Origin: Candidatus Roseilinea sp.
GTDB lineage: Bacteria; Chloroflexota; Anaerolineae; J036; Brachytrichaceae
Reading direction: 5' to 3'
DNA: 64,000 bases
Assembly (NCBI GenBank): GCA_026003755.1
Contig: BPHV01000001.1
Location: forward strand, 372,001 to 436,000
Made by a program: the position numbers and the translations under genes. Shown piece after piece: positions 1 through 64,000 of this stretch. The notes under the pieces were generated by a model. It saw nothing but the letters and a program-made list of their open reading frames with translations, did no database searches and was not told the origin of the DNA. Each line of letters begins with the position of its first letter. The first letter of the stretch is position 1.

Positions 1-267
1 GTCGCGCGCCTCCTTTGGGCTGGCAAAGTGCGCCGGTTGACCATCCACGTACAACTGGCCTGCGCTGGGTGGATAGAGTCCGGCGAGGATCTTCATGAGC
101 GTGGATTTGCCGGCGCCGTTATCACCGACCACGCCCAGCACCTCTCCGCGGTAAAGCTTCAGGTATACGTCTTCCAGAGCCGTCACCGCGCCGAAGTACT
201 TGCAAATGCCGCGCGCTTCGATGACCGGCGTTCGTTCCGCTTCCGATGGACTTGTCGCTTGCGTCAT
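1..267 (-). CDS. Sugar ABC transporter ATP-binding protein, N-terminal part (cut by window edge)
   Basis: The first 89 codons of an ABC ATPase read off the left edge. The start ATG at 267 follows a strong GGAGGAGG Shine-Dalgarno sequence. The Walker A motif GDNGAGKST lies at about residues 49-57. The lead-in (ARGICKYFGAVTALEDV) is typical of RbsA/XylG/inositol-type ATPases, which energise uptake of monosaccharides or cyclitols at the inner membrane. It lies downstream of iolB-C-D-E on the same strand, so myo-inositol is the likely substrate; that is an inference from context. The Walker B motif, signature motif and any second ATPase half are outside the window. Confidence 0.85.
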   Translation of the reverse strand, partial: MTQATSPSEAERTPVIEARGICKYFGAVTALEDVYLKLYRGEVLGVVGDNGAGKSTLMKILAGLYPPSAGQLYVDGQPAHFASPKEARD

Positions 268-322
268 AGCCTCCTCCTATTCTCAACTCAAGAGCGCCTC
301 GGACGATCATCATCCTCGCCCT

Positions 323-1246
323 TTATATGCCTAAGCCTCTCAGGTAAGCGCGATTGCGCCGGGCGCTTTCTTTGGGCGTTCCCATCCCCGGCAGTACATC
401 TTGTTCGACGGTCACATAGCCCCGGTAGCCATGTTGCTTCAGCCACGCAACCACGCGGTCGAACGGCACACATCCGTGTCCTAACTCACAGAACACCCCG
501 CGGCGCACGGCGGTGTGATAGTCCCAGCCTTCGTCGGCAGCGCGTCGGGCCGTATCGGGCGCGCAATCTTTAAGATGGACATACGCAATGCGCGCCCAAA
601 ATCGCTCCAGCCCACGCATCACCTCATCGGCGGTAGGGCGTCCGCTGCCCAAGGCATAGTGGCCGGTGTCGAAGACCAGCCCGACGCGCTGCGGATCGGT
701 CAGCGTCAGCAGGCGGGCGATCTCCTCTGGCGTCTCGACGAAGCCGGCGCAGTGATGATGGAAGACGACGCGCAGACCCGTGGCCTCGGTCACGGCGCGG
801 GCGACCTGGTTCACGCCTTCGGCGAAGATGCGCCATTGGGCTTCGCTCAACGACATCGCCGGCGTGACGCGGCCGGCATGGCGGGCCCGCACCGGATCGC
901 TGGCGTTGTCATCGCTCAGGACGAGGAAGGGAGGATATTCCGGGTTGGCAACGGCCGCCAGCAATTGCGCGGTGCGCAGCGCGCGCGCTGCGCCCTCCAC
1001 ATGCGCAGCGCGGTCGGCGAAGCGCACCGGCACGAATGCCCCGGTCATCGTCAACCCGCGCCGCTCGAGTTCGTCGCGCAGCGCCGCCGGCTCGGTGGGC
1101 ATGAAGCCCCAATCGCCCAGCTCGACCCCGGTATAGCCGGTCTCAACGACTTCGTCGAGCATCTGAGCGTAGCCAATGCGACCGACCTGCGCGCCTTCAA
1201 ACTCCAATGTGCCCCAGGAACAGGGGGCGTTGCCGACACGGATCAT
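323..1246 (-). CDS. iolE: TIM-barrel sugar isomerase/epimerase-fold protein, probable myo-inosose-2 dehydratase
   Basis: A 307-residue xylose-isomerase-like TIM-barrel protein. It starts MIRVGNAPCSWGTLEFEG and carries the metal-site segments HHHCAGF, FDTGHY, HLKDC and VTVEQD expected of the IolE/IolI/IolH group. IolE removes water from 2-keto-myo-inositol to give the diketone cleaved by IolD. The neighbour upstream in the transcript is iolD (69 bp gap) and downstream is a sugar ABC ATPase, which supports an inositol role. IolI (inosose isomerase) or IolH are possible alternatives because they share the fold. ATG at 1246 was preferred to an in-frame TTG at 1252; no clear ribosome-binding site is visible. 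Confidence 0.75.
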   Translation of the reverse strand: MIRVGNAPCSWGTLEFEGAQVGRIGYAQMLDEVVETGYTGVELGDWGFMPTEPAALRDELERRGLTMTGAFVPVRFADRAAHVEGAARALRTAQLLAAVANPEYPPFLVLSDDNASDPVRARHAGRVTPAMSLSEAQWRIFAEGVNQVARAVTEATGLRVVFHHHCAGFVETPEEIARLLTLTDPQRVGLVFDTGHYALGSGRPTADEVMRGLERFWARIAYVHLKDCAPDTARRAADEGWDYHTAVRRGVFCELGHGCVPFDRVVAWLKQHGYRGYVTVEQDVLPGMGTPKESARRNRAYLRGLGI

Positions 1247-1314
1247 GGTCAATCGTTCGTCGTTGAACTTTCGATCACCCGCGTAAGACGAGCGACGGTC
1301 AATGGAGGATCGGT

Positions 1315-3189
1315 TTAGAACAACCGCTCCTCAGCGCGCTTCCTCTCCCACTCGCGGCGTGCTTCTCGCACCGCGGGCATTTCGCTGACTTCTGCGACCG
1401 GCACATCCCACCAGCTCTCGTAGCTGGGCACGCCTTCGTAGCGATCCACCTGCACGTAGACGACGGTAGTGACCTCGGTATGCTTGGCCGCCTGATAAGC
1501 CTGCACGAACTCATCGTAGGTGTGCGCCTTGAACACGGCTGCGCCCAGGCTTCGCGCGTTCGCGGCCAGGTCCACAGGCAGCGCTTCCACGTCGTCCTTC
1601 AATTCGTCGCCGGGCAGCCGGCCGTGGACTGGATAGACATAGCGCGTGCCGAAGCCGTCTTGGCCCAGCGAACGGCTGAGGCTGCCGATGCTCTTGAAGC
1701 CCTGGTTATCCACCAGCACGATGATGAGCTTATAGCCCTCTTGCACCGAAGTGACGATCTCCTGTGCCATCATCAGGTAACTGCCATCGCCCACCAACAC
1801 CGTCACTTCGCGCTCCGGCGCGGCCATCTTCACGCCGAGCCCGCCCGCGATCTCGTATCCCATGGTGCTATAGCCATATTCGAGGTGATAGTGCTTGGGG
1901 TGATGGGCGCGCCAAAGTTTGTGCAGGTCGCCCGGCATGCTGCCGGCGGCGTTGACGATCACGCCGTTCGGGTCGCTCAGCGCATTGATCGCGCCGATGA
2001 TCTCGCCCTGGCTGGGCAGTGGGCTGTGGCGGATGTCGTAGATGCGCTGCACCTCGCGGTCCCACGCGTCGTGCAGTTGGCGCGCGCGCGCCTCGTAGTC
2101 CGCTGGCGCGCGCCAGCCGGCCAGCGCCGGCAGCAGCTCTTCCAGCGCCGCGCGCGCATCCCCCGTGACGGCGATGGCCGCGTGCTTGTGGGCGTCAAAC
2201 TCTGCGATGTTGACGTTGATGAAGGTGACGTTGGGATGCTGGAAGGCGGTCTTGCTGGCCGTGGTGAAGTCGCTGTAGCGCGTGCCGATGCCGATCACCA
2301 CGTCGGCCTCGCGGGCGATGCGGTTGGCGGCAAAAGTCCCGGTCACGCCGATGGCGCCCAAGTTGAGCGGGTGGTCGTAGCGCAAGCTGCCCTTGCCGGC
2401 CATCGTCTCGGCAACGGGGATGCCGGTGGCGTCCACGAACCGCCGAAGCGCTTCGGTGGCTTCGGCGTAGATCACGCCGCCGCCGGCGATGATGAGCGGT
2501 TGCTTGCTGCGGCGGATGACCTCGGCGGCGCGGCGGAGCGCGACCAGGTCGGGGCGCGGCCGGGGCACATGCCACACGCGCTCGCGGAAGAAGTGCGCCG
2601 GATAGTCAAACGCCTCGGCCTGCACATCTTGCGGCAGCGCCAGCGTCACTGCACCGGTCTCGGCCGGGCTGGTGAGCACGCGCATCGCTTCGGGCAGCGC
2701 CGTGAGAATTTGATCGGGTCGGTTGATGCGATCCCAGTAACGGCTGACCGGCTTGAAACAGTCGTTGACCGAGACATCCTGCGAGTGTTCGCTCTCCAAT
2801 TGCTGGAGCACCGGTGCCACATTGCGGCGGGCGAAGATGTCGCCGGGCAGCAGCAGCACCGGCAGCCGGTTGATCGTGGCAGCGGCCGCGCCGGTGATCA
2901 TGTTGGTCGCGCCCGGACCGATCGAGCTGGTGCAGACGAGCGTCTGCAGTCGGTTCTTCATGCGCGCATAGGCGGCAGCGGTATGCACCATCGCCTGCTC
3001 GTTACGACACAGGTAGTAGCGAAAGTCGAGGTTTTGCTGCAGGGCCTGGGCGATGCCGGCGATGTTGCCGTGGCCGAAGATGCCGAAGCAGCCGGCAAAT
3101 AACGGCTGGGTGTGGCCGTCGCGCTCGGTGTGCTGGGCCTTCAGAAACTTGATGACGGCCTGGGCAGTGGTCAGACGAATTGAACTCAT
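1315..3189 (-). CDS. iolD: 3D-(3,5/4)-trihydroxycyclohexane-1,2-dione hydrolase
   Basis: A 624-residue thiamine-diphosphate enzyme of the acetolactate-synthase superfamily, full length for IolD. It shows the N-terminal pyrimidine-binding domain, a central domain and a C-terminal pyrophosphate-binding domain with GDGSYLMMAQEI followed by DNQGF. IolD hydrolytically opens the cyclohexanedione ring to 5-deoxy-glucuronate, the step between IolE and IolB. The N-terminal LTTAQAVIKFLKAQ and the region FGIFGHGNIAGIAQAL are characteristic. ATG at 3189 has AGGAG eight bases upstream and overlaps the stop codon of the upstream remnant ORF (ATGA), so translation may be coupled. Part of the minus-strand iol operon. 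Confidence 0.93.
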   Translation of the reverse strand: MSSIRLTTAQAVIKFLKAQHTERDGHTQPLFAGCFGIFGHGNIAGIAQALQQNLDFRYYLCRNEQAMVHTAAAYARMKNRLQTLVCTSSIGPGATNMITGAAAATINRLPVLLLPGDIFARRNVAPVLQQLESEHSQDVSVNDCFKPVSRYWDRINRPDQILTALPEAMRVLTSPAETGAVTLALPQDVQAEAFDYPAHFFRERVWHVPRPRPDLVALRRAAEVIRRSKQPLIIAGGGVIYAEATEALRRFVDATGIPVAETMAGKGSLRYDHPLNLGAIGVTGTFAANRIAREADVVIGIGTRYSDFTTASKTAFQHPNVTFINVNIAEFDAHKHAAIAVTGDARAALEELLPALAGWRAPADYEARARQLHDAWDREVQRIYDIRHSPLPSQGEIIGAINALSDPNGVIVNAAGSMPGDLHKLWRAHHPKHYHLEYGYSTMGYEIAGGLGVKMAAPEREVTVLVGDGSYLMMAQEIVTSVQEGYKLIIVLVDNQGFKSIGSLSRSLGQDGFGTRYVYPVHGRLPGDELKDDVEALPVDLAANARSLGAAVFKAHTYDEFVQAYQAAKHTEVTTVVYVQVDRYEGVPSYESWWDVPVAEVSEMPAVREARREWERKRAEERLF

Positions 3190-3464
3190 CGCGGCGCTCC
3201 TAAAGAAGAGTTGTCGTGAGTGGCGAGGGGGAAGTCGGAAGTTAAGCTATACGCGTAGCCCTCCGCGATATTTGCGCCGATAGATCCAACCGCGCGATAT
3301 AGCCGATCGGATAGTGAGCGGGTTCTTGGGTTCAGCACTAATTTGGACAGATCATGCCAAGCAATGTCTGACATGAATAACACCAAGCGATGGGCAAGAA
3401 GCGTCCATAAACGCTCGTTCGTGATTGCCGGAGGCACAGACTTCATCCATTCGTCGGCGTTCAT
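3186..3464 (-). pseudogene. Truncated four-helix-bundle (23S rRNA intervening-sequence type) protein
   Basis: About 92 codons. The first ~65 residues match the four-helix-bundle/IVS protein family: LAHRLVLFMSDIAWHD, then LYRAVGSIGANIAEGY, the family hallmark. Family members run to about 120 residues with further helices after AEGY. Here the frame turns into unrelated sequence and stops at the iolD start, so the second half of the bundle is missing. A good AGGAGG lies six bases from ATG 3464. It sits between iolC and iolD in an operon that normally has nothing there. It is probably the remains of an inserted gene whose 3' end was lost, now sharing ATGA with iolD. Confidence 0.6.
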
Positions 3465-3514
3465 CATCAACCTCCTCACTCCCGACTCTCGACTCCCGCG
3501 CAGGTAATCAGCGC

Positions 3515-4531
<1,017 letters not shown>

Positions 4532-4533
4532 CG

Positions 4534-5437
4534 TCAATCGCAATTCCCGATTCGATACAGCGGCACGCGCGGATCTCGGCTGCGATACGTGGCCTTCACC
4601 CACGCATAGCGCGGATCCTCGCTGTTGGCCAGCGATTGTGCGCTGCCGGCCAACACGTTCAAGTAGTACGTCGTGTACCCTGGCGGGCTGGCGACCGGGT
4701 GATAGCCCTCCGGCACCAGCACAACGTCATTTTGGCGCGCCGTCACCACGGCGTCAATCGGCATGCCGGCGCGGTGCAGCGGCGATTCGGGATCGGTGTA
4801 GATGCGTTGATAGGCATACCCTTCGGGGCGATCGAACTTGTAGAAGTACACCTCCTCCAAGTCGGCCTCGGCGATGCGGCCCTGCTCATCGGTCTTGTGA
4901 ACGTCGTGTTTGTGGGGCGGGTAGCTGCTCCAATTGCCGCCCGGCGTATAGACCTCGACCACCACCAGCCGGTGGCAATCGAACCCCGGCGGGATGATGG
5001 TGTTGATCTGGCGCGTGGCATGATCACCGCCGCGGATTTCAACCGTCACATCTGTGGGAAGAATTAAACGGGCCGGGTGATCTTGATCGGTCGGCGCCCA
5101 GGCCAGCGCGATTTCGGCGTCCGTCTGCGCCGCAACGCTGAACGTCATCCGACGAGGCAGATAAACCGCGTAGGGCAAGCCCTCGAAAACCGATGCGCGT
5201 TGGCCGATGTCGCGCCAGCGGCCGGCGTCGGCATCCAGGCTGATGACTCCGCTGAGCACGACCAGCCCCAGCTCGTTTTCCTCCGGTCGTGTGGGTGTAG
5301 CTTTCGCCCTTCGGCAGACGACGCACCTCGAAGGCGATGAATTCCCAGCCGGCCAGCGTGGGCGTCACGCGCGTGATCAGCCCGGGATCGCCGAATGGCT
5401 TTGGATGAACGACGAGGTTCGTGTGATCGTATCGCAC
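4534..5437 (-). CDS. iolB: 5-deoxy-glucuronate isomerase, carrying a +1 frameshift
   Basis: IolB isomerises 5-deoxy-glucuronate to 5-dehydro-2-deoxygluconate. The conserved body is clear: VVEVYTPGGNWSSYPPHKHD (cupin metal ligands), then EEVYFYKFDRPEGYAYQRIY and VLVPEGYHPV. The N-terminus (GTG 5437, RYDHTNLVVHPKPFGDPG, with GGAGG upstream) is in a different frame from the rest. Skipping one G near 5281-5284 joins GESYTHTTG to ENELGLVVLSG and restores a family-length protein of about 300 residues. This is either a real inactivating lesion, a programmed shift or a sequencing error. Everything downstream (iolC-iolD-iolE) looks intact, which favours error or very recent damage. Confidence 0.85.
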
Positions 5438-5465
5438 GCGCGTATCCCTCCAGGATCACGCGCCT

Positions 5466-5493
5466 ATTATGCATAGTTTCGATTCAAAATCAA
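5466..5493 (-). promoter_or_regulatory. Candidate iol operon promoter
   Basis: Read on the minus strand: -35 TTGATT (5493-5488), 16-base spacer, -10 CATAAT (5471-5466). The GTG start of iolB lies about 29 bases downstream of the -10, behind a GGAGGG ribosome-binding site. This is the only AT-rich stretch upstream of the operon. Confidence 0.45.
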
Positions 5494-5516
5494 GAGGGGG
5501 GCAAAAATTTTCGATT
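5477..5516. promoter_or_regulatory. Paired TTTCGATT direct repeats over the iol promoter
   Basis: TTTCGATT occurs at 5477-5484 and again at 5509-5516, exactly 32 bases apart (about three helical turns). One copy overlaps the promoter spacer and the other lies upstream of the -35. The arrangement suits a dimer or tetramer of a repressor bound on one DNA face, for example an inositol-responsive regulator. No regulator gene is in the window. Confidence 0.35.
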
Positions 5517-5590
5517 GGAACTATACAAACTGCTCATCCGAAAACCCACCGCTTCGAGGGCGCACTTAGCGAGCTCGGAGAACGATGCGC

Positions 5591-5651
5591 AACGTGATCC
5601 TTCGCTTTCCCGAAGTTAGGCAGGCGCTAATGCACTGTCCGTCGGCGCGTC
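5591..5651. repeat. Dispersed intergenic repeat, copy 1
   Basis: About 54-60 bases beginning AACGTGATCC and containing CCCGAAGTTAGGCA recur at 63782-63842 with roughly four of five bases conserved. Both copies lie between genes. The surrounding 5520-5942 stretch contains no recognisable gene; short frames in it are not protein-like. Confidence 0.6.
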
Positions 5652-5942
5652 CACACTGCGGATGCACCGCCCTACCAAGCTGAGGCGTAGGCGTGGGTCC
5701 CAAACCCGACAGACAAGGGACAAAGCACCTTACCGAATCCACCGTTGAACAGGCTCGATTGCACGAGGCGACTGCGTTTGGTCCTACACGACTCTCCCCG
5801 CGTGTGTAGCCCGGGCGATGAGCCTGAGTGTGCATCTGGCGAAGGAGCAGGCGCAAGCGACGGAGGACGGGCGCAGGCCATGCCCTGTACTTGTCCCTGC
5901 CGCACGATGCACCGATGAGTCCAAGGGAGACCGATTAGGTCG

Positions 5943-5948
5943 TACAAT
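5943..5948 (+). promoter_or_regulatory. Candidate -10 element upstream of lysJ
   Basis: TACAAT ends eight bases before the lysJ ATG and there is no Shine-Dalgarno sequence. Transcription would start at or next to the ATG, suggesting a leaderless mRNA. No convincing -35 box is visible. Confidence 0.35.
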
Positions 5949-5956
5949 GCCTGGCT

Positions 5957-7120
5957 ATGACGCACTCCATCCGGGAAATCGAGCAGCGCTTTACCTCAGG
6001 TGTGTATCCGAAGCGCGACCTGACCCTCGTGCGCGGCAAGGACGCGACCGTATGGGATGAGGAGGGGCGCGCCTATGTGGACTGCGTGGGCGGACAAGGC
6101 GTAAGCACCTTGGGACACGCCAACGAAGCCGTAGCCCGCGCGATTGCCGAGCAAGCGCTGAAGCTGATCTCGTGCCCTGAGATTTTCTACAACGACACGC
6201 GCGCGCAGTTCGAGGCGCTGCTCATATCCGTCCTGCCGGCTGGGTTGGAGCGGGTTTATCTGTGCAACAGCGGCGCCGAAGCCGTCGAGGCGGCCATCAA
6301 ATTCGCGCGCCTGAGCACGGGGCGGTCGAACATCGTGGCAACCGTGCGCGCCTTCCACGGGCGCACCTTGGGCGCGCTGAGCGCTACCTACGAGCCGAAA
6401 TACCGCGAACCATTTCAACCGCTCGTGCCGGGATTCAGCCACGTGCCCTACAACAACATCGAGGCGCTGGCCGCGGCTGTGAACGATCAGACTGCTGCTG
6501 TCTTAATCGAAGCCGTTCAGGGCGAAGGCGGCGTCCATCCCGGCGCGCCGGAGTACCTGCGCGCCGCGCGTGAGATCACCGAGCAGCACGGCGCGCTGCT
6601 GATCGTGGACGAAGTGCAGACCGGCTTCGCCCGCACCGGCCGGTGGTTTGCTGTCGAACACAGCGGCATCGCACCCGACCTGATGCCGATGGGCAAAGCC
6701 ATCGCCGGGGGCGTGCCGATGGGCGCTGTAGGGATCCGCCCCACCGTGAAGAACTTGGCTCCCGGCGTGCACGGCAGCACCTTCGGCGGCAACCCGCTGG
6801 CCTGCGCAGCCGGCATCGCCTCGATCCACGAGATGAAGCGACTCGACCTGCCCCGCCAGGCCGCCGAGAAAGGGGCTTATTTCAAAGAGCGGTTGGAGGA
6901 AGTGAACGCCCCGGTCATCCGCGAAGTGCGCGGCGCCGGATTGTTGATCGGCGTCGAATTGAAGACGAAAGTCGCGCCCTACCTGCGCGCGCTGCAAGCC
7001 GAAGGGGTGCTGGCGCTGCCGGCCGGCCTCAACGTGCTGCGCTTTCTGCCCCCGGCTGTCATCACCTACGAACAGATTGACTTTGTTGTGGAGAAGACCG
7101 CCAAAGTCCTCGCTGCGTAG
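5957..7120 (+). CDS. lysJ: [LysW]-aminoadipate semialdehyde / acetylornithine aminotransferase
   Basis: A 387-residue class III PLP aminotransferase. It carries NSGAEAVEAA (phosphate binding), AFHGRT, DEVQTGFARTG at about 218-228 and the PLP lysine in MGKAIAGGVP (K247). Members of this group transaminate acetylornithine (ArgD) or the LysW-bound semialdehyde (LysJ), and some do both. The next metabolic genes are lysK-like and a homocitrate synthase, so I favour lysine synthesis by the aminoadipate route using glutamate as amino donor. The start follows a TACAAT box with no ribosome-binding site, and the gene is the first of a plus-strand operon. A dual role in arginine synthesis cannot be excluded. 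Confidence 0.85.
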   Translation: MTHSIREIEQRFTSGVYPKRDLTLVRGKDATVWDEEGRAYVDCVGGQGVSTLGHANEAVARAIAEQALKLISCPEIFYNDTRAQFEALLISVLPAGLERVYLCNSGAEAVEAAIKFARLSTGRSNIVATVRAFHGRTLGALSATYEPKYREPFQPLVPGFSHVPYNNIEALAAAVNDQTAAVLIEAVQGEGGVHPGAPEYLRAAREITEQHGALLIVDEVQTGFARTGRWFAVEHSGIAPDLMPMGKAIAGGVPMGAVGIRPTVKNLAPGVHGSTFGGNPLACAAGIASIHEMKRLDLPRQAAEKGAYFKERLEEVNAPVIREVRGAGLLIGVELKTKVAPYLRALQAEGVLALPAGLNVLRFLPPAVITYEQIDFVVEKTAKVLAA

Positions 7121-7121
7121 T

Positions 7122-7991
7122 ATGAACACATTTCCACTGACCAACGCCATCCCGGCCCACGAGGAGATAGAACGCCCCTCCTCGATAGGAGAGACGATGT
7201 TCATCCGCCATTGGCAGCCGGAAGGCGAAACGCGCGGCTCGGCGGTGCTTGCGCATGGCGTCTTCGAGCACAGCGGGCGCTATCACCACGTCGCCGAGCG
7301 CTTCACGCGACGCGGATATCAGGTCTGGGCGCCCGACCACTACGGGCATGGCCGCTCGGCCGGCCCGCGCGGATACATCCAGCATCCGAATCATTTCATA
7401 GACGATCTCAAACTCGTCGTCGAACTGGCGACGATGGAAACCGGATACAAGCCGATCTTGCTGGGGCACAGCATGGGCGGCGCAATCGCCGCGCTATACG
7501 CCATCCGGCGACAAGAGACGCTGCGCGCGCTGGTGTTATCGTCGCCGGCGTTGCGCATCCACGCTGCGAACTTCGTCATCGCCATCGGACGCATCGCCAG
7601 TAACCTCATCCCGGCTGCGCCGATGCCCAGCAGGCTCTGGCAACCTGCGACGCACAACCCGGCCTGGGAAGCGTGGAAGGCGAGCGATGCGCTTCGACAC
7701 AACCGGCTGACCTTTCGCACCGCCCGGTTCATCGTGGACGCCGGCGAAGAAGCGCGCGCCAAAGCGCACACCCTGGGCATCCCGGTGCTGATGCTGGTGG
7801 CCGGCGATGACACCTACGTGGATAAGCGCGGCGCGCACGAGTTCTTCGCGCGGTTGCCGGCCGGCATCGGCGAACTTCACGAATATGCCGGCTTTTACCA
7901 CGAAATCTTCAACGAGGTCGAGCGAGAGACGCCGCTCGGCGACCTGGACGCATGGTTGGAGAAGCTGGACGGGGGTTCAAGGCATGGTTGA
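7122..7991 (+). CDS. Alpha/beta hydrolase, monoacylglycerol lipase / lysophospholipase type
   Basis: 289 residues with the hallmarks of monoglyceride lipases: AHGVFEHSGRYHHVAE (oxyanion region), PDHYGHGRSAGPRG, nucleophile elbow LLGHSMGGAIA, acid in AGDDTYVD and histidine in YAGFYHEIFNE. It probably hydrolyses monoacylglycerols or similar esters. It begins one base after the lysJ stop and its last eight bases overlap lysK, so it is embedded in the lysine operon although it has no known role there. A second possible start at 7197 has a better ribosome-binding site (AGGAG) but would remove residues that align with the family. Confidence 0.82.
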   Translation: MNTFPLTNAIPAHEEIERPSSIGETMFIRHWQPEGETRGSAVLAHGVFEHSGRYHHVAERFTRRGYQVWAPDHYGHGRSAGPRGYIQHPNHFIDDLKLVVELATMETGYKPILLGHSMGGAIAALYAIRRQETLRALVLSSPALRIHAANFVIAIGRIASNLIPAAPMPSRLWQPATHNPAWEAWKASDALRHNRLTFRTARFIVDAGEEARAKAHTLGIPVLMLVAGDDTYVDKRGAHEFFARLPAGIGELHEYAGFYHEIFNEVERETPLGDLDAWLEKLDGGSRHG

Positions 7992-9078
7992 CGATTCGCC
8001 ATTGCGCCTGATCGCGCTGCTCGAACAATGCGTGCGCATCCCCTCGCTCAGCGGGCAGGAGCGCGCCGCGGCGGATTTTCTGTGCAGTGAGATGCGCCGA
8101 CGTCGCTTCGACCACGCGTTCATTGACGAGGCCGGCAATGCCATCGGCGTGATCGGCCGTGGCGCACGCCAAATCGTGCTGCTGGGTCACATAGACACGG
8201 TGAGCGGCCATGTGCCGGTGCGCTACGAAGACGGCAAACTCTACGGGCGAGGCACGGTGGATGCCAAGGGGCCGCTATGCGCTTTCATCCTCGCTGCCGA
8301 GGCGCTGGCCCAGGCGATTGCGCCGGAATGGCAGATCATCGTCGCCGGCGCCGTGGAAGAAGAAGCGGCAACCTCCAAGGGGGCGCGTTTCGTCGCGACG
8401 CAATACCGGCCGGAGATGTGCATCATCGGCGAGCCGAGCGGCGCCGACGGCATTACGCTGGGCTACAAAGGGCGCCTGCTGATTCAGGCGCACGTCGAGC
8501 GCCCGTCGCAACATACGGCAATCCCCGAACCGAGCGTCAGCGAATCGGCCGTCCTGCTGTGGAACCACGTCAAAGCGCTGGCCGACGCATGGAACGCAGA
8601 CAAGCCCAAGGCCTTCGACCAAGTGTTGCCATCGCTGCGCAGGATCCAGTCTGGCGACGATGGGCTGCGCGAATGGTGCGACATGCTCATCGGCGTGCGA
8701 TTGCCGATTGAGTTTGGGCCGGATGCGCTGCAGCGCGAGATCGAAGCCTGGCGAGCGGGGCGACCTGATGCGCATCGCTTCGCGTTGAGCTTCAGCGGGG
8801 CCGAGCCGGCCTGGCGCGCTCCCAAAGATACGCCTCTAGCGCGCGCGTTTGTGGATGCCATTCGCGCAGAAAAGATGCGGCCGGCTTTCAAGCTCAAAAC
8901 AGGCACGGCCGACTTCAACGTGGTTGGGCCGGTTTGGAACTGCCCGATCATCGCCTACGGCCCAGGCGATTCATCGCTCGACCATACGCCGCACGAGCAC
9001 ATCGCTATTGACGAGTTTGCGAAGGCGGTGAGAGTACTCATTGGCGCGCTGCGATCTTTGGTCGCCGCCAAAACATGA
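7984..9078 (+). CDS. lysK: [LysW]-lysine hydrolase (M20 metallopeptidase family)
   Basis: 364 residues. M20-family metal and catalytic residues are in order: GHIDTVSG, YGRGTVDAKGP, GAVEEEAATS, IIGEPSG and the late DHTPHEH. LysK/ArgE-type enzymes release lysine (or ornithine) from the carrier amino group in the last step of the pathway. The N-terminus (RIPSLSGQERAAADFL) and the short lid domain fit LysK better than succinyl-diaminopimelate desuccinylase. ATG 7984 overlaps the upstream lipase gene by eight bases. Placement beside lysJ and homocitrate synthase is the main support for the substrate. LysW, LysX, LysY and LysZ are not in the window. Confidence 0.85.
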   Translation: MVDDSPLRLIALLEQCVRIPSLSGQERAAADFLCSEMRRRRFDHAFIDEAGNAIGVIGRGARQIVLLGHIDTVSGHVPVRYEDGKLYGRGTVDAKGPLCAFILAAEALAQAIAPEWQIIVAGAVEEEAATSKGARFVATQYRPEMCIIGEPSGADGITLGYKGRLLIQAHVERPSQHTAIPEPSVSESAVLLWNHVKALADAWNADKPKAFDQVLPSLRRIQSGDDGLREWCDMLIGVRLPIEFGPDALQREIEAWRAGRPDAHRFALSFSGAEPAWRAPKDTPLARAFVDAIRAEKMRPAFKLKTGTADFNVVGPVWNCPIIAYGPGDSSLDHTPHEHIAIDEFAKAVRVLIGALRSLVAAKT

Positions 9079-9102
9079 CGCGCGCCCCTTCACACCGAAG
9101 CT

Positions 9103-10434
9103 ATGTCCGCAGATTTTTCATTCCATCACTACCGCCCACGCGCGCTCGAGATCATCGACACGACGCTGCGCGAGGGGCAGCAGTCATCGCTGCTGCACGA
9201 CCATTACAAATATTTCTTCAGCACCACCGATAAGCAGGAGATCACGCGCAGCTTGATCCTCTACGGCGTGAAGTTCATCGAATTGTTCGCGCCAAACGTC
9301 AGCCCGCAAGAAGCCGAGGACTGGCAGGCGATCAAAGCTGTGCGCGATGAGCTGATCACGCAGAAGGGCTACACCTTCCTGCTGGCGCATGTGCGCTGCC
9401 ATCCAGCCGATGTGGAGGCCGCCATCCGCGCCGGCGCCGACGGACTCAACATGTACATCGGCACCTCGGACGCCTCGCGCAACTTCAACCACGGCCACGG
9501 CTTGGAGGAGGTCGCCCGACGCGCGCGCACGCTCATCGAAGACGTGCGGCGCCATCACCCGCACCTGGTGCTGCGCTTCAGCGGCGAGGACGCCTTTCGC
9601 ACGCGCGAGGCCGACCTGTTCCGCGTCTATGACCAGGTGGTCGAGTGCGTGGACCGCCTGGGCACGCCGGACACGGTCGGCGTCGCGACGCCGACCACCG
9701 TCGCGCAACGCGTGCAAGCGCTGCGCGCGCGCTACCCCAAAGTCGCCTTGGAAGGCCACTTTCACGATGATCGCGGATTCGCGCTGATCAACGCGCTTGA
9801 AGCCGTGCGAGCCGGAATGCAATACATTCAGACCACGCTGCTGGGGATCGGCGAGCGCAGCGGCATTACCAGTATGACAGCCCTGCTGTTCAACCTCTTC
9901 ATTGACCGCGAATACGATCGGCTAGAAGGCTATCACTTGCGCGGCTCGTACCCAATCAACGTCATGATGGCCGATAAGCTGCGCAAGCTCGTGCCCTCAA
10001 AGGAGCCGGTGAGCTTGACCAACCGCACACACGCCGCCGGCGTCCACCAAAAGGGCATGCTCAACAGCAGCCAGACATACGAAGCGCACCCGCTCGACCA
10101 GTTCGGCGTGACCGAGTCGGAGATCCTGCTCGGCCCACTCAGCGGATGGAACATCATCCATTACTTCCTGAAAGAGATCTGCGGTTTCGAGATTGACGAA
10201 GCGACGGCCAAAGCGATCTCCGCGGAGTTCAAAAACCGCATCTACACCATCGCCCCTGGGGCCTCGCCCGCCGGCTTGCTCATCCACATCGCGCAAGAAG
10301 AGTTCGGCCTGCGCTCTCTGCAAGTGCCTGAGCAGTTCCGAAACGCCGTGGCGCAGAACCTGACCGACGCCTCGACGCGGGAAATCGGCGAAGTCCGGCA
10401 CGCCAGCGGCGTCATCCTCCGCACGCGCCAATAG
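9103..10434 (+). CDS. Homocitrate synthase
   Basis: A 443-residue DRE-TIM metallolyase family protein. The motif DTTLREGQQ near residue 20, GADGLNMYIGTSDASR, RFSGEDAFR, DTVGVATP and the metal ligands in GHFHDDRG are all visible, followed by LLGIGERSGIT. It aligns along its length with homocitrate synthases, which condense acetyl-CoA and 2-oxoglutarate to open the aminoadipate lysine pathway. It is some 60 residues longer than the Thermus enzyme because of a C-terminal extension. Isopropylmalate or citramalate synthase are the alternatives; the adjacent lysJ and lysK decide for homocitrate. It lies 24 bases after lysK on the same strand. Confidence 0.85.
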   Translation: MSADFSFHHYRPRALEIIDTTLREGQQSSLLHDHYKYFFSTTDKQEITRSLILYGVKFIELFAPNVSPQEAEDWQAIKAVRDELITQKGYTFLLAHVRCHPADVEAAIRAGADGLNMYIGTSDASRNFNHGHGLEEVARRARTLIEDVRRHHPHLVLRFSGEDAFRTREADLFRVYDQVVECVDRLGTPDTVGVATPTTVAQRVQALRARYPKVALEGHFHDDRGFALINALEAVRAGMQYIQTTLLGIGERSGITSMTALLFNLFIDREYDRLEGYHLRGSYPINVMMADKLRKLVPSKEPVSLTNRTHAAGVHQKGMLNSSQTYEAHPLDQFGVTESEILLGPLSGWNIIHYFLKEICGFEIDEATAKAISAEFKNRIYTIAPGASPAGLLIHIAQEEFGLRSLQVPEQFRNAVAQNLTDASTREIGEVRHASGVILRTRQ

Positions 10435-10511
10435 CGCTGGGATGAGGCCTCGTCTACCCCGATTTTCTTTTCTCGGCTTATGGAATAAGCTTGATGTTGG
10501 AGCCATTCGAC

Positions 10512-12326
10512 ATGGAACGCACCCTTGTTCGCCATTGCATCGCGGCCATTGCTGCATCAACGAGCCTGATTGTGCCGGCGGCGCTCATCCGCGCCGACAT
10601 CGCGCCACCGGAACAGGCGCCAGGCAGCAACATCCAACCCGAAGGAACGACGCGGGTACAAATGGCCGCGGAGCGCGTCACAATCGAAGTGTTGCGCGTC
10701 AAAGGCGCGCGCAACACCGGCCTGCCGGTCGCCAACGTCGTCGCCTCGTTCACCATGCGCAACACCGGCGACGCCCCCGAAACAATGACCGTGCGCTTCC
10801 CATTGCGCGATCCCGGCGGCCAGGGAGATGGCTTTGGCGGCCATCCGGAGATCGAGCAGGTGATCGTCACGGTCAATGGCAAACGTGCGCCGACTCGGGT
10901 CGTCACCACCCCGAACCCAAGGGGCGAGTCGGAGCCGCCGATTCGTTGGGCGGCGTTCGATGTGACCTTCCCAGCCGACGAGGAAGTTGCCATTGGCGTC
11001 CAATACACACTGCAGTCCACAGGCTATCCCCCCTACGGTCGGTTCAAGTACATCTTGGAAACCGGCGCCGGCTGGTATGGCCCGATCGGCCTGGCGTCGT
11101 TGGTGTTGAAACTCCCCTATGAAGCCAACGCGGAGAACGTCGTGCTTGGGCAATCTACGCCGGGCGGGACATTCGTCGGAGATGAAGTGCGATGGACGTT
11201 CAAGGACATCGAGCCGAGCGAACAGGACAACTTCTACGTGACGGTACTGGCGCCAATCGTCTGGGAGCGCATTCTGGAGGCTCGCCGGCGAACGGAAGCG
11301 ACGCCAAAGAGCGCCGCGGCCTGGCGCGAATTGGCCCAAGCCTATCTCAGCGCGATCTTCGGCAAATACCGCCCGGAGATCGGAGCAAACTTCGTCCCAC
11401 TGATCGAAGAGGCTTATCGGCGCGCGCAAGAGAACGACCCGACTTCAGCGCAACTTCACGCGGAATGGGCACAGGTTTTGCTCAACCTATACCCGCCTCT
11501 GTTCAACCTCGATCCGGCAATCGCTGAGAAGATCTTCGCTGCGCTTCAGGCTGCTTTCGAGCGCGACCCGAGCAATCCCCTGGCGCAGAAAGTGTTATCG
11601 GATATGCGGGATTGGTTGACGCGGCTTGCTCAGTCCTCCGGCGCAGAGGCCGAGACGGCGAAGAAGCAGCTCGAGCAACTCGACCGAATCGCCCGCGAAA
11701 CAGGAGCGGATCGGTTCGCGGCAACGCCGACGACCGTGCCTACCCCTAGATTGGCGACGGCTACACCGACGCCCCCGACGACGCCAGAGGCGACGATCGT
11801 GGCAACGGTCCCCGGCGCGCCGGCCGCCGAGCCACCTCCGACCGCTGCGGCGCCCACACCGTTCGTCTCTTCCAGCATCGTGACATCCACCATAGAGGCC
11901 GGCGCGGTAATCACCGCGACAACCGTCAGCCCGGTCACGACGACGCTGACCGCTACGGGGACGGCCGACATCGTCGCCGCAGCGCCAGCAACGGCGACAG
12001 AGATGAGCGCAGCCACGATCATCACAACGCCCGGTGCGATCGCGCCGGCTGCAGGCACCGAGAGTGAAGCTACGGCGGTTGCAGAGGCGACACCCCCCGC
12101 ACCTGCAGCCGAGGCCACGCCGGCTGCGACAGCCCCACCGGTCGGCCAGGGTCTACAACCTGCGATCTGGCTTGCGCTTCTGTTGACCTACGCCGCCGGA
12201 GGTGCAGCCGTGTACGGCATCCACAGCGCGATGATCCGGCGCGCACGTGAACGCGCTGCACAGGGCAGCGCGAGCCAAAACCAGGCGCCGGATTCAACCA
12301 CGGATCACCCCCCTTCGGAACTATAA
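10512..12326 (+). CDS. Secreted, membrane-anchored protein of unknown function
   Basis: About 604 residues. An N-terminal signal sequence (roughly 1-30) is followed by a beta-rich domain to about 240 and a helical, TPR-like stretch (about 250-390: AAAWRELAQAYLSAIFGKY and similar). A low-complexity Thr/Pro/Ala linker of about 150 residues precedes one C-terminal membrane helix (IWLALLLTYAAGGAAVYGIHS) and a short polar tail. This looks like an extracytoplasmic domain tethered through a spacer. I do not recognise the family. ATG 10512 was chosen for its GGAG nine bases upstream; ATG 10494 is possible. It follows homocitrate synthase but is probably a separate unit. Confidence 0.65.
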   Translation: MERTLVRHCIAAIAASTSLIVPAALIRADIAPPEQAPGSNIQPEGTTRVQMAAERVTIEVLRVKGARNTGLPVANVVASFTMRNTGDAPETMTVRFPLRDPGGQGDGFGGHPEIEQVIVTVNGKRAPTRVVTTPNPRGESEPPIRWAAFDVTFPADEEVAIGVQYTLQSTGYPPYGRFKYILETGAGWYGPIGLASLVLKLPYEANAENVVLGQSTPGGTFVGDEVRWTFKDIEPSEQDNFYVTVLAPIVWERILEARRRTEATPKSAAAWRELAQAYLSAIFGKYRPEIGANFVPLIEEAYRRAQENDPTSAQLHAEWAQVLLNLYPPLFNLDPAIAEKIFAALQAAFERDPSNPLAQKVLSDMRDWLTRLAQSSGAEAETAKKQLEQLDRIARETGADRFAATPTTVPTPRLATATPTPPTTPEATIVATVPGAPAAEPPPTAAAPTPFVSSSIVTSTIEAGAVITATTVSPVTTTLTATGTADIVAAAPATATEMSAATIITTPGAIAPAAGTESEATAVAEATPPAPAAEATPAATAPPVGQGLQPAIWLALLLTYAAGGAAVYGIHSAMIRRARERAAQGSASQNQAPDSTTDHPPSEL

Positions 12327-12327
12327 T
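12322..12327 (+). promoter_or_regulatory. TATAAT box for a leaderless transcript
   Basis: A perfect TATAAT overlaps the stop codon of the upstream gene and ends seven bases before ATG 12335, which has no ribosome-binding site. Transcription would begin at or beside the A of the start codon. No clear -35 is seen. Confidence 0.45.
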
Positions 12328-12334
12328 CTGTGAA

Positions 12335-13213
12335 ATGGCGTTCACCGTCAACGATCTGCAGGATTTAACGCGCCTGCTGGCTACCCGGCCAGAATGGCTT
12401 AGCGAGGTGCGCCGCCTTGTGCTGACCGAGGAGTTGCTCTCGCTGCCGGATATCGTGCGCAACTTGGCCGAGGCCCAGCGCCGCACCGAGCAGCGACTCG
12501 AGGAGCTGGCCGAAGCATTACAAGAACTAGCGGAAGCCCAGCGCCGCGCCGACCAGCGACTCGAGGAGCTGGCCGAAGCCCAGCGCCGCACCGACCAGCG
12601 ACTCGAGGAGCTGGCCGAGGCCCAGCGCCGCACCGACCAGCGACTCGAGGAGCTGGCCGAGGCCCAGCGCCGCACCGACCAGCGACTCGAGGAGCTGGCC
12701 GAAGCGTTACAAGAACTAGCGGAAGCCCAACGCCGCACCGAAGAAACGGTACGGCGCTTGGTCAACCAGATGGCCGAGGTACGCGGTGACCTCCTCGAGA
12801 TGAAATTCCGCGACAAAGCGCACGCTTACTTCGGGCGCTGGCTGCGCCGTGCCCGCGTCGTGCCTTTCATCGAGTTAGAGGAACAACTAGAGGACAAACT
12901 CACCGACGACGAAATGCTCGAATTGTCTCTAACCGACGTCCTGGTGTGCGGCCGGCCGCGCCTGGTGGCCGGAGCCGATGAGGTATGGCTGGCGGTAGAA
13001 GTGTCGTCGGTGGTGGACGCTAACGACGTGAGTCGAGCTCAACGGCGCGCTGCATTGCTGCGGCGAGCCGGGCTGCGTGCCGTGCCTGTAGCCGTAGGAG
13101 CGCGCATCATTCCCCAAGCCAGGTCGCTGGCAGAAACGTTGAACGTGGCTTTGATGCGCGATGGCACCGACGAGGGCTGGGAGAGGGCTTATCAAGCCGC
13201 AGCACAGCGCTGA
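12335..13213 (+). CDS. Coiled-coil repeat protein with nuclease-like C-terminal domain
   Basis: 292 residues. After a short helical head, residues ~45-145 are tandem 14-residue units (EAQRRTDQRLEELA and variants) that form a charged coiled coil. The C-terminal ~150 residues contain DVLVCGRPRLVAGADEVWLAVEVSS, which resembles the strand-acid-strand-ExS pattern of the PD-(D/E)XK nuclease fold with the usual lysine missing. Proteins of this layout are common in Chloroflexota and cyanobacteria and remain uncharacterised. A possible DNA- or RNA-associated role is inferred from the fold pattern only. The upstream TATAAT box suggests its own leaderless promoter. Confidence 0.75.
   Translation: MAFTVNDLQDLTRLLATRPEWLSEVRRLVLTEELLSLPDIVRNLAEAQRRTEQRLEELAEALQELAEAQRRADQRLEELAEAQRRTDQRLEELAEAQRRTDQRLEELAEAQRRTDQRLEELAEALQELAEAQRRTEETVRRLVNQMAEVRGDLLEMKFRDKAHAYFGRWLRRARVVPFIELEEQLEDKLTDDEMLELSLTDVLVCGRPRLVAGADEVWLAVEVSSVVDANDVSRAQRRAALLRRAGLRAVPVAVGARIIPQARSLAETLNVALMRDGTDEGWERAYQAAAQR
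12533..12700 (+). repeat. Four near-identical 42-bp tandem repeats within the coiled-coil gene
   Basis: Units start at 12533, 12575, 12617 and 12659, each encoding EAQRR(A/T)DQRLEELA. A further diverged copy lies at about 12470 before an insertion. The near identity at DNA level implies recent duplication and likely length variation between strains. Confidence 0.9.
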
Positions 13214-13232
13214 TCCGCACCCGGCACGGACT

Positions 13233-13924
13233 TTAGGACTCTTGCGCAGTGCCCAATGCGTCAAGGGCAGCCTGGCCGCGAGTCACCGGGCCGTGACCGA
13301 CGGCGACGATCTCCAAGCCAAGCGCAGCTTGCTCCCGCACACTCTGCAGGCCGCGGGCGTAGTCCCAATTGACCGGCCTGTCCACAAAGCGCGGCTTGCC
13401 GCTCAGCGCATCCAGCGAGTCGCCGGCGAACAACAGCTTGAAGGCCGGCGCATAGAACGAAAGATGATCCGGCGTGTGCCCGGGTGAGGCAATGACGATT
13501 AGCCCGCCGAGCACAGGCAGCTTCTGCCCAGGAACAAGAATCTCATCTACGGGTGTCGGCGCCGTCGGCATGATTAAGCGGCTTAACACGCTGAACGTTC
13601 CACGAACCAGGACACTGCCCTGTATCTCGCGCGACATGGCGCCTCGCGCCATTGCCGCAGCCTCGCCGGCACTGGCGCAGACGCGCGCGCCGGTTGCCTG
13701 GCGCAGCGCGTTAGCGTCGCCGTAATGGTCGGGATCGGCATGGGTGATGAGGATGCGGCGAAGCTCCTCCGGCCGTCTGTTCAACTGCGCAATCGTGCGC
13801 AACACGAGATTGGCGCCGCTGCCGGCAACGCCGGCATCCACCAGCGTCAATTCCTCCGGTTCAGCGATGAGGTACAGATTGACGAATCGGCTTTTGAGTA
13901 GACGCCGGGGATGATCTCGATCAT
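13233..13924 (-). CDS. MBL-fold metallo-hydrolase, frameshifted near its start
   Basis: A metallo-beta-lactamase-fold hydrolase with ITHADPDHYGD (HxHxDH variant with Ala), SPGHTPDHLSFY, FAGDSLDAL and a late GHGP. The main frame opens at 13850, but the true N-terminus is upstream: ATG 13924 encodes IEIIPGVYSK and overlaps the previous stop codon as ATGA. Adding one base to the run of four T's at 13892-13895 joins it to RFVNLYLIAEPEELTLVDAG and gives about 230 residues. The homopolymer position suggests either a sequencing error or a recent lesion. The substrate is unknown; the glyoxalase II-like arrangement suggests a thioester or lactone. Co-transcribed with the chorismate mutase gene. Confidence 0.8.
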
Positions 13925-14625
13925 GAGACTTGGGGTTGGTCGCGCAGCGCAGCCACCTGCTGAAGAAAGCGCACCTCTAAATCAAGCGTCTGCTCGATCA
14001 TCCAGCGGAAGACCTCGGTCATCAGGTCGGCGCGCAGCGCGTAGCGCTGTGCGACGTCGCGCGCCTGCGCAATCACGTCGCTCTCGCGCTGCGGATCCCG
14101 CAGGGCCGCGCGCAGCACATCGGGCCGATCGGTCAGTTGCAGCACCGATGAGTTGCGTTCCAGCTTGGAATAGGCGACAAACGCGCCGAGGTAGATGCGT
14201 TCGTTGATGCGCGCCAACAGATCGGCGTCGGCATATGCCGTTTCGCCGTAGTAGTGCGGATCGTCGCCGGGCCGGCATAGGCGAGGCAAGATAGAGACGT
14301 AGAAGCGGATGAGCTGGTCGCGCGGCGGAGGGGCAATCGCCGGCAGGCGCGGCAGGTTGAGCTTGCGGCGCACCGGCGACGGGGCCACGACCTCAGGCAC
14401 CAACGGATGTTGGTCTGGCACATCGAAGCGGCCCAGCGAGGCATGGTATCGCTCCAACCCTTCCAGCGACCATTCCATCAGCGAGATGCCGGGCCGGCCT
14501 TCGATGGGGATCGCGCCGGGCGTGTAGACCGCCTCGTTCAAGACAAACCACGAGCGGTCTTTGAAGCGGCCGACGATCTGCTCGTTCAGCCGGTCTAGCT
14601 TGGCGCGCAATTCGGCGAGGTCCAT
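13921..14625 (-). CDS. Chorismate mutase of the yeast (AroQ-beta) type
   Basis: 234 residues that align along their whole length with fungal/plant chorismate mutase, not the ~90-residue bacterial AroQ. Shared segments include LRAKLDRLNEQIVGRFKDRS, the SLMEWSLEGLERYHASLGRF region, DQHPLVPE and INERIYLGAFVAYSKL. Catalytic residues of the yeast enzyme map to R7, R143, K154, T213 and E217, with the same 11- and 4-residue spacings as R157/K168 and T242/E246. The enzyme converts chorismate to prephenate for Phe/Tyr synthesis. It lies nine bases downstream of the lepA stop and overlaps the MBL-fold gene by ATGA. Confidence 0.78.
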   Translation of the reverse strand: MDLAELRAKLDRLNEQIVGRFKDRSWFVLNEAVYTPGAIPIEGRPGISLMEWSLEGLERYHASLGRFDVPDQHPLVPEVVAPSPVRRKLNLPRLPAIAPPPRDQLIRFYVSILPRLCRPGDDPHYYGETAYADADLLARINERIYLGAFVAYSKLERNSSVLQLTDRPDVLRAALRDPQRESDVIAQARDVAQRYALRADLMTEVFRWMIEQTLDLEVRFLQQVAALRDQPQVS

Positions 14626-14634
14626 GTAAGCAGT

Positions 14635-16473
14635 TTACTCTTCCAGCTTGAGCATGGCCATAAAGGCTTCTTGCGGAATCTCGACCGAGCCGAACATCTT
14701 CATGCGCTTTTTGCCTTCCTTCTGCTTTTCGAGCAGCTTACGCTTGCGCGTGATGTCGCCGCCGTAGCACTTGGCCAACACGTCTTTGCGCAACGCCGGC
14801 TTGGTCTCACGCGCGATGATCTTCGCGCCGATGGCCGCCTGGATCGGCACCTCAAACATCTGGCGGGGGATGACTTCTTTGATCTTCTTGGCCAGCGCGC
14901 TGCCGCGCTGCTGCGCCTGGTCGCGATGGACGATCATGGCCATGCTATCGAGTGGCTCGCCGTTGATGAGAATGTCCATCTTGACCAGATCGCCGCTGCG
15001 ATAGCCGTCAAAGTGATAGTCGAGCGAGGCATAGCCGCGGGTGATGCTCTTGAGCTTATCGTAGAAGTCCACGATCATCTCGGCCAGCGGCATCCGATAT
15101 TTCAACATCACGCGGTTAGCATCGAGATATTCCATCGCCTCACTCACCCCACGGCGCTTGGTCACCAGCTCCATGATCGGGCCGATGTATTCCTTTGGCG
15201 TGAAGATCTCGATCTTCATCCACGGCTCGCGCATCTCGGCCAGCCGAGATGGATCGGGCATGTCGGCCGGGCGGTCCACCTTGATCACCTCGCCATTGGT
15301 CAGCACGGCTTCATACTCCACGCTCGGCGCCGTCACCACCACATCCAGGTTGTATTCGCGTTCCAGCCGCTCCTGGATGATCTCCATGTGGAACAAGCCG
15401 AGGAAACCCACCCGAAAGCCAAAGCCCAGCGCGGCGCTGTTCTCTGGCTGGAAGGTCAGCGAGGCGTCATTCAGTTGAAGCTTCTCCAACGCATCGCGCA
15501 GCAGCGGGTAGTCGTCGGTATCGGTGGGGAAGATGCCGGCAAACACCATGGGCTTAGCCGGTTTGTAGCCTTGCAGCGGCTCCGCCGGCTGCGTTGCATC
15601 CAACATCGTGTCACCCACGCGACACTCGCGCACGCTCTTGAAGCCGGTGGCGATGTAACCCACCTCGCCGGCGCTCAGTTCGCCGACCACGGTCATGCGC
15701 GGGGAGAACGTGCCGATCTCAATCGCTTCGCAGGCCGCGCCCGTGGCAGCCATGCGCAGCTTGGTTTTCATGTTCACCCGACCGTTGACGATACGCACGT
15801 AGGCAATCACGCCCTTGTATGGATCGTAGTGCGAGTCGAAGATCAGCGCTTGCAGAGGCGCATCGGGGTCGCCCGACGGCGGCGGCACCTCGCGCACCAC
15901 GCGCTCCAGCACCGCTTTGATACCGATGCCTTCCTTGGCAGAAATGCGCAAAATGTGCGCCGGGTCATCGCCCAACAAGTTGCCCACTTCCTGCGCCACC
16001 TCATCCGGCCGGGCGTGCGGCAGGTCAATCTTGTTGATGATGGGAATGACGTGCAAGTTGGCTTCCAGGGCCAGATAGAGGTTGGCCAGCGTTTGCGCCT
16101 CGATGCCCTGCGAGGCATCCACAACGAGCAACGCGCCCTCACAGGCGTTGAGGGCACGGCTGACCTCGTAGGTGAAGTCCACGTGGCCCGGCGTGTCAAT
16201 CAGATTGATCTCGTAGGTTTGCCCGTCGTCCGCCTGATACGTCATGCGCACCGCCGACGCCTTGATCGTCACCCCCTTCTCGCGCTCGATGTCCATCGAA
16301 TCGAGCACTTGCTCCTGCATCTCGCGCTTGCTGATCGTGCCGGTAAATTCCAACAGCCGATCGGCCAGCGTGCTCTTGCCATGATCCACGTGTGCGATGA
16401 TGCAGAAGTTGCGGATGCGGCTGAGCGCGTGGGAGGTCGAAGCTGGAACGGCATTCGTTACAATATTCGTCAT
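14635..16473 (-). CDS. lepA: Elongation factor 4 (LepA), ribosome-associated GTPase
   Basis: 612 residues from ATG 16473. GTPase motifs are plain: [10 protein letters not shown] (G1), DTPGHVDF (G3), NKIDLPHA (G4) and a G5 SAKEG. These are followed by the elongation-factor beta-barrel, EF-G-like domains and the LepA-specific C-terminal domain ending with [20 protein letters not shown]. LepA back-translocates or remodels stalled ribosomes. The frame is open for a further 33 codons upstream but those residues do not resemble LepA, so ATG 16473 (or GTG 16476) is preferred. It appears to head a minus-strand unit with the chorismate mutase and MBL-fold genes. Confidence 0.97.
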
Positions 16474-16570
16474 CACAACCCAACGTGCGGTTCGATTATA
16501 GGCCAGCCGCGCCATGCGTGAGGCAGCCGTGCGCGAGGCAGCGATCCACCTTTGAAGGGCCCACTGAGCC

Positions 16571-17485
16571 ATGCGTCATCCGTATCCTGGTCCGATGCAG
16601 CCGGCGCCGCAACTTGCGCCACACGCGCGCACACTCCGGCTTCAATGGCCCAACGGCGCCGTTCAGTACTTCGAGGCCGGCGCGCCTCATGCGCCGGCGA
16701 TCGTCCTGATTCATGGCCTGCAAGACGAGGCCGACACCTGGCGACACGTCTTCGAGCGCCTGGCGCAGACGCATCACGTCATCGCGCTCGACCTGCCGGG
16801 ATTCGGGCGCAGCGACAAAGCGCGTCGCCGCTACAGCGTGCCGTTCTACACTCGCGTCGTGCTGGGATTGATGGATGCGCTGAAAATCCGCTATGCCACG
16901 CTGATCGGCAGCTCGCTCGGCGCGATGATTGCCGAAACGATCGCCCTGACGCAGCCGGCGCGCGCTTGCGGGCTGGTGCTGATCGGCGGCACGATGCACA
17001 TCATCGAGCGACCGGCCGCTGCTCCGCGCAACCTCGTCCAGCTCCTGCGCCTGGCGGCAAACGACCGACGTTACTTCGAGACGCTGCGACGATCGCCACA
17101 GGCCGCTTATGACTCCCTACGCCCCTACTATGCCAACTTGGACGATCTGCCGCAAACGGATCGCGATTTTTTGTTCCAACGCGTCAACGAGCGGGTATGG
17201 GACGAAGCACAGCGCTTGGCGTCGCTGTCGGTACAGATGAACCTGCCGATCTTTTTGGCGTTTCAAGGGCGCGCGCTGATCAGACGCATTCCGACCAGCG
17301 CAGTGCCGACAACGGTGATCTGGGGCGCAGAAGACCGCATCCTGCCGATGAGCAACGGAATCGCGCGGACCGCGATCCAGCGCGAGGCGCGCTTTATTCG
17401 CATCGAAGCCGCAGGTCACCTGCCGCATCAGGAGAAGCCGGAGGACTTTCTGCGCGCTATCGCGCCGATGGCGCGGACGAGGTGA
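16571..17485 (+). CDS. Alpha/beta-fold hydrolase
   Basis: 304 residues, a cytoplasmic-type alpha/beta hydrolase: [13 protein letters not shown] (oxyanion), [10 protein letters not shown], nucleophile elbow [11 protein letters not shown] (G-S-S-L-G), acid in WGAEDRILP and catalytic histidine in [15 protein letters not shown]. The spacing fits the meta-cleavage-product hydrolase/epoxide hydrolase group, so a C-C bond, ester or epoxide substrate is possible; nothing in the context decides. Its start is about 97 bases from the divergent lepA start, so the two share an intergenic promoter region. A minus-strand small gene follows convergently. Confidence 0.8.
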
Positions 17486-17511
17486 GCGGCGCGTTGTGCA
17501 GGCGTGCGCGC

Positions 17512-17841
17512 TTACGACGGCAGCAGGCCGCGTGGGCCTTCATCGGCCGAGCCGCGCGCGTCGGGGTTTTCGTCGTCGAAACCGCCCTCCCCGAGCCAGG
17601 CATCAATGCGCGCTTGCTCGCGCCCGGCGTCGTATCCAACGGCGAACATGGTCTTACACAGCGCGCGAATGGTGATCTCGAACGCTTCGCGGGCGTCTTC
17701 CTTGGCAAAGTTCCAGGCGCGTTCCTCGCCTTGGAGTTGGAGGCGATCCACGTGCTCCATGATTTCGGGATCCACCAGCTCTTCAAGGGGGGTGTCTCCC
17801 AGCACGTTCTCCAGCCATTTGGCGAAGTCAGATTGAGTCAT
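17512..17841 (-). CDS. Small acidic protein of unknown function
   Basis: 109 residues, largely helical and acidic (TQSDFAKWLENVLGD, LEELVDPEIMEHVDRLQLQG), ending in a disordered Asp/Gly-rich tail. No motif or family was recognised and there is no signal or membrane segment. Codon use matches its neighbours. It is convergent with the alpha/beta hydrolase and about 30 bases downstream of the permease-MenA gene, with which it may be co-transcribed. Confidence 0.6.
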   Translation of the reverse strand: MTQSDFAKWLENVLGDTPLEELVDPEIMEHVDRLQLQGEERAWNFAKEDAREAFEITIRALCKTMFAVGYDAGREQARIDAWLGEGGFDDENPDARGSADEGPRGLLPS

Positions 17842-17870
17842 TGGTTATTCGCCTACCCGTCAACTGCTGG

Positions 17871-19574
17871 CTAGTATACAAGCCGGCCCACCATCGCGCC
17901 GACGAAGCCGAGGATCAACAGCCAGCCGAACCAGCCGTGCAAGCGGGCGGTGGCGCGCAGCACACGATTCAGCTTGCGCGGCTCATCGGTGGCGTATGCA
18001 CGTTGAACGAGCGAGATGCCCATCGGCATGACCAACAGCGGCAACAACGCCAACAGCGGCGCATAGCCGATCACCACTAACACTACCAGGACGACGAAGC
18101 TCCCGCTCACCAGCACCAGATACTCCCATTTGCTGGCCTGCCGCCCCAAGATGTTTGCCAGGGTGCGCTTATTCCTGGCCAGGTCGCCTTCCAGATCACG
18201 CATGTTGTTGGCATGGAGGATCGCCGCGACGAGGAAGCCGATGGGCAGCGAGAGCAGCACCCCATGCAGCGGCGCTGCCTGCGCTTGGACGTAGTAGCTG
18301 CCGATGACCATCACCGGCCCCATGAAGACGAACACCACGATCTCACCCAGGCCGATATAGGCGAAGGCTTTGGGGCCGGCGGTATAAAACCAACCGGCGA
18401 GGACGCTCAAGATGCCCAGCATCAGGATGAACGCGCCGCGCACTGCGACCAGATACAGGCCGATGAGCGAGCCCACGCCGAAGCAGACCAGCGCGCCGAC
18501 GAACACCTGCCGCGGCGTGAGCATGCCTTCTTGCAGTGCGCGATTCGGGCCAAGCGACTCGGGCGTATCCGCGCCCTTCTTCCAGTCGAAGTAGTCGTTG
18601 GCGAGGTTCGTGCCGGCATGGATGAGCACCGAGCCGATCAGCGTGAGTGCGAACAGCCACAGGTCGAAGTAGCCGTCGTAGGCCGCTAGCACTGCGCCGA
18701 GCGTCACCGGCACCAGGCTGGCTGTGAAGCTAAACGGACGCGTCGCCATCCACCACACCCGCACGAAGCGGCGGATGCGCGGTTCACGTTGCACAGCCGG
18801 CGCCCGCGCTGTAGCCCGATTGGCGTCGGCCAGGCGCCACGGCACCAGTTGTCGCTCCACCTCGCCCATCAGCCAGTTTGCGCCGAAGCCGAGCAGCGCC
18901 ACCACGATGAGCGCCGCGAAGATGGTCGGGAGGTCGTACACCTGATAGGCTGCCCAGATCATTGCGCCCAGGCCGCCCTGTGGCAGCAACAGCTCGGTGC
19001 CGACGATGACGGTGAGCGCAAAACCCAGGCCGAGGTTGACGCCGGTGAGGATGCTCGGCAGCGCGCCGGGCAGCGCCACCGTCCAGATCAAGTCCCACTT
19101 GCTCGCGCCGTTGTTGCGGGCGATGTCGAAGTAGCGCGGGTCCACGTTCCGCACACCGGCCACCGTGTTGAGCACGACCAGGAAGAACACCGAGACCACC
19201 ACGATGGCGTACTTGGCCGGCTCGCCGATGCCCAGCAGCAGCACGACCACGGGCACCAGCGCGATCTTGGGAACAGGATAGAGGGCTGCGACCAGCGGCG
19301 TGAAGAGCGCGCGGGCGATGCCGCTCACGCCCATCACCACGCCGAGCAGGATGGCCGGCGCGGTCGCCAGCACGAAGCCCACCGCCACGCGGCGCAGGGT
19401 GATCGCTGTGTGGGTGAGCAGCGTGCCATCTTGCAGCAACGCCATCAGCCGCGCGAAGATCTCGCTGGGCATCGAGAAGAAGCGCGAATCGAGCGCGCCA
19501 AGGCGCGCCAGCGCTTCCCACAGCGCCAGCAACACCAGCGGCGACACCAACGTCAACCCACGCTCTCGTGCCAT
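17871..19574 (-). CDS. ABC transporter permease fused to a MenA-type (UbiA) prenyltransferase
   Basis: One open frame of ~567 residues. Residues ~1-245 form a NitT/TauT-type ABC permease with about six membrane helices and the ATPase-contact loop IARNNGASKWDLIWTVALPG (~151-170). After a ~25-residue basic linker, residues ~272-567 form a UbiA-family prenyltransferase with both Asp-rich motifs: NDYFDWKKGAD (326-336) and NNMRDLEGDLARNK. The second half best matches 1,4-dihydroxy-2-naphthoate polyprenyltransferase (menaquinone synthesis). I know of no standard reason for this fusion. A lost stop codon between formerly separate genes, or a missing base, is the simple alternative. No partner ATPase or binding protein is adjacent. 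Start ATG 19574; GTG 19613 is possible. Confidence 0.8.
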   Translation of the reverse strand: MARERGLTLVSPLVLLALWEALARLGALDSRFFSMPSEIFARLMALLQDGTLLTHTAITLRRVAVGFVLATAPAILLGVVMGVSGIARALFTPLVAALYPVPKIALVPVVVLLLGIGEPAKYAIVVVSVFFLVVLNTVAGVRNVDPRYFDIARNNGASKWDLIWTVALPGALPSILTGVNLGLGFALTVIVGTELLLPQGGLGAMIWAAYQVYDLPTIFAALIVVALLGFGANWLMGEVERQLVPWRLADANRATARAPAVQREPRIRRFVRVWWMATRPFSFTASLVPVTLGAVLAAYDGYFDLWLFALTLIGSVLIHAGTNLANDYFDWKKGADTPESLGPNRALQEGMLTPRQVFVGALVCFGVGSLIGLYLVAVRGAFILMLGILSVLAGWFYTAGPKAFAYIGLGEIVVFVFMGPVMVIGSYYVQAQAAPLHGVLLSLPIGFLVAAILHANNMRDLEGDLARNKRTLANILGRQASKWEYLVLVSGSFVVLVVLVVIGYAPLLALLPLLVMPMGISLVQRAYATDEPRKLNRVLRATARLHGWFGWLLILGFVGAMVGRLVY

Positions 19575-19641
19575 ATCTCCAAACCGGTCTTCGGCGTAGA
19601 CTATAGCCGGCACAGATAAGGCGTCGCTAAGCGCCGGCGCG

Positions 19642-21084
19642 TCAACCGTATTTCACATATACGGTCTTCGTCCGCGTATAGAACTCCATCGCCGCCCGGC
19701 CCTGCTCCTTGAAGGTATTGGCGCTGCTGCCCTTGAAACCACCAAATGGCGCCTGCAAAGCGACGCCGGTCGTCGGCTCGTTCACCTTCACCACGCCGGC
19801 CTCGATGCGATCGGCGAAGCGCATCGCCTTGTTGAGGTCGTTCGTGACGATGCTGGCCGATAGGCCGAAGCCGATGCCGTTCGCTTTGGCCACCGCATCA
19901 TCGAAGTCTTTAGCCCGGATGACGCCGATCACCGGCCCAAAGATCTCCTCTTGTGCGATGCGCATCCCGGGTTCGACATCCTCGAACACAGTGGGCCGGA
20001 TGAAAAAGCCGGCGCCGGTCGGGATCGGCTCGCCACCGACCAGCAGCTTCGCGCCTTCGCCCTTGCCGATGCCAACATACTCCAGGTCGGTTTGCAACTG
20101 CTCGGCGCTCACTGCCGGGCCCATCTGCACGCCGCTCTCCAGTCCATTGCCCACCTTCAGGTTGCGCGCGGCTTCAACCAGCGCCTGGGTGAATGCATCG
20201 GCCACCTTCTCTTCCACGATGACGCGGCTGGTGGCGGTGCACGCCTGCCCCGTAAGTCCGAAGCCGCCGCGCACGGCGATGTCCACGGCCAACGGGATGT
20301 TGGCGTCGTTGAGCACAATGGTGGGGTTCTTGCCGCCCATCTCCAACTGAGTGCGCACCAGGTTGCGCGCCGTCTTCTCGTAGATCTTGACGCCGACAGC
20401 GTACGAGCCGGTGAAGCTGAGGCCGGCGATCTCTTTGCTTTCAGCCAACGTATTGCCCACTGCGCTGCCGCTGCCGACGACGAGGTTAATCACCCCCGGC
20501 GGCAGCCCGGCCTCAATCAAAATCTCGACCAGCTTGAGCGCCGTGTGGGGCACCAGCGAAGCAGGCTTGAACACCACCGTATTGCCGTAGGCCAGGGCCG
20601 GCGCAATCTTCCACGCCGGAATGGCAATCGGGAAGTTCCACGGGGTGATGACGGCGATGACGCCCAGCGCCTCACGCTTGGTGAACAGCAGCGTGTCCGG
20701 CGTATTGGCCGGGATGACATCGCCACCGGCGCGAAAGCCCTCGCCAGCGTAATACTTGAAGATGTCTCGGGCGCGCGTCACCTCGGCTTTGGCTTCGGCC
20801 AGCGTCTTGCCTTCCTCGCGGGTGAGCGTCTCGGCCAGCTCATCGGCGCGTGCGGCGATGAGCTGGCCGGCTTTGTCGAGGACGGCCGCGCGGCTCGGCC
20901 CTGGCAGCGCGGCCCACTTCGGCAGCGCTTCTTTGGCCGCCGCAATGGCGCGTCTCGTGTCCTCAGCAGTCGCCGAAGCGAAATACCCGATCACCTCGCC
21001 GGTCGCCGGGTTGATGTTCTCGATCGTTTTACCGTCGGATGCGCCGACCCATTCGCCGGCAATGTAGTTTTTGAAGATAGACAT
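19642..21084 (-). CDS. NAD(P)-dependent aldehyde dehydrogenase
   Basis: 480 residues, full length for the ALDH superfamily. It shows NYIAGEWV at the N-terminus, WNFPIAIPAWKIAPAL, the Rossmann segment VGSGSAVGNTL, LEMGGKNPTIV (general-base Glu), GLTGQACTATSRV (catalytic Cys) and EEIFGPVIGVI. The closest recognisable subgroup is 2,5-dioxovalerate (alpha-ketoglutarate semialdehyde)/succinate-semialdehyde dehydrogenase-like enzymes. Such a role would fit with the sugar-acid dehydratase UxaA two genes away, but the substrate is inferred. ATG 21084 gives the family-typical start; the open frame upstream is Arg-rich and not protein-like. About 290 bases upstream carry no gene. Confidence 0.88.
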   Translation of the reverse strand: MSIFKNYIAGEWVGASDGKTIENINPATGEVIGYFASATAEDTRRAIAAAKEALPKWAALPGPSRAAVLDKAGQLIAARADELAETLTREEGKTLAEAKAEVTRARDIFKYYAGEGFRAGGDVIPANTPDTLLFTKREALGVIAVITPWNFPIAIPAWKIAPALAYGNTVVFKPASLVPHTALKLVEILIEAGLPPGVINLVVGSGSAVGNTLAESKEIAGLSFTGSYAVGVKIYEKTARNLVRTQLEMGGKNPTIVLNDANIPLAVDIAVRGGFGLTGQACTATSRVIVEEKVADAFTQALVEAARNLKVGNGLESGVQMGPAVSAEQLQTDLEYVGIGKGEGAKLLVGGEPIPTGAGFFIRPTVFEDVEPGMRIAQEEIFGPVIGVIRAKDFDDAVAKANGIGFGLSASIVTNDLNKAMRFADRIEAGVVKVNEPTTGVALQAPFGGFKGSSANTFKEQGRAAMEFYTRTKTVYVKYG

Positions 21085-21372
21085 GGCTCTAAAGGACCAG
21101 GATGTGAAGTGTGAAGCGCGATGCGCAAACGCGCATCGTCGCCGGACTGCCGTCGCAGCCCTGCAATCGGCGAAAGCGATGCCGACGTAGGGCTGAGCCA
21201 GAACGAATCCTCGCGCAACGCAATTATCCACCATCCAGGGTCGCCCTGAGACGCAAGCGCGATTCACACATTGGCAAACCAACGGCCAACATCCGGGCGC
21301 GAGCGCGCACGCCAATCGTGCACAGGCCCCAAGGCGCAGCCGCAACGAGGCCGGCGACCGCGACGCTTTCGC

Positions 21373-21726
21373 CTAGGCCATCATCGTCCGAATGCGCGCA
21401 TGGACTACGCGGCGCAATTCACGTAGGCGAGATTCAAACTCTGGGTCGCCATCGTCGGCCAGCGCCTCCGGCGACCAATCATGGCAATCGGCCAGGTGCA
21501 ACAGCACACCGGCAGCCTGCGCCCGCATCTCCCGATTCACGCTGCGCCGCTCCAGCAGCTCCAGCAGCGTCCAGCCTGACACAAGCAACGTTGTGCGCTC
21601 GCGCAGCGACTGCCAGAACGCGCCGGTTCGGCCAAATCGGCGCTCGTGAATCAGCGCGTGCAAGTCCGCAATGCTTAGGCCGTCATAATACGCGCGCTCC
21701 GCGCGCGCCTCAGACTCAAATTCCAT
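21373..21726 (-). CDS. Hypothetical helical protein
   Basis: 117 residues, mostly helical, with no recognised motif. It begins MEFESEARAERAYYDGLSIADL and contains an amphipathic stretch LRELRRVVHARIRTMMA at the end. No signal peptide or membrane helix. It lies between the aldehyde dehydrogenase and UxaA genes on the same strand. ATG 21726 was chosen over GTG 21732; there is no clear ribosome-binding site. The function is unknown. Confidence 0.5.
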   Translation of the reverse strand: MEFESEARAERAYYDGLSIADLHALIHERRFGRTGAFWQSLRERTTLLVSGWTLLELLERRSVNREMRAQAAGVLLHLADCHDWSPEALADDGDPEFESRLRELRRVVHARIRTMMA

Positions 21727-21772
21727 ACACACGTCGCCACGGCTGAGACGCAGCCGGTGCAGTTGGCCGACC

Positions 21773-23440
21773 TTAAAGAATCCCCCCCAAGTTCCACGGC
21801 TGGAACTCTTCTTCGCCGATGCCTTGCGCTTCGCTCTTGGAGGGCTTGCCGGATGCCACCGCGATCACATAGTCTAGCAGCTCATCGGCCACCGCCTGCA
21901 TCGGCACACCCTCCAGCACTTTGCCGGCGTTGATGTCCATATCCTCTTCCATGCGCCGGTAAGTCGCGCTGTTGCTGACCACTTTGATGCTGGGCGCCGG
22001 TTTGAACCCAAAGCACGAGCCGCGGCCGGTAGTGAACACAATCAGGTTGCAACCGCCGGCCACCTGCCCCGTGGCGCCCACCGGGTCATACCCTGGCGTG
22101 TCCATGAAGGTGAAGCCTTTTTGCGTGATCGGCTCGGCATAGTCCACCACGTCCACCAGCGGCGTCGTGCCCGCTTTGGCCACCGCGCCGAGCGACTTCT
22201 CGTAGATCGTAGTTAAGCCGCCGGCTTTGTTGCCATGCGATGGATTGTTGTCTATCTCCACGCCATGTTTGGCGGCGTGCTGCTCCCACCAGTGGATCTT
22301 GCGGATGAGCTTCTCGCCCACTTCGCGGCTCACGGCGCGGCGCGTGAGCAAGTGCTCGGCACCGTAGATTTCGGGCGTCTCGGCCAACACCACGCTGCCG
22401 CCCTGCCGGACGATCTCATCAGAGACCATGCCCAACACCGGGTTCGCCGTCACGCCGCTCCAGCCGTCGCTGCCGCCACACTGCAACGCGACGGTCAGCT
22501 CGCTGATCGGCGTCGGCTCGCGCCGATACTGATTGACGACCGGCAACAACGCCTCCACCATCGCAATGCCGGCCTCGATGGTCTTGCGCACGCCGCCGGT
22601 ATCCTGGATGGTGAGCGAGGGCGGCGCAAGGCGTGGCGCGCCGGCCATAGTGGGCTGAGGATTCACGGAGCGCATGGCCGGCGCTTCTTTGATGGCGAGG
22701 TGATAGTTCTCAACCAGCGCGCCGATCTGGTTGACCTCGCACCCCAAACCCACAAGCACATAGCCGCCGACGTTAGGATGCGCGGCGATGCCGGCCAGCG
22801 TGCGCTGCAGCAGGATGTAGTCCTCGCCGCCGACGCGCGTGGCGCAGCCGAAGCCATGGGCAATGGCAATGACACCATCTACGTTCGGGAAATCGGACAG
22901 CCGCTCTGCGGTGAAATGGTGGGCGATGCGTCGCACCGTATGTGCGGAGCAGTTCACCGTGCCAATTACCGCGATGTAGTTGCGCGTGCCCACGCGGCCG
23001 TCGGCGCGGCGATAGCCCATGAACCGCCGGCGCTCCCCTTCCGGCACCAACGCCACCGGCCTGACGTCGGCCCCAAAGGCGTAATCCTGATCGAATCGCG
23101 TTTGTAGAGATACACGATCGCGCGTTTCGACGCCCACGGCCAGGTTGTGCACGTGCACGTGGTCGCCCAGCGCAATATCACAGGTCGCAAAGCCGATCAC
23201 CTGGCCGTAGCGCCGCACCGGCCGGCCTTGCTTCACCTCGCGGATGGCGAACTTATGGCCGGAAGGGATTAACACGGGGAGTCGCAGCGACGCGCCGTGG
23301 CGCGTGCCTAGGATGGTTGTGCCGGCAGCCAGATTCACCTTCGCAATCGCCACGTCGTCGTCGGGATGCAACTGAACGGCGACATCGTCGAAAGGCAAGG
23401 GATTCGGTTCAGGCGGGGAGAGCAGATCAATCGTGGTCAT
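21773..23440 (-). CDS. uxaA: UxaA-family sugar-acid dehydratase (altronate dehydratase)
   Basis: About 555 residues. An N-terminal SAF domain (HPDDDVAIAKVNLAAGTTI) is followed by the large UxaA/GarD catalytic part with YRRADGRVGTRNYIAVIGTVNCSAHT, GCEVNQIGAL, LQCGGSDGWSGVTANP and GRGSCFGFKPAPSIKV. These iron-dependent enzymes dehydrate altronate (or galactarate) to 2-keto-3-deoxy acids in hexuronate catabolism. The two parts are one polypeptide here, as in most UxaA. The downstream alpha-ketoglutarate-semialdehyde-like dehydrogenase could act in a linked sugar-acid route; that is inference. The start overlaps the upstream hydrolase gene by 14 bases. Confidence 0.85.
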   Translation of the reverse strand: MTTIDLLSPPEPNPLPFDDVAVQLHPDDDVAIAKVNLAAGTTILGTRHGASLRLPVLIPSGHKFAIREVKQGRPVRRYGQVIGFATCDIALGDHVHVHNLAVGVETRDRVSLQTRFDQDYAFGADVRPVALVPEGERRRFMGYRRADGRVGTRNYIAVIGTVNCSAHTVRRIAHHFTAERLSDFPNVDGVIAIAHGFGCATRVGGEDYILLQRTLAGIAAHPNVGGYVLVGLGCEVNQIGALVENYHLAIKEAPAMRSVNPQPTMAGAPRLAPPSLTIQDTGGVRKTIEAGIAMVEALLPVVNQYRREPTPISELTVALQCGGSDGWSGVTANPVLGMVSDEIVRQGGSVVLAETPEIYGAEHLLTRRAVSREVGEKLIRKIHWWEQHAAKHGVEIDNNPSHGNKAGGLTTIYEKSLGAVAKAGTTPLVDVVDYAEPITQKGFTFMDTPGYDPVGATGQVAGGCNLIVFTTGRGSCFGFKPAPSIKVVSNSATYRRMEEDMDINAGKVLEGVPMQAVADELLDYVIAVASGKPSKSEAQGIGEEEFQPWNLGGIL

Positions 23441-24293
23441 CACGGAGGAAGTTTTTGACTATTCGCGCGAATTCATCCGTCTTTTCGACCATCGGCAGGT
23501 GGCCGCATGCGTCAATCCAAACCAGCTTGCCGCGCCGGGCAAGGCCGGCGGTGTGTTCTGCGTTGCGCGGCGGCATGATTTGGTCGTTGCGACAGTGGAT
23601 CAGCAAGACCGGCATCGGCAACCGCGCCAAATCGTGCGGCGTCTCCCAGCTCAATGACGCCTTCACCGTCAGGTCGGCCGTCCGCTCATCCATCTGCATA
23701 AAGTCGTTCAGGCCATCGCGCAGCACGGCGATGTCATCGGGCAAGCGATGGAAGTAGCGACGGCCCAGCAGCTTCGCAAATCCATCGCTCGCAGCGCATG
23801 GGAGCTTACGCGCTTTGACGAGCAGGCCGGTCACGCTGTGCATGAACGCGATCATGCGACGCTCACGCTCATCGCGGAACGTGCTGAAATTGCTGATGAT
23901 CAGCCTTCGCACGCGGGCCGGCTGCATGGCCGCCAGCGCGATCGCCACACCGGAGCCATAGCTGTGCCCGACTATGTCGCACTGCGTGAGGCCGATCGCA
24001 TCCATGAACTCCAGGACGATGGACGCCAACCCGCGATGGGAATGGGCGTCTGGACCGTCAGGGTTATTCGCAGCGAGTTGAGGCGGCGAGAATCCAAAGC
24101 CGGGCAGATCGGGCGCATAGCAGCAAAACGCATCCGCCAGCGCGCGCATCACGGGCAACCAGTAGCGCGACGCGCCGCCCCAGCCATGAATGAACAACAG
24201 CGGTGGAAGCGATGACGATCCGGCTTGACGGTAAGCCAGCTTGCCGCAGCGCAGGGGAGCAACATCGTAACCGTCGTTGCTTCGCAGATGCAT
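23427..24293 (-). CDS. Alpha/beta-fold hydrolase
   Basis: About 288 residues. FIHGWGGASRYWLPV (oxyanion), PDLPGFGFSPP, nucleophile elbow VGHSYGSGVAIALAA, acid in HCRNDQIMP and histidine in DACGHLPMVEK are all intact, so it should be an active serine hydrolase. The substrate is unknown. It overlaps uxaA by 14 bases, so the two are probably translated together; a sugar lactone or ester could link them. The frame remains open upstream to 24443, but ATG 24293 (or 24317) gives a usual family N-terminus. The gene is divergent from spoVS. Confidence 0.75.
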   Translation of the reverse strand: MHLRSNDGYDVAPLRCGKLAYRQAGSSSLPPLLFIHGWGGASRYWLPVMRALADAFCCYAPDLPGFGFSPPQLAANNPDGPDAHSHRGLASIVLEFMDAIGLTQCDIVGHSYGSGVAIALAAMQPARVRRLIISNFSTFRDERERRMIAFMHSVTGLLVKARKLPCAASDGFAKLLGRRYFHRLPDDIAVLRDGLNDFMQMDERTADLTVKASLSWETPHDLARLPMPVLLIHCRNDQIMPPRNAEHTAGLARRGKLVWIDACGHLPMVEKTDEFARIVKNFLRDDHD

Positions 24294-24365
24294 ATCCCCG
24301 CTTAAGCTGCGTCTCATACCCATCTCAATTGCACACGCACAATGCATTATATGGGAGCGTCGAAC

Positions 24366-24677
24366 ATGACCGATCACACAGCGCCAGGTGCAGAGGCGGT
24401 TCCAGACCGTGGGAAGACGGAGATCATCAAGGTCTCGGCTCAATCGCGATCCACAGCGGTTGCCGGCGCAATCGCCGGCATGATCCGCGAGCGGGGACGC
24501 GTGGATGTGCAGGCCATCGGCGCCGGCGCGGTCAACCAGGCCATGAAGGCGGCGGCGATTGCGCGCGGGTATCTCCTTCTTGACGGAATCAACATCGTGG
24601 TCATCCCGTCGTTCTCCGATGTGGTGATCGAAGGCGCCGAACGCACCGCAGTGCGACTTTCGATCGAGCCAAGATAG
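24366..24677 (+). CDS. spoVS: Stage V sporulation protein S (SpoVS)
   Basis: 103 residues. The core IIKVSAQSRSTAVAGAIAGMIRERGRVDVQAIGAGAVNQAMKA continues to the end as SpoVS, an Alba-like nucleic-acid-binding fold of about 86 residues, here with a ~17-residue N-terminal extension. In Bacillus it affects septation and sporulation. The protein is also widespread in non-sporulating Chloroflexota and Thermus relatives, where its role is unknown. ATG 24366 has GGAG nine bases upstream; ATG 24351 is in frame. Divergent from the alpha/beta hydrolase gene. Confidence 0.92.
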   Translation: MTDHTAPGAEAVPDRGKTEIIKVSAQSRSTAVAGAIAGMIRERGRVDVQAIGAGAVNQAMKAAAIARGYLLLDGINIVVIPSFSDVVIEGAERTAVRLSIEPR

Positions 24678-24690
24678 AAGCGCCTGTTAC

Positions 24691-24778
24691 GCTGTGGTGT
24701 GATTGCCCCCTTCCGTTTTTAGGCCGCACCCATTATCCTCAGGTGGATGCGAACTGAGCTTCACTGTCACACCACAGC
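24691..24778 (+). promoter_or_regulatory. Long-range inverted repeat enclosing the PHP gene start
   Basis: GCTGTGGTGTGA (24691-24702) and its exact complement TCACACCACAGC (24767-24778) flank the AGGTGG ribosome-binding site and the ATG at 24747. Pairing in the mRNA would put the translation start inside a 64-base loop. The right arm lies in codons 7-11 (metal-ligand HCHTTA region), so part of it is constrained by protein sequence. The role is speculative. Confidence 0.3.
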
Positions 24779-25571
24779 ATCGGACGGGCTGTACCCACCT
24801 GCCGAAATCGTGCGCCTGGCGCGCCTGAGCGGCGTCACGCTCATCGCCATCACCGATCACGACACCATCGCCGGCAACGACGAAGCCGCAACAGCAGGCA
24901 GCGCGCACGGCGTGCGCGTGATCCCCGGCATCGAGGTGAGCGCGCTCTCGCGTCATGCGGAGACCCACGTGCTGGGTTACGGCGTCCGGCCCAGCGACGC
25001 AGCGACGCTCGCCCGGATTGCGACGCTGCGCGGGGTGCGCGAATCGCGCGCGCGCAGCATCCTCGATAAGCTCACGCGCTTCGGCATCCACATCCCCTTC
25101 GAGCAGGTGAGGGCGCTGGCAGGCGACGCGATGATCGGGCGGCCGCATATCGCCCGCGCCATGGTCATGGCCGGCGTCGTCCAGAGTGAGCAGGAAGCGT
25201 TCGCCCTGTATCTGGCAGAAGGCAAGCCGGCGTTCACCCCGCATGAGGGATTGACGCCCGCGCAGGCTGTGCAACTCATCCATGACGCCGGCGGCCTCGC
25301 CGTGCTCGCCCACCCCGGCCTATATGCCGGCGACCTATCCGCTTTGCTCGACGAGATTATTCCGGCCGGGCTGGACGGGATAGAGGTCTTCTACCCCCTG
25401 CACACCCCGGAGCAAACAGCGCGCTTCGCCGAACTCGCGCACCGGCATCACCTGCTGCTCACCGGCGGCAGCGATTTCCACGGCCCGCGCGGCGATGCAG
25501 CGCAATCCCTGGGCGGCGTTCATCTTCCGCCAGAACATGTTGAAGCGCTACTAGCGCGGCTGGAAGGGTGA
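24747..25571 (+). CDS. PHP-domain phosphoesterase (RNase AM / nucleoside-bisphosphate phosphatase type)
   Basis: 274 residues. It has the PHP metal motifs: ELHCHTTASDG at the N-terminus, ITDHDTIAGNDEA, GIEVSA, an internal inserted helical domain, LAHPGLY and the late TGGSDFHGPRGD. This matches the YciV/TrpH family, 5'-3' exonucleases and 3',5'-nucleoside bisphosphatases acting on RNA ends and small nucleotides. ATG 24747 sits four bases after the T of AGGTGG and gives the canonical start MRTELHCH. It is co-directional with spoVS (about 70-base gap) and lies about 84 bases before the membrane protein gene. Confidence 0.88.
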   Translation: MRTELHCHTTASDGLYPPAEIVRLARLSGVTLIAITDHDTIAGNDEAATAGSAHGVRVIPGIEVSALSRHAETHVLGYGVRPSDAATLARIATLRGVRESRARSILDKLTRFGIHIPFEQVRALAGDAMIGRPHIARAMVMAGVVQSEQEAFALYLAEGKPAFTPHEGLTPAQAVQLIHDAGGLAVLAHPGLYAGDLSALLDEIIPAGLDGIEVFYPLHTPEQTARFAELAHRHHLLLTGGSDFHGPRGDAAQSLGGVHLPPEHVEALLARLEG

Positions 25572-25654
25572 TAAGCTTAGGCTCGGTTGGTGGGAGCGCC
25601 ATCGGCACCCATGCGGCCTATGCGCGAACCTCCGCTCCTGGGCAAGACGACATC

Positions 25655-26623
25655 ATGCGCAAAAATTGGAAATTCTGGCTCGGCCTGGCGATCAGCGCCA
25701 TCGCGCTCTACCTCACGCTGCGCGATGTGGACTTTGCAGCGTTCGTCCGAGCGGTGGCCACGGCGCAGACGGCTTGGTTGCTCCCGGCTTTCGTCGCCTT
25801 TATGGCCGGCTTAGCCATCCGCGCGCTGCGCTGGGCGACGCTGATGGGCGAGTCGCATTTCGGCGTCACCTTCCACGCCATGAACATCGGCTACATGCTC
25901 AACATGGTGCTGCCGTTCCGCATGGGCGAGATCGGTCGGGCTGTGGTCATCGGCCAGCGCACCGAGGTCAGCACGGCGACGGCGCTCTCGTCCGTCGTGG
26001 TCGAGCGTCTGCTCGACCTGGCCGCCGTCGTCCTGCTGGCCTTCGGCTTCGCGCAGTTCATTCCAATGGATCCAACGCTCGCGCGCGCCGCAGCGCTCGG
26101 CGCCGGCCTGGTCATCCTGTTGCTCGCCGCCGTCGGCGCGGCGATTGGGCAATCGGCGCGCTTCGAGGGGTTGCTCCATCGGCTGCTGGCGCGCCTGCCA
26201 CGCTTCAACGCGCAAATCTGGTTACGGCGTTACCGCGACTTCTGCGCCGGCTTCAAGCTGATCAACTCCGCTAAGCGCCTGATCATTGTGCTCCTGACGA
26301 CGACGGGCATCTGGTTAGCGCAGCTCTTTGTCGCATACTTCACGATGGCTGCCTTTCTGCCGCCGCGCATAGATCAAGCCGGCCTCACGCTCGTCGCCGC
26401 CAACCTGGGCGGCGCAGCGCCATCGGCGCCCGGCGGCCTGGGGACGGTGCAGCTCTTCGCCCGAACGGCGTTGGTCGCGCCGTTCAAGATGGATCCGACG
26501 CAAGCGACTGCGTTTGTGTTCGTGTGGTCATTCTGGCAGCACTTGGCGCTAATTGTATTGGGCGTGGTCGGCATGGCGCGGATCGGCCTGTCATTCGGCC
26601 AACTCCGTCCGGCCAGGACATAG
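25655..26623 (+). CDS. UPF0104/YbhN-type lysylphosphatidylglycerol-synthase-like membrane protein
   Basis: About 322 residues with some seven or eight hydrophobic segments. It carries the family signatures LRALRWATLMGE, MNIGYMLNMVLPFRMGEIGRA, VVERLLDLAAVVLLA and a late GGLGTVQLF. This is the LPG_synthase_TM (flippase-like) domain without the soluble aminoacyl-transferase half. Such proteins sit in the cytoplasmic membrane and are thought to move or modify lipids or polyprenyl carriers. The following glycosyltransferase is compatible with an envelope-glycolipid task. ATG 25655 was chosen because the preceding open frame is not family-like. Confidence 0.82.
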   Translation: MRKNWKFWLGLAISAIALYLTLRDVDFAAFVRAVATAQTAWLLPAFVAFMAGLAIRALRWATLMGESHFGVTFHAMNIGYMLNMVLPFRMGEIGRAVVIGQRTEVSTATALSSVVVERLLDLAAVVLLAFGFAQFIPMDPTLARAAALGAGLVILLLAAVGAAIGQSARFEGLLHRLLARLPRFNAQIWLRRYRDFCAGFKLINSAKRLIIVLLTTTGIWLAQLFVAYFTMAAFLPPRIDQAGLTLVAANLGGAAPSAPGGLGTVQLFARTALVAPFKMDPTQATAFVFVWSFWQHLALIVLGVVGMARIGLSFGQLRPART

Positions 26624-26640
26624 CGACCATCGGGCGTCAC

Positions 26641-26671
26641 AGGGCGCCGGCCCCCGCGGCGCAGGCGCCCT
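26641..26671 (+). terminator. GC-rich hairpin after the YbhN-type gene
   Basis: AGGGCGCC (26641-26648) pairs with GGCGCCCT (26664-26671) around a C-rich loop, 17 bases after the stop codon. No T-tract follows, so intrinsic termination would be weak. A second hairpin, CCCGAAG (26701-26707) with CTTCGGG (26716-26722), lies in the leader of the next gene. Confidence 0.35.
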
Positions 26672-26729
26672 GAGCGTCGCGCAAGCTAGTGTATATTCTG
26701 CCCGAAGCTGGTAGCCTTCGGGGTCGAGC

Positions 26730-27908
26730 GTGCGCATACTCCAGGTCCTCACCTACTATCGCCCTCACATCAGTGGACTCACCATCTACGTCGAACGCCT
26801 CTCGCGTGGACTGGCGCGCGCCGGCCACCAGGTGACGGTGCTCACGTCGCAGTATCACCCTCGCCTCGCACGCAGCGAAGTCACGGACGGCGTTTCGGTG
26901 GTGCGCGCGCCGGTGCTGGCGCGGATCAGCAAAGGGGTGATCATGCCGACTTTCGGTGTGAAGCTGCGCCAGCTTTTGCCGCAGTTCGACCTGGTTCATC
27001 TGCATCTGCCGCAGTTCGATGGCGCCGGCATCGCCATCAACGCCCGCCTGTTCGGCAAGCCATCGTTGCTGACCATCCACGGCGACATCCGTCTGCCCGA
27101 GACCTGGTTCAATCGCATCGTTCAACCCGTCATTAACCTGATGAATGACATTGCGGGATACAACGTGGATCGCATCGTCTCGTACACCGAGGACTTTGCG
27201 CGGCACTCGCGCTACCTCTCCCGCTACGCGCACAAGCTGGCGGTCATCCCGCCGCCGGTAGAAATGGAGTTGCCCAGCCCCAGCGACATCGAGGACTTTC
27301 GTCAAAAATGGCGCGTGTCGCATGAGCAGCATCCGCTCATTGGAATGTGCGCCCGGCTGGCCACCGAGAAGGGCGTGGAGGTGCTGGTGCGCGCGTTGGC
27401 GATCATTCGGGAGACGCGACCGAACGCGCGCGTGATCTTCGCCGGGCCACATCGGAACGTCATCGGCGAAGAGGCATATGCGCGTCGGTTGCAGCCGCAC
27501 TTCGACGCGCTGGGCGATGCGTGGACGTTCGTCGGATCCCTGCAGGGCCGCGCGCTTTCGGCCTTCTTTGCCTCGTGCGATGTGACGGTGCTGCCCAGCC
27601 TGAACTCCACCGAGTCGTTTGGCCTCGTGCAAGTCGAGTCTATGTTGTGCGGCACGCCATCCATTTGCAGCGACCTGCCCGGCGTGCGCGTGCCCGTGCA
27701 GACCACCGGGATGGGCGAGGTGACACCGGTTGGCGACGCATCGGCGTTAGCCGAGGCCATCCTGCGGGTGTGCGACAATCGCGCTGCCTACGTCAAACCG
27801 CGCGACTTCATCCTACAACACTACAGCACCGCGCGGACCGTGAGCGAGTACGAGATGCTCTACCGGGCGTTGATTCGAGCGCGCGCGTCGCAACCAAACA
27901 GGGCGTAA
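26730..27908 (+). CDS. GT-B glycosyltransferase, family 4
   Basis: 392 residues. N-terminal Rossmann half: RILQVLTYYRPHISGLTIYVERLSRGLARAGHQVTVLT in register, then DLVHLHLPQFDGAG. C-terminal half: GMCARLATEKGVEVLVRAL, NARVIFAGPHRNVIGEE, and the nucleotide-sugar site PSLNSTESFGLVQVESMLCGTPSI with the EX7E pattern. This is a retaining GT4 enzyme such as those that mannosylate or glucosylate lipids and exopolysaccharide. The acceptor is unknown. It uses a GTG start at 26730 downstream of a TATATT-containing AT-rich patch and a small leader hairpin. Probably cytoplasmic and membrane-associated. Confidence 0.9.
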   Translation: MRILQVLTYYRPHISGLTIYVERLSRGLARAGHQVTVLTSQYHPRLARSEVTDGVSVVRAPVLARISKGVIMPTFGVKLRQLLPQFDLVHLHLPQFDGAGIAINARLFGKPSLLTIHGDIRLPETWFNRIVQPVINLMNDIAGYNVDRIVSYTEDFARHSRYLSRYAHKLAVIPPPVEMELPSPSDIEDFRQKWRVSHEQHPLIGMCARLATEKGVEVLVRALAIIRETRPNARVIFAGPHRNVIGEEAYARRLQPHFDALGDAWTFVGSLQGRALSAFFASCDVTVLPSLNSTESFGLVQVESMLCGTPSICSDLPGVRVPVQTTGMGEVTPVGDASALAEAILRVCDNRAAYVKPRDFILQHYSTARTVSEYEMLYRALIRARASQPNRA

Positions 27909-27945
27909 CGCACAAGAGACAAGCTTTTGAAAGGAATCTCCAACC

Positions 27946-28704
27946 ATGATGGAACCGCAAGGACAAATCCACGAATCCACCCCCACCACATCCGACCGCG
28001 CCGCGCTCAAGTGGTTCGCGTTGGGCACAGCGTTCGGCGCCATCGTCGCCGTGGGCGCCATGGCGATCTTCACCGCAGCGCGCACGCCGAGCGCCGCAAC
28101 GCCGAAGCCTACCGAGGCCGGCATGACGCTGCCCGACGCTCAGCCCTTTCTGCCGAAAGTGGCAGTGCGCGGGCCGAACACCCAGGGCAGCGCCGATGCG
28201 CCCGTCACCATCGTGGAATACAGCGATTTCAATTGTGGCTTCTGCCGCCGCTTCTATGCCGAGACGCTCCAGCGCATCCTCGACGAGTACGTCAAGACCA
28301 ACAAGGCGCGCTTCAGCTACAAGCACTATCCCTTCCTGGCCGAATCATCCATCTGGAAGGCCGAAGCCGCCGAATGCGCTGCGGAACAGGGGCGATTCTG
28401 GGACTACCACGCTTTGCTGTTCACGCAGGATATCGTCGGCCATGACGAAGCGACCATGAAACAAGCGCTGACGACCGCTGCTTCGGGCATTCAACTCAAC
28501 AGCGCGGCGTTCGCCGATTGCCTGAAGGCCGGCAACGCGCGGCAGCGCGTGCAGGCCGACGCCGAAGAGGGACGACGGTTGGGCGTCTCCGGCACGCCTT
28601 CCTTTCTGATCAACGGCCGGCCGCTCGTCGGCGCGCAGCCCTACGAAGCGTTTAAGGCGATGATCGAGGAAGAGCTGGCCAAAGCATCATCCCCCACGCC
28701 GTAG
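27946..28704 (+). CDS. Membrane-anchored DsbA-like thioredoxin-fold oxidoreductase
   Basis: 252 residues. A cytoplasmic head, one membrane helix (about 24-46: WFALGTAFGAIVAVGAMAIF) and an exported DsbA-type domain are visible. The active site NCGFCRR follows VEYSDFNCG, and the cis-proline loop GVSGTPSFLING is near residue 225. This belongs to the DSBA_oxidoreductase/BdbD-like group that forms or isomerises disulfides in secreted proteins. A second Cys pair (AECAAE, DCLKAG) may be structural. It is co-directional with the glycosyltransferase, 37 bases downstream, with a weak ribosome-binding site (AAGGAATC). The partner DsbB/VKOR is not in the window. Confidence 0.87.
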   Translation: MMEPQGQIHESTPTTSDRAALKWFALGTAFGAIVAVGAMAIFTAARTPSAATPKPTEAGMTLPDAQPFLPKVAVRGPNTQGSADAPVTIVEYSDFNCGFCRRFYAETLQRILDEYVKTNKARFSYKHYPFLAESSIWKAEAAECAAEQGRFWDYHALLFTQDIVGHDEATMKQALTTAASGIQLNSAAFADCLKAGNARQRVQADAEEGRRLGVSGTPSFLINGRPLVGAQPYEAFKAMIEEELAKASSPTP

Positions 28705-28750
28705 CGCGCATCCGCATCACCTCATCTGCGACCCGGGTCGCGAGGCAGCC

Positions 28751-29542
28751 CTAACGGTAGAGCGCAAAGGCGGCTCGGCTGCCCTGGCGCGCGAGCAACC
28801 GCCCATGCTGAGCACCTTTCGCTTTAGCCAATCGGATGGCCAGCGCCACCACCGCTGCATCGGCCGATCGCGCCATCGGTCTGTGACTGCTTGAACCGAA
28901 CAGGCCTTTGAACCTGCCGGAACGGGGCGCAGGCGCTTCGCCGGTAAAGAATCGGCCGTCCAGCCGCTCAATCGCTTCGCAGGCAGCCTGTTCATGCGAC
29001 TGCGGCAGATTCGCCACGGCGACGATCAGGCCGAATTCTCCCACCACGCGATCCCAGCCCGGCGCGGCAAGGTCAGCGCCGGCCGGGATGCGCAAAGGCA
29101 GGCACTGGGTGTCGCCCGTCACCACTTGGATAAACGGCAGATGATTTTCGAGCACGGGCTCATCGTCGGGCGCGCGCAGGACTGCCACACCGGCTTGATC
29201 CAGCACATCCAGGGCGGGCGTCGCGATGGCGATCAAGTCGAGCGGTGTGGCATAGGCATCGGCCGGATCGCACAGCACAGCGCCGATGTCATTGGGCGCA
29301 CCGGCCGCCGGCGCCAGCAACACCGTCAACGACGAAGCGAGCGGTGCGCTGAGGAGCAGCTTGTATGCGTGGCCGGCGACCGGGCCAAATTCAGGGTGCG
29401 CCCCGTGCGGCACAATCACCGCGCACAACGCGCCGGGAACGTTCACCCCGGCCGCGTCTTCGACAAACGACTCCACGGAGGCGCGCAAGCGACCGGCGTC
29501 GGCGAAGTAGTGACGACCCGCGTAGCGGGGCAAACGCACCAT
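28751..29542 (-). CDS. MEMO1-family protein (AmmeMemoRadiSam system protein B)
   Basis: 263 residues with the MEMO layout: RLPRYAGRHYFADAGRLRASV at the N-terminus, CAVIVPHGAHPEFGPVAGHAYKLL, ENHLPFIQVVTG and a late YR end. MEMO proteins share a fold with extradiol dioxygenases and occur with AMMECR1 and a radical-SAM protein. Neither partner is adjacent. The usual PHAGY motif is PHGAH here and the later histidines are weakly conserved, so metal-dependent chemistry is doubtful. It lies 12 bases downstream of rhomboid on the minus strand and converges on the DsbA-like gene. Confidence 0.68.
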   Translation of the reverse strand: MVRLPRYAGRHYFADAGRLRASVESFVEDAAGVNVPGALCAVIVPHGAHPEFGPVAGHAYKLLLSAPLASSLTVLLAPAAGAPNDIGAVLCDPADAYATPLDLIAIATPALDVLDQAGVAVLRAPDDEPVLENHLPFIQVVTGDTQCLPLRIPAGADLAAPGWDRVVGEFGLIVAVANLPQSHEQAACEAIERLDGRFFTGEAPAPRSGRFKGLFGSSSHRPMARSADAAVVALAIRLAKAKGAQHGRLLARQGSRAAFALYR

Positions 29543-29554
29543 GAGGCGGATCGG

Positions 29555-30331
29555 CTAAGGAAAGCGCGATGACTGCACCGACGTTGCGATGAACGTCAGC
29601 GCGACCAGGCCGAGGCAGAAAGCAGCCAACGGCAAAGCCTGCCGAGACAACGAGTTGGTGTCCATCACGATGCCGTTCGACAGCTCCGGCCGGCGGCGCT
29701 CGGAGACGACCGGCTCAAAGGCGCGCGCGAACGGGTCCATCGGCGCATAGCGCGGGCACAGGAAGGAGCTGAGGATTAACCCGCCTGTGAAGCCGCCGAA
29801 GTGCCCCCAATTGTCAATGTTGCTGCCGGGCGAGAGGCCGATCATGACGTTGATCAGCAGAATCATGCCGAGGTTGATCAATTGCTGCTGACCCAGCCGA
29901 CCGAACATCTCCCGATGCCTGTAGAAATACACCAGCAGTGCGCCGAACAAGCCAAACAGCGCCGTGGAAGCGCCGGCCGAGCGGCCCTGGTTGAGCATAT
30001 AGCTGAAGATCGCGCCAGACAACCCAGACAACACGTAGATGGCCAGAAAGCGCGGACGGCCATACAGCGATTCGATTTGCCGGCCCAACTGGAACAGGGC
30101 GAACATGTTGAACAGCAGATGCGCGATGCCGATGTGGATGAAGTTGGCCGTGAAGAGTCGCCAGTACTCCTGCTGCGTCGCGATCAGCCAAGCGGTGTTG
30201 GCGCCGAAGCGATCGAGCACGGCCGGATTCTGCGTGCCGCCCGCCAACGTCATGACGGCGAAGAGGAAGATGTCCACCCCCATCAACACGTAGGTCCAGA
30301 AAGGCTTCGCCGTAGGGATGGGGATGGTCAT
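29555..30331 (-). CDS. Rhomboid-family intramembrane serine protease
   Basis: 258 residues, six to seven membrane helices. Catalytic Ser lies in GASTALFGLFGALLVYF and catalytic His in NWGHFGGFTGG. The oxyanion/structural segment FIHIGIAHLLFNMFALFQLG and YVLSGLSGAI are also present, so it should be active. Rhomboids cleave transmembrane segments within the cytoplasmic membrane. The C-terminal ~60 residues form a cytoplasmic linker (AFEPVVSERRRPELSNG) and one more helix, an unusual extension. It lies 39 bases downstream of gmk and just before the MEMO gene on the same strand. Confidence 0.92.
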   Translation of the reverse strand: MTIPIPTAKPFWTYVLMGVDIFLFAVMTLAGGTQNPAVLDRFGANTAWLIATQQEYWRLFTANFIHIGIAHLLFNMFALFQLGRQIESLYGRPRFLAIYVLSGLSGAIFSYMLNQGRSAGASTALFGLFGALLVYFYRHREMFGRLGQQQLINLGMILLINVMIGLSPGSNIDNWGHFGGFTGGLILSSFLCPRYAPMDPFARAFEPVVSERRRPELSNGIVMDTNSLSRQALPLAAFCLGLVALTFIATSVQSSRFP

Positions 30332-30370
30332 GCGCGGCTCACTCAGCGAAGGCGATGGCCGAGAATTTCA

Positions 30371-31027
30371 TCACAGGCAGATCGGCTTGCGGCCGACGCG
30401 GCAACGCTCGGCGGTGACGATGGCGACGATCTGATCCACCGCCTCATCTTGTTGGCCGGCGCGGTTGACCACTACATAGTCGAACTCGTGGATGCGCTTC
30501 ATCTCCTCGCGCGCCGTGGCGATGCGCAGCTTCAGCCCATCGGAAGTTTCGGTCTTGCGCTCCGTCAGCCGGCGCACCAGCTCCGCCTCACTTTCCGGCG
30601 CCAGAAAGATGGTCACCGCATTGGGCACGATCTTGCGGATCTTGGCTGCGCCCTGCACATCAATGCGCATCAGCACATCTTTGCCGCTGGCGATGGCATC
30701 GCGCACCTGCTGCTTGGGGATGCCTTTGTAATCGCCATAGACCAGGCTGTGCTCCAGCAGCTCGTCGGCCTGCATCATGTCGGCGAAGGTGGATTTGCTG
30801 ACGAAGATGTAATCCACGCCGTCCACCTCGTCTTCGCGCTTGGGACGCGTGGTCATCGTAACGACGAAGGCGAAGTCGTAGCCGCGCTCCTTCAAACGGT
30901 GCAACAGCGTATCTTTGCCCACGCCGGATGGCCCGGACAACACGACCAACATCGGCGGGCTGGAATACTGATACAGATCAGACGTGGACGCCGGCGCCGG
31001 CGCCGATGCCTTGCACTCGCATTTCAT
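30371..31027 (-). CDS. gmk: Guanylate kinase
   Basis: 218 residues as opened; the catalytic core is about 193. P-loop GPSGVGKDT, TTRPKREDEVDGVDYIFVS (GMP-binding), YGDYKGIPKQQVRDAI, DVQGAAKIRK and the lid RLTERKTETSDG are all visible. It phosphorylates GMP to GDP using ATP. The first ~25 residues (MKCECKASAPAPASTS) are not family-like, so the true start may be the Met at VVLSGPSG (about 30952). The gene heads a minus-strand unit with rhomboid and MEMO and diverges from the FmdB-type gene. Confidence 0.95.
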   Translation of the reverse strand: MKCECKASAPAPASTSDLYQYSSPPMLVVLSGPSGVGKDTLLHRLKERGYDFAFVVTMTTRPKREDEVDGVDYIFVSKSTFADMMQADELLEHSLVYGDYKGIPKQQVRDAIASGKDVLMRIDVQGAAKIRKIVPNAVTIFLAPESEAELVRRLTERKTETSDGLKLRIATAREEMKRIHEFDYVVVNRAGQQDEAVDQIVAIVTAERCRVGRKPICL

Positions 31028-31164
31028 AGGATGTGCCGAGTATTGTAGCGTATGCAGTTCGCGCAGCGCCTCTACCCCGCCGGCCCCCGGATCGGCTGAG
31101 CCAGCAGCAACGACGCATCTGCCCCCAACCCGCCGCGCGCAACGGCTGCGCTAGAATGTCGGAT

Positions 31165-31722
31165 ATGCCGATATACGAATACCGCTGTCGGGACTGCGGC
31201 CGTAAATTCTCCATATTCTGGCGTTCGTTGTCGGCTGTGGACGAAAAGGGGGCGCGATGCGAGCGCTGCGGCAGCCGCCGGTTGATGCGGCTGGCGTCGC
31301 GCGTGCGCGTCGTGCGCGGCGCAGGTTCGAGCGACTTCGACGCCGAAGGTGGAGACGACGCCTTGCTGGACGAGATGGCCGGCCTGGACGAGAACGACCC
31401 TCGCGCGCTCGGCCGCTTTATGCGAAAGATGGCGCAAGAGAGCGGCGAGGATATGGGGCCAGAGTTCGAGGAGGTCGTCACCCGCCTGGAACGCGGCGAA
31501 GACCCCGAGCAGATCGAGAAAAGCATGGGCGACCTGTTCGGCGACGACATGGGCGGGCCGGTTGACGATGACGATTATGGCGCACCGCCAGAAGACCCAA
31601 CCGCCAAAGCCGAAAAGGAAGCCGAAGAAAAGGATCGCAAAGCCACCGAAAAGCGCCGCACGATGCCGATGAAGGCCAAGAGCAAAAGCCCGTCCAAGCC
31701 TAAGGCCAGGAAGAAAAAGTAA
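31165..31722 (+). CDS. FmdB-family zinc-ribbon protein with acidic and lysine-rich tail
   Basis: 185 residues. The N-terminal zinc ribbon begins PIYEYRCRDCG and closes with CERCGSRRL, the CxxC...CxxC knuckle of FmdB (a putative regulatory protein family). Residues ~55-130 are acidic (DEMAGLDENDPRALGRFMRK, EDMGPEFEEVV) and the last ~40 are alternating Lys/Glu then Lys/Ser/Pro, suggesting nucleic-acid contact. It is much longer than the ~70-110-residue norm. The function is unsettled; transcription or RNA binding is often supposed. ATG 31165 was chosen; ATG 31156 is also in frame. Confidence 0.82.
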   Translation: MPIYEYRCRDCGRKFSIFWRSLSAVDEKGARCERCGSRRLMRLASRVRVVRGAGSSDFDAEGGDDALLDEMAGLDENDPRALGRFMRKMAQESGEDMGPEFEEVVTRLERGEDPEQIEKSMGDLFGDDMGGPVDDDDYGAPPEDPTAKAEKEAEEKDRKATEKRRTMPMKAKSKSPSKPKARKKK

Positions 31723-31766
31723 GCCACAAGGGTAGGCAAGACCACGCCTGCGCCTACCCTTGTGGC
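31723..31766. terminator. Bidirectional hairpin between convergent genes
   Basis: GCCACAAGGGTAGGC (31723-31737) is exactly complementary to GCCTACCCTTGTGGC (31752-31766) with a 14-base loop. It starts directly after the zinc-ribbon stop codon. On the minus strand it is followed by a T-rich stretch (ACTTTTTCTT), so it should terminate transcription from uspA, and perhaps also from the plus side. Confidence 0.65.
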
Positions 31767-31858
31767 GTCCCGCTCAGCGGGGCAAGCCTTGGCTCGCGCC
31801 GGGGCCGACTTCGCCACACAGCGGCCACAGGCCAGTGCAGCGCCTTGACCTAGCCGCG

Positions 31859-32293
31859 TCACTGCATTTGAGGCCGCACCAACAACACCGGGCAATGCGC
31901 CCCATGTACGACCTGCTCCGCGACACTGCCCATGAGCAGCCGGCTAAGCCCGGTTCGACCGTGCGTTGACATGACGATGAGATCCACACCTTCGCTCTTG
32001 GCAAACTTGAGCAGCGCTTCGGGCACCTTGCCATCGAGCACAGCGCTGCTCGCCTTCAGACCCGCCAACTGTAAGCGAGAGACGATCTGCTCCAGGTACT
32101 CCCCCGCAGTCAGTTGCACCGCCTCCGGTATTGCAGTCGCCACTACAAAGGCGCCGGGCGGCGGCTCATAAGGTTCATCTACGCGGGCGAGGATGATTTC
32201 AGCATCGCCGCAGAGGGCCAGTTCGCGCGCGTGCGGCAGGGCCTCTTCTGAAAACGAAGACCCATCCAAAGGCACGAGTATCTTCTTGAACAT
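31859..32293 (-). CDS. Universal stress protein (UspA family)
   Basis: 144 residues, one Usp domain. KKILVPLDGSSFSEEALPHA at the start and the ATP-binding pattern STHGRTGLSRLLMGSVAEQV followed by HCPVLLVRP indicate the nucleotide-binding subclass. Usp proteins bind ATP and respond to energy or oxidative stress. It lies 16 bases downstream of the CBS protein gene, and the pairing of CBS and Usp, both adenylate sensors, is common. It ends 93 bases from a bidirectional terminator hairpin. Confidence 0.92.
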   Translation of the reverse strand: MFKKILVPLDGSSFSEEALPHARELALCGDAEIILARVDEPYEPPPGAFVVATAIPEAVQLTAGEYLEQIVSRLQLAGLKASSAVLDGKVPEALLKFAKSEGVDLIVMSTHGRTGLSRLLMGSVAEQVVHGAHCPVLLVRPQMQ

Positions 32294-32309
32294 GGGTCAC
32301 CCCTCCTGC

Positions 32310-32756
32310 TTAACCCTGCGCGGTCAAGAGCGGCGTCTGCTGCTCGCCGCGCCCGACTTCGACCGGCTGATCTTCAGCCATGATCGCGCGGAAGATATCG
32401 GATTCGGTAATAATGCCGACCAGCTCGGCGCCATCCATCACCGGCAGGCCGCTGACCTTGTGTTTGATCATCAGCTTGGCTGCGTCGCGCAGCGAAGTCT
32501 GCGGCGTCACAGTCACGACGTTCTCGGTCATGATCAGCTCGACGCGCATCTTCGCCGCCTCAGCATCGTCTACGGTTGCATGAGCTTGACGCAGGTCGCC
32601 CAGTGTAATGATCCCAACGAGCTTACCGGCGTCCATCACCGGCAAGCGACGCACCCGGCGCTCTTGCATCAAGGCGTAGGCATCCGGCAGCGGCGTTGAA
32701 GGAAGGACAATCACCGGATTGCGCGTCATCCAGTCACCCACAAGACGCTTCTCCAT
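32310..32756 (-). CDS. CBS-domain-pair protein
   Basis: 148 residues containing two CBS motifs: VGDWMTRNPVIVLPSTPLPD with RVRRLPVMDAGKLVGIITLGDL, and VELIMTENVVTVTPQTSLRD with KVSGLPVMDGAELVGIITESDI. A stand-alone Bateman module that probably binds adenine nucleotides and signals energy state. Strong GGAGGT five bases before ATG 32756. Co-transcribed with the downstream uspA-like gene. About 140 bases upstream, up to the nucleoside hydrolase end, contain an AT-rich patch likely to hold the promoter. Confidence 0.93.
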   Translation of the reverse strand: MEKRLVGDWMTRNPVIVLPSTPLPDAYALMQERRVRRLPVMDAGKLVGIITLGDLRQAHATVDDAEAAKMRVELIMTENVVTVTPQTSLRDAAKLMIKHKVSGLPVMDGAELVGIITESDIFRAIMAEDQPVEVGRGEQQTPLLTAQG

Positions 32757-32902
32757 GCTGCACCTCCGTTGTTGCCGCCATGCGGCAAATCAAAACACGA
32801 ACTCGGTATGAGATAGCATAACGGGTTGCCGGCAGCCGTCACTAGATACTCGGCGGAGTTCGCACCTGCCTGAGTGGCCGGTTTTAGACAAGCCGGCCAA
32901 CC

Positions 32903-33871
32903 CTAAGCCGTCAGCCGCGCTCGGAAAATCTCCAGAAAGCGCGGGGCGTCTACCCCCATCAAGCAGTTCACCTTCGGCCCCGACCAGAAAAGACCACGCC
33001 GATCGGCGATCGTGGCGCCCATCGCCGGCCCATCCAGCGGCACGACCACGCTCCAGCGTTCGGCTCGAAAGAGGGTTGGGTCAATCAAGTAAGCAATGGC
33101 TGATGGATCATGCGTGTCCACGCCGCCATCGGGGTAGCCATATCGCTCGCGGTGGAATTGCTGATAGCACGGCGCGATTCGGCCGATGAACTGGGCCAGC
33201 CGGTTGCCGGAGCGGCGGAGCGCAGCAAAGAACGCTTCATCCATGCGCACTGCCATGGTCACGTCCAGGCCGGCCATGGTCACATCCCAGCCGGCGCCGA
33301 AGACCAGCGCCGCCGCATGGGGGTCGTTGTGAATGTTGGCCTCGGCCGCGGGTGAGACGTTGCCCGGCGTCGCCACGCTCCCGCCCATGATGACGACGTT
33401 GCGCGCCGCCTGCGCAATGCGCGGCTCCAACTGTAGCGCCAACCCGACGTTGGTCAGCGGACCGACGGCGACGAGGGTGATCTCGCCCGGCCGAGCCATC
33501 ACCGTCTCGACGATGAACTGAGCAGCCGGCATGTCGAGCGGCTTTTGGTCGGGGTTGTGCACAGCCGTCCAGCCGATGTTCCCCATGGCGTCGTCGCCGT
33601 GCACGAGTTCGCCGGTCTGGCCGCGCGGCCGCACCATGGGGCGATCGGCGCCTTTGGCGACGGGGATGTCGGGACGGCCGGCCAGGTTGAGCAGGTTGAG
33701 CGCATTGCGCGTGGTCGCCTCGACGTGCGAATTGCCGAAGACGGTCGTCACGCCGACGACTTCGATCTCCGGCGAAACCAGCGCCAGCAGCAGCGCCATC
33801 GCATCGTCAATGCCGGGATCGGTATCAAAAAGGATTTTGAATTTCGGTTGGGCGGTCTGGGCGTCGTTCAT
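32903..33871 (-). CDS. Nucleoside hydrolase (IU-type)
   Basis: 322 residues. The calcium site FDTDPGIDDAMALLLAL is at the N-terminus, followed by VTTVFGNSHVEATTRN, VAVGPLTNVGLAL and the late motif THDPSAIAYLI with the conserved acid. It cleaves ribonucleosides to base plus ribose. ATG 33871 was used; a TTG three bases upstream is in frame. It starts nine bases after the psuG stop, so both belong to the minus-strand operon that also encodes the isochorismatase-fold amidase and the RCCR-like protein. Its presence suggests nucleoside or modified-nucleoside salvage within that operon. Confidence 0.92.
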   Translation of the reverse strand: MNDAQTAQPKFKILFDTDPGIDDAMALLLALVSPEIEVVGVTTVFGNSHVEATTRNALNLLNLAGRPDIPVAKGADRPMVRPRGQTGELVHGDDAMGNIGWTAVHNPDQKPLDMPAAQFIVETVMARPGEITLVAVGPLTNVGLALQLEPRIAQAARNVVIMGGSVATPGNVSPAAEANIHNDPHAAALVFGAGWDVTMAGLDVTMAVRMDEAFFAALRRSGNRLAQFIGRIAPCYQQFHRERYGYPDGGVDTHDPSAIAYLIDPTLFRAERWSVVVPLDGPAMGATIADRRGLFWSGPKVNCLMGVDAPRFLEIFRARLTA

Positions 33872-33880
33872 CAATAATCG

Positions 33881-34750
33881 TCACTCGTCCATCATCGCTC
33901 TGGCAATGTGAGCGGCGATGCGGGCATTGTTGATCAGCAGCGCGACATTAGCGCGCACACTGGCGCCGCCGGTCAGCTTGGCAATTTGATCGAGCATGAA
34001 CGGCGTGGCGGCCGGCCCATGGATGCCGGCTTCATCGGCGCGGCGCTGCGCTTCGATGATGGCCTCCTCAGCGACCTCGCGCGGCAGCTCGGCCTCGCGC
34101 GGCACCGGCACACACACCAGCTCACCCCCCGGCAGGCCAAGCGCGCGGCGCGCCCGCACGATGCGGACGACGTCCTGGGGCGTCTCGGCGCAAATATCGG
34201 CGCGCAGCCCGCTGCGGCGCGTGTAGAAGGCCGGAATCTCGTCCGTTTGGTAGCCGATCACGGGCACGCCCAGCGTCTCCAGGTGCTCGAAGGTGAGCGG
34301 CAAGTCGAGCAACGCCTTGGCGCCGGCGCACACCACCGTCACCGGCGTGCGGCTTAGCTCGGTCAGGTCGGCGCTGACATCGAAAGGGTGGCCGCGATGC
34401 ACGCCGCCGATGCCGCCGGTGGCAAACACCCCGATGCCATGCCTGGCCGCGAGGAACATCGTCGCGGCGACCGTGGTCGAGCCATCCAGCCCCAGGCCAA
34501 TGACGATGCCGAGATCGCGCACGCTGCACTTGCGCGCATCCCTCGACTTCGCCAACGCCTCGATCTCGTCGTCGCTGAGGCCGATCTTGACCTGGCCGTT
34601 GAGCACCGCGATGGTGGCCGGCTGCGCGCCGGCGTCGCGCACGGCTTTCTCGATCTCCTGGGCGACCTGCAAGTTGCGCGGGTAGGCGAAGCCATGCGTG
34701 ATCAATGTGGATTCGAGGGCGACGATCGGTTGCGCCACTGCAGGGCACAT
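33881..34750 (-). CDS. psuG: Pseudouridine-5'-phosphate glycosidase
   Basis: 289 residues. The family start ALESTLITHGFAYPRNL, AQPATIAVLNGQVKIGL, the metal/phosphate segment VRDLGIVIGLGLDGSTTVAAT and FATGGIGGVHRG, then GYQTDEIPAFYTRRSG, are all conserved. PsuG reversibly breaks the C-C glycosidic bond of pseudouridine 5'-phosphate to uracil and ribose 5-phosphate. The usual partner kinase PsuK is not adjacent, though PfkB-type iolC is in the window. It follows the amidase gene by 34 bases and precedes nucleoside hydrolase by nine. Confidence 0.95.
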   Translation of the reverse strand: MCPAVAQPIVALESTLITHGFAYPRNLQVAQEIEKAVRDAGAQPATIAVLNGQVKIGLSDDEIEALAKSRDARKCSVRDLGIVIGLGLDGSTTVAATMFLAARHGIGVFATGGIGGVHRGHPFDVSADLTELSRTPVTVVCAGAKALLDLPLTFEHLETLGVPVIGYQTDEIPAFYTRRSGLRADICAETPQDVVRIVRARRALGLPGGELVCVPVPREAELPREVAEEAIIEAQRRADEAGIHGPAATPFMLDQIAKLTGGASVRANVALLINNARIAAHIARAMMDE

Positions 34751-34784
34751 TGTAGCGGCAAGCGCGGGCGGGGCGCCTGGCGTT

Positions 34785-35414
34785 TTACGGCAGGCCGGCC
34801 AGGTAGGCGAGCACTTCGGCTTTGCTCACCACATCGCCATATTTCGAGTTGATGTCGAACAGGTTGGCTTCGTGCGGCTCAGGCCGGCGGTCGCCCACGC
34901 ACTCGCGCGGCACCATCACGCGAAAGCCATACTGCATGCCATCCACCGCTGTGGCGCGCACGCAGCCGCTGGTGCTGCAGCCGGTCAGGATGACCGTATC
35001 CACGCCTTGGGCAGTCAGCAGCGACGCCAGCGATGTGCCGAAGAAGGCGCTGGCATACTGCTTGACGATCACCACATCCTGCGGATGCGGGGCGAGTTCC
35101 GGCACGATCTCGGCCAGCGGTTCGCCGGCCACCATTTTGCGCAACACCGGCACTTTTTGCACGAAGATCCCGCCGTCCAGCCCGTTCGGGTTGTATAGCA
35201 CTTGGGTATAGACCACCAGAACGCCTTTTGCGCGCGCGGCAGCCAGCACGTCCACCGTCTGCATCACGGCGTCGCACACCGGCCCGGCAAACAAAGGGCT
35301 GCCCGGGGTGGTATAGGCGCGGATGAAATCCACAACCAGCACCGCCGGCTTTTTGCCAAAGCCCAACCGTCCGTCGAACACGCCTTTGTAGTTTTGCTGA
35401 AGACTTTCGTTCAT
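34785..35414 (-). CDS. Isochorismatase-fold amidohydrolase, maleamate amidase / carbamoylsarcosine amidase type
   Basis: 209 residues. The catalytic triad of cysteine hydrolases is present: D29 in LVVDFIRAYT, K118 in VIVKQYASAFFGT and C151 in TGCSTSGCVRATAVDG. The N-terminal YKGVFDGRLGFGKKPA is typical of the N-carbamoylsarcosine amidase/maleamate amidohydrolase (NicF) branch, not nicotinamidase or RutB. It should release ammonia from a short amide such as maleamate. It lies 89 bases downstream of the RCCR-like gene and 34 bases upstream of psuG. In this island it could act on a ring-opened N-heterocycle; that is inference. Confidence 0.8.
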   Translation of the reverse strand: MNESLQQNYKGVFDGRLGFGKKPAVLVVDFIRAYTTPGSPLFAGPVCDAVMQTVDVLAAARAKGVLVVYTQVLYNPNGLDGGIFVQKVPVLRKMVAGEPLAEIVPELAPHPQDVVIVKQYASAFFGTSLASLLTAQGVDTVILTGCSTSGCVRATAVDGMQYGFRVMVPRECVGDRRPEPHEANLFDINSKYGDVVSKAEVLAYLAGLP

Positions 35415-35503
35415 CGCATGTGCTCCTGCGCGTTGTTGCAGCGCATCGCGAGCGCGGACGACGTCTCACGTCTGCCGCGCGCTGCGCTCACCATCAGGCG
35501 GAT

Positions 35504-36298
35504 TCAGCGCTCCCGCTCCGCCCCCCAGAGGATGCGCACCAGCCGCTCGCGCATGGGCGCACCCAGCATGCGGTCGGCCAGCACATTGGCCGGGTCTTTC
35601 TCAACGATCGTCTTGCGCAACACATGATCGCGTTGAGCGAGGGCCGGCCGGCGCGCCTCGGCGATCGGCTGCGCCTCCTGAACCAGCGTTACCCAGGCGC
35701 GCACATAGTGCATCATCACCGGCTCGACGACGCGGCGAAAGTCGTCGAACGGCAGCAACCCGCAGATCGCGATGGGCGAAAGCGTGCTGCGCGTATAGAG
35801 GTGCACCGGGTTGAACGCCTTGTAGCGCGGATCGCGCCGCAGCGCAATCCAAGTCTCATTCATCGGCTGCAGATAGCGCTCGCAATAGTCGTAGTCCGTG
35901 CAGGCCTCCACGCGTGGAAGAAAGTCACAGTAGCAAAACACATCGGGCGCCGTGCCCAGGGCGAAGCCGAGATGAGGCACTTCTACCGATGGGTCGAGCC
36001 AGCAGGTGAGATGGATGTTGGTGAAGCCGGTCTCGGGCTTGCCGATCCACGAGCGCACGATCCAGTCCACGGGGCTGCCGTCGCCGGTGAACGTGGTCAT
36101 CTCGCCGGCCACGTTCCCCTGCAAGTCGCGGATCGCGCGCACATCGGCGCAGGCGCGATCTTCTCGCAAGCGCAGGCCGGCGCGGATGATCGCCCAGGCG
36201 CGCTCGCGCACGCCCAGCAGATATTCGAACGTCGCGGTGTTGTCTGCCGGCTTGTGCGCGTCGAGCACATCGGCGAGGTGTTGCACGGTGTCAGACAT
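35504..36298 (-). CDS. Red chlorophyll catabolite reductase (RCCR)-like protein
   Basis: 264 residues with no signal peptide. It aligns along most of its length with plant RCCR, a ferredoxin-dependent bilin reductase relative. SPVDWIVRSWIG (75-86) matches plant SPIDFVIGSWIH; DFLPRVEACTDYDYCERYLQ (125-144) matches the D-LPRKDLVL-DY--YYQ block; TRSTLSPIA (169-177) matches VRSAFSPTA; RD (223-224) falls at the substrate-binding Asp of Arabidopsis RCCR. The other substrate residue (Glu154 there) appears to be Ala here, so the substrate may differ. The alignment was made from memory. It lies in an operon with a pseudo-hydrolase and an amidase, near a Rieske oxygenase, the enzyme class that opens pheophorbide in plants. 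Confidence 0.65.
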   Translation of the reverse strand: MSDTVQHLADVLDAHKPADNTATFEYLLGVRERAWAIIRAGLRLREDRACADVRAIRDLQGNVAGEMTTFTGDGSPVDWIVRSWIGKPETGFTNIHLTCWLDPSVEVPHLGFALGTAPDVFCYCDFLPRVEACTDYDYCERYLQPMNETWIALRRDPRYKAFNPVHLYTRSTLSPIAICGLLPFDDFRRVVEPVMMHYVRAWVTLVQEAQPIAEARRPALAQRDHVLRKTIVEKDPANVLADRMLGAPMRERLVRILWGAERER

Positions 36299-36331
36299 GG
36301 CAAGACAGGGTGGAGCATCCGTAACGCGATG

Positions 36332-37027
36332 CTACGCAAATTGCAGCCGGCCGGCCACCAGGCGCGCTTGCGTTTCGCGGCTCAGCTTCCATGCGGCATA
36401 GGCAAAGGCGGCGCTGCTCAGCGTATTGATGATCTGCTCCGTCCACTGCAATGGGATGGTTTGTTCTGGAATGCGCGCGAGGCCCTGCAAGATGATGATG
36501 GCGACGACGTTGACGATGAAGAGGATGGCGACCTCGCGCTTGCCCATGCGAAAGGCTTGAACGATGCACAATGCGCTCAGGGCAAAGTTGGCCGCCGTCG
36601 TCGCGCCTAGCAAGGTGAACTTCCAAGCGCTGCCGGCCGGCGCAGCTATGCCCAGAACAGCGGCAACGGCTAGGAATACGCCGCTGATCCCCAGCGCCAT
36701 CGCCGGCACATTGAAACCCAGCGGACGACCACGCATCTGCGCCTGCGCCGCCCACAAGGCGCACGCCATCAGTGTGAAGCCAGGCGCGAGCAGGACGAAC
36801 AGCGCATTCGACATCCATGCGATGTCATTGCCGCTGATCGCCATGTTCAGCTTCCAGGCCGCCTTCAGCCCGCCGCCGAGCATGATCAGCCATGCGCCCG
36901 GCAACGCGACGCGACCCGCGGCCCGATTCGTCCGCGCGATCATCTCGGCGAGGAGGAACAAGCCGGCCGATGACAGCATGACGGGCATGAAGTCTTGAAG
37001 GGCAAGGGGAACCGTATATTCGTTCAT
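36332..37027 (-). CDS. Small polytopic membrane protein of unknown function
   Basis: 231 residues with about seven hydrophobic segments (for example VMLSSAGLFLLAEMIA, ALFVLLAPGFTLMACAL, AMALGISGVFLAVAAVLGIA, VAILFIVNVVAIIILQGLA). I do not recognise the family. The start ATG 37027 overlaps the stop codon of the upstream hydrolase-fold gene (ATGA), and the gene ends 33 bases before the RCCR-like gene. It is therefore firmly part of that operon and could be a transporter or a sensor for the pathway substrate. The open frame extends upstream, antisense-like, and that part is ignored. Confidence 0.72.
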   Translation of the reverse strand: MNEYTVPLALQDFMPVMLSSAGLFLLAEMIARTNRAAGRVALPGAWLIMLGGGLKAAWKLNMAISGNDIAWMSNALFVLLAPGFTLMACALWAAQAQMRGRPLGFNVPAMALGISGVFLAVAAVLGIAAPAGSAWKFTLLGATTAANFALSALCIVQAFRMGKREVAILFIVNVVAIIILQGLARIPEQTIPLQWTEQIINTLSSAAFAYAAWKLSRETQARLVAGRLQFA

Positions 37028-37827
37028 CGAAAGAACCTCCGGATGGCATCTGCGACGAGCGCCGTCTGACGCTCGCAAACATACGTGCCGGCGCCTGGGA
37101 TGAATTGCTTGCCGGCCTGGCGAGCCGCCGACGCCGCCGGATCCAGACAGCTCAGGAGCGCATCGAACTCGCCGGCCATTAGGTGTATCGGGCAGGTGAT
37201 GCGCGGCAACTGGGCGGCGAAGTCGTGGCTGAACACGGCGCGGTAGGCGGCGGCGTATTGGTCGCTCGCTCGCAACGTGAGCGTGAACTCGCGATGCGCC
37301 AGGTCGAGTGGGACATCCGGCTCTTTGTCCAGGATGCGCCGCCACAGCGGCAACAAGTGCGAACCGTCCAACGCCGGCACGATGGGATGAATCCCGGCGG
37401 CGAAGGCGGCGCGCTGCTCGGGCGTGAGATAGGGCGGCCCAGAGAGCATGAGCTTGCGCGCGAAGTCGGGGTGGTCGTGCGCCATCTGCACGGCGATGCT
37501 GGCGCCGGTGTGATGGCCGAACAACCAGCACTCCCGCACGCCGAGGGCCTGCAACGCTTCATAGAGCGCCTCTGCGTAGAGCGCAATCGAGGGCGTCGTG
37601 GCGGGGGTGAAGGATTCGCCAAAGCCTGGCGTGTCGGGCGCCACGCACACATAGTCGTCCGCCAGCGCGGTCATCAACTTCTCGAACATCACCGACGCGC
37701 TGGCCGTCTGATGCAAGAGCACGAGCGGCAGCGATGCCGGTTGCCCTGCGTCGGGCCGGGCGGTGATGCGGTAGTGCACCTGGCCGAAGCGGGTATCGGC
37801 GTAGCCCTTGCGAATGCGCGCGTCCAT
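37024..37827 (-). CDS. Alpha/beta-hydrolase fold protein lacking Ser nucleophile and His
   Basis: 267 residues with a clear fold: VLLHQTASASVMF (oxyanion loop), PDTPGFGESF, a helix after the elbow and AGEFDALLSCLD with the acid D222. At the nucleophile elbow the motif is G-H-H-T-G (104-108), so His106 replaces Ser. At the usual histidine position the text is GAGTYVCE, with Thr248 replacing His. It is therefore probably not a standard esterase; cofactor-independent oxygenase or lyase chemistry, or a non-catalytic role, are options. It is the first gene of the minus-strand operon, 12 bases downstream of the palindromic operator, with no ribosome-binding site. Confidence 0.8.
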   Translation of the reverse strand: MDARIRKGYADTRFGQVHYRITARPDAGQPASLPLVLLHQTASASVMFEKLMTALADDYVCVAPDTPGFGESFTPATTPSIALYAEALYEALQALGVRECWLFGHHTGASIAVQMAHDHPDFARKLMLSGPPYLTPEQRAAFAAGIHPIVPALDGSHLLPLWRRILDKEPDVPLDLAHREFTLTLRASDQYAAAYRAVFSHDFAAQLPRITCPIHLMAGEFDALLSCLDPAASAARQAGKQFIPGAGTYVCERQTALVADAIRRFFR

Positions 37828-37831
37828 CGGC

Positions 37832-37877
37832 TTGGCTAAATGTCATGACATTGTATCATTGTGACGAATAGGGGCAA
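37832..37877. promoter_or_regulatory. Divergent promoter pair of the catabolic island
   Basis: Plus strand: TTGGCT (37832-37837), 16-base spacer, TATCAT (37854-37859), driving the racemase-like gene. Minus strand: TTGCCC (37877-37872), 16-base spacer, TACAAT (37855-37850), driving the pseudo-hydrolase/RCCR operon. The -10 of one and the spacer of the other overlap the palindrome at 37839-37852, so one bound protein would block both. Confidence 0.5.
37839..37852. promoter_or_regulatory. Palindromic operator AATGTCATGACATT
   Basis: A perfect 14-base palindrome in the 115-base divergent intergenic region. It matches the palindrome at 41983-41998 at 12 of its 14 positions (AATGTyATrACATT). The size and symmetry suit a GntR-type dimer. 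No regulator gene is in the window. Confidence 0.65.
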
Positions 37878-37942
37878 GCGGCAGCGGCAGGCCGCCGCGC
37901 CGCGCCCGGTCACACCCATTCATCACACAGCGAGGCAAACCC

Positions 37943-38689
37943 ATGACGGACGCACTTGGTTGGCGAAAGAAATTCGGCGTGCTCGCGCCCAGCACCAACA
38001 CGATCGTCGAGCCTGATTTCTATGCGATGCGCGTGCCCGGCGTCACGGCGCACTTCTCGCGCATCCACATCCGCGATCAGAATCTGAACAGCGACGCCGC
38101 CTTCGAGAACCTGCTTGCGCAGATCCGCGTCGAGATCAATTACGCCATTGACCGGGTGATGACGTGCGAGCCGGACTACATCGTGATGGGCATGAGCGCC
38201 GAGACCTTCTGGGACGGCGTGGAGGGCAATCGCGCCTTCAAGCGGCGCGTGAGCGAGCGCGCCGGCGGCCTTGGCGTGGCGACTGGCGCCGAAGCGTGCG
38301 AAAAGGCGCTGCAATTATTCGGCGCCCGGCGCATCGGCGTCGTCACGCCTTATCAACCTATTGGCGATCAGAACGTGGTGCGCTTCTTCAACGACATCGG
38401 CTTCGAGGTCGCGCGCATCAAAGGGCTGCGCTGCCCCACGGCTGTAGCCATCGCCCACGTCACCGAAGACGAGCTGCGCCGCGCGTTGATCGAGGTGAAC
38501 GGCGACGACGTGGACGCGCTGGTGCAAGTGGGCACGAACCTCAGCATGGTGAGGCTGGCCGACGAAGCCGAGCGCTGGCTGGGCAAGCCGGTCATCGCCA
38601 TCAACGCGGCGACATGGTGGTTCGCCCTGCGCCAGAACGGCATCGAAGACAAAGTGTGGGGCGCCGGCCGATTGCTGAGGGAGTTTTGA
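37943..38689 (+). CDS. Asp/Glu racemase superfamily protein, maleate-isomerase/arylmalonate-decarboxylase-like
   Basis: 248 residues. The superfamily start KFGVLAPSTNTIVEPDF, MTCEPDYIVMGMSAETFWDG, GVVTPYQPIGDQNVVRFF and ALVQVGTNLSMV are clear. Maleate isomerase and arylmalonate decarboxylase use cysteines at two positions; by my alignment these fall at Ser85 and Gly197, so neither is present. It is probably a distinct subgroup acting on a dicarboxylate-like substrate with unknown chemistry. It is the only plus-strand gene driven by the first divergent promoter region; the leader is about 77 bases. The prpB-like operon converges on it. Confidence 0.78.
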   Translation: MTDALGWRKKFGVLAPSTNTIVEPDFYAMRVPGVTAHFSRIHIRDQNLNSDAAFENLLAQIRVEINYAIDRVMTCEPDYIVMGMSAETFWDGVEGNRAFKRRVSERAGGLGVATGAEACEKALQLFGARRIGVVTPYQPIGDQNVVRFFNDIGFEVARIKGLRCPTAVAIAHVTEDELRRALIEVNGDDVDALVQVGTNLSMVRLADEAERWLGKPVIAINAATWWFALRQNGIEDKVWGAGRLLREF

Positions 38690-38754
38690 CGCGCGCCGCG
38701 CTTCAGACGCAGGACGCGACGCCGCCCACACGCGCGCGCATCGTGCCGCCGGCG

Positions 38755-39648
38755 CTACGCGCGACCGGCGGCAAAGAGCGCGTCCAATTTGCGCTCGTAA
38801 GCCTCGTAGTCGAGGATCGCGTGGAGTTCATCTTGCGTCTGCATCAGCGACAGGACGGCGGTTTGCGCACCATCGCGGCGGATTGTCTCGTACACCGCCA
38901 GCGCCGCGCGGCTGGCCGCGCGAAAGGCGCTGATCGGATACAGCACCATGTCCACGCCATGCGCCGCAAACTGCTGCGCGGTGAGCAACGGCGTCAGGCC
39001 GAATTCATTCGCGTTGGCCAGCACCGGCACGGCAGCGGCTTCCTTAAAGCGCCGATACATGGCCGGCTCGGTCATCGCCTCGGGGAAGATCATATCGGCG
39101 CCGGCTTCAACGTAAGCCGCGGCGCGCTCGATGGCCGCCGCCAGCCCCTCGATGGCCAGCGCATCGGTGCGCGCCATGATGACGAAGCCGGCGTCCGTCC
39201 GCGCATCCACAGCGGCCTTGATGCGGTCCACCATCTCGGCCTGGGACACAATCGCTTTGCCGGGCCGATGGCCGCAGCGCTTGGCTTGCACTTGATCTTC
39301 GATGTGCAAGCCGGCGGCGCCGGCCTTGATCAGCGCTTTGACCGCGCGCGCGATGTTGAAGGCGCTGCCAAAGCCGGTGTCCACATCCACCAGCAACGGC
39401 AAGTCGCAGGCGTCGGTGATGCGACGCGCATCAATCAGCACATCTTCCAGGGCGATGATGCCCAGGTCCGGCGCGCCGAGCGAACTCATGCTCACGCCAG
39501 CGCCGGAGAGATGCAAGGCGCGAAAGCCGGCGCGCCGGGCCAGCAACGCATGATAGGCCGTGCTCGCGCCGACGATTTGCAGCGGATGCTCGGCCGCCAG
39601 CGCCGCCCACAGCGGGCCTGGCTTCGGCGCGGCTGATCCATGGGTCAT
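38755..39648 (-). CDS. prpB: 2-methylisocitrate lyase-like enzyme (ICL/PEP mutase family)
   Basis: 297 residues. VDVDTGFG (metal site), [18 protein letters not shown] with the catalytic loop KRCGHRPGK (123-131), [15 protein letters not shown] and [14 protein letters not shown] follow E. coli PrpB closely. PrpB splits 2-methylisocitrate into pyruvate and succinate. No prpC or prpD lies nearby; instead the gene overlaps the FAD monooxygenase by ATGA and follows a Rieske oxygenase. The local substrate could therefore be another branched malate or citrate, as in 2,3-dimethylmalate lyase of nicotinate fermenters. That alternative is inference. Confidence 0.82.
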
Positions 39649-40841
39649 GGGTTCGCTCCGATCCGCTCGTCCATCATCGAGGCGCGCAGCAAAAAGGCGC
39701 GCGCCAGAGCCGGGTCGGCGGCTGCGGCGCGCAAGCGCCGGTTGCGCTCGGCGCGATAGGCCGGATCGCGCGCGTTCATGTCGCGCGAGTTCTGGTCGGA
39801 GCGCATCTGCACCAACGCCAGCGCTGCCGCGCGCCGCTCCTCGGCATACTGTGTCAGCAGCGATTCTGACGCGCCGCGCATCACCCGCGTCAGCTTATCG
39901 GCCAGGTTGTGCGCATCGTGGATGCCGCTGTTCATGCCCATGCCGCCGGTCGGATTGTTGATGTGCGCCGCATCGCCCAACAACAGCACCCGACCCACGC
40001 GGAAGGACTCGGCGATTCGGCGATGCACGCTGTAGAGCGAAGCGCCCCGCACCGGCACGTCATCGGCCGGCCATGGATCGAGCAAACGCGCCAGCCGCTC
40101 GCGAATCGCCCGGGGGTGTAGCGCATCCTCCTCGCGCTCATCTTCATGCACGCGGAAGATCACCCGCACCCCCTCGCGCTGCTGCATGAGGATCACCCAC
40201 TCCACCGGGTCGAAGAGGTAAGCCACCGGCCCGACGCCGGGGAAGACGCGCCCGAAATCGTAATCGGCGGTGATGAGCAGGAAGCGGTCGGCGTAGGTCA
40301 TGCCGTCGAAGCGCAGGGCAAGCTGCCGGCGCACGGTGCTATGCGCACCATCCGCAGCGCACAGATAGGCGCCGTCAAAGGCGCGCGCGCCGGACGGGGA
40401 TTCAACGATGGCCCTCACATAGTCGCCGCAATCGGCGAAGGCCGTCACGCGATGGCTGAAGTGCACTGCGGCGCAGCCGGTGGCCAGCAGCGCCGGCAGC
40501 AACGTCCGCGTCAAGAGCGATTGCGGACACTGCAGGCGAAATGGGAAAGGGGTATCGCCGGCGATGTGCGCATAGTCGAACTGCGCCACCCGCTCGCGCG
40601 AGGCGCGCTCCCAGTATTGCAGGACCGTCACACGCAGGCCGAGTTCGATGAAGGCGCGCGCCACCCCCCACTCGTCGAGCATCTCCAGCGTCGGGGGGTG
40701 GAAGGTGCTGGCGCGCGCCTCGCTGCTCAGCTCAGGCTGCGCCTCGAAGACGCGCACCGACACGCCTCGCCGTGCCAACGCAAGCGCCAGCGAAAGCCCC
40801 ACCGGGCCTGCGCCGACAATCAAGACTTCATCCACCATCAT
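39645..40841 (-). CDS. FAD-dependent aromatic monooxygenase (PheA/TfdB class A type)
   Basis: 398 residues. FAD-binding GxGxxG in [21 protein letters not shown] at the N-terminus, a central substrate domain, and the second FAD motif [22 protein letters not shown] near residues 285-310. The family hydroxylates aromatic or heteroaromatic rings using NAD(P)H and O2. There is no C-terminal thioredoxin-like extension. It overlaps the upstream Rieske gene by 14 bases and the downstream prpB-like gene by four. The three are clearly one translationally coupled operon, placing this oxygenase in the same pathway. Confidence 0.87.
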
Positions 40842-41925
40842 TCAAAAACTCATACAGCAAGCCGTGGAAGTGATGCACGCCGTTTTCGCGCTTCACGCAA
40901 TAGCGCCCTGTGTCATACACCCCCACCAGCAAGTTGCGCCACACATACTCGCAGATCTCAACGTCTTCGCGCTGGATTTCATCGCTGAAGGCCATCGAAT
41001 CTTGGAGGGTGTTCCACGTCTCCGGCGTGCCGGGGTCGGAGAAATACCACTCGAAGATGGTCAATGTGCGGTCGTAGCTCAGCGGCACGATGATGTTGAT
41101 CTGCAACATGCCGAGATAGATGTTCAGCATGAAGTTGGGAAAGACCCAATAGTAGAAGGCTTTGTCGTCCCCTTGCAGCGCGGTATAGACGCGGCCGGCG
41201 GCGTCCTCGGCGCGCACCGGGCGGATGGGCGCATATTGCGAAGAGTAATAACGGAAGGTGTCTACGCGATACTGTGCGTAGTCCAGCTCCCGATATAGGC
41301 CGGGATGCGCCACCGGAACGTGATAGCCCTCAAGATAGTTGTCAATATAAACCTTCCAGTTGGCGTTCACGTAGTAATCGCGGCGTTCCACGCGGCGCAT
41401 GCCCTCGAAGTTGAATCGCGCCGTTTCGGCGGGGATGTCGCCCAGCGTCTCCAGCAGGCTCGGGCCGTCATCGCTCATGTTGACAAAGGCGAACGGCCCC
41501 CACGTCTCGATGCGGATAGGGATCAGGCCATAGTTGCACTTGTCGAAGTCCTGCACGCCCTCGAATTCAGGGGCCGCGCGCAACGAGCCATCCAGGTCAT
41601 ACAGCCAGCCGTGGTAGCGGCATTGCAACGTTTTGCGGTTGCCGGCGCCCTGCGCCACCACACCGGCGCGATGCCGGCACACGTTGTAATACGCGCGCAG
41701 GTTGCCCTGCAAATCGCGTACGACCACCACCGGCACGCCCACCACGTCCACGGCCACGTAGTTGCCGGGGAAGCGCAACTGGTCGAGCGACGCGGCAAAC
41801 TGCCACGTCCGCCGGAATATGCGTCGGTGTTCGAGTTCTAGCCGGGCGGGGTCGGTGTACCAGTGCGCCGGAATCGTGTGCGCGCGAGACAGGTCTGGGT
41901 TGAACGTGAAAGATTGAGCTGCCAT
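40828..41925 (-). CDS. Rieske non-haem iron oxygenase, alpha subunit
   Basis: 365 residues. Rieske cluster ligands C83, H85, C102 and H105 (NVCRHRAG ... QCRYHGW). The mononuclear iron site has DNYLEGYHVPVAH (H202, H207) and a late acid. The overall pattern (WGPFAFVNM, YFEWYFSDP-like end) is closest to choline/carnitine/stachydrine monooxygenases, which oxidise C-N compounds, although other ring-hydroxylating oxygenases share it. No ferredoxin or reductase gene is adjacent. ATG 41925 was chosen; upstream codons run through the operator. It is the first gene of the oxygenase-monooxygenase-lyase operon, 57 bases from the palindrome. Confidence 0.88.
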   Translation of the reverse strand: MAAQSFTFNPDLSRAHTIPAHWYTDPARLELEHRRIFRRTWQFAASLDQLRFPGNYVAVDVVGVPVVVVRDLQGNLRAYYNVCRHRAGVVAQGAGNRKTLQCRYHGWLYDLDGSLRAAPEFEGVQDFDKCNYGLIPIRIETWGPFAFVNMSDDGPSLLETLGDIPAETARFNFEGMRRVERRDYYVNANWKVYIDNYLEGYHVPVAHPGLYRELDYAQYRVDTFRYYSSQYAPIRPVRAEDAAGRVYTALQGDDKAFYYWVFPNFMLNIYLGMLQINIIVPLSYDRTLTIFEWYFSDPGTPETWNTLQDSMAFSDEIQREDVEICEYVWRNLLVGVYDTGRYCVKRENGVHHFHGLLYEFLNDGG

Positions 41926-41982
41926 GGCGCGATTCTCTCTCAGCGCGACGCAGCCGGCGAGCAGCCGGCCGCCAATTTGTCG

Positions 41983-41998
41983 TAATGTTATAACATTA
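41983..41998. promoter_or_regulatory. Palindromic operator TAATGTTATAACATTA
   Basis: A perfect 16-base palindrome in the 77-base region between the divergent Rieske and nitrilase genes. Its core equals that at 37839-37852 apart from one base change per half. It ends four bases before ATG 42003. TAACAT within it could be the -10 of a leaderless nitrilase transcript. Confidence 0.65.
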
Positions 41999-42002
41999 TC
42001 GC

Positions 42003-43700
42003 ATGACTGCCGCCACACGCATCGCCGCGCTCCAGTTCGCCACGGGCGAAGATGTCGCGCGCAACCTGGCCACCTGCCTGCGCATGATTGACGCCGCCGC
42101 CGCGCACAAGCCCCACCTGATGGTGCTGCCGGAGTTCTGCAACCACATGGCGTGGTATGCCGACCAGGAACACGCCCAGCGCGTCGCCGTGGCGCTCGAC
42201 GGCGAATTCCTGGCCGCCATCGGCGAACGCGCCCGACGCCATCGCTGCTTCATCAAAATCAACTGCACCGTCCGGCGCGCCGGCGACGGCGTCACCGGCA
42301 CCAACATCCTCTTCGCGCCCGATGGCGAACCGATCGCCATCGGCGACAAGCAAGTGCTGATGGGCAACGAAAACAATTTCCTGACGCCGGCCCGCGCGTG
42401 CACGCCGGTCGTCCAGACGCCGATCGGCCGGCTGGGGATGTATTGCTGCATGGACGGCGTGATTCCGGAGGTCGCGCGCGGATTGGCATTGCGCGGCGCG
42501 CAAATCCTGCTCAACAGCCTGAACTCATTCGCGCTTGACGAGGCATCGTTGCACGTTCCGGTGCGCGCCGCCGAAAACAAATGCTTCGTCGTCGCCGCCA
42601 ACAAAGTCGGCTGGCTGGTGCCCGAAGCGCTCGCGCCGGCGATTGCGCAGCGCATCAAGCTGCCGGCGGAGATGCTGCAAGGCGCGGGCGAATCGCAGAT
42701 CGTCGCCCCGGACGGCAGCGTGTTGGCTAAGGGGCCGCGTCGCGGCGAGGCTGTCGTGATCGCTGAGGTCGATCCCGCTTGGGCCGACGACAAGCTGCGG
42801 CCCGATGGCACGCACATCTTCGCCGCGCGCCGGCCGGCGCTTTACGCGCCCATCGCCGAGCCACCCCGCCCCCGCGCGCGCCTTGCGCCGGTGCATGAGG
42901 CGCGCGTCGCCGCGTATGAACCGGCCGACGAATCGCTTGAGGCTGCTGCGCGCGCAGTCGGCGAGGCCATCGCCGCCGGCGCAACGCTGATCGTTTTGCC
43001 TGAGTTGTTCGGCCTCGCCGATGGACGAGTGGCCGATCCGGCGCAAGCGCAGGCGACCGGACAACGGGTCGTCGCGGCGATGCAATCGGCCATCGGCAGG
43101 AGCGACGCCCTGGTTGCCACAAGCGTCGCGCAAGGGGCGCGCCACCTCGGCGTGCTCATCGGACGGGACGGGATCGTCCTGACGCAGCCGCAATTGCATC
43201 CATGCCGGCGACATGCCTGGTGCACTGAACTGGGCGACGACCTACACACTTTCGACGCGCCGTTCGGTCGAATCGCGCTGGTGCTCGGGCCGGACGCAAT
43301 CTACCCGGAGACCTTCCGGTTGGCGGCGCTGCAAGACGCCGAGATCGTCACCGTGCCGATGCACCCCCTCGAAGCGTGGGAGATGACGCTGGGCCTGCCG
43401 GAGCGCGCCGCGGAGAATCGGCTGAACCTGGTGGTCGCCTCGCGCCGCACCCACGCCGGCGGCAGCGCAATCTTCGCCGCCAGCCCGGACTTCACCTTGT
43501 GGACGGAATGGCAGACCCGTCCGTTTGACGGCAACATCAACGCGCCGCTCGTCACCCGCGCCGAGCGCCCCGGCCTGACGCTGGCGACCGCCTATCCGGC
43601 GGCCTGCGCCAACCGGATGATCTCCCAGAAGACAAACCTGGTCGAAGGCCGGCCGTGGCGGCTGGCCGAAGTCATCGCCCATGCCGCCGACCAACACTAG
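42003..43700 (+). CDS. Tandem nitrilase-superfamily protein with an inactive second domain
   Basis: 565 residues containing two carbon-nitrogen hydrolase domains. Domain 1 (~1-290) keeps the Glu-Lys-Cys triad: E44 in VLPEFCN, K116 in IGDKQVLMGNE and C149 in GMYCCMDGVIPE, so it should hydrolyse an amide or nitrile. Domain 2 (~295-565) has VLPELFG but no matching Lys (QPQLHP instead) and Gly in place of Cys (LVLGPDAIYPE). It looks catalytically dead and may be structural or regulatory. No ribosome-binding site is present and the operator abuts the start codon. The product would supply the pathway with a carboxylate plus ammonia. Confidence 0.85.
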   Translation: MTAATRIAALQFATGEDVARNLATCLRMIDAAAAHKPHLMVLPEFCNHMAWYADQEHAQRVAVALDGEFLAAIGERARRHRCFIKINCTVRRAGDGVTGTNILFAPDGEPIAIGDKQVLMGNENNFLTPARACTPVVQTPIGRLGMYCCMDGVIPEVARGLALRGAQILLNSLNSFALDEASLHVPVRAAENKCFVVAANKVGWLVPEALAPAIAQRIKLPAEMLQGAGESQIVAPDGSVLAKGPRRGEAVVIAEVDPAWADDKLRPDGTHIFAARRPALYAPIAEPPRPRARLAPVHEARVAAYEPADESLEAAARAVGEAIAAGATLIVLPELFGLADGRVADPAQAQATGQRVVAAMQSAIGRSDALVATSVAQGARHLGVLIGRDGIVLTQPQLHPCRRHAWCTELGDDLHTFDAPFGRIALVLGPDAIYPETFRLAALQDAEIVTVPMHPLEAWEMTLGLPERAAENRLNLVVASRRTHAGGSAIFAASPDFTLWTEWQTRPFDGNINAPLVTRAERPGLTLATAYPAACANRMISQKTNLVEGRPWRLAEVIAHAADQH

Positions 43701-44029
43701 CTTCATCGTCCTCTGCGGGCGTCGTCCACATGCAGCCGAGGTAGTCCCAGAACGTCCGGCGCGCATCCGCGAGCATGCACGGCTTGAGCGCTTTGCCCTC
43801 GCCCGCGCCCCCCGGAGGCCAACGGTGCAGGCGGGGCCTGGCGCCTCCGGCGTGGCCTGACGCGCGGCGTCCGGGCGTTTCTTGAGATCTTCGCGCTGCG
43901 CCTCATCGAGCTGATCCCGGTGATCCGCGCGCGCCCGCCAAAGCCGCCCGCCTCGTTGCGCCGCGCGAAACCTTAAAATTTCTGATGCGGAAGCCCTGGT
44001 GTGATAGAACGACGTAGCATTGACTGGCC
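43701..44029. other. Intergenic, no clear gene
   Basis: A 329-base GC-rich stretch between nitrilase and the ROK kinase. Minus-strand frames give a few protein-like words (for example RRTFWDYLGCMWTTPAEDDE) that may be a remnant, but no start, length or family supports a gene. An AT-rich patch at about 43970-43985 may hold the promoter of the kinase. Confidence 0.4.
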
Positions 44030-44953
44030 ATGAACGATCTACCTTCGTCAGCGTGGTATGGCGGCATCGAAGCCGGCGGCACGAAATTTAACTGCATCAT
44101 CGCCCGTGATCCTGACCACATCCTCGCCGAAGCGCGCTTTCCCACCCGCAGCCCCCGCGACACCCTGTCGCAGGTCATCGCCTTCTTCGCCAATGCGCGC
44201 GTGCCGCTGGCCGCCATCGGCATCGGCTCGTTCGGCCCGATAGACCTCGATCCCGCGTCACCGACGTTCGGCTACATCACCCGCACGCCCAAGCTGGAGT
44301 GGCAGAACACCGATTTCGTCGGCTGCATTCGGCAGGCGTTGCACGTGCCCATCGTCTTCGAGACGGATGTCAATGCCGCCGCCTACGGGGAGTACGTCTG
44401 GGGCGCTGCGCGCGGCCTGCACACCTTTGTGTACTACACCATCGGCACCGGCATCGGCGGCGGCGGCATGGTCGCCGGCCAACCGATCCACGGGCTGCTC
44501 CACCCGGAGATGGGCCACATGCGGCTGCCGCACGATTGGGCGCGCGATCCATTTGCCGGCGCTTGCCCTTTCCACGGCGACTGTCTGGAGGGCTTGGCCA
44601 GCGGACCGGCGCTCGCTCAGCGCTGGGGCGCCGACCCCAAGACCCTGCCGCCCGATCACCCTGCTTGGCCGCTCGAAGCGCACTACATCGCCCTGGCCCT
44701 CGTGAACACCATCTGCATCCTCTCCCCTCAACGCATCCTCCTCGGCGGCGGGGTCATGGAGCGCGCCTTCCTCTTCCCGCTCATCCGCGACGCGGTGCAG
44801 CAGTTGCTCAACAACTACATCGCGCACGACGCGCTGCTGAAACACATTGACGAATACATCGTCCCCCCGGCCCTGGGCGGGCGAGCGGGCGTGCTGGGCG
44901 CCGTGGCGCTCGCGCGCGACCTCGCACAGGCGCCCGCTTTGCCCTCGCCTTAA
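44030..44953 (+). CDS. ROK-family fructokinase
   Basis: 307 residues. N-terminal ATP loop [12 protein letters not shown], sugar-binding [26 protein letters not shown] and the zinc site GHMRLPHDW...[16 protein letters not shown], which is the bacterial fructokinase/GmuE signature. It phosphorylates fructose (possibly mannose) with ATP. It stands alone between the catabolic island and the defence island, with no sugar transporter adjacent. Codon use is native. The last ~20 residues ([13 protein letters not shown]) are a loose tail. Confidence 0.9.
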
Positions 44954-45242
44954 ACGCTTTTTGGCAATCAACCGACTCTCAACCCAGAGCCCGAGAGCAA
45001 GGATGGCGTATTCCACCCTCATCGAGCGCGCCCGGCCGGCGCTGCTTGATAGAACAGGCCATGCATCGTTCCATCGGCGCCGTCCAGATCGCGTTCAGAT
45101 CACCGCAGCCAATGCCCCTTGGCTGCGGTGGCTTGCCCCTACCCTCCCCCGGCCGGCGCCATTTTGCCTTCGGCCAAGGAGCAAACCATAGGCCGGCTCG
45201 CGACGGGCCGCGATAACATTGAGGGCAAAAAAGACGAGTCGC
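44954..45242. other. Intergenic, junction of native and foreign DNA
   Basis: No supported gene. The sequence leads from the fructokinase into restriction-modification remnants; the left boundary of the imported segment probably lies here. No direct repeats or tRNA end were recognised. Confidence 0.4.
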
Positions 45243-45374
45243 ATGAGCCAAAAACGCACTCCCAAGCACGGCGATAACGCGCGCCCGATTGAACCTTGCG
45301 AGCATCGGGATGAAGAGAGCGCGCCAACAACCCGTGGGCCGGTGACGCCCACAACGGACGCATCGGTCGTTTGA
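45243..45374 (+). pseudogene. N-terminal remnant of a Mod-type DNA methyltransferase
   Basis: A 43-codon frame starting MSQKRTPKHGDNARPIEPCE and then HRDEE. This resembles the leader of long site-specific adenine methyltransferases, which read (K)HxD.TRTIEPYEHRDK-RANNPPVGLVTP-TD. The continuation is present only with frame changes (RERANNP in one frame, PVTPTTDA in another) and the rest of the gene is missing. The next gene starts 18 bases later. Identification rests on a short leader motif recalled from this family. Confidence 0.45.
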
Positions 45375-45392
45375 CGAGCGTTTAAGCAGGCC

Positions 45393-46078
45393 ATGAGCAC
45401 AACGGTAAAGTCCAGACAGCGCGTCATACCGAGCACGGCGAGGTGCTGACGCCCCAGCACATCGTCAACGCCATGCTCGATCTTGGTCGAGGCCGGAGAC
45501 CGAGCGCATCGACTCGCGCTTCCTTGAGCCCGCCTGCGGGACGGGGAATTTCCTCATCGCCAGGTTCTGGACCGCAAACTGCGCGTGGTCGAAGCGCGCT
45601 ATCGCCAAGAGCCAGACTGGAATACGAGCGCTACGCCGTCCTCGCCGTTTCGTCGCATCTATGGGATCGACATCCTCGAGCCGACAACGTCGGAGGAGTG
45701 CCGCCAGCGGTTGTTCCGGAGCGTTCGACGCGGCGATTACACCCGCCTCTTCGGGGAGATGGCAACCAAGCGCAAAGTGCCGCGAGGCGGTGCGTTATCA
45801 TCCTGCGGCGCAACATCGTCCACGGCGACGCGCTGTCGTTGCAGACCGTCGCGGACCAAACGCCGCAGCCCATCCTCTTCCCCGAATGGTCGCTGGTCAA
45901 CGGCAGCCTGCTCAAACGGCGCGACTTTGCCTTCCAGTGAGTTGGTCAGCCAGGGAGTCCGATGCGGGAACTGCCCCTCTTCTCCGATGCCAGGGCGAGG
46001 AGGTGTTCATCCCGGAGCCGGTCAAGGACTATCCGCCGGTGCATTTCTCTGGAGGTCGCCCATGCCTACGATGAGTAG
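45393..46078 (+). pseudogene. N-6 DNA methylase gene with many single-base insertions
   Basis: Following the protein through frame changes gives MSTTVKSRQRVTEHGEVLTP, then QHIVNAMLDLVEAETERIDS, RFLEPACGTGNFLIAVLDRK, and on to NIVHGDALSLQTVADQTPQP and EEVFIPEPVKDYPPVHF, ending at TAG 46078. This is a small adenine methylase (motif I PACGTGNF) typically placed before an Eco57I-like methylase. About fifteen lesions are needed and nearly all are one- or two-base insertions; almost no substitutions disturb conserved residues. One clean stretch of over 100 bases lies near 45830-45930. It is either a decayed gene or an assembly patch with insertion-type read errors. Confidence 0.7.
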
Positions 46079-47622
46079 CTCCAACCCCGACGTGCTCTCC
46101 TGCTTGGCGAACCTCTCCAGCGACGAGGTGTTCACCCCGCCGCAACTGGCCAACCGAGATGCTGGACCTGCTGCCGGCTGGAGCTGTGGAGCAATCCCTG
46201 AGGCCCGCTTTCTCGACCCCTGCTGCAAATCGGGCGTGTTCCTGCGCGAGATCGCCAAGCGGCTGGACAAGGGACTGGAGCAACACATCCCCGACCGCCA
46301 GGCGCGCATCAACCACATCATGCAGCACCAGCTCTTCGGCATCGCCATCACGGAACTGACCGCGCTTATCTCGCGTCGTTCGCTCTACTGCTCCAAGACG
46401 GCCAACGGCAAGTATTCGGTCTGCACGGCCTTTGACACACCCGAAGGCAACATCCGCTATCGGCGCACCGAGCACACCTGGAAAGAACGGGCGCTGTGTG
46501 TTCTGCGGCGCCAACGAGGAAAACTATGCCCGTGGCGAGGAACTGGAAACCCACGCCTATGAGTTCATCCACACCGAACACCCGGAGGAGATTTTTGATA
46601 TGAAATTCGATGTCATCATCGGCAATCCGCCGTATCAGTTGAGTGATGCCGGATACGGGAGAAGCGCATCACCTATATATCATCATTTTGTTAAACAAGC
46701 GAAAAAACTAAACCCGCGCTTTCTGGTGATGATTATTCCTTCAAGATGGTTTGCAGGCGGCAAGGGTCTCGATGAGTTCAGGACAGAAATGCTCAACGAT
46801 GACCGGATACGAAAACTCGTAGATTACGAAAACAGCGCGGATGTTTTCCCCGGTGTGGATATAGCCGGTGGAATATGCTATTTCCTTTGGGAAAGAGATT
46901 CACATGGACCTTGCGAAGTAACCAACTTCTACAACGGACAGCCTGTTGTCTCCAAGCGGCAGCTCAATGAATTCCCTGTTTTCATTCGTCATAGCCGAGC
47001 CATTCCAATAATCCGCAAGGTATTGGCTAAGAATGAGAATGGAGGAAGACGGTTGAACGAAGTTATATCGTCTAGAAAGCCTTTTGGTCTGCCTACGAAT
47101 TATACTCCAAGAGAAAAAGGTATTCCCTGTTGGTTTAAGCAACGTATCGGTCTGAAATACGCTGATCCAAAGGACGTTAAAGATGATAATCAAATCCTGA
47201 ACAAATGGAAATTGCTTATTCCACCTGCTCCGATAGCCGGCCAAACAGATTTTTCAAAACCGATTGCCTTCTACTATGAGGCAAATACCCGTCTTGCAAA
47301 ACCAGGTGAATGTTGTACAGAGAGTTGGCTTGTTGCATGTGCTTCCGATACCAAAAAAGAAGTAGAAGCATTTAAGTCGTATTTGTTTACCAAGATCGTC
47401 AGATTCCTTCTTCTTCAAACGGTTATATCGCAGCACGTTACGAGAGAAAATTTCTATTTTGTGCCTGACTTGGGGAAATATGAAGGTATCTACACCGACG
47501 AAATGCTAATGAAGCGATGGGGCATCACAAAAGAGGAATTTGAGTTTATCGAATCGAGAATACGCGACGTGGGTGAAGGGAATGGATCGGTAAACAACGA
47601 CGAGGAGCCTACCGATGCGTAA
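46071..47622 (+). CDS. Eco57I-like adenine DNA methyltransferase, frameshifted in its N-terminal third
   Basis: Composite protein of ~510 residues: [20 protein letters not shown], then [26 protein letters not shown] (motif I), [20 protein letters not shown] and the catalytic [14 protein letters not shown] (NPPY, motif IV), followed by a target-recognition part up to the end. Three insertions within about 46150-46205 and one at 46481-46490 must be removed to read through; from 46490 on the frame is clean. GC content falls sharply after 46600, unlike the host. ATG 46071 overlaps the previous TAG, and the 3' end overlaps the helicase gene by eight bases. It is the modification component of the island. 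Confidence 0.78.
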
Positions 47623-50248
47623 CTTCTTCCCCCCGCGCCCCAAAGTCGAGCCGAAAATCTACGCCTACGAGGACACCAATCCCGAATACGCGGGCCTGCT
47701 CAAGATCGGCTACACCACCAGAAGCGTGCAGGAGCGGGTGGCCGAGCAGTACCCCACCCTACGGCCAGGCGGCAAGCTGCCGTATCGGATTGTGCTTGAA
47801 GAGCCGGCCATCCGCAACGACGGCACAGGCTTCACCGACCACGACGTGCATCGCATGCTGCGCATCAACGGCATCCGCAACGAGGGCGGCGAATGGTTCC
47901 GCTGCACGGTGAAGCAGGTCAGGGCGGCGATTAATGCCGTGCGAGCCGGGCAACTCTTGGAAGAGCAGCGCTCCCTCAACTTCACGATGCGGCCGGAGCA
48001 GGAGGCAGCGGTGGCAAAGACCATGGCCTACTTCCAAAACTACCGCCGGGAAAACGGCAAGCCGCCGCATTTCCTCTGGAACTGCAAGATGCGCTTCGGC
48101 AAGACCTTCGCCGCCTATCAACTGGCAAAACGCATGGGCTGGAAGAAGATTCTGGTGCTCACCTTCAAGCCGGCGGTGCAGAGCGCCTGGGAAGAGGATT
48201 TGCGCTGCCACGTGGATTTTCAGGGCTGGCAGTTCATCAAGCCCGGCGGGCTGACCTACGAGCAGGCAGATAAAAACAAGCCTATCGTCTGCTTTGGCTC
48301 GTTTCAGGACTATCTCGGCCGCAATCCGAAGACGGGCGGCATCAAAACCAAGAACGAATGGGTCCACGCCACCCACTGGGACTGCGTGATCTTCGATGAA
48401 TACCACTTCGGCGCCTGGCGCGAGAAGGCCAAAGACCTGTTTGAGCGCGAGGACGAAGCGGAACGGAAAGCGGCTCGGAAGGGCGAAGCCATTGATTACT
48501 TCGATGAGGATATCCTGCCCATCACATCCGACCACTACCTGTACCTTTCCGGCACGCCGTTCCGGGCCATTGCCACCGGCGAGTTCATCGAAGAGCAAAT
48601 TTACAACTGGACATATTCTGATGAACAGAAGGCGAAAGAGGAGTGGGACGACAGCAACGGCCCCAACCCCTATGCCGCATTGCCGCGCATGGTGCTGATG
48701 ACCTATCAACTGCCGGACGCCATCCGCGAAGTGGCGATGCAGGGAGAGTTCAACGAGTTCGATCTGAACGTGTTCTTTTCGGCCGAGGGCGTGGGCGACC
48801 AGGCGCGGTTCACATACGAAGACGAGGTGCAGAAGTGGCTCGATCTCATCCGCGGGGCATACCTGCCTACGAGTCTGGATAACCTCCGGCTGGGCGCGCA
48901 GAAACCGCCGTTGCCCTACGCGGATGTGCGACTTTTGAATGTGCTCTCGCACACCCTCTGGTTTTTGCCGAGCGTGGCCGCCTGTTACGCCATGCGCAAT
49001 CTCTTAGCCAAACCACACAACAAGTTCTACCACGATTACAAGGTCATCGTGGCCGCCGGCGCCGCCGCGGGCATCGGCGTCAATGCCCTCCCGCCGGTGC
49101 TGGAAGCGATGGGCGATCCCCTCAAGACGAAAACCATCACCCTGACCTGCGGCAAACTGACCACCGGCGTCACGGTTCGGCCTTGGACGGGCATCTTCAT
49201 GCTGCGCAACACATCGAGCCCAGAAACCTACTTCCAGGCCGCCTTCCGCGTGCAGAGTCCATGGACGATTCAGAATCCTGACGGAACCTCACCCAACGCG
49301 GAGCTGATTCTGAAAGAAGCGTGCTATGTGTTCGATTTCGCGCCGGATCGCGCCCTGCGGCAGATTGCCGACTACAGTTGCCGCCTGAATGTCAACGAGG
49401 ACGACCCGGAAAAGAAGGTGGAGGAATTCATCCACTTCTTGCCGGTGCTGGCGTATGACGGGAGTTCGATGCGGCAGATTGACGCCGCCGGCGTGCTGGA
49501 GATGGCCATGAGCGGCACCACCGCCACCCTGCTGGCCCGCCGCTGGGAGAGCGCGCTGTTGGTGAACGTGGACAATGACACCTTGCGCCGGCTGATGACC
49601 AACAAACAGGCGATGCAGGCGCTGATGAACATTGAGGGCTTCCGCACCCTCAATCAGGACATTGAAACCATCATTAACAAGTCTGAGGCGGTGAAAAAGA
49701 TCAAGAAAGAGGCCAACGATAAAGCGCTGTCCGCTCAGGAAAAGCGCGAGATGGCCGAAGAGGAGAAAGAATTCAAGAGCAAGCGCAAACAGATTCAAGA
49801 AAAGCTCATCAAGCTGGCGACGCGCATCCCCGTTTTCATGTATCTGACCGACCATCGGGAACGAACGCTGCGCGATGTGATCACGCAGTTGGAGCCGGGG
49901 TTGTTCAAGAAAGTCACGGGTCTGACGGTGAAAGACTTTGAACTCCTCGTCAGCCTCGGCGTCTTTAACAGCGCGCTGATGAACGATGCGGTGTACAAGT
50001 TCAAGCGCTACGAGGACCCCAGCCTGGTTTATATGGGCGTTGACCGCCATCAAGGGGAGGATATTGGTTTGTACGATACCATTCTGCGGCGTGCGGAATA
50101 CGAGGCGGCATTTGTGAATGAGGGAGAAATAGTTTGTAACCGGCTCAAGAACGGGCTAACCACGGGTTCCAGCCGACGTTGCTCCGCTGCGCTTCTCAAC
50201 GCGGCTGAACCCGACCGTTATGCGCCACTTCGCCCTCAGAGATTGTAG
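47615..50248 (+). CDS. GIY-YIG nuclease / DEAD-like helicase restriction protein
   Basis: 877 residues. Residues ~12-105 form a T5orf172-type GIY-YIG nuclease domain ([24 protein letters not shown] in register). Residues ~120-600 form a superfamily 2 helicase with Walker A in MRFGKT (159-164), DEYH (261-264) and LSGTPFRA. A Lys/Glu-rich helical segment (~690-735) and a C-terminal domain follow. This is the cleavage/translocation subunit paired with Eco57I-like methylases. It begins eight bases inside the methylase gene. The final ~37 residues (from CNRLKNG) are encoded by the attC-like site, so the natural C-terminus was probably replaced when the element was joined. Confidence 0.85.
50154..50223 (+). 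repeat. Integron attC-like recombination site
   Basis: GGCTAAC (50154-50160) and GTTATGC (50217-50223) are the outer boxes with the invariant AAC...GTT. Between them, GGGTTCCAGCCGACGTTG (50164-50181) pairs with CAACGCGGCTGAACCC (50197-50212) apart from two unpaired bases on the left arm, C and A. Such extrahelical bases are the hallmark of attC bottom-strand hairpins, and AGCCGAcG...CGCGGCT matches the aadA1 attC. It lies between the two restriction systems. Confidence 0.65.
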
Positions 50249-50262
50249 TGAGGTATTCCGTA

Positions 50263-51274
50263 ATGAACAAAACACGAGCACCGAGAAACAGGACAATTAC
50301 TCTCTCGACAGAGGAGATAGCCTTATACCAAAGAAATCTGCTGAGACTGTCGGGGCGGGTTCGGCCAACGTATATTGAGAACAGGATAATTAACCAAAAC
50401 CTTTTTGAGATTCTCGATTGGTTGCCCACCGCATTCGTAGACCTTCTATTTATTGACCCACCATATAACCTGACGAAGTCCTTTAATGCTACTACATTTC
50501 GGGAGCGTTCAACTGATGAGTATAGGGAAATGGTTTGAAGCGTGGTTTCCCAAGTTATTGCGGATACTCAAACCAACGGCGTCGGTATATATCTGTGCCG
50601 ATTGGCGCTCGTCTTCGGCAGTTCATCTTATCGCAGAAAAATATCTCGTTGTCCGAAATCGTATCACATGGGAACGCGAGAAGGGGAGAGGAGCAAAGAC
50701 AAACTGGAAGAATTGCTCTGAAGATATTTGGTTTTGCACTGTTTCGGACAAATACTTCTTTAATGTAGATGCGGTGAAAATCAGGCGTCGGGTTATTGCT
50801 CCCTACACGGATTCAGATGGGAACCCGAAAGATTGGGAAAGGACTGAGAACGGGAATTTTCGTCTCACTCATCCATCGAATGTCTGGACCGACTTGACAG
50901 TACCATTCTGGTCAATGCCAGAGAATACTGACCACCCAACCCAAAAACCAGAAAAACTTCTGGCAAAAATCATCCTCGCGAGTTCCCAACCTAACGATTT
51001 GGTTTTCGACCCATTTTTGGGTTCTGGGACGACCTCTGTGGTAGCCAAGAAACTCGGAAGAAGATATGTGGGTGTTGAACTTGACCTAACATATTGCTGC
51101 TTTGCAGAGAAACGGCTTGCGATGGCTGAACACGACAAGACGATACAAGGTTACGCCGATGGAGTTTTTTGGGAGCGCAACACGCTTCAGAACCAGAAAC
51201 AGACATCAAGGGACAAAGAGACGCCAGGCATCTTGCCGCTTTTTGCCGCAGGTATCGAAAGAGAACAAAGATGA
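50263..51274 (+). CDS. Type II DNA methyltransferase (DPPYN class), frameshifted
   Basis: Composite of ~335 residues. The first frame gives LFIDPPYNLTKSFN (motif IV) and breaks at 50528-50530. Deleting one A from that AAA run joins DEYRE to WFEAWFPKLLRILKPTASVY and the rest, with THPSNVWTDLTVPFWSMPEN, HPTQKPEKL and the SAM-site DPFLGSGTTSVVAKKLGR. The order DPPY before FxGxGT indicates a beta-class N6-adenine or N4-cytosine methylase, as in HinfI-like systems. The gene is AT-rich (about 40-45 % GC), foreign to the host, and its stop overlaps the endonuclease start as ATGA. GAGG lies nine bases before ATG 50263. Confidence 0.82.
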
Positions 51275-51936
51275 GCAAGAGTAAAATTTTCTATACAGAC
51301 AAGTACAAGGAAATAGAAAGTGAGATTGTCAAACTTCTCAATTCCCAGCCAGATTTTCTATCCGCACAAACGGCTGTAAGCACTAGAGCTGTCGGTGACG
51401 CGATTCAAACCATACTATCTGAACAGTTCCAATCACTTCTCGGTGACTTGTGTGATAAATACTCGGCTGAGTTTGCGCGCAGAGCAATGGCTGACTTGGC
51501 ATTCACTGATAGAGACGGGTTTTACTACGTCGTTGATGTAAAGACGCATAGGCTCGGAACGCAATTCAACATGCCGAATCTGACTTCAGTTGAGAGGCTG
51601 GCGCGATTTTACGAAGACGACAGGAATTACTTTGTTGTACTGATTGTCAAATATGCCATTGAAGGGACGAAGGTGATAGTAGAACGGGTGCATTTTCTTC
51701 CGATCGAGTTTCTTGCATGGGGCTGTTTGACAATCGGGGCACTCGGATGGGGACAGATACAGATAGCGAATGCGAACGTCGTTGACGTCAACGAAGGTTA
51801 TTCACGAAAGAAATGGATGATCGAGTTATGCAATGTCATGCTTGAGTTTTATCCTAAAGAGATTGAAAAAATCAAGGATAGGATTACCCACTTCGAGCAA
51901 GTCAAGCGATACTGGGAACACAAAGAAGAAACTTAA
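51271..51936 (+). CDS. Type II restriction endonuclease (PD-(D/E)XK type)
   Basis: 221 residues. The likely catalytic pattern is D in ARRAMADLAFTDRDG and DVK in YYVVDVKTHRLG, a standard D-x(n)-(D/E)xK arrangement. The remainder is mixed alpha/beta (VERVHFLPIEFLAWGCLTIG). No specificity was recognised. It is translationally coupled to the methylase (ATGA) and equally AT-rich, so the two form a complete cassette-like R-M pair. If the upstream methylase is truly frameshifted, an active endonuclease would be lethal. That argues either that the frameshift is a sequencing error or that this protein is inactive. Confidence 0.72.
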   Translation: MSKSKIFYTDKYKEIESEIVKLLNSQPDFLSAQTAVSTRAVGDAIQTILSEQFQSLLGDLCDKYSAEFARRAMADLAFTDRDGFYYVVDVKTHRLGTQFNMPNLTSVERLARFYEDDRNYFVVLIVKYAIEGTKVIVERVHFLPIEFLAWGCLTIGALGWGQIQIANANVVDVNEGYSRKKWMIELCNVMLEFYPKEIEKIKDRITHFEQVKRYWEHKEET

Positions 51937-51947
51937 TATGCAATGGC

Positions 51948-51975
51948 GCATAACAAGCGCATGCACCCGACAGCT
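51948..51975 (+). repeat. Left half of an attC-like site
   Basis: GCATAAC (51948-51954) followed by AAGCGCATGCACCCGACAGC is a typical R''-L'' half-site with the ACCCGAC extrahelical-base context. The complementary right half (ending GTTATGC) is not found. The next 150 bases are GC-rich and without a gene up to the kinase start, so the site appears broken. Confidence 0.4.
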
Positions 51976-52134
51976 TCGCCTCGCTGCGCTCAGCTCGCCT
52001 GCGCGTGGTGAAGCGCAGCGCAGCGCGCCGCGCCGATGGACGTTCGCGCGATGCCTCCACCTCGCCGACGACGGCGGTCGCAGTGTGAGACGGAATGCGT
52101 CGAACAGGCGGCAGAAACGTTATATGCTTTCCCC

Positions 52135-54426
52135 ATGACGCCAGATGACCCAACCCCTGCCGGACCTGCGCCTGTGCACCAAAGCGACCGACTTTTCAGG
52201 GAGGAGGTCTTGGCCTTGCGCTCAGAAGTCATGGCCTATGCTGTGCAGTGGCCGCTGGCGGCGCTGGGCATTGCGGGATTGCTCTTGTCGCTTTTGGCCG
52301 ATATGCGAGCCAAAAGTCTGATGCACATCGTCCCTTACGAGCTTGCAATCGCAGTGGCCATCATTGGCTTGTGGCAATCGCGCCGGCACCCTGGGGTGGC
52401 GCTGGTGATCGTGGGTTGGGGCGCATGGGGGGTTGCGCTTTCTTTCGGCTTGATTCACGCCGTCGGCGCTGCGATGATCGGTATTGCGGTGGCATGCGCC
52501 GCCGGCATCATTCTGATCGGGCCGAGGGCCGGCTGGGCCATGTGGGCGGGCGCGGCGGTCATTTTGGCGGCTCATAGCGCCCTCGCCGCCTACCCCACCC
52601 CGGCTCAACTGGCCGCGGTGACCATCGGGGCCGGCCTGTCCACCCTGCTGGCCCACGTCGTGTGGCGCGTGCTGTTGCGCACCCTGCGCTGGATGCAAGA
52701 AGCTTACATCAAGGCACAAACGCAGTCCGACTTGCTGCGCGACAAGAGCGCCGAACTGGCCCTGGCGCTTAAATCGCTCAGCCAAACCACGACCCAACTG
52801 GCCCGCGCCAATGAACAACTGGAGATTTCCCGCCAGCAAGCCGAGGAAGCCAGGCGTGCTAAGGAAGCCTTCGCCGCCAGCGTCAGCCACGAACTACGCG
52901 CACCGCTCAACCTGATCATCGGCTTCAGCGACTTGATCATGCGCGAGCCGGCGCTGTATGGCTTAGACGGGCCACAAGCCGCCGGCAGTCATCCCAAGCT
53001 CCTGGCCGACATCGGATTGATTCATCGGTATGCGTGTCACCTGCTCGCGCTGGTCAACGACATACTTGACCTCAGCCAAATCGAGTCCAACCGCATTACG
53101 CTGGAACGCGACCTCGTGCCGGTAAGTGAGCTGATACAACGCGCAGCAGCGGAATGCGTAGTTCTGGCACAGCGGCGCGGCCTGCGCCTGGAGACGCACA
53201 TCGAGCCGAACTTACCCCTTGTCTTCGCGGATCGAACACGCGTGCACCAGGTATTGCTGAACTTGCTCAGCAATGCCCTGCGCTTCACCGAGGCCGGCGG
53301 CATTACCCTCACTGCGCGCAAGAAAGATGAAGCCGAAGTGATCATTCAGGTCGCCGACACCGGCATCGGCATTGCGCCGGATGACCTGAAGCGGCTCTTC
53401 GAGCCATTCCTTCAACTTCGCAGCGTCTCCCGTCGCCGAGGGGAGAGTTCGGGGCTAGGGCTGGCGATCAGCAAGCAACTCATCGAACTCCACGGGGGGC
53501 GAATATGGGCCGAGAGCACGCCGGGCCAAGGCAGCACCTTCGCGTTCACCCTCCCTGCCCTGCCGCATAGCGCCCAGGTTAAGGCAGAGCGGCGCCCGCG
53601 CAGCCTCACGCGCCGCGAGGTGGGATGCCTGGCCGTGGTGGAGCCGACCCCGCTGCTCACCCCCCTGCTGGCGCGCCACATTCACGGCATCCCCGCCGTT
53701 CGCTTCGAGAATTTGGCAGCGCTGGCCGAGCACAGCCGGGCCGATTGCCCCGAGTTGATCATCGTGAACGAAATCGCCCACCCGAACCCCGCAGCGCTCC
53801 ACCCGCGCGCGGAAATCCCCAACGTGCCGGTGATCCATTGCCGCGTCCCCGGTTTGATCGGCCAGGTCGTCCACCGCGCACGCGTGCGCGGCGAGTTCAT
53901 CCGTCATTGCCTCACCAAGCCGTTCACGCGCGAGCAATTCTACGACGCCATCCGCCGACTACTGACCACCGACGGACATGCCGCCCCGGCCGCTGCGGAC
54001 AAACGCGCTGCGACCTTGCTGATCGTGGAGGACGACCAGGACATGGCCACCTTGCTCAGCCGGTGGGCGCATACCATGCCGCGCGATGATCTGCCCGGTG
54101 CTACGTCCCTGCGCGTGATCAAGGCGTACAGTGGCGAGGAGGCACTCGATCACTTGAGCCGCGCCGCCGCCGTTGACGGCGTTCTGCTCGACCTGGAGCT
54201 GGGCACGGTGAGCGGTTTCGACGTGCTCGCCGCGATGGATCGGCATGACGATTGGCGCCGGGTTCCGGTATGCCTAATCAGCGGCGAAGCGGTGCGCGGC
54301 GAATATCTGGCGACGCCCTATGTGTCCCTTGAGCGAGACAAAGCATTCACCGCCCGTGAGCTGATGCAGATCATCACAGAGCTGGCGCGCATCGTGGTGC
54401 CAGGCGCCACGCTCATCATGCAGTGA
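52135..54426 (+). CDS. Hybrid sensor histidine kinase with two receiver domains
   Basis: 763 residues. The N-terminus has about six to seven membrane helices (~30-175). A coiled-coil linker (LALKSLSQTTTQLARANEQL) leads to the HisKA box SVSHELRAPLNLIIGFSDL, then N-box VLLNLLSNALRF, VADTGIGIAPDD and SSGLGLAISKQLIELHGGRI. After the ATPase comes a degenerate receiver (~500-625, no clean acidic pocket) and a second receiver with LLIVEDDQDMATLL and GVLLDLELG. No periplasmic ligand domain is present, so sensing is probably within the membrane. The start was set at ATG 52135 behind TATATG. It converges on the response regulator and is probably its partner. Confidence 0.87.
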   Translation: MTPDDPTPAGPAPVHQSDRLFREEVLALRSEVMAYAVQWPLAALGIAGLLLSLLADMRAKSLMHIVPYELAIAVAIIGLWQSRRHPGVALVIVGWGAWGVALSFGLIHAVGAAMIGIAVACAAGIILIGPRAGWAMWAGAAVILAAHSALAAYPTPAQLAAVTIGAGLSTLLAHVVWRVLLRTLRWMQEAYIKAQTQSDLLRDKSAELALALKSLSQTTTQLARANEQLEISRQQAEEARRAKEAFAASVSHELRAPLNLIIGFSDLIMREPALYGLDGPQAAGSHPKLLADIGLIHRYACHLLALVNDILDLSQIESNRITLERDLVPVSELIQRAAAECVVLAQRRGLRLETHIEPNLPLVFADRTRVHQVLLNLLSNALRFTEAGGITLTARKKDEAEVIIQVADTGIGIAPDDLKRLFEPFLQLRSVSRRRGESSGLGLAISKQLIELHGGRIWAESTPGQGSTFAFTLPALPHSAQVKAERRPRSLTRREVGCLAVVEPTPLLTPLLARHIHGIPAVRFENLAALAEHSRADCPELIIVNEIAHPNPAALHPRAEIPNVPVIHCRVPGLIGQVVHRARVRGEFIRHCLTKPFTREQFYDAIRRLLTTDGHAAPAAADKRAATLLIVEDDQDMATLLSRWAHTMPRDDLPGATSLRVIKAYSGEEALDHLSRAAAVDGVLLDLELGTVSGFDVLAAMDRHDDWRRVPVCLISGEAVRGEYLATPYVSLERDKAFTARELMQIITELARIVVPGATLIMQ

Positions 54427-54435
54427 TCGCGACGA

Positions 54436-55572
54436 TCAGCGACTGGAATCGCCGGTTGATGAGGCATAGATCACTGCGCGCAACGTCTCTCGCAGCACGT
54501 CGGCGCGAAAGGGGCGCGGCAGAACGGCAGATGCACCGAGCGCGCGGGCGAGCGTCTCGCTACCCAGCACCGAGCTGACGATGATCGGGGTGGTGGCCAG
54601 CTCGGCGTGGGCCTTCAACTGGGTGAGCAATTCCCATCCATCCACTACCGGCATCATCACATCGAGCAGAATGCAAGCCGGCCTGATCTCCAGCGCATCC
54701 CGCACTGCAAGCTCAGGATGAGTGACGGCGACCAGGTCGAATTCATCGGTGACCTCCAGCGAGCGACGCACCAGCGCAATTGCGTCAGGGTCGTCATCTA
54801 CCATCAGCACGCAATGCCGCGCGCTGGTCGGGAAGCTCAATTCCAGCGCAGCCGGACGCTGCCACACTTGAACGCCGATCCCCTCGGCCAAGGTGCGGAC
54901 GGCATCAAGGTCCCCTTCGTTTTGGCGCGTGCCCAAAACCGGCAGGCTCAGTTGAACCCTCTGGCCACCTGACGTGATGCGTATCTCCAGACGCTCCTGC
55001 TGCATCGGTTGGATGACCCAATTCAGGGCCAAGATCAAGAGCTGACGGATCACCATGCGATCCCCAACCACGGGGAGAGGGGATCCCTCTATGCGCACAT
55101 CTACATGCACGCCATGCTGCGCCATCACCGGGCCGAGCGTGGCGAGCGCAGAGCGGAGCGCCTCCTTGATGCTCGTCAACTGAGACCGCGGCCGATCGGA
55201 GGTCGGCATGGTCACTGGCCCACCCTCGGCCACGTCAAACAACAATGCGGCGAGCGCCACAACGGCGCGCATCTGATCGCGCCGCAACTGCCGCAAACTC
55301 ATATTTAGCGCTTCGGCCGCTTCGGCCTGGGTCAGGCCGGAGACATAGCGCTCATGCAAGACGTTGTACACGCGCCAGGCTACTGAGTGACGGGGCACGC
55401 TGGGAGCGGGCTTAAGCCGTTGTATGGCATCCACGAGCGCGCGCTGAGCGGCGTAGCCGGAGGCATACTTGCCCGCAGCCGGGGGGAGGGTGATGTGCTG
55501 CTCCAAGAATGCCAGGTCGTAGAGCCTTTCCAGCGCCTCCCGCGTCCAGTTCAGTTGAACGGGGTTTGCCAT
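54436..55572 (-). CDS. Response regulator with N-terminal helix-turn-helix and C-terminal receiver
   Basis: 378 residues. Residues ~60-110 contain a sigma70-region-4-like helix-turn-helix (GLTQAEAAEALNMSLRQLRRD). A central stretch (~130-255) looks like a degenerate GHKL/ATPase-like domain (QLLILALNWVIQPM). The C-terminus (~265-375) is a receiver: VLMVDDDPDAIALV, ILLDVMMPVVDGWE and the late KxPF equivalent PRPF (Lys replaced by Arg). Receiver-last order is unusual for a DNA-binding regulator. It converges on the hybrid kinase (nine-base gap) and diverges from the sugar transporter genes, which it may control. Confidence 0.8.
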   Translation of the reverse strand: MANPVQLNWTREALERLYDLAFLEQHITLPPAAGKYASGYAAQRALVDAIQRLKPAPSVPRHSVAWRVYNVLHERYVSGLTQAEAAEALNMSLRQLRRDQMRAVVALAALLFDVAEGGPVTMPTSDRPRSQLTSIKEALRSALATLGPVMAQHGVHVDVRIEGSPLPVVGDRMVIRQLLILALNWVIQPMQQERLEIRITSGGQRVQLSLPVLGTRQNEGDLDAVRTLAEGIGVQVWQRPAALELSFPTSARHCVLMVDDDPDAIALVRRSLEVTDEFDLVAVTHPELAVRDALEIRPACILLDVMMPVVDGWELLTQLKAHAELATTPIIVSSVLGSETLARALGASAVLPRPFRADVLRETLRAVIYASSTGDSSR

Positions 55573-55709
55573 AAGAAGACGGTCACAACTTGGCCGCTCC
55601 GTGGCCGCTTACAAGAAGGAGTTGATGGATACACTTTACGAGCAGGGCTAGATTGATTCTAGCATAGCCATCGCCGTGTTTATTTTATCAAGTAAGGAGA
55701 GGATAAAAG

Positions 55710-57068
55710 ATGAAGAAGACAGAAAGAAGCGTCAGCCGCCGCTCGTTTCTCAAACTTGGCGCCGGCCTGATGGGTGCAGCGGGACTAGCGGCCTGTGCGG
55801 CTCCTGCCGCACCTGCCCCTAGCGCGCCGTCGGAACCGGCTGCTCAGCCCCAAGCGCCTGCTGAAGCGCCGTCGGCTCCCGGCAAGGCCCGGCTACGCCT
55901 CATGACCTGGTCGGGCGGTGAGGAGCTGGAGCTGCACAAGAAAGCGTTTGCCGCCTTCACCGACAAGAACAACGTGGACCTGGAAGTCACAGCGCTGCCG
56001 TTTGAAGAGTACTACACCAAGCTACAGGCCGAAGCGGCCGGTGGCGCGGCGGCCGACCTGATCAACATCGGCGAGGCATACACTGCGCGCTGGGCTGCCT
56101 CGAACGTCCTGTTGAATATGAATCCCCTCATCGAGGCCGATCCCACCTTTGATAAGCAGGACTTCTGGCCCAACCTGCTGGAAAACTTCACCTGGAAGGA
56201 TGGCCTCTATGTGCTCCCCAAGGACTACGTGACGTGGGGGCTGTACTACAACAAGACGCTCTTTGATGAGGCAGGGCTCAGCTACCCAGACGAGACGTGG
56301 AACTGGTCGCCGGACGGGACGGGGAAGTATGAGGAGGCCGCGCGCGCGTTGACCAAACGCGAAGGGGATCGCGTGACGCAATACGGCATGATCGTGCCCT
56401 CGGGATGGGGCTACTGGGTGCCGCGCCTCAAGGATGTCGGCGGTCGCTACCTGAATGAGTCGCGCACCGCGTGCTTGCTGAACGAGCCGCAGAACGTACA
56501 AGTCTTCCAGTGGATGTCCGACATGGTGAACAAAGACAAAGTGGCGCCCACATCGGAGGAGGTCTCGATCTTTAGCTTTAACTCCGGCAAGGTCGCCATG
56601 TTCCCCTCGGGCACTTATTCTATGCCCGGCCTGCATGAAGCGCCGTTTGATTGGGCCGTCGTCCCGTATCCGACTGGGCCCCAGGGACGCCACTCGATCA
56701 TGTACAGCTCGGGCTACGGCATCTACTCACAGACTAAGGAGAAGGACGCGGCCTGGAAGCTGGCCGTGCACATGACGCGTGAGGGGTCCGAGATCTTGGC
56801 AGTCACCGGCTTCTCTATCCCTTCGCGCCAGTCCATCGCCAACAAGCCCGGACTTTACCTGAACGAGAAGACCATCCCTCGCAACGCCAAGATCTTCATG
56901 GAGGCCTCGAAGTACATGGGGCTGCACGAGATCACGCCGACTTGGACGCAGGAGGAGCAAATCATCAAGTCGGAGGTGTCCTTGCTGATGAACGGCGAGA
57001 AAACGGCTCAAGAAGCCATGGATGCCATCGTCCCGCAGATCAACGCCCTCCTGGCCAAGTCCGGCTAA
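55710..57068 (+). CDS. Carbohydrate ABC transporter substrate-binding lipoprotein (family 1)
   Basis: 452 residues. The leader combines a twin-arginine motif (SRRSFLKLGAGL) with a lipobox (GLAAC), so it is likely Tat-exported and lipid-anchored. A Pro/Ala-rich spacer (~30-60) precedes the solute-binding fold: LMTWSGGEELELHKKAF, ADLINIGEAYTARWA, GLYVLPKDYVTWGLYYNK, VAMFPSGTYSMP. It is the ligand-binding part of a MalE/UgpB-type sugar importer. AAGGAG lies upstream of ATG 55710. Two permease genes follow; the ATPase is not in the window and may be a shared MsmK-like protein. Confidence 0.92.
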   Translation: MKKTERSVSRRSFLKLGAGLMGAAGLAACAAPAAPAPSAPSEPAAQPQAPAEAPSAPGKARLRLMTWSGGEELELHKKAFAAFTDKNNVDLEVTALPFEEYYTKLQAEAAGGAAADLINIGEAYTARWAASNVLLNMNPLIEADPTFDKQDFWPNLLENFTWKDGLYVLPKDYVTWGLYYNKTLFDEAGLSYPDETWNWSPDGTGKYEEAARALTKREGDRVTQYGMIVPSGWGYWVPRLKDVGGRYLNESRTACLLNEPQNVQVFQWMSDMVNKDKVAPTSEEVSIFSFNSGKVAMFPSGTYSMPGLHEAPFDWAVVPYPTGPQGRHSIMYSSGYGIYSQTKEKDAAWKLAVHMTREGSEILAVTGFSIPSRQSIANKPGLYLNEKTIPRNAKIFMEASKYMGLHEITPTWTQEEQIIKSEVSLLMNGEKTAQEAMDAIVPQINALLAKSG

Positions 57069-57096
57069 GGGCTTGCCGATGGCGGCTATGGCACTG

Positions 57097-57130
57097 GGAG
57101 AACCCGCTTCATGGTGGAGGCGGGTTCTCC
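57097..57130 (+). terminator. Hairpin between binding-protein and permease genes
   Basis: GGAGAACCCGC (57097-57107) pairs exactly with GCGGGTTCTCC (57120-57130) around a 12-base loop, 29 bases after the binding-protein stop codon. There is no strong T-tract, so it probably acts as a partial terminator or mRNA stabiliser that favours binding-protein expression. Confidence 0.6.
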
Positions 57131-57167
57131 TGTGTTCCTGACACTTGGTATGCTTGGGTAACCCGTG

Positions 57168-58115
57168 ATGCGCACCAACACCGCGGTCCAATCCCATTCG
57201 GCCTTTGCGTTGCTCGGACGATCCCGCAGGCTTTCGGGGTGGGGGCGACAACAACTGATCTGGTTCTACGTCTTGATCTCCCCATGGATCATCGGCTTTC
57301 TCCTGTTCACGCTGGGGCCGATGGTGGCCTCGGTGATCTTCAGCCTGACGGAATGGGATCTGCTTACCCCTCCGCGCTGGATTGGCCTGGCGAACTTTGC
57401 GGAAATGGTGGCCGACCCGCTGTTTTGGAACGCCCTGCGGGTCACGGCGCTTTATGCCTTGGGCAGCGTAAGCCTAAACATCGTCGTCGCCATGTTGGTC
57501 GCCATTTTGCTCAACCGCAACATCCGCGGCCAGCAGTTCTTCCGCGTGATCTACTACCTCCCCTTCGTAGTTTCTGGGGTGGCGGTGGCGTGGATTTGGC
57601 GCATCATGTATCACCCGGAATTTGGGATGATTAACCTCATCCTGGAATTCTTCGGCATTCAAGGCCCGCGCTGGTTGTCGAGCAGCGCTTGGGCGCTCCC
57701 TGCCTTAATTCTGATGAGCGTGTGGGGATTCGGCGGGAACATGGTGATCTTCCTAGCCGGCTTGCAGGGCATTCCCAATCACCTGTATGAGGCTGCAGAG
57801 ATTGACGGCGCCAACAGCATAGCGAAATTCTGGTATATCACCCTGCCGCTCATGACGCCGGCCATCTTCTTCGCGCTCACCACGGGGATCATCAGCGCGT
57901 TACAAGCCTTCACCACGGTATATGTGATGACCTCAGGCGGACCGGGCAACTCCACCATGGTGTATGGACTGTATCTCTACAACAACGCCTTCAAGTTCTT
58001 TAAGATGGGCTATGCCTCCGCGCTCGCCTGGGTGTTGTTCATCTTGATCCTGGTAGCAACAGTGCTCCAATTCAGGTTGGCCAAACGCTGGGTGTTCTAC
58101 GAGGCCGAGGCTTAA
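57168..58115 (+). CDS. Sugar ABC transporter permease, MalF type
   Basis: 315 residues with six main membrane helices (for example FYVLISPWIIGFLLFTLGPM). The ATPase-docking EAA loop is EAAEIDGANSIAKFWYITLP near residue 205-225. It forms the transmembrane pore with the following MalG-type gene. The first ~25 residues are a cytoplasmic arginine-rich tail. ATG 57168 was chosen over the GTG three bases upstream. It follows the hairpin after the binding-protein gene and precedes malG-type by four bases. Confidence 0.92.
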   Translation: MRTNTAVQSHSAFALLGRSRRLSGWGRQQLIWFYVLISPWIIGFLLFTLGPMVASVIFSLTEWDLLTPPRWIGLANFAEMVADPLFWNALRVTALYALGSVSLNIVVAMLVAILLNRNIRGQQFFRVIYYLPFVVSGVAVAWIWRIMYHPEFGMINLILEFFGIQGPRWLSSSAWALPALILMSVWGFGGNMVIFLAGLQGIPNHLYEAAEIDGANSIAKFWYITLPLMTPAIFFALTTGIISALQAFTTVYVMTSGGPGNSTMVYGLYLYNNAFKFFKMGYASALAWVLFILILVATVLQFRLAKRWVFYEAEA

Positions 58116-58119
58116 CAAC

Positions 58120-59004
58120 ATGACCTACGACATCCCTACCCCGGCAACCTCATACCGCAGCTCGATCCGGCGCAATCGGCTGATCGGCGATCTGATTGCT
58201 TACCTGCTCATCATCCTGGGTGCCATCATCGTGATGGTGCCCTTGGCCTGGATGGTCACCACCGCGCTCAAACAGAACTACGAGGTCTTCCTCTTCCCGC
58301 CGCGCTGGATCCCCGAGAAGCTGATGTGGAGTAACTTCACCTACGTCTTTGAGCTGATGCCCTTCGGGCGGTTCATGCTCAACACCGCCATCATCACCCA
58401 ACTGGCCATCATCGGCGACCTGTTGTCATGCTCCGTTGTGGCGTTTGCGTTTGCCCGCTTACGCGCGCCCGGCAAAAACTTCTTGTTTCTGCTGGTGCTC
58501 AGCACCATGATGCTGCCGTTCCAGGTCACGATGATCCCCAAATTCGTGCTGTTTAGGCAGCTCGACTGGGTTGATACCTTCCTGCCGCTGGTGGTGCCGC
58601 AATTCTTCGCCAACGCTTACCAGGTCTTTCTCATGCGCCAGTTCTTCCTCACCATCCCCAAAGACCTGGACGAGGCCGCCATCATTGATGGGAGCAGCAT
58701 TCTGGGCGTGTATTGGCGGATCATCATGCCCCTGTCCGGGCCGATCATCGTCACCATGGTGATCTTTTCTTTCCTCTATCATTGGAACGACTTCCTAGCT
58801 CCGCTGATTTACCTGAACTCTGAGCAGAACAAGACCCTCGCCCTGGGCTTGGCCAGCATCTTGGCCTATCCCGCGGGTGGCCAGGGACGCTGGGAAGTGT
58901 TGATGGCCGCCTCCACCATCGCCCTGCTGCCGTGCATCGTGCTGTTCTTCATTGGCCAGAAATTCTTTGTGCAGGGCATCGCACTCACCGGACTAAAAGG
59001 CTAA
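58120..59004 (+). CDS. Sugar ABC transporter permease, MalG type
   Basis: 294 residues with six membrane helices. The EAA loop EAAIIDGSSILGVYWRIIMP lies near residues 187-206 and the typical C-terminal FFIGQKFFVQGIALTGLKG closes the protein. It pairs with the MalF-type subunit to import a carbohydrate. Only four bases separate the two genes, and no ATPase gene follows. Confidence 0.93.
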   Translation: MTYDIPTPATSYRSSIRRNRLIGDLIAYLLIILGAIIVMVPLAWMVTTALKQNYEVFLFPPRWIPEKLMWSNFTYVFELMPFGRFMLNTAIITQLAIIGDLLSCSVVAFAFARLRAPGKNFLFLLVLSTMMLPFQVTMIPKFVLFRQLDWVDTFLPLVVPQFFANAYQVFLMRQFFLTIPKDLDEAAIIDGSSILGVYWRIIMPLSGPIIVTMVIFSFLYHWNDFLAPLIYLNSEQNKTLALGLASILAYPAGGQGRWEVLMAASTIALLPCIVLFFIGQKFFVQGIALTGLKG

Positions 59005-59341
59005 GCCCCATCCGAACGTCGTCAGCGTGAAGCGCTCCGACACCGAGCCCGCAAGCAGAGAATGTGCGACCGCATCGCTCGGTAGGGTTCAAGGCAGGGC
59101 GAAACAGATAGCGAGGTGATTGCCTCGGCGCTCTGGCCGGCATACAATCTCACGCTGTGGCCAGACGTCCTGACGCATCTCGCGCTTGCCCCGGTCTGAT
59201 TCCCGAACCGCCTCCAGCGCCGCAAGCTCATCGCCGAAACTCATCGCATTTGGCTGGCGCGCACTCGGCCTGGCAGCATACTAGACAGCGCCAGACACAT
59301 CCAAACTTAAGATTGATTCATACCGGCAGATAGGCCCGAAC
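59005..59341. other. Intergenic, no gene seen
   Basis: 337 bases between the transporter and the protease. Short frames on either strand are not protein-like. The AT-rich patch at about 59300-59330 (ACTTAAGATTGATTC) is the likely promoter region of the protease gene. No terminator with a T-tract was found after the permease. Confidence 0.45.
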
Positions 59342-62300
59342 ATGCCGCGCTTTCCGCTGCGTCTCTCGATTGCGCTCACGCTCACGCTGAGCCTCAGCAT
59401 CAGCAGCACGCCGGCGCGCGCCGATCACACGCCCCAGCCGACGCGCCCATTGCGCCTGGATGAAGCGCTGGCTGCTGCGCTGAACGTGCTGCCGGCCGAT
59501 GCCGATGTGCGCGTGATCGTTCGTCTCGACCCCACGGCCCATCAACGCGCCATCCAAGCGCAGTTGGGCCGGCCTATGGATGCGCGCCGCGCACAGCGCA
59601 CAACGCTGGTCGCGGCCCTGCAAGACGCTGCGCAGCGCAGCCAACGCGACGTGCTTGAGTTCCTCGCCCAGCCGGCTATCGCGGCGCGCACACGCGCGGT
59701 GCGACCGCTATGGATCGTGAACGCAATTGCGCTCAGCGCTCCCCCCGACGTCGTGCGCGCCCTGGCGGCTCGCGATGACGTGCTCATGGTGACGCTTGAC
59801 CGTTGGCAAAAGTGGATCGCCGACGACGCAGCGCCGTTCCCCGGCCCGCTCCGTTCGGCTGCGCTGCCGCCGTTCCGCACTCCGCTGAGCGCCACCCTCG
59901 GCGCGCGCGTTTACGCCGATCCTCCGGCCCCCGGCGAGGCTACGTGGGGCATCGTCCGCATCGGCGCAGACCGCGTGTGGCGTGAGCTTGGCGTGACGGG
60001 CGATAACGTGGTGGTGGCCAACATTGACACCGGCGTGGATTGGCATCACCCTGCCCTCAAGTCGCGCTACCGCGGCTGGAACGGCGGGCCGGCGACCGAC
60101 CATCTGCACAACTGGTTCGACGCCACCGACGAAGGCGCAGCCTATCCCTCGGACTTGCACGGTCACGGCACGCACACCATGGGCACCCTGGTCGGCGAGG
60201 GGGGCATTGGCGTAGCGCCGGGCGCACGGTGGATGGCCGCCAAAGGGTTAAATGGCCAAGGCTTCGGCTACTTCAGTTGGCTCCATGCCGCGTTTCAATT
60301 CATGTTGGCGCCCAACGGTAACCCGGCGATGGCACCGCACGTGTTGAGCAATTCCTGGGGAAGCAACGACGGCAGCAGCACAGAATTCCTCGCCGACGTA
60401 CAGGCGCTGCGCGCGGCGGGCATTGTGGTGGTTTTTGCGAACGGCAACAGCGGTCCCGCGGCAGGCACGGTAGGCGCTCCGGCCAGCCTACCCGGCGTCA
60501 TCGCAGTGGGTGCGAGCGATCCCGACGACGACGTCGCTCGCTTCTCCAGCCGCGGCCCTTCTCCTTTAGACGGCGTGCGCCCCCACTTGACTGCCCCAGG
60601 GGTGGGCATCGTCTCCAGCTTCCCCGGCGGCGGCTACGCCAGCGCCAACGGCACCTCCATGGCCGCGCCGCACCTGGCCGGCGTCGCTGCGCTCTTGCTC
60701 AGCGTCAGCCCCACGCTTGACATCACCGCTACGCTCTTCGCCCTCACGAACACGGCGGTCCCGCTCTCCACCACCCTGCCGAATAACGTGAGCGGTTGGG
60801 GGCGCGTTGACGCTTATCGCGCCGTGCTCAGCGTCTTGCCCCACGGCGTGATCACCGGCTACGTGCTCCATGCCGGCCAACCCATCAGCGGCGCGCAGGT
60901 TCAGGCGTACGACGGCATCCACAGCCCCAGCGCAACCACGGACGCTTTGGGACGCTATGCCATTCCTGCGCCGCCGGGAATTTACACCCTCACGGCGCAA
61001 GCGTTCGGGTTTGTGCCCTCCACCTCGCCTCCCAAGATCGTCGCCATCGGCCAGGGCGTTCACGTCAACTTCTCCCTCGCACCGCTGCCCTCTGGCATCG
61101 TGAGGGGAACAGTGAGCGACCTATCCACCGGCCACCTGCTCACCCAGACGCTCGTGCGCGCGCTCGGCACCCCAGTCCAATCGCGCGCCGATAGCGGGCC
61201 AGGCTATTACGTGCTCCATTTGCCGAGCGGCACATACACTATCGAGGCGCGCTTGACCGGCTACTGGGTGCATACCCAGGTGGTGACGGTCAACGACGGC
61301 GTCATCACCGATGCCCCGATCACCCTCACCCCCGCCCAGCGCGTGCTGCTGGTGGACAGCGGCGCATGGTACTACGCCAGCGCAGCGCACTTTTATCGGC
61401 GGGCGTTCGATGACCTGCGCCTGGCCTATGACGAGCGACGCATCAAGCGCGTCCCACAAGACACACCCACCCTCACCGATCTGCTGCGCTACGACGCCGT
61501 GGTGTGGTCTGCGCCGTGGGATGCGCCGGGGATGGTGGGAGCGGGCGAGGCGATCTCGCGCTACCTGGCGAGCGGCGGCAGCCTCCTGCTCAGCGGGCAA
61601 GACATAGCGTTCTACGACGGTTACTACGCGCCCCACCCCTACTTTGCCCGCCTGAACGCTGCGCTGCTCGGCGACGAGGCCCCTTCGCGACGGGTCGTGG
61701 GCCCCCCCAATAGCCTGTTGGCCGGACGGGCGTTCAGCATCACCGGCGGCGACGGTGCGAATAACCAGGATACTCCCGACGTGCTCACGATGCGCAACGC
61801 TGACGTGAGCATACCTATTGCCCGCTACGATGGCGACGCCCGCGACAATGCCTGGGCGGGTGTGCTTTCCCGCCCTTGCCTGGACTATCAGGCTGCGCTG
61901 CTCAGCTTTGGCATCGAGGGCATTGATACTGCCGCGGGCCGCGCTGCGGTGCTCAGCCAAACTTTGGCCGCCTTCATCGCCCCACGGCCGAGTGAGGGCG
62001 TAGCGTTGGCCGAATCCCCCCACCCCAACCTGGAGGTGCCGGTGGTCGCCCCAGGCCAATCGTTCACTTACACCATACGCGTGCGACACATCGGCGAGCA
62101 GGGCGTCCCGCAAGCATTTGCCCTCACAGCAACCAGCAGCGACTGGTCGGTGCACGTGCTCTCCCCCACCGTTGTGCTCAGCCCATGCCAGGCGGTCAGC
62201 GTGCCGTTGCAGGTCACCGCGCCGTCCACAGCGCCGCGGAACACGCACAACGTGGTCACCCTGACGGCAACTGCGGTGGCCTCCCCTCACGTCAGCGCCA

Positions 62301-63778
62301 CGCTCACGCTGCACAGCAAAACACCGGCAGGCATCCTGTTGGTGGACGATGACCGCTTCTTTGACCGCGAGGCCGACTACCTGCACGCCCTGGCCGCGCA
62401 CGGCAACGCGGCAGATCGCTGGAGCACCCGCGGCGGCGATGCACAATACGCCCCTCCCACCGAGACGCTGCGCCTATATCCCCTGGTGATCTGGTTCAAC
62501 GCCTACGATTGGTTCGATCCGCTGAGCGATGGCGAAGCGACGCGCCTGGCCGCATATCTGGCGAGCGGTGGGCGCTTGTTCCTCACTTCGCAGGCGGCGT
62601 TGTACTACGTCGCCCCGACGCACCCCTTAATCGCGCGTTACTTCGGCGTCGGCGCCATTGACGATACCGACGCCACCAGCAGCGTGGTGGGCGCGCCGGG
62701 ACACGTGATCGGACGCCGCTTCCCCGACAACACCCTGCTCACCGGGCCAGGCGGTCGCTTCCCCTACAACTGGAACTTGAGCACCGCCATCCAACCGGCG
62801 CGCGGCGCGCGCGTTGTGTTGCGCGGCGAACAACACCAACCGTTTGGCTTGGCCAACAGCGGCCCGGCAACAACGCCCGCCGCGCCACAGGCCACGGGCG
62901 ATCTGGCGCCGGCCGACTGGCGGGCGGTGCTCATGCCGTTTGCATTCGAGGCCCTCACCGCCACCGCCCGCGCCGACCTGATGAACCGCGTTGTGGGGTG
63001 GCTCTCATGGCTAGGCGAATCCAGCCTGGCGCCGCATGCCGCCGTTGTCGGCGCAGGACAGCCCGCAACCTTCACTCTGTGGCTGCGCCCGGATCTCTCG
63101 GCGCATGGGTCGCTGACGACGCGCTTGGCAATCTCGGCGCAGGTGTCCCCCTCGGCCAGCGTGCTGACCTCTGAACTCAGCCACCCCGCCGGCCATTACG
63201 CCGGCGATTGGCAGGGCGTGATCACGGCCGGCCAAGCGATGAGCTGGACCTTCGTCATCAGCCCGAACAGCGCCCTTTCACCCGGCAGCTCCCTCTCAGC
63301 GACGGCTTTCTTCTCGCTCGAGGACATCGGCATGCGCTTCTCGCAGCAAGCTGAGATGCAGATAGATGCGCCGACGCTGACCGCGACGCTCGCGCTCACG
63401 CCCACCCCACCGCGTTGGGGCGATCAGATCACGGCGACGCTGTGGATGACAAACTTAGGTTACGATTCAGCGCCTGCCGCCGTCGCGTTGGCCATCGTCC
63501 CTTATCCACTTCGCTTGCTTACGCCTACCGTTAGCGCATCATCCGGCGCCGTGATCTCCGCATCGCGCTGGGTGCGTTGGCAAGGCGCCCTCAACTCAGG
63601 GCAAAGCGTCACCCTGACCTACGTCATGACACTGCCGGCATTTGCGGTATGGCCTGGGGCATACTATCACGCGGTGAGCTTCGGCCCGCACGACGCCTGG
63701 CACGACCAGCGCGACGTTTGGATCGAGCCGAGGACGATGCGCCACTTCCTGCCAATCATGCGACGCACCACGCCATGA
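59342..63778 (+). CDS. Large secreted subtilisin-like (S8) serine protease
   Basis: 1478 residues. A signal peptide (~1-27, ending TPARA) and an inhibitor-like prodomain (~30-160) precede the catalytic domain. The triad is Asp228 in NIDTGVDWHHPAL, His near 275 in HGHGTHTMG and Ser near 438 in NGTSMAAPHLAG, with the oxyanion Asn in LSNSWGSND. Two carboxypeptidase-regulatory-like beta domains follow (~500-660). Next are two copies of a flavodoxin/ThuA-like module (~663-880 and ~995-1220, each beginning LLVD and containing YLASGG), separated by an NPCBM-like/beta segment, then further beta domains. It ends with a basic tail (FLPIMRRTTP), resembling the C-terminal sorting-like tails of Anaerolineae secreted proteins. 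Probably cell-surface or extracellular. Confidence 0.9.
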   Translation: MPRFPLRLSIALTLTLSLSISSTPARADHTPQPTRPLRLDEALAAALNVLPADADVRVIVRLDPTAHQRAIQAQLGRPMDARRAQRTTLVAALQDAAQRSQRDVLEFLAQPAIAARTRAVRPLWIVNAIALSAPPDVVRALAARDDVLMVTLDRWQKWIADDAAPFPGPLRSAALPPFRTPLSATLGARVYADPPAPGEATWGIVRIGADRVWRELGVTGDNVVVANIDTGVDWHHPALKSRYRGWNGGPATDHLHNWFDATDEGAAYPSDLHGHGTHTMGTLVGEGGIGVAPGARWMAAKGLNGQGFGYFSWLHAAFQFMLAPNGNPAMAPHVLSNSWGSNDGSSTEFLADVQALRAAGIVVVFANGNSGPAAGTVGAPASLPGVIAVGASDPDDDVARFSSRGPSPLDGVRPHLTAPGVGIVSSFPGGGYASANGTSMAAPHLAGVAALLLSVSPTLDITATLFALTNTAVPLSTTLPNNVSGWGRVDAYRAVLSVLPHGVITGYVLHAGQPISGAQVQAYDGIHSPSATTDALGRYAIPAPPGIYTLTAQAFGFVPSTSPPKIVAIGQGVHVNFSLAPLPSGIVRGTVSDLSTGHLLTQTLVRALGTPVQSRADSGPGYYVLHLPSGTYTIEARLTGYWVHTQVVTVNDGVITDAPITLTPAQRVLLVDSGAWYYASAAHFYRRAFDDLRLAYDERRIKRVPQDTPTLTDLLRYDAVVWSAPWDAPGMVGAGEAISRYLASGGSLLLSGQDIAFYDGYYAPHPYFARLNAALLGDEAPSRRVVGPPNSLLAGRAFSITGGDGANNQDTPDVLTMRNADVSIPIARYDGDARDNAWAGVLSRPCLDYQAALLSFGIEGIDTAAGRAAVLSQTLAAFIAPRPSEGVALAESPHPNLEVPVVAPGQSFTYTIRVRHIGEQGVPQAFALTATSSDWSVHVLSPTVVLSPCQAVSVPLQVTAPSTAPRNTHNVVTLTATAVASPHVSATLTLHSKTPAGILLVDDDRFFDREADYLHALAAHGNAADRWSTRGGDAQYAPPTETLRLYPLVIWFNAYDWFDPLSDGEATRLAAYLASGGRLFLTSQAALYYVAPTHPLIARYFGVGAIDDTDATSSVVGAPGHVIGRRFPDNTLLTGPGGRFPYNWNLSTAIQPARGARVVLRGEQHQPFGLANSGPATTPAAPQATGDLAPADWRAVLMPFAFEALTATARADLMNRVVGWLSWLGESSLAPHAAVVGAGQPATFTLWLRPDLSAHGSLTTRLAISAQVSPSASVLTSELSHPAGHYAGDWQGVITAGQAMSWTFVISPNSALSPGSSLSATAFFSLEDIGMRFSQQAEMQIDAPTLTATLALTPTPPRWGDQITATLWMTNLGYDSAPAAVALAIVPYPLRLLTPTVSASSGAVISASRWVRWQGALNSGQSVTLTYVMTLPAFAVWPGAYYHAVSFGPHDAWHDQRDVWIEPRTMRHFLPIMRRTTP

Positions 63779-63781
63779 GGT

Positions 63782-63842
63782 AACGTGATCCTTCCCTCCC
63801 CCGAAGTTGGGCAAGCGCCAACACAACGTCCATCGCGTGTCC
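63782..63842. repeat. Dispersed intergenic repeat, copy 2
   Basis: Begins AACGTGATCC and contains CCCGAAGTTGGGCA; it matches 5591-5651. It starts four bases after the protease stop codon. The remaining sequence to the window end (63843-64000) shows no gene. Confidence 0.6.
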
Positions 63843-64000
63843 GCGGTATGGGCTGGATCGGAGGCGAGCGGAGGCGCCGGTGACGAATCATCGTGTAGAG
63901 CGGATGATGGGTCTATTTCAGTTTGGGGGCGAAGAATAGGCAGCAGACCACATCGCGTCAAAGGCGTGACCCATGACGGCCGCCCGAATCGGGAGCAGAC

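What the first reader, a model, noticed from the sequence alone, without database searches (positions are those of the whole stretch)
17871..19574. ABC permease fused to a MenA-type prenyltransferase
One uninterrupted ORF joins a full NitT/TauT-type permease to a full UbiA-family enzyme with both Asp-rich motifs. No functional link between these is established. If real, it could couple uptake of a precursor to menaquinone synthesis or be an accidental read-through fusion.
Basis: seen in the sequence. Interest (0 to 1): 0.7.

Follow-up and report, generated by a model that had tools for sequence, protein, structure and literature searches.

The report
ABC importer fused to menaquinone prenyltransferase
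In a group of Chloroflexota bacteria that have lost the early steps of vitamin K2 (menaquinone) synthesis, the membrane subunit of an ABC importer is permanently fused to the enzyme that attaches the lipid tail, which looks like a machine for taking up the missing quinone precursor and converting it on entry; no such importer appears to be known.

Summary
The ORF is real: minus strand 17871-19574 (ATG; 19613 if GTG), 567 aa, a NitT/TauT-type ABC permease joined by a short variable linker to a MenA-type UbiA enzyme with both Asp motifs. It is no artefact: 26 distinct Chloroflexota genomes carry it full length (45-97% identity); both halves are under purifying selection, and each half's tree fits one fusion event. 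In other families it closes an operon SBP-ATPase-permease::MenA; in the window's genus the SBP+ATPase pair lies elsewhere (33 kb away here), with no permease of its own.

25 of 26 fusion genomes lack MenD and MenB over cut-off (the 14 tested for MqnA/MqnD lack it too, bar a fragment in one), yet 23 keep MenG and those checked keep a separate menA-menG pair: the gene set of experimentally proven DHNA auxotrophs. Independently, a second, unfused NitT-type transporter sits beside menA in MenD-less genomes of three other families (10 of 50 MenD-/Mqn- menA loci versus 0 of 35 MenD+ loci).

Best explanation: an importer for DHNA or a close naphthoate, with MenA attached to prenylate it on arrival. 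Substrate and coupling are inferred, not shown. One genome (Anaerolinea sp. CH2) has both fusion and MenD/MenB. My literature searches found no DHNA importer.

The parts
17871..19574 (-). Fusion gene, 567 aa from ATG 19574 (580 aa from GTG 19613): ABC permease :: MenA-type prenyltransferase
   Evidence: homologues; conservation starts near Met14
18834..19574 (-). NitT/TauT-type ABC importer transmembrane domain (residues 14-260)
   Evidence: Pfam BPD_transp_1; structure match CmpB Z 24.3, NrtB Z 23.5; dN/dS 0.08-0.26
19059..19127 (-). EAA-type loop that contacts the ATPase (DIARNNGASKWDLIWTVALPGAL, residues 163-185)
   Evidence: position and pattern kept in the fused and single permeases aligned; role from general knowledge of ABC importers
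18762..18833 (-). Linker (residues 261-284), variable in sequence and length
   Evidence: alignment A1; dN/dS 0.16-0.85 against under 0.1 in the UbiA half
17874..18761 (-). MenA-type UbiA prenyltransferase domain (residues 285-580)
   Evidence: Pfam UbiA, TIGR00751 over cut-off, UBIAD1 structure match Z 28.4; dN/dS 0.06-0.09
18567..18599 (-). First Asp-rich motif NDYFDWKKGAD (residues 339-349)
18162..18209 (-). Second Asp-rich motif NNMRDLEGDLARNKRT (residues 469-484)

Best explanation
The gene encodes the transmembrane subunit of an ABC importer of the NitT/TauT kind whose C-terminus carries a working MenA. It acts with an NMT1-like lipoprotein SBP and an ATPase, encoded next to it in other families and 33 kb away in this genome. 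The importer takes up 1,4-dihydroxy-2-naphthoate (DHNA) or a close naphthoate released by neighbouring microbes; the attached MenA prenylates it at the cytoplasmic membrane face, trapping it as demethylmenaquinone, which MenG methylates to menaquinone. The host is thereby a quinone-precursor scavenger. Shown here: the fusion, its conservation, its single origin, its ABC partners, intact catalytic motifs, the missing upstream pathway and the retained last steps. Inferred: the substrate, the import direction (from the SBP), and that fusion couples uptake to prenylation.
For: Operon SBP-ATPase-fusion in 10 genomes outside the genus and ATPase-fusion in 13. In the genus the SBP+ATPase pair (45-47% and 58-61% identical to the G034 partners) is elsewhere with no permease of its kind beside it; SBPs of over 40% identity occur only in fusion genomes among 31 searched. 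MenD is absent over cut-off in 25 of 26 fusion genomes, MenB likewise, MqnA/D in the 14 tested except a contig-edge fragment in G005. MenG is present in 23 of 26, in G000 directly behind a canonical MenA that passes its equivalog cut-off. In the same family MenD-bearing genomes have no fusion (G010, G011, G013, G016, G017, G021), including congeners of fusion-bearing G009. A separate SBP-ATPase-permease set of another permease clade adjoins menA in f27, f28 and f53, all MenD-/Mqn-, or menG in g8; 10 of 50 MenD-/Mqn- menA loci against 0 of 35 MenD+. The gene set menA+menG without the upstream men genes is experimentally a DHNA-requiring state in Porphyromonas pasteri (PMC9704088), and Streptococcus agalactiae makes demethylmenaquinone from DHNA with menA alone (PMC6030563). 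No thiamine, flavin or cobalamin riboswitch lies in the eight loci searched.
Against: One fusion genome, Anaerolinea sp. CH2 (G268), has MenD and MenB. Fusion genomes that were checked keep a second, canonical MenA, so the fused copy is not the only candidate for DHNA. The statistics are weak once relatedness is considered: fusion against MenD in the class sample p = 0.07; adjacency p = 0.004, not phylogenetically corrected, and the f27/f28/f53 loci were looked at because one was seen first. Forty MenD-/Mqn- menA loci have no linked NitT permease, so the system is not a general answer. The SBP ligand is unknown; the nearest solved SBPs are taurine, nitrate or bicarbonate proteins or have no stated ligand. 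An undescribed endogenous route to DHNA is not excluded.
Confidence: 0.62

Rival explanations
1. Same machine, different aromatic: the importer brings in another prenyl acceptor (for example 1,4-dihydroxy-6-naphthoate, menadione-like naphthoquinones or a benzoquinone precursor) and the fused enzyme makes a second quinone, while the canonical MenA serves menaquinone.
For: Two MenA-type enzymes coexist in fusion genomes; the fused half just misses the PRK06080.1-3 cut-off and forms its own group. Its closest solved relative by sequence is UBIAD1.
Against: The TIGR00751 menA cut-off is met; the tree puts it with MenA, including MenA of MenD+ genomes, and away from UbiA and CyoE. Only the menaquinone route is known to be broken upstream.
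Confidence: 0.18
2. The ABC importer carries something unrelated to quinones; MenA was fused for localisation, dosage or by neutral retention, and the two halves work independently.
For: The permease half resembles transporters of taurine, sulfonate, nitrate and bicarbonate; the linker is loose.
Against: One fusion kept across families, no split back seen; a second permease clade is also linked to menA/menG, only in MenD-/Mqn- genomes.
Confidence: 0.13
3. The organisms make DHNA by an unknown route, and the fusion is an extra salvage or a regulatory element (MenA as quinone sensor gating uptake, somewhat like UBIAD1-HMGCR).
For: Many Anaerolineae keep MenA and lack MenD and MqnA/D without any linked importer; a VOC-fold protein and an alpha/beta hydrolase recur near these genes.
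Against: No evidence for such a route; catalytic Asp residues are fully kept, which a pure sensor would not need.
Confidence: 0.06
4. Sequencing or assembly artefact, or accidental loss of a stop codon in one strain.
For: None found.
Against: Independent assemblies carry the same fusion; dN/dS well under 1 in both halves.
Confidence: 0.01

Closest known systems
NitT/TauT-family ABC importers (E. coli TauABC, cyanobacterial NrtBCD and CmpBCD)
   Same: Permease fold and EAA loop, NMT1-like SBP, ATPase, operon layout
   Different: The permease has an enzyme fused to its C-terminus; no specific TauC, SsuC or NtrB model reaches its cut-off
MenA, DHNA polyprenyltransferase (UbiA superfamily)
   Same: Both Asp motifs, TIGR00751 over cut-off, tree position, fold
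   Different: Fused to a transporter; not in a men cluster; an additional copy beside a canonical menA-menG pair elsewhere in the genome
UBIAD1 (animal MK-4 synthase; closest solved structure)
   Same: 27% identity in the Foldseek alignment, Z 28.4, same motif layout; as general knowledge, it also prenylates a naphthoquinone taken up from outside
   Different: Single-domain eukaryotic protein without importer
DHNA-using bacteria with a partial pathway (Porphyromonas pasteri, Streptococcus agalactiae, Lactiplantibacillus plantarum)
   Same: MenA (with MenG in P. pasteri) kept, upstream men genes lost, exogenous DHNA used (PMC9704088, PMC6030563, PMC10746273)
   Different: No importer identified there in the passages read; [quoted passage not shown]
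tauABCD of E. coli
   Same: ABC importer genes followed directly by an enzyme gene (taurine dioxygenase) for the imported compound
   Different: TauD is a separate protein, not fused

Membership tests
NitT/TauT ABC importer permease | BPD_transp_1 domain over Pfam cut-off | tested here: met
   83.9 bits vs 26.4
NitT/TauT ABC importer permease | EAA loop for ATPase contact | tested here: met
NitT/TauT ABC importer permease | Cognate NMT1-like SBP and ATPase | tested here: met
   Adjacent in other families, at a distance in own genome
NitT/TauT ABC importer permease | Fold of NrtB/CmpB | tested here: met
   Z 23.5-24.3 over 240-244 residues
NitT/TauT ABC importer permease | Transport activity | not testable with these tools
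   needs bench work
Taurine, sulfonate or nitrate permease (specific) | NCBIfam equivalog cut-off | tested here: not met
   TauC 128.5 vs 342, SsuC 109.5 vs 347, ntrB 95.7 vs 209.05
MenA | TIGR00751 cut-off | tested here: met
   185.8 vs 102.15
MenA | PRK06080.1-3 equivalog cut-off | tested here: not met
   249.5 vs 264
MenA | Both Asp-rich motifs | tested here: met
MenA | Groups with MenA rather than UbiA or CyoE | tested here: met
   E. coli MenA inside the set, E. coli UbiA and CyoE outside
MenA | Prenylates DHNA | not testable with these tools
   needs assay
Partial-pathway DHNA scavenger (organism level) | No MenD, MenB or MqnA/D; MenA and MenG present | tested here: met
   exceptions: G268 has MenD/MenB, G171, G261 and G269 lack MenG over cut-off; MqnA/D not tested in G258-G265 and G267-G270
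Partial-pathway DHNA scavenger (organism level) | Growth requires DHNA | not testable with these tools
   needs a culture

The most novel reading that the evidence does not exclude
The first importer for the menaquinone precursor DHNA, in a form where the transporter subunit itself carries the prenyltransferase, so that uptake and lipid attachment form one vectorial step; a second, unfused NitT-type transporter has been recruited to the same role in other Anaerolineae.
Probability: 0.45. Interest if true: 0.88.

Novelty: new variant of a known kind. Interest (0 to 1): 0.76.

Why it matters
Quinone cross-feeding is documented in oral, gut and food bacteria, yet the open-access papers searched name no DHNA importer (zero hits for the direct terms). 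This fusion names a candidate, and its second, unfused counterpart gives an independent set of genes to test. It would also show an ABC importer subunit with a lipid-modifying enzyme built in, and would mark a group of mostly uncultured Chloroflexota, including phototrophic Candidatus Roseilinea, as dependent on neighbours for their quinone, which gives a practical culture hint (add DHNA).

Tried and rejected
Assembly artefact or missed stop: rejected. Operon with the window neighbours (2,5-dioxovalerate dehydrogenase-like and galactarate dehydratase-like genes): the same order is kept only within the genus, while other families have SBP and ATPase there instead, so I do not build on it. The alpha/beta hydrolase and VOC protein as obligatory partners: the VOC protein is absent from G009, G012 and G034, so left as a side observation. 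A thiamine or flavin role for the NMT1-like SBP: no TPP or FMN riboswitch in eight loci. The first AlphaFold job with 11 sequences gave pLDDT 58.8 and was discarded; the second, with 62 rows, gave 93.5, but pTM 0.62 leaves the mutual placement of the two domains open. Promoter and terminator scan uninformative. Laying the whole genome in the Python box was not available. Literature on the fusion itself: no paper found.

Full report
What is there. The minus-strand ORF 17871-19613 (GTG) or 17871-19574 (ATG) is open without a stop. Residues 14-260 are an ABC importer membrane domain (Pfam BPD_transp_1, 83.9 bits), residues 285-580 a UbiA enzyme (147.5 bits). NCBIfam places the second half with MenA: TIGR00751 185.8 bits against a cut-off of 102.15, while PRK06080.1-3 is just missed (249.5 against 264). 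A 62-sequence AlphaFold2 model has mean pLDDT 93.5 and pTM 0.62: the first half matches CmpB and NrtB (Z 23.5-24.3), the second UBIAD1 (Z 28.4). The placement of the halves relative to each other is not resolved.

It is real and old. Of 41 whole genomes, 12 carry the full-length fusion: all nine of the genus, two other genera of the family, and one other family. A scan of named genomes gave 22 Chloroflexota loci (Candidatus Roseilinea, Thermoflexales, Caldilineaceae, Litorilinea and others) at 45-97% identity, and no full-length fusion outside the phylum; with one further genome and duplicates removed, there are 26 distinct genomes. Trees of the two halves made separately each put the 26 fused sequences on one side of a branch (98% of bootstrap trees in both), which fits one fusion event. 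Within the genus dN/dS is 0.06-0.09 in the MenA half and 0.08-0.26 in the permease half; the linker is far looser. Both Asp motifs are kept in every fused protein aligned.

It is part of an ABC importer. In family f11 (G034) two SBP genes, an ATPase gene and the fusion lie in a row. An SBP-ATPase-fusion order is found in ten genomes and ATPase-fusion in thirteen (in G171 a VOC-fold gene sits between SBP and ATPase). In the window's genus the fusion stands apart, but an SBP+ATPase pair homologous to those (45-47% and 58-61% to the G034 partners) lies at G000:C1:355215-356971, 33 kb from the fusion, without a permease of its kind beside it; the other genus members also have the pair away from the fusion (in G005 the SBP is broken by contig ends). 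SBPs this close occur only in fusion genomes among 31 searched. The SBP is NMT1-like; its ligand cannot be read from the closest solved structures.

The menaquinone pathway is broken upstream in these genomes. MenD is absent over its cut-off in 25 of 26 fusion genomes and so is MenB, whereas the MenD-bearing sister genomes tested score over the cut-off for both. MqnA/MqnD (PF02621) is absent in the 14 fusion genomes tested, apart from a contig-edge fragment in G005. The last step, MenG, is present in 23 of 26; in G000 it follows a canonical MenA that passes its equivalog cut-off and groups by tree with MenA of MenD-bearing relatives. So the fusion genomes hold menA+menG, lack the known routes to DHNA, and carry a second MenA on a transporter. 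The exception is Anaerolinea sp. CH2 (G268), which has MenD and MenB. In Porphyromonas pasteri the same gene set goes with a DHNA requirement shown by growth tests (PMC9704088), and Streptococcus agalactiae makes demethylmenaquinone from DHNA with menA alone (PMC6030563). BchX, BchY and BchZ next to the SBP/ATPase pair in G000 are consistent with the phototrophy reported for Roseilinea.

A second, independent link. In family f28 (G084, G051, G111) a separate permease gene is followed directly by a separate menA gene, with ATPase and SBP genes in front (the SBP was not seen on the short G051 contig). In f27 (six genomes) and f53 (one) an SBP-ATPase-permease set lies convergently beside menA, and in the f27 loci menG lies on the far side of menA. 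In G015 and G020 a permease of this kind is next to menG. The permeases of this set that were in the tree form a clade apart from the fused ones. All these genomes lack MenD and MqnA/D; the three MenD-bearing f27 genomes examined have no such permease within 4 kb of menA. Over 85 standalone menA loci, 10 of 50 in MenD-/Mqn- genomes and 0 of 35 in MenD+ genomes have a NitT-type permease within 4 kb (Fisher p = 0.004). Relatedness is not corrected for, and the positive families were examined after one had been noticed, so I treat this as strong context rather than a formal test.

Mechanism. From established knowledge, ABC importer permeases of this size have their C-terminus in the cytoplasm, and UbiA enzymes begin there with the active site opening to the cytoplasmic side, so the fusion is topologically sensible. 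The best reading is that the SBP hands DHNA or a close naphthoate to the permease, ATP drives it inward, and the attached MenA prenylates it, which traps it in the membrane as the substrate for MenG. The fusion, partners, motifs and pathway loss are shown; ligand, direction and coupling are inferred. An enzyme gene placed directly behind ABC importer genes has a known parallel in tauABCD.

Novelty. Each domain belongs to a known family; the architecture and the proposed task are not described in the papers I could search. I therefore call it a new variant of a known kind, of high interest because DHNA uptake is an open question that these genes make testable.

Noticed in passing
L173 8072-12465, L170 7788-12014, L105 7361-10825, L180 8723-12186: A second NitT-type transporter (SBP2, ATP2, P2), unfused, beside menA (and menG in f27) in MenD-less Anaerolineae of families f27, f28 and f53; in G015/G020 its permease is next to menG (L171 9296-10774, L172 8666-10262).
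   Followed up: yes
L056 18216-19810; L034 9842-12361; L111 9841-10584: A VOC/glyoxalase-fold protein recurs near these systems: between SBP and ATPase of the fusion operon in G171, in a row with an alpha/beta hydrolase and a MenA-like gene in g8, and about 8-10 kb from the SBP/ATPase pair in several members of the window's genus. Possibly an enzyme acting on the imported precursor.
   Followed up: partly
L053 12724-17735: bchX, bchY and bchZ (all over NCBIfam cut-offs) lie next to the SBP/ATPase pair in this genome, and homologues in G002, but not in the other genus members' loci examined.
   Followed up: partly
window 19642-23443: Aldehyde dehydrogenase closest to 2,5-dioxovalerate dehydrogenase and a galactarate dehydratase-like gene upstream of the fusion on the same strand (28 bp gap to the fusion if its GTG start is used); the order is kept only in the genus.
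   Followed up: no
window 17512-17841: A 109-aa protein of no known Pfam or NCBIfam family directly downstream of the fusion, kept in most genus members.
   Followed up: no
L096; G268:C221:35235-37802: Anaerolinea sp. CH2 is the only fusion genome with MenD and MenB; could be a true exception or bin contamination.
   Followed up: no
G005:C166:6-467: Fragment of an MqnA/MqnD-family gene at a contig edge in one genus member only.
   Followed up: no
many MenD-/Mqn- loci, e.g. L113, L186, L225: Many Anaerolineae keep MenA while lacking MenD and MqnA/MqnD and show no linked importer, so other scavenging or synthesis routes may exist.
   Followed up: partly
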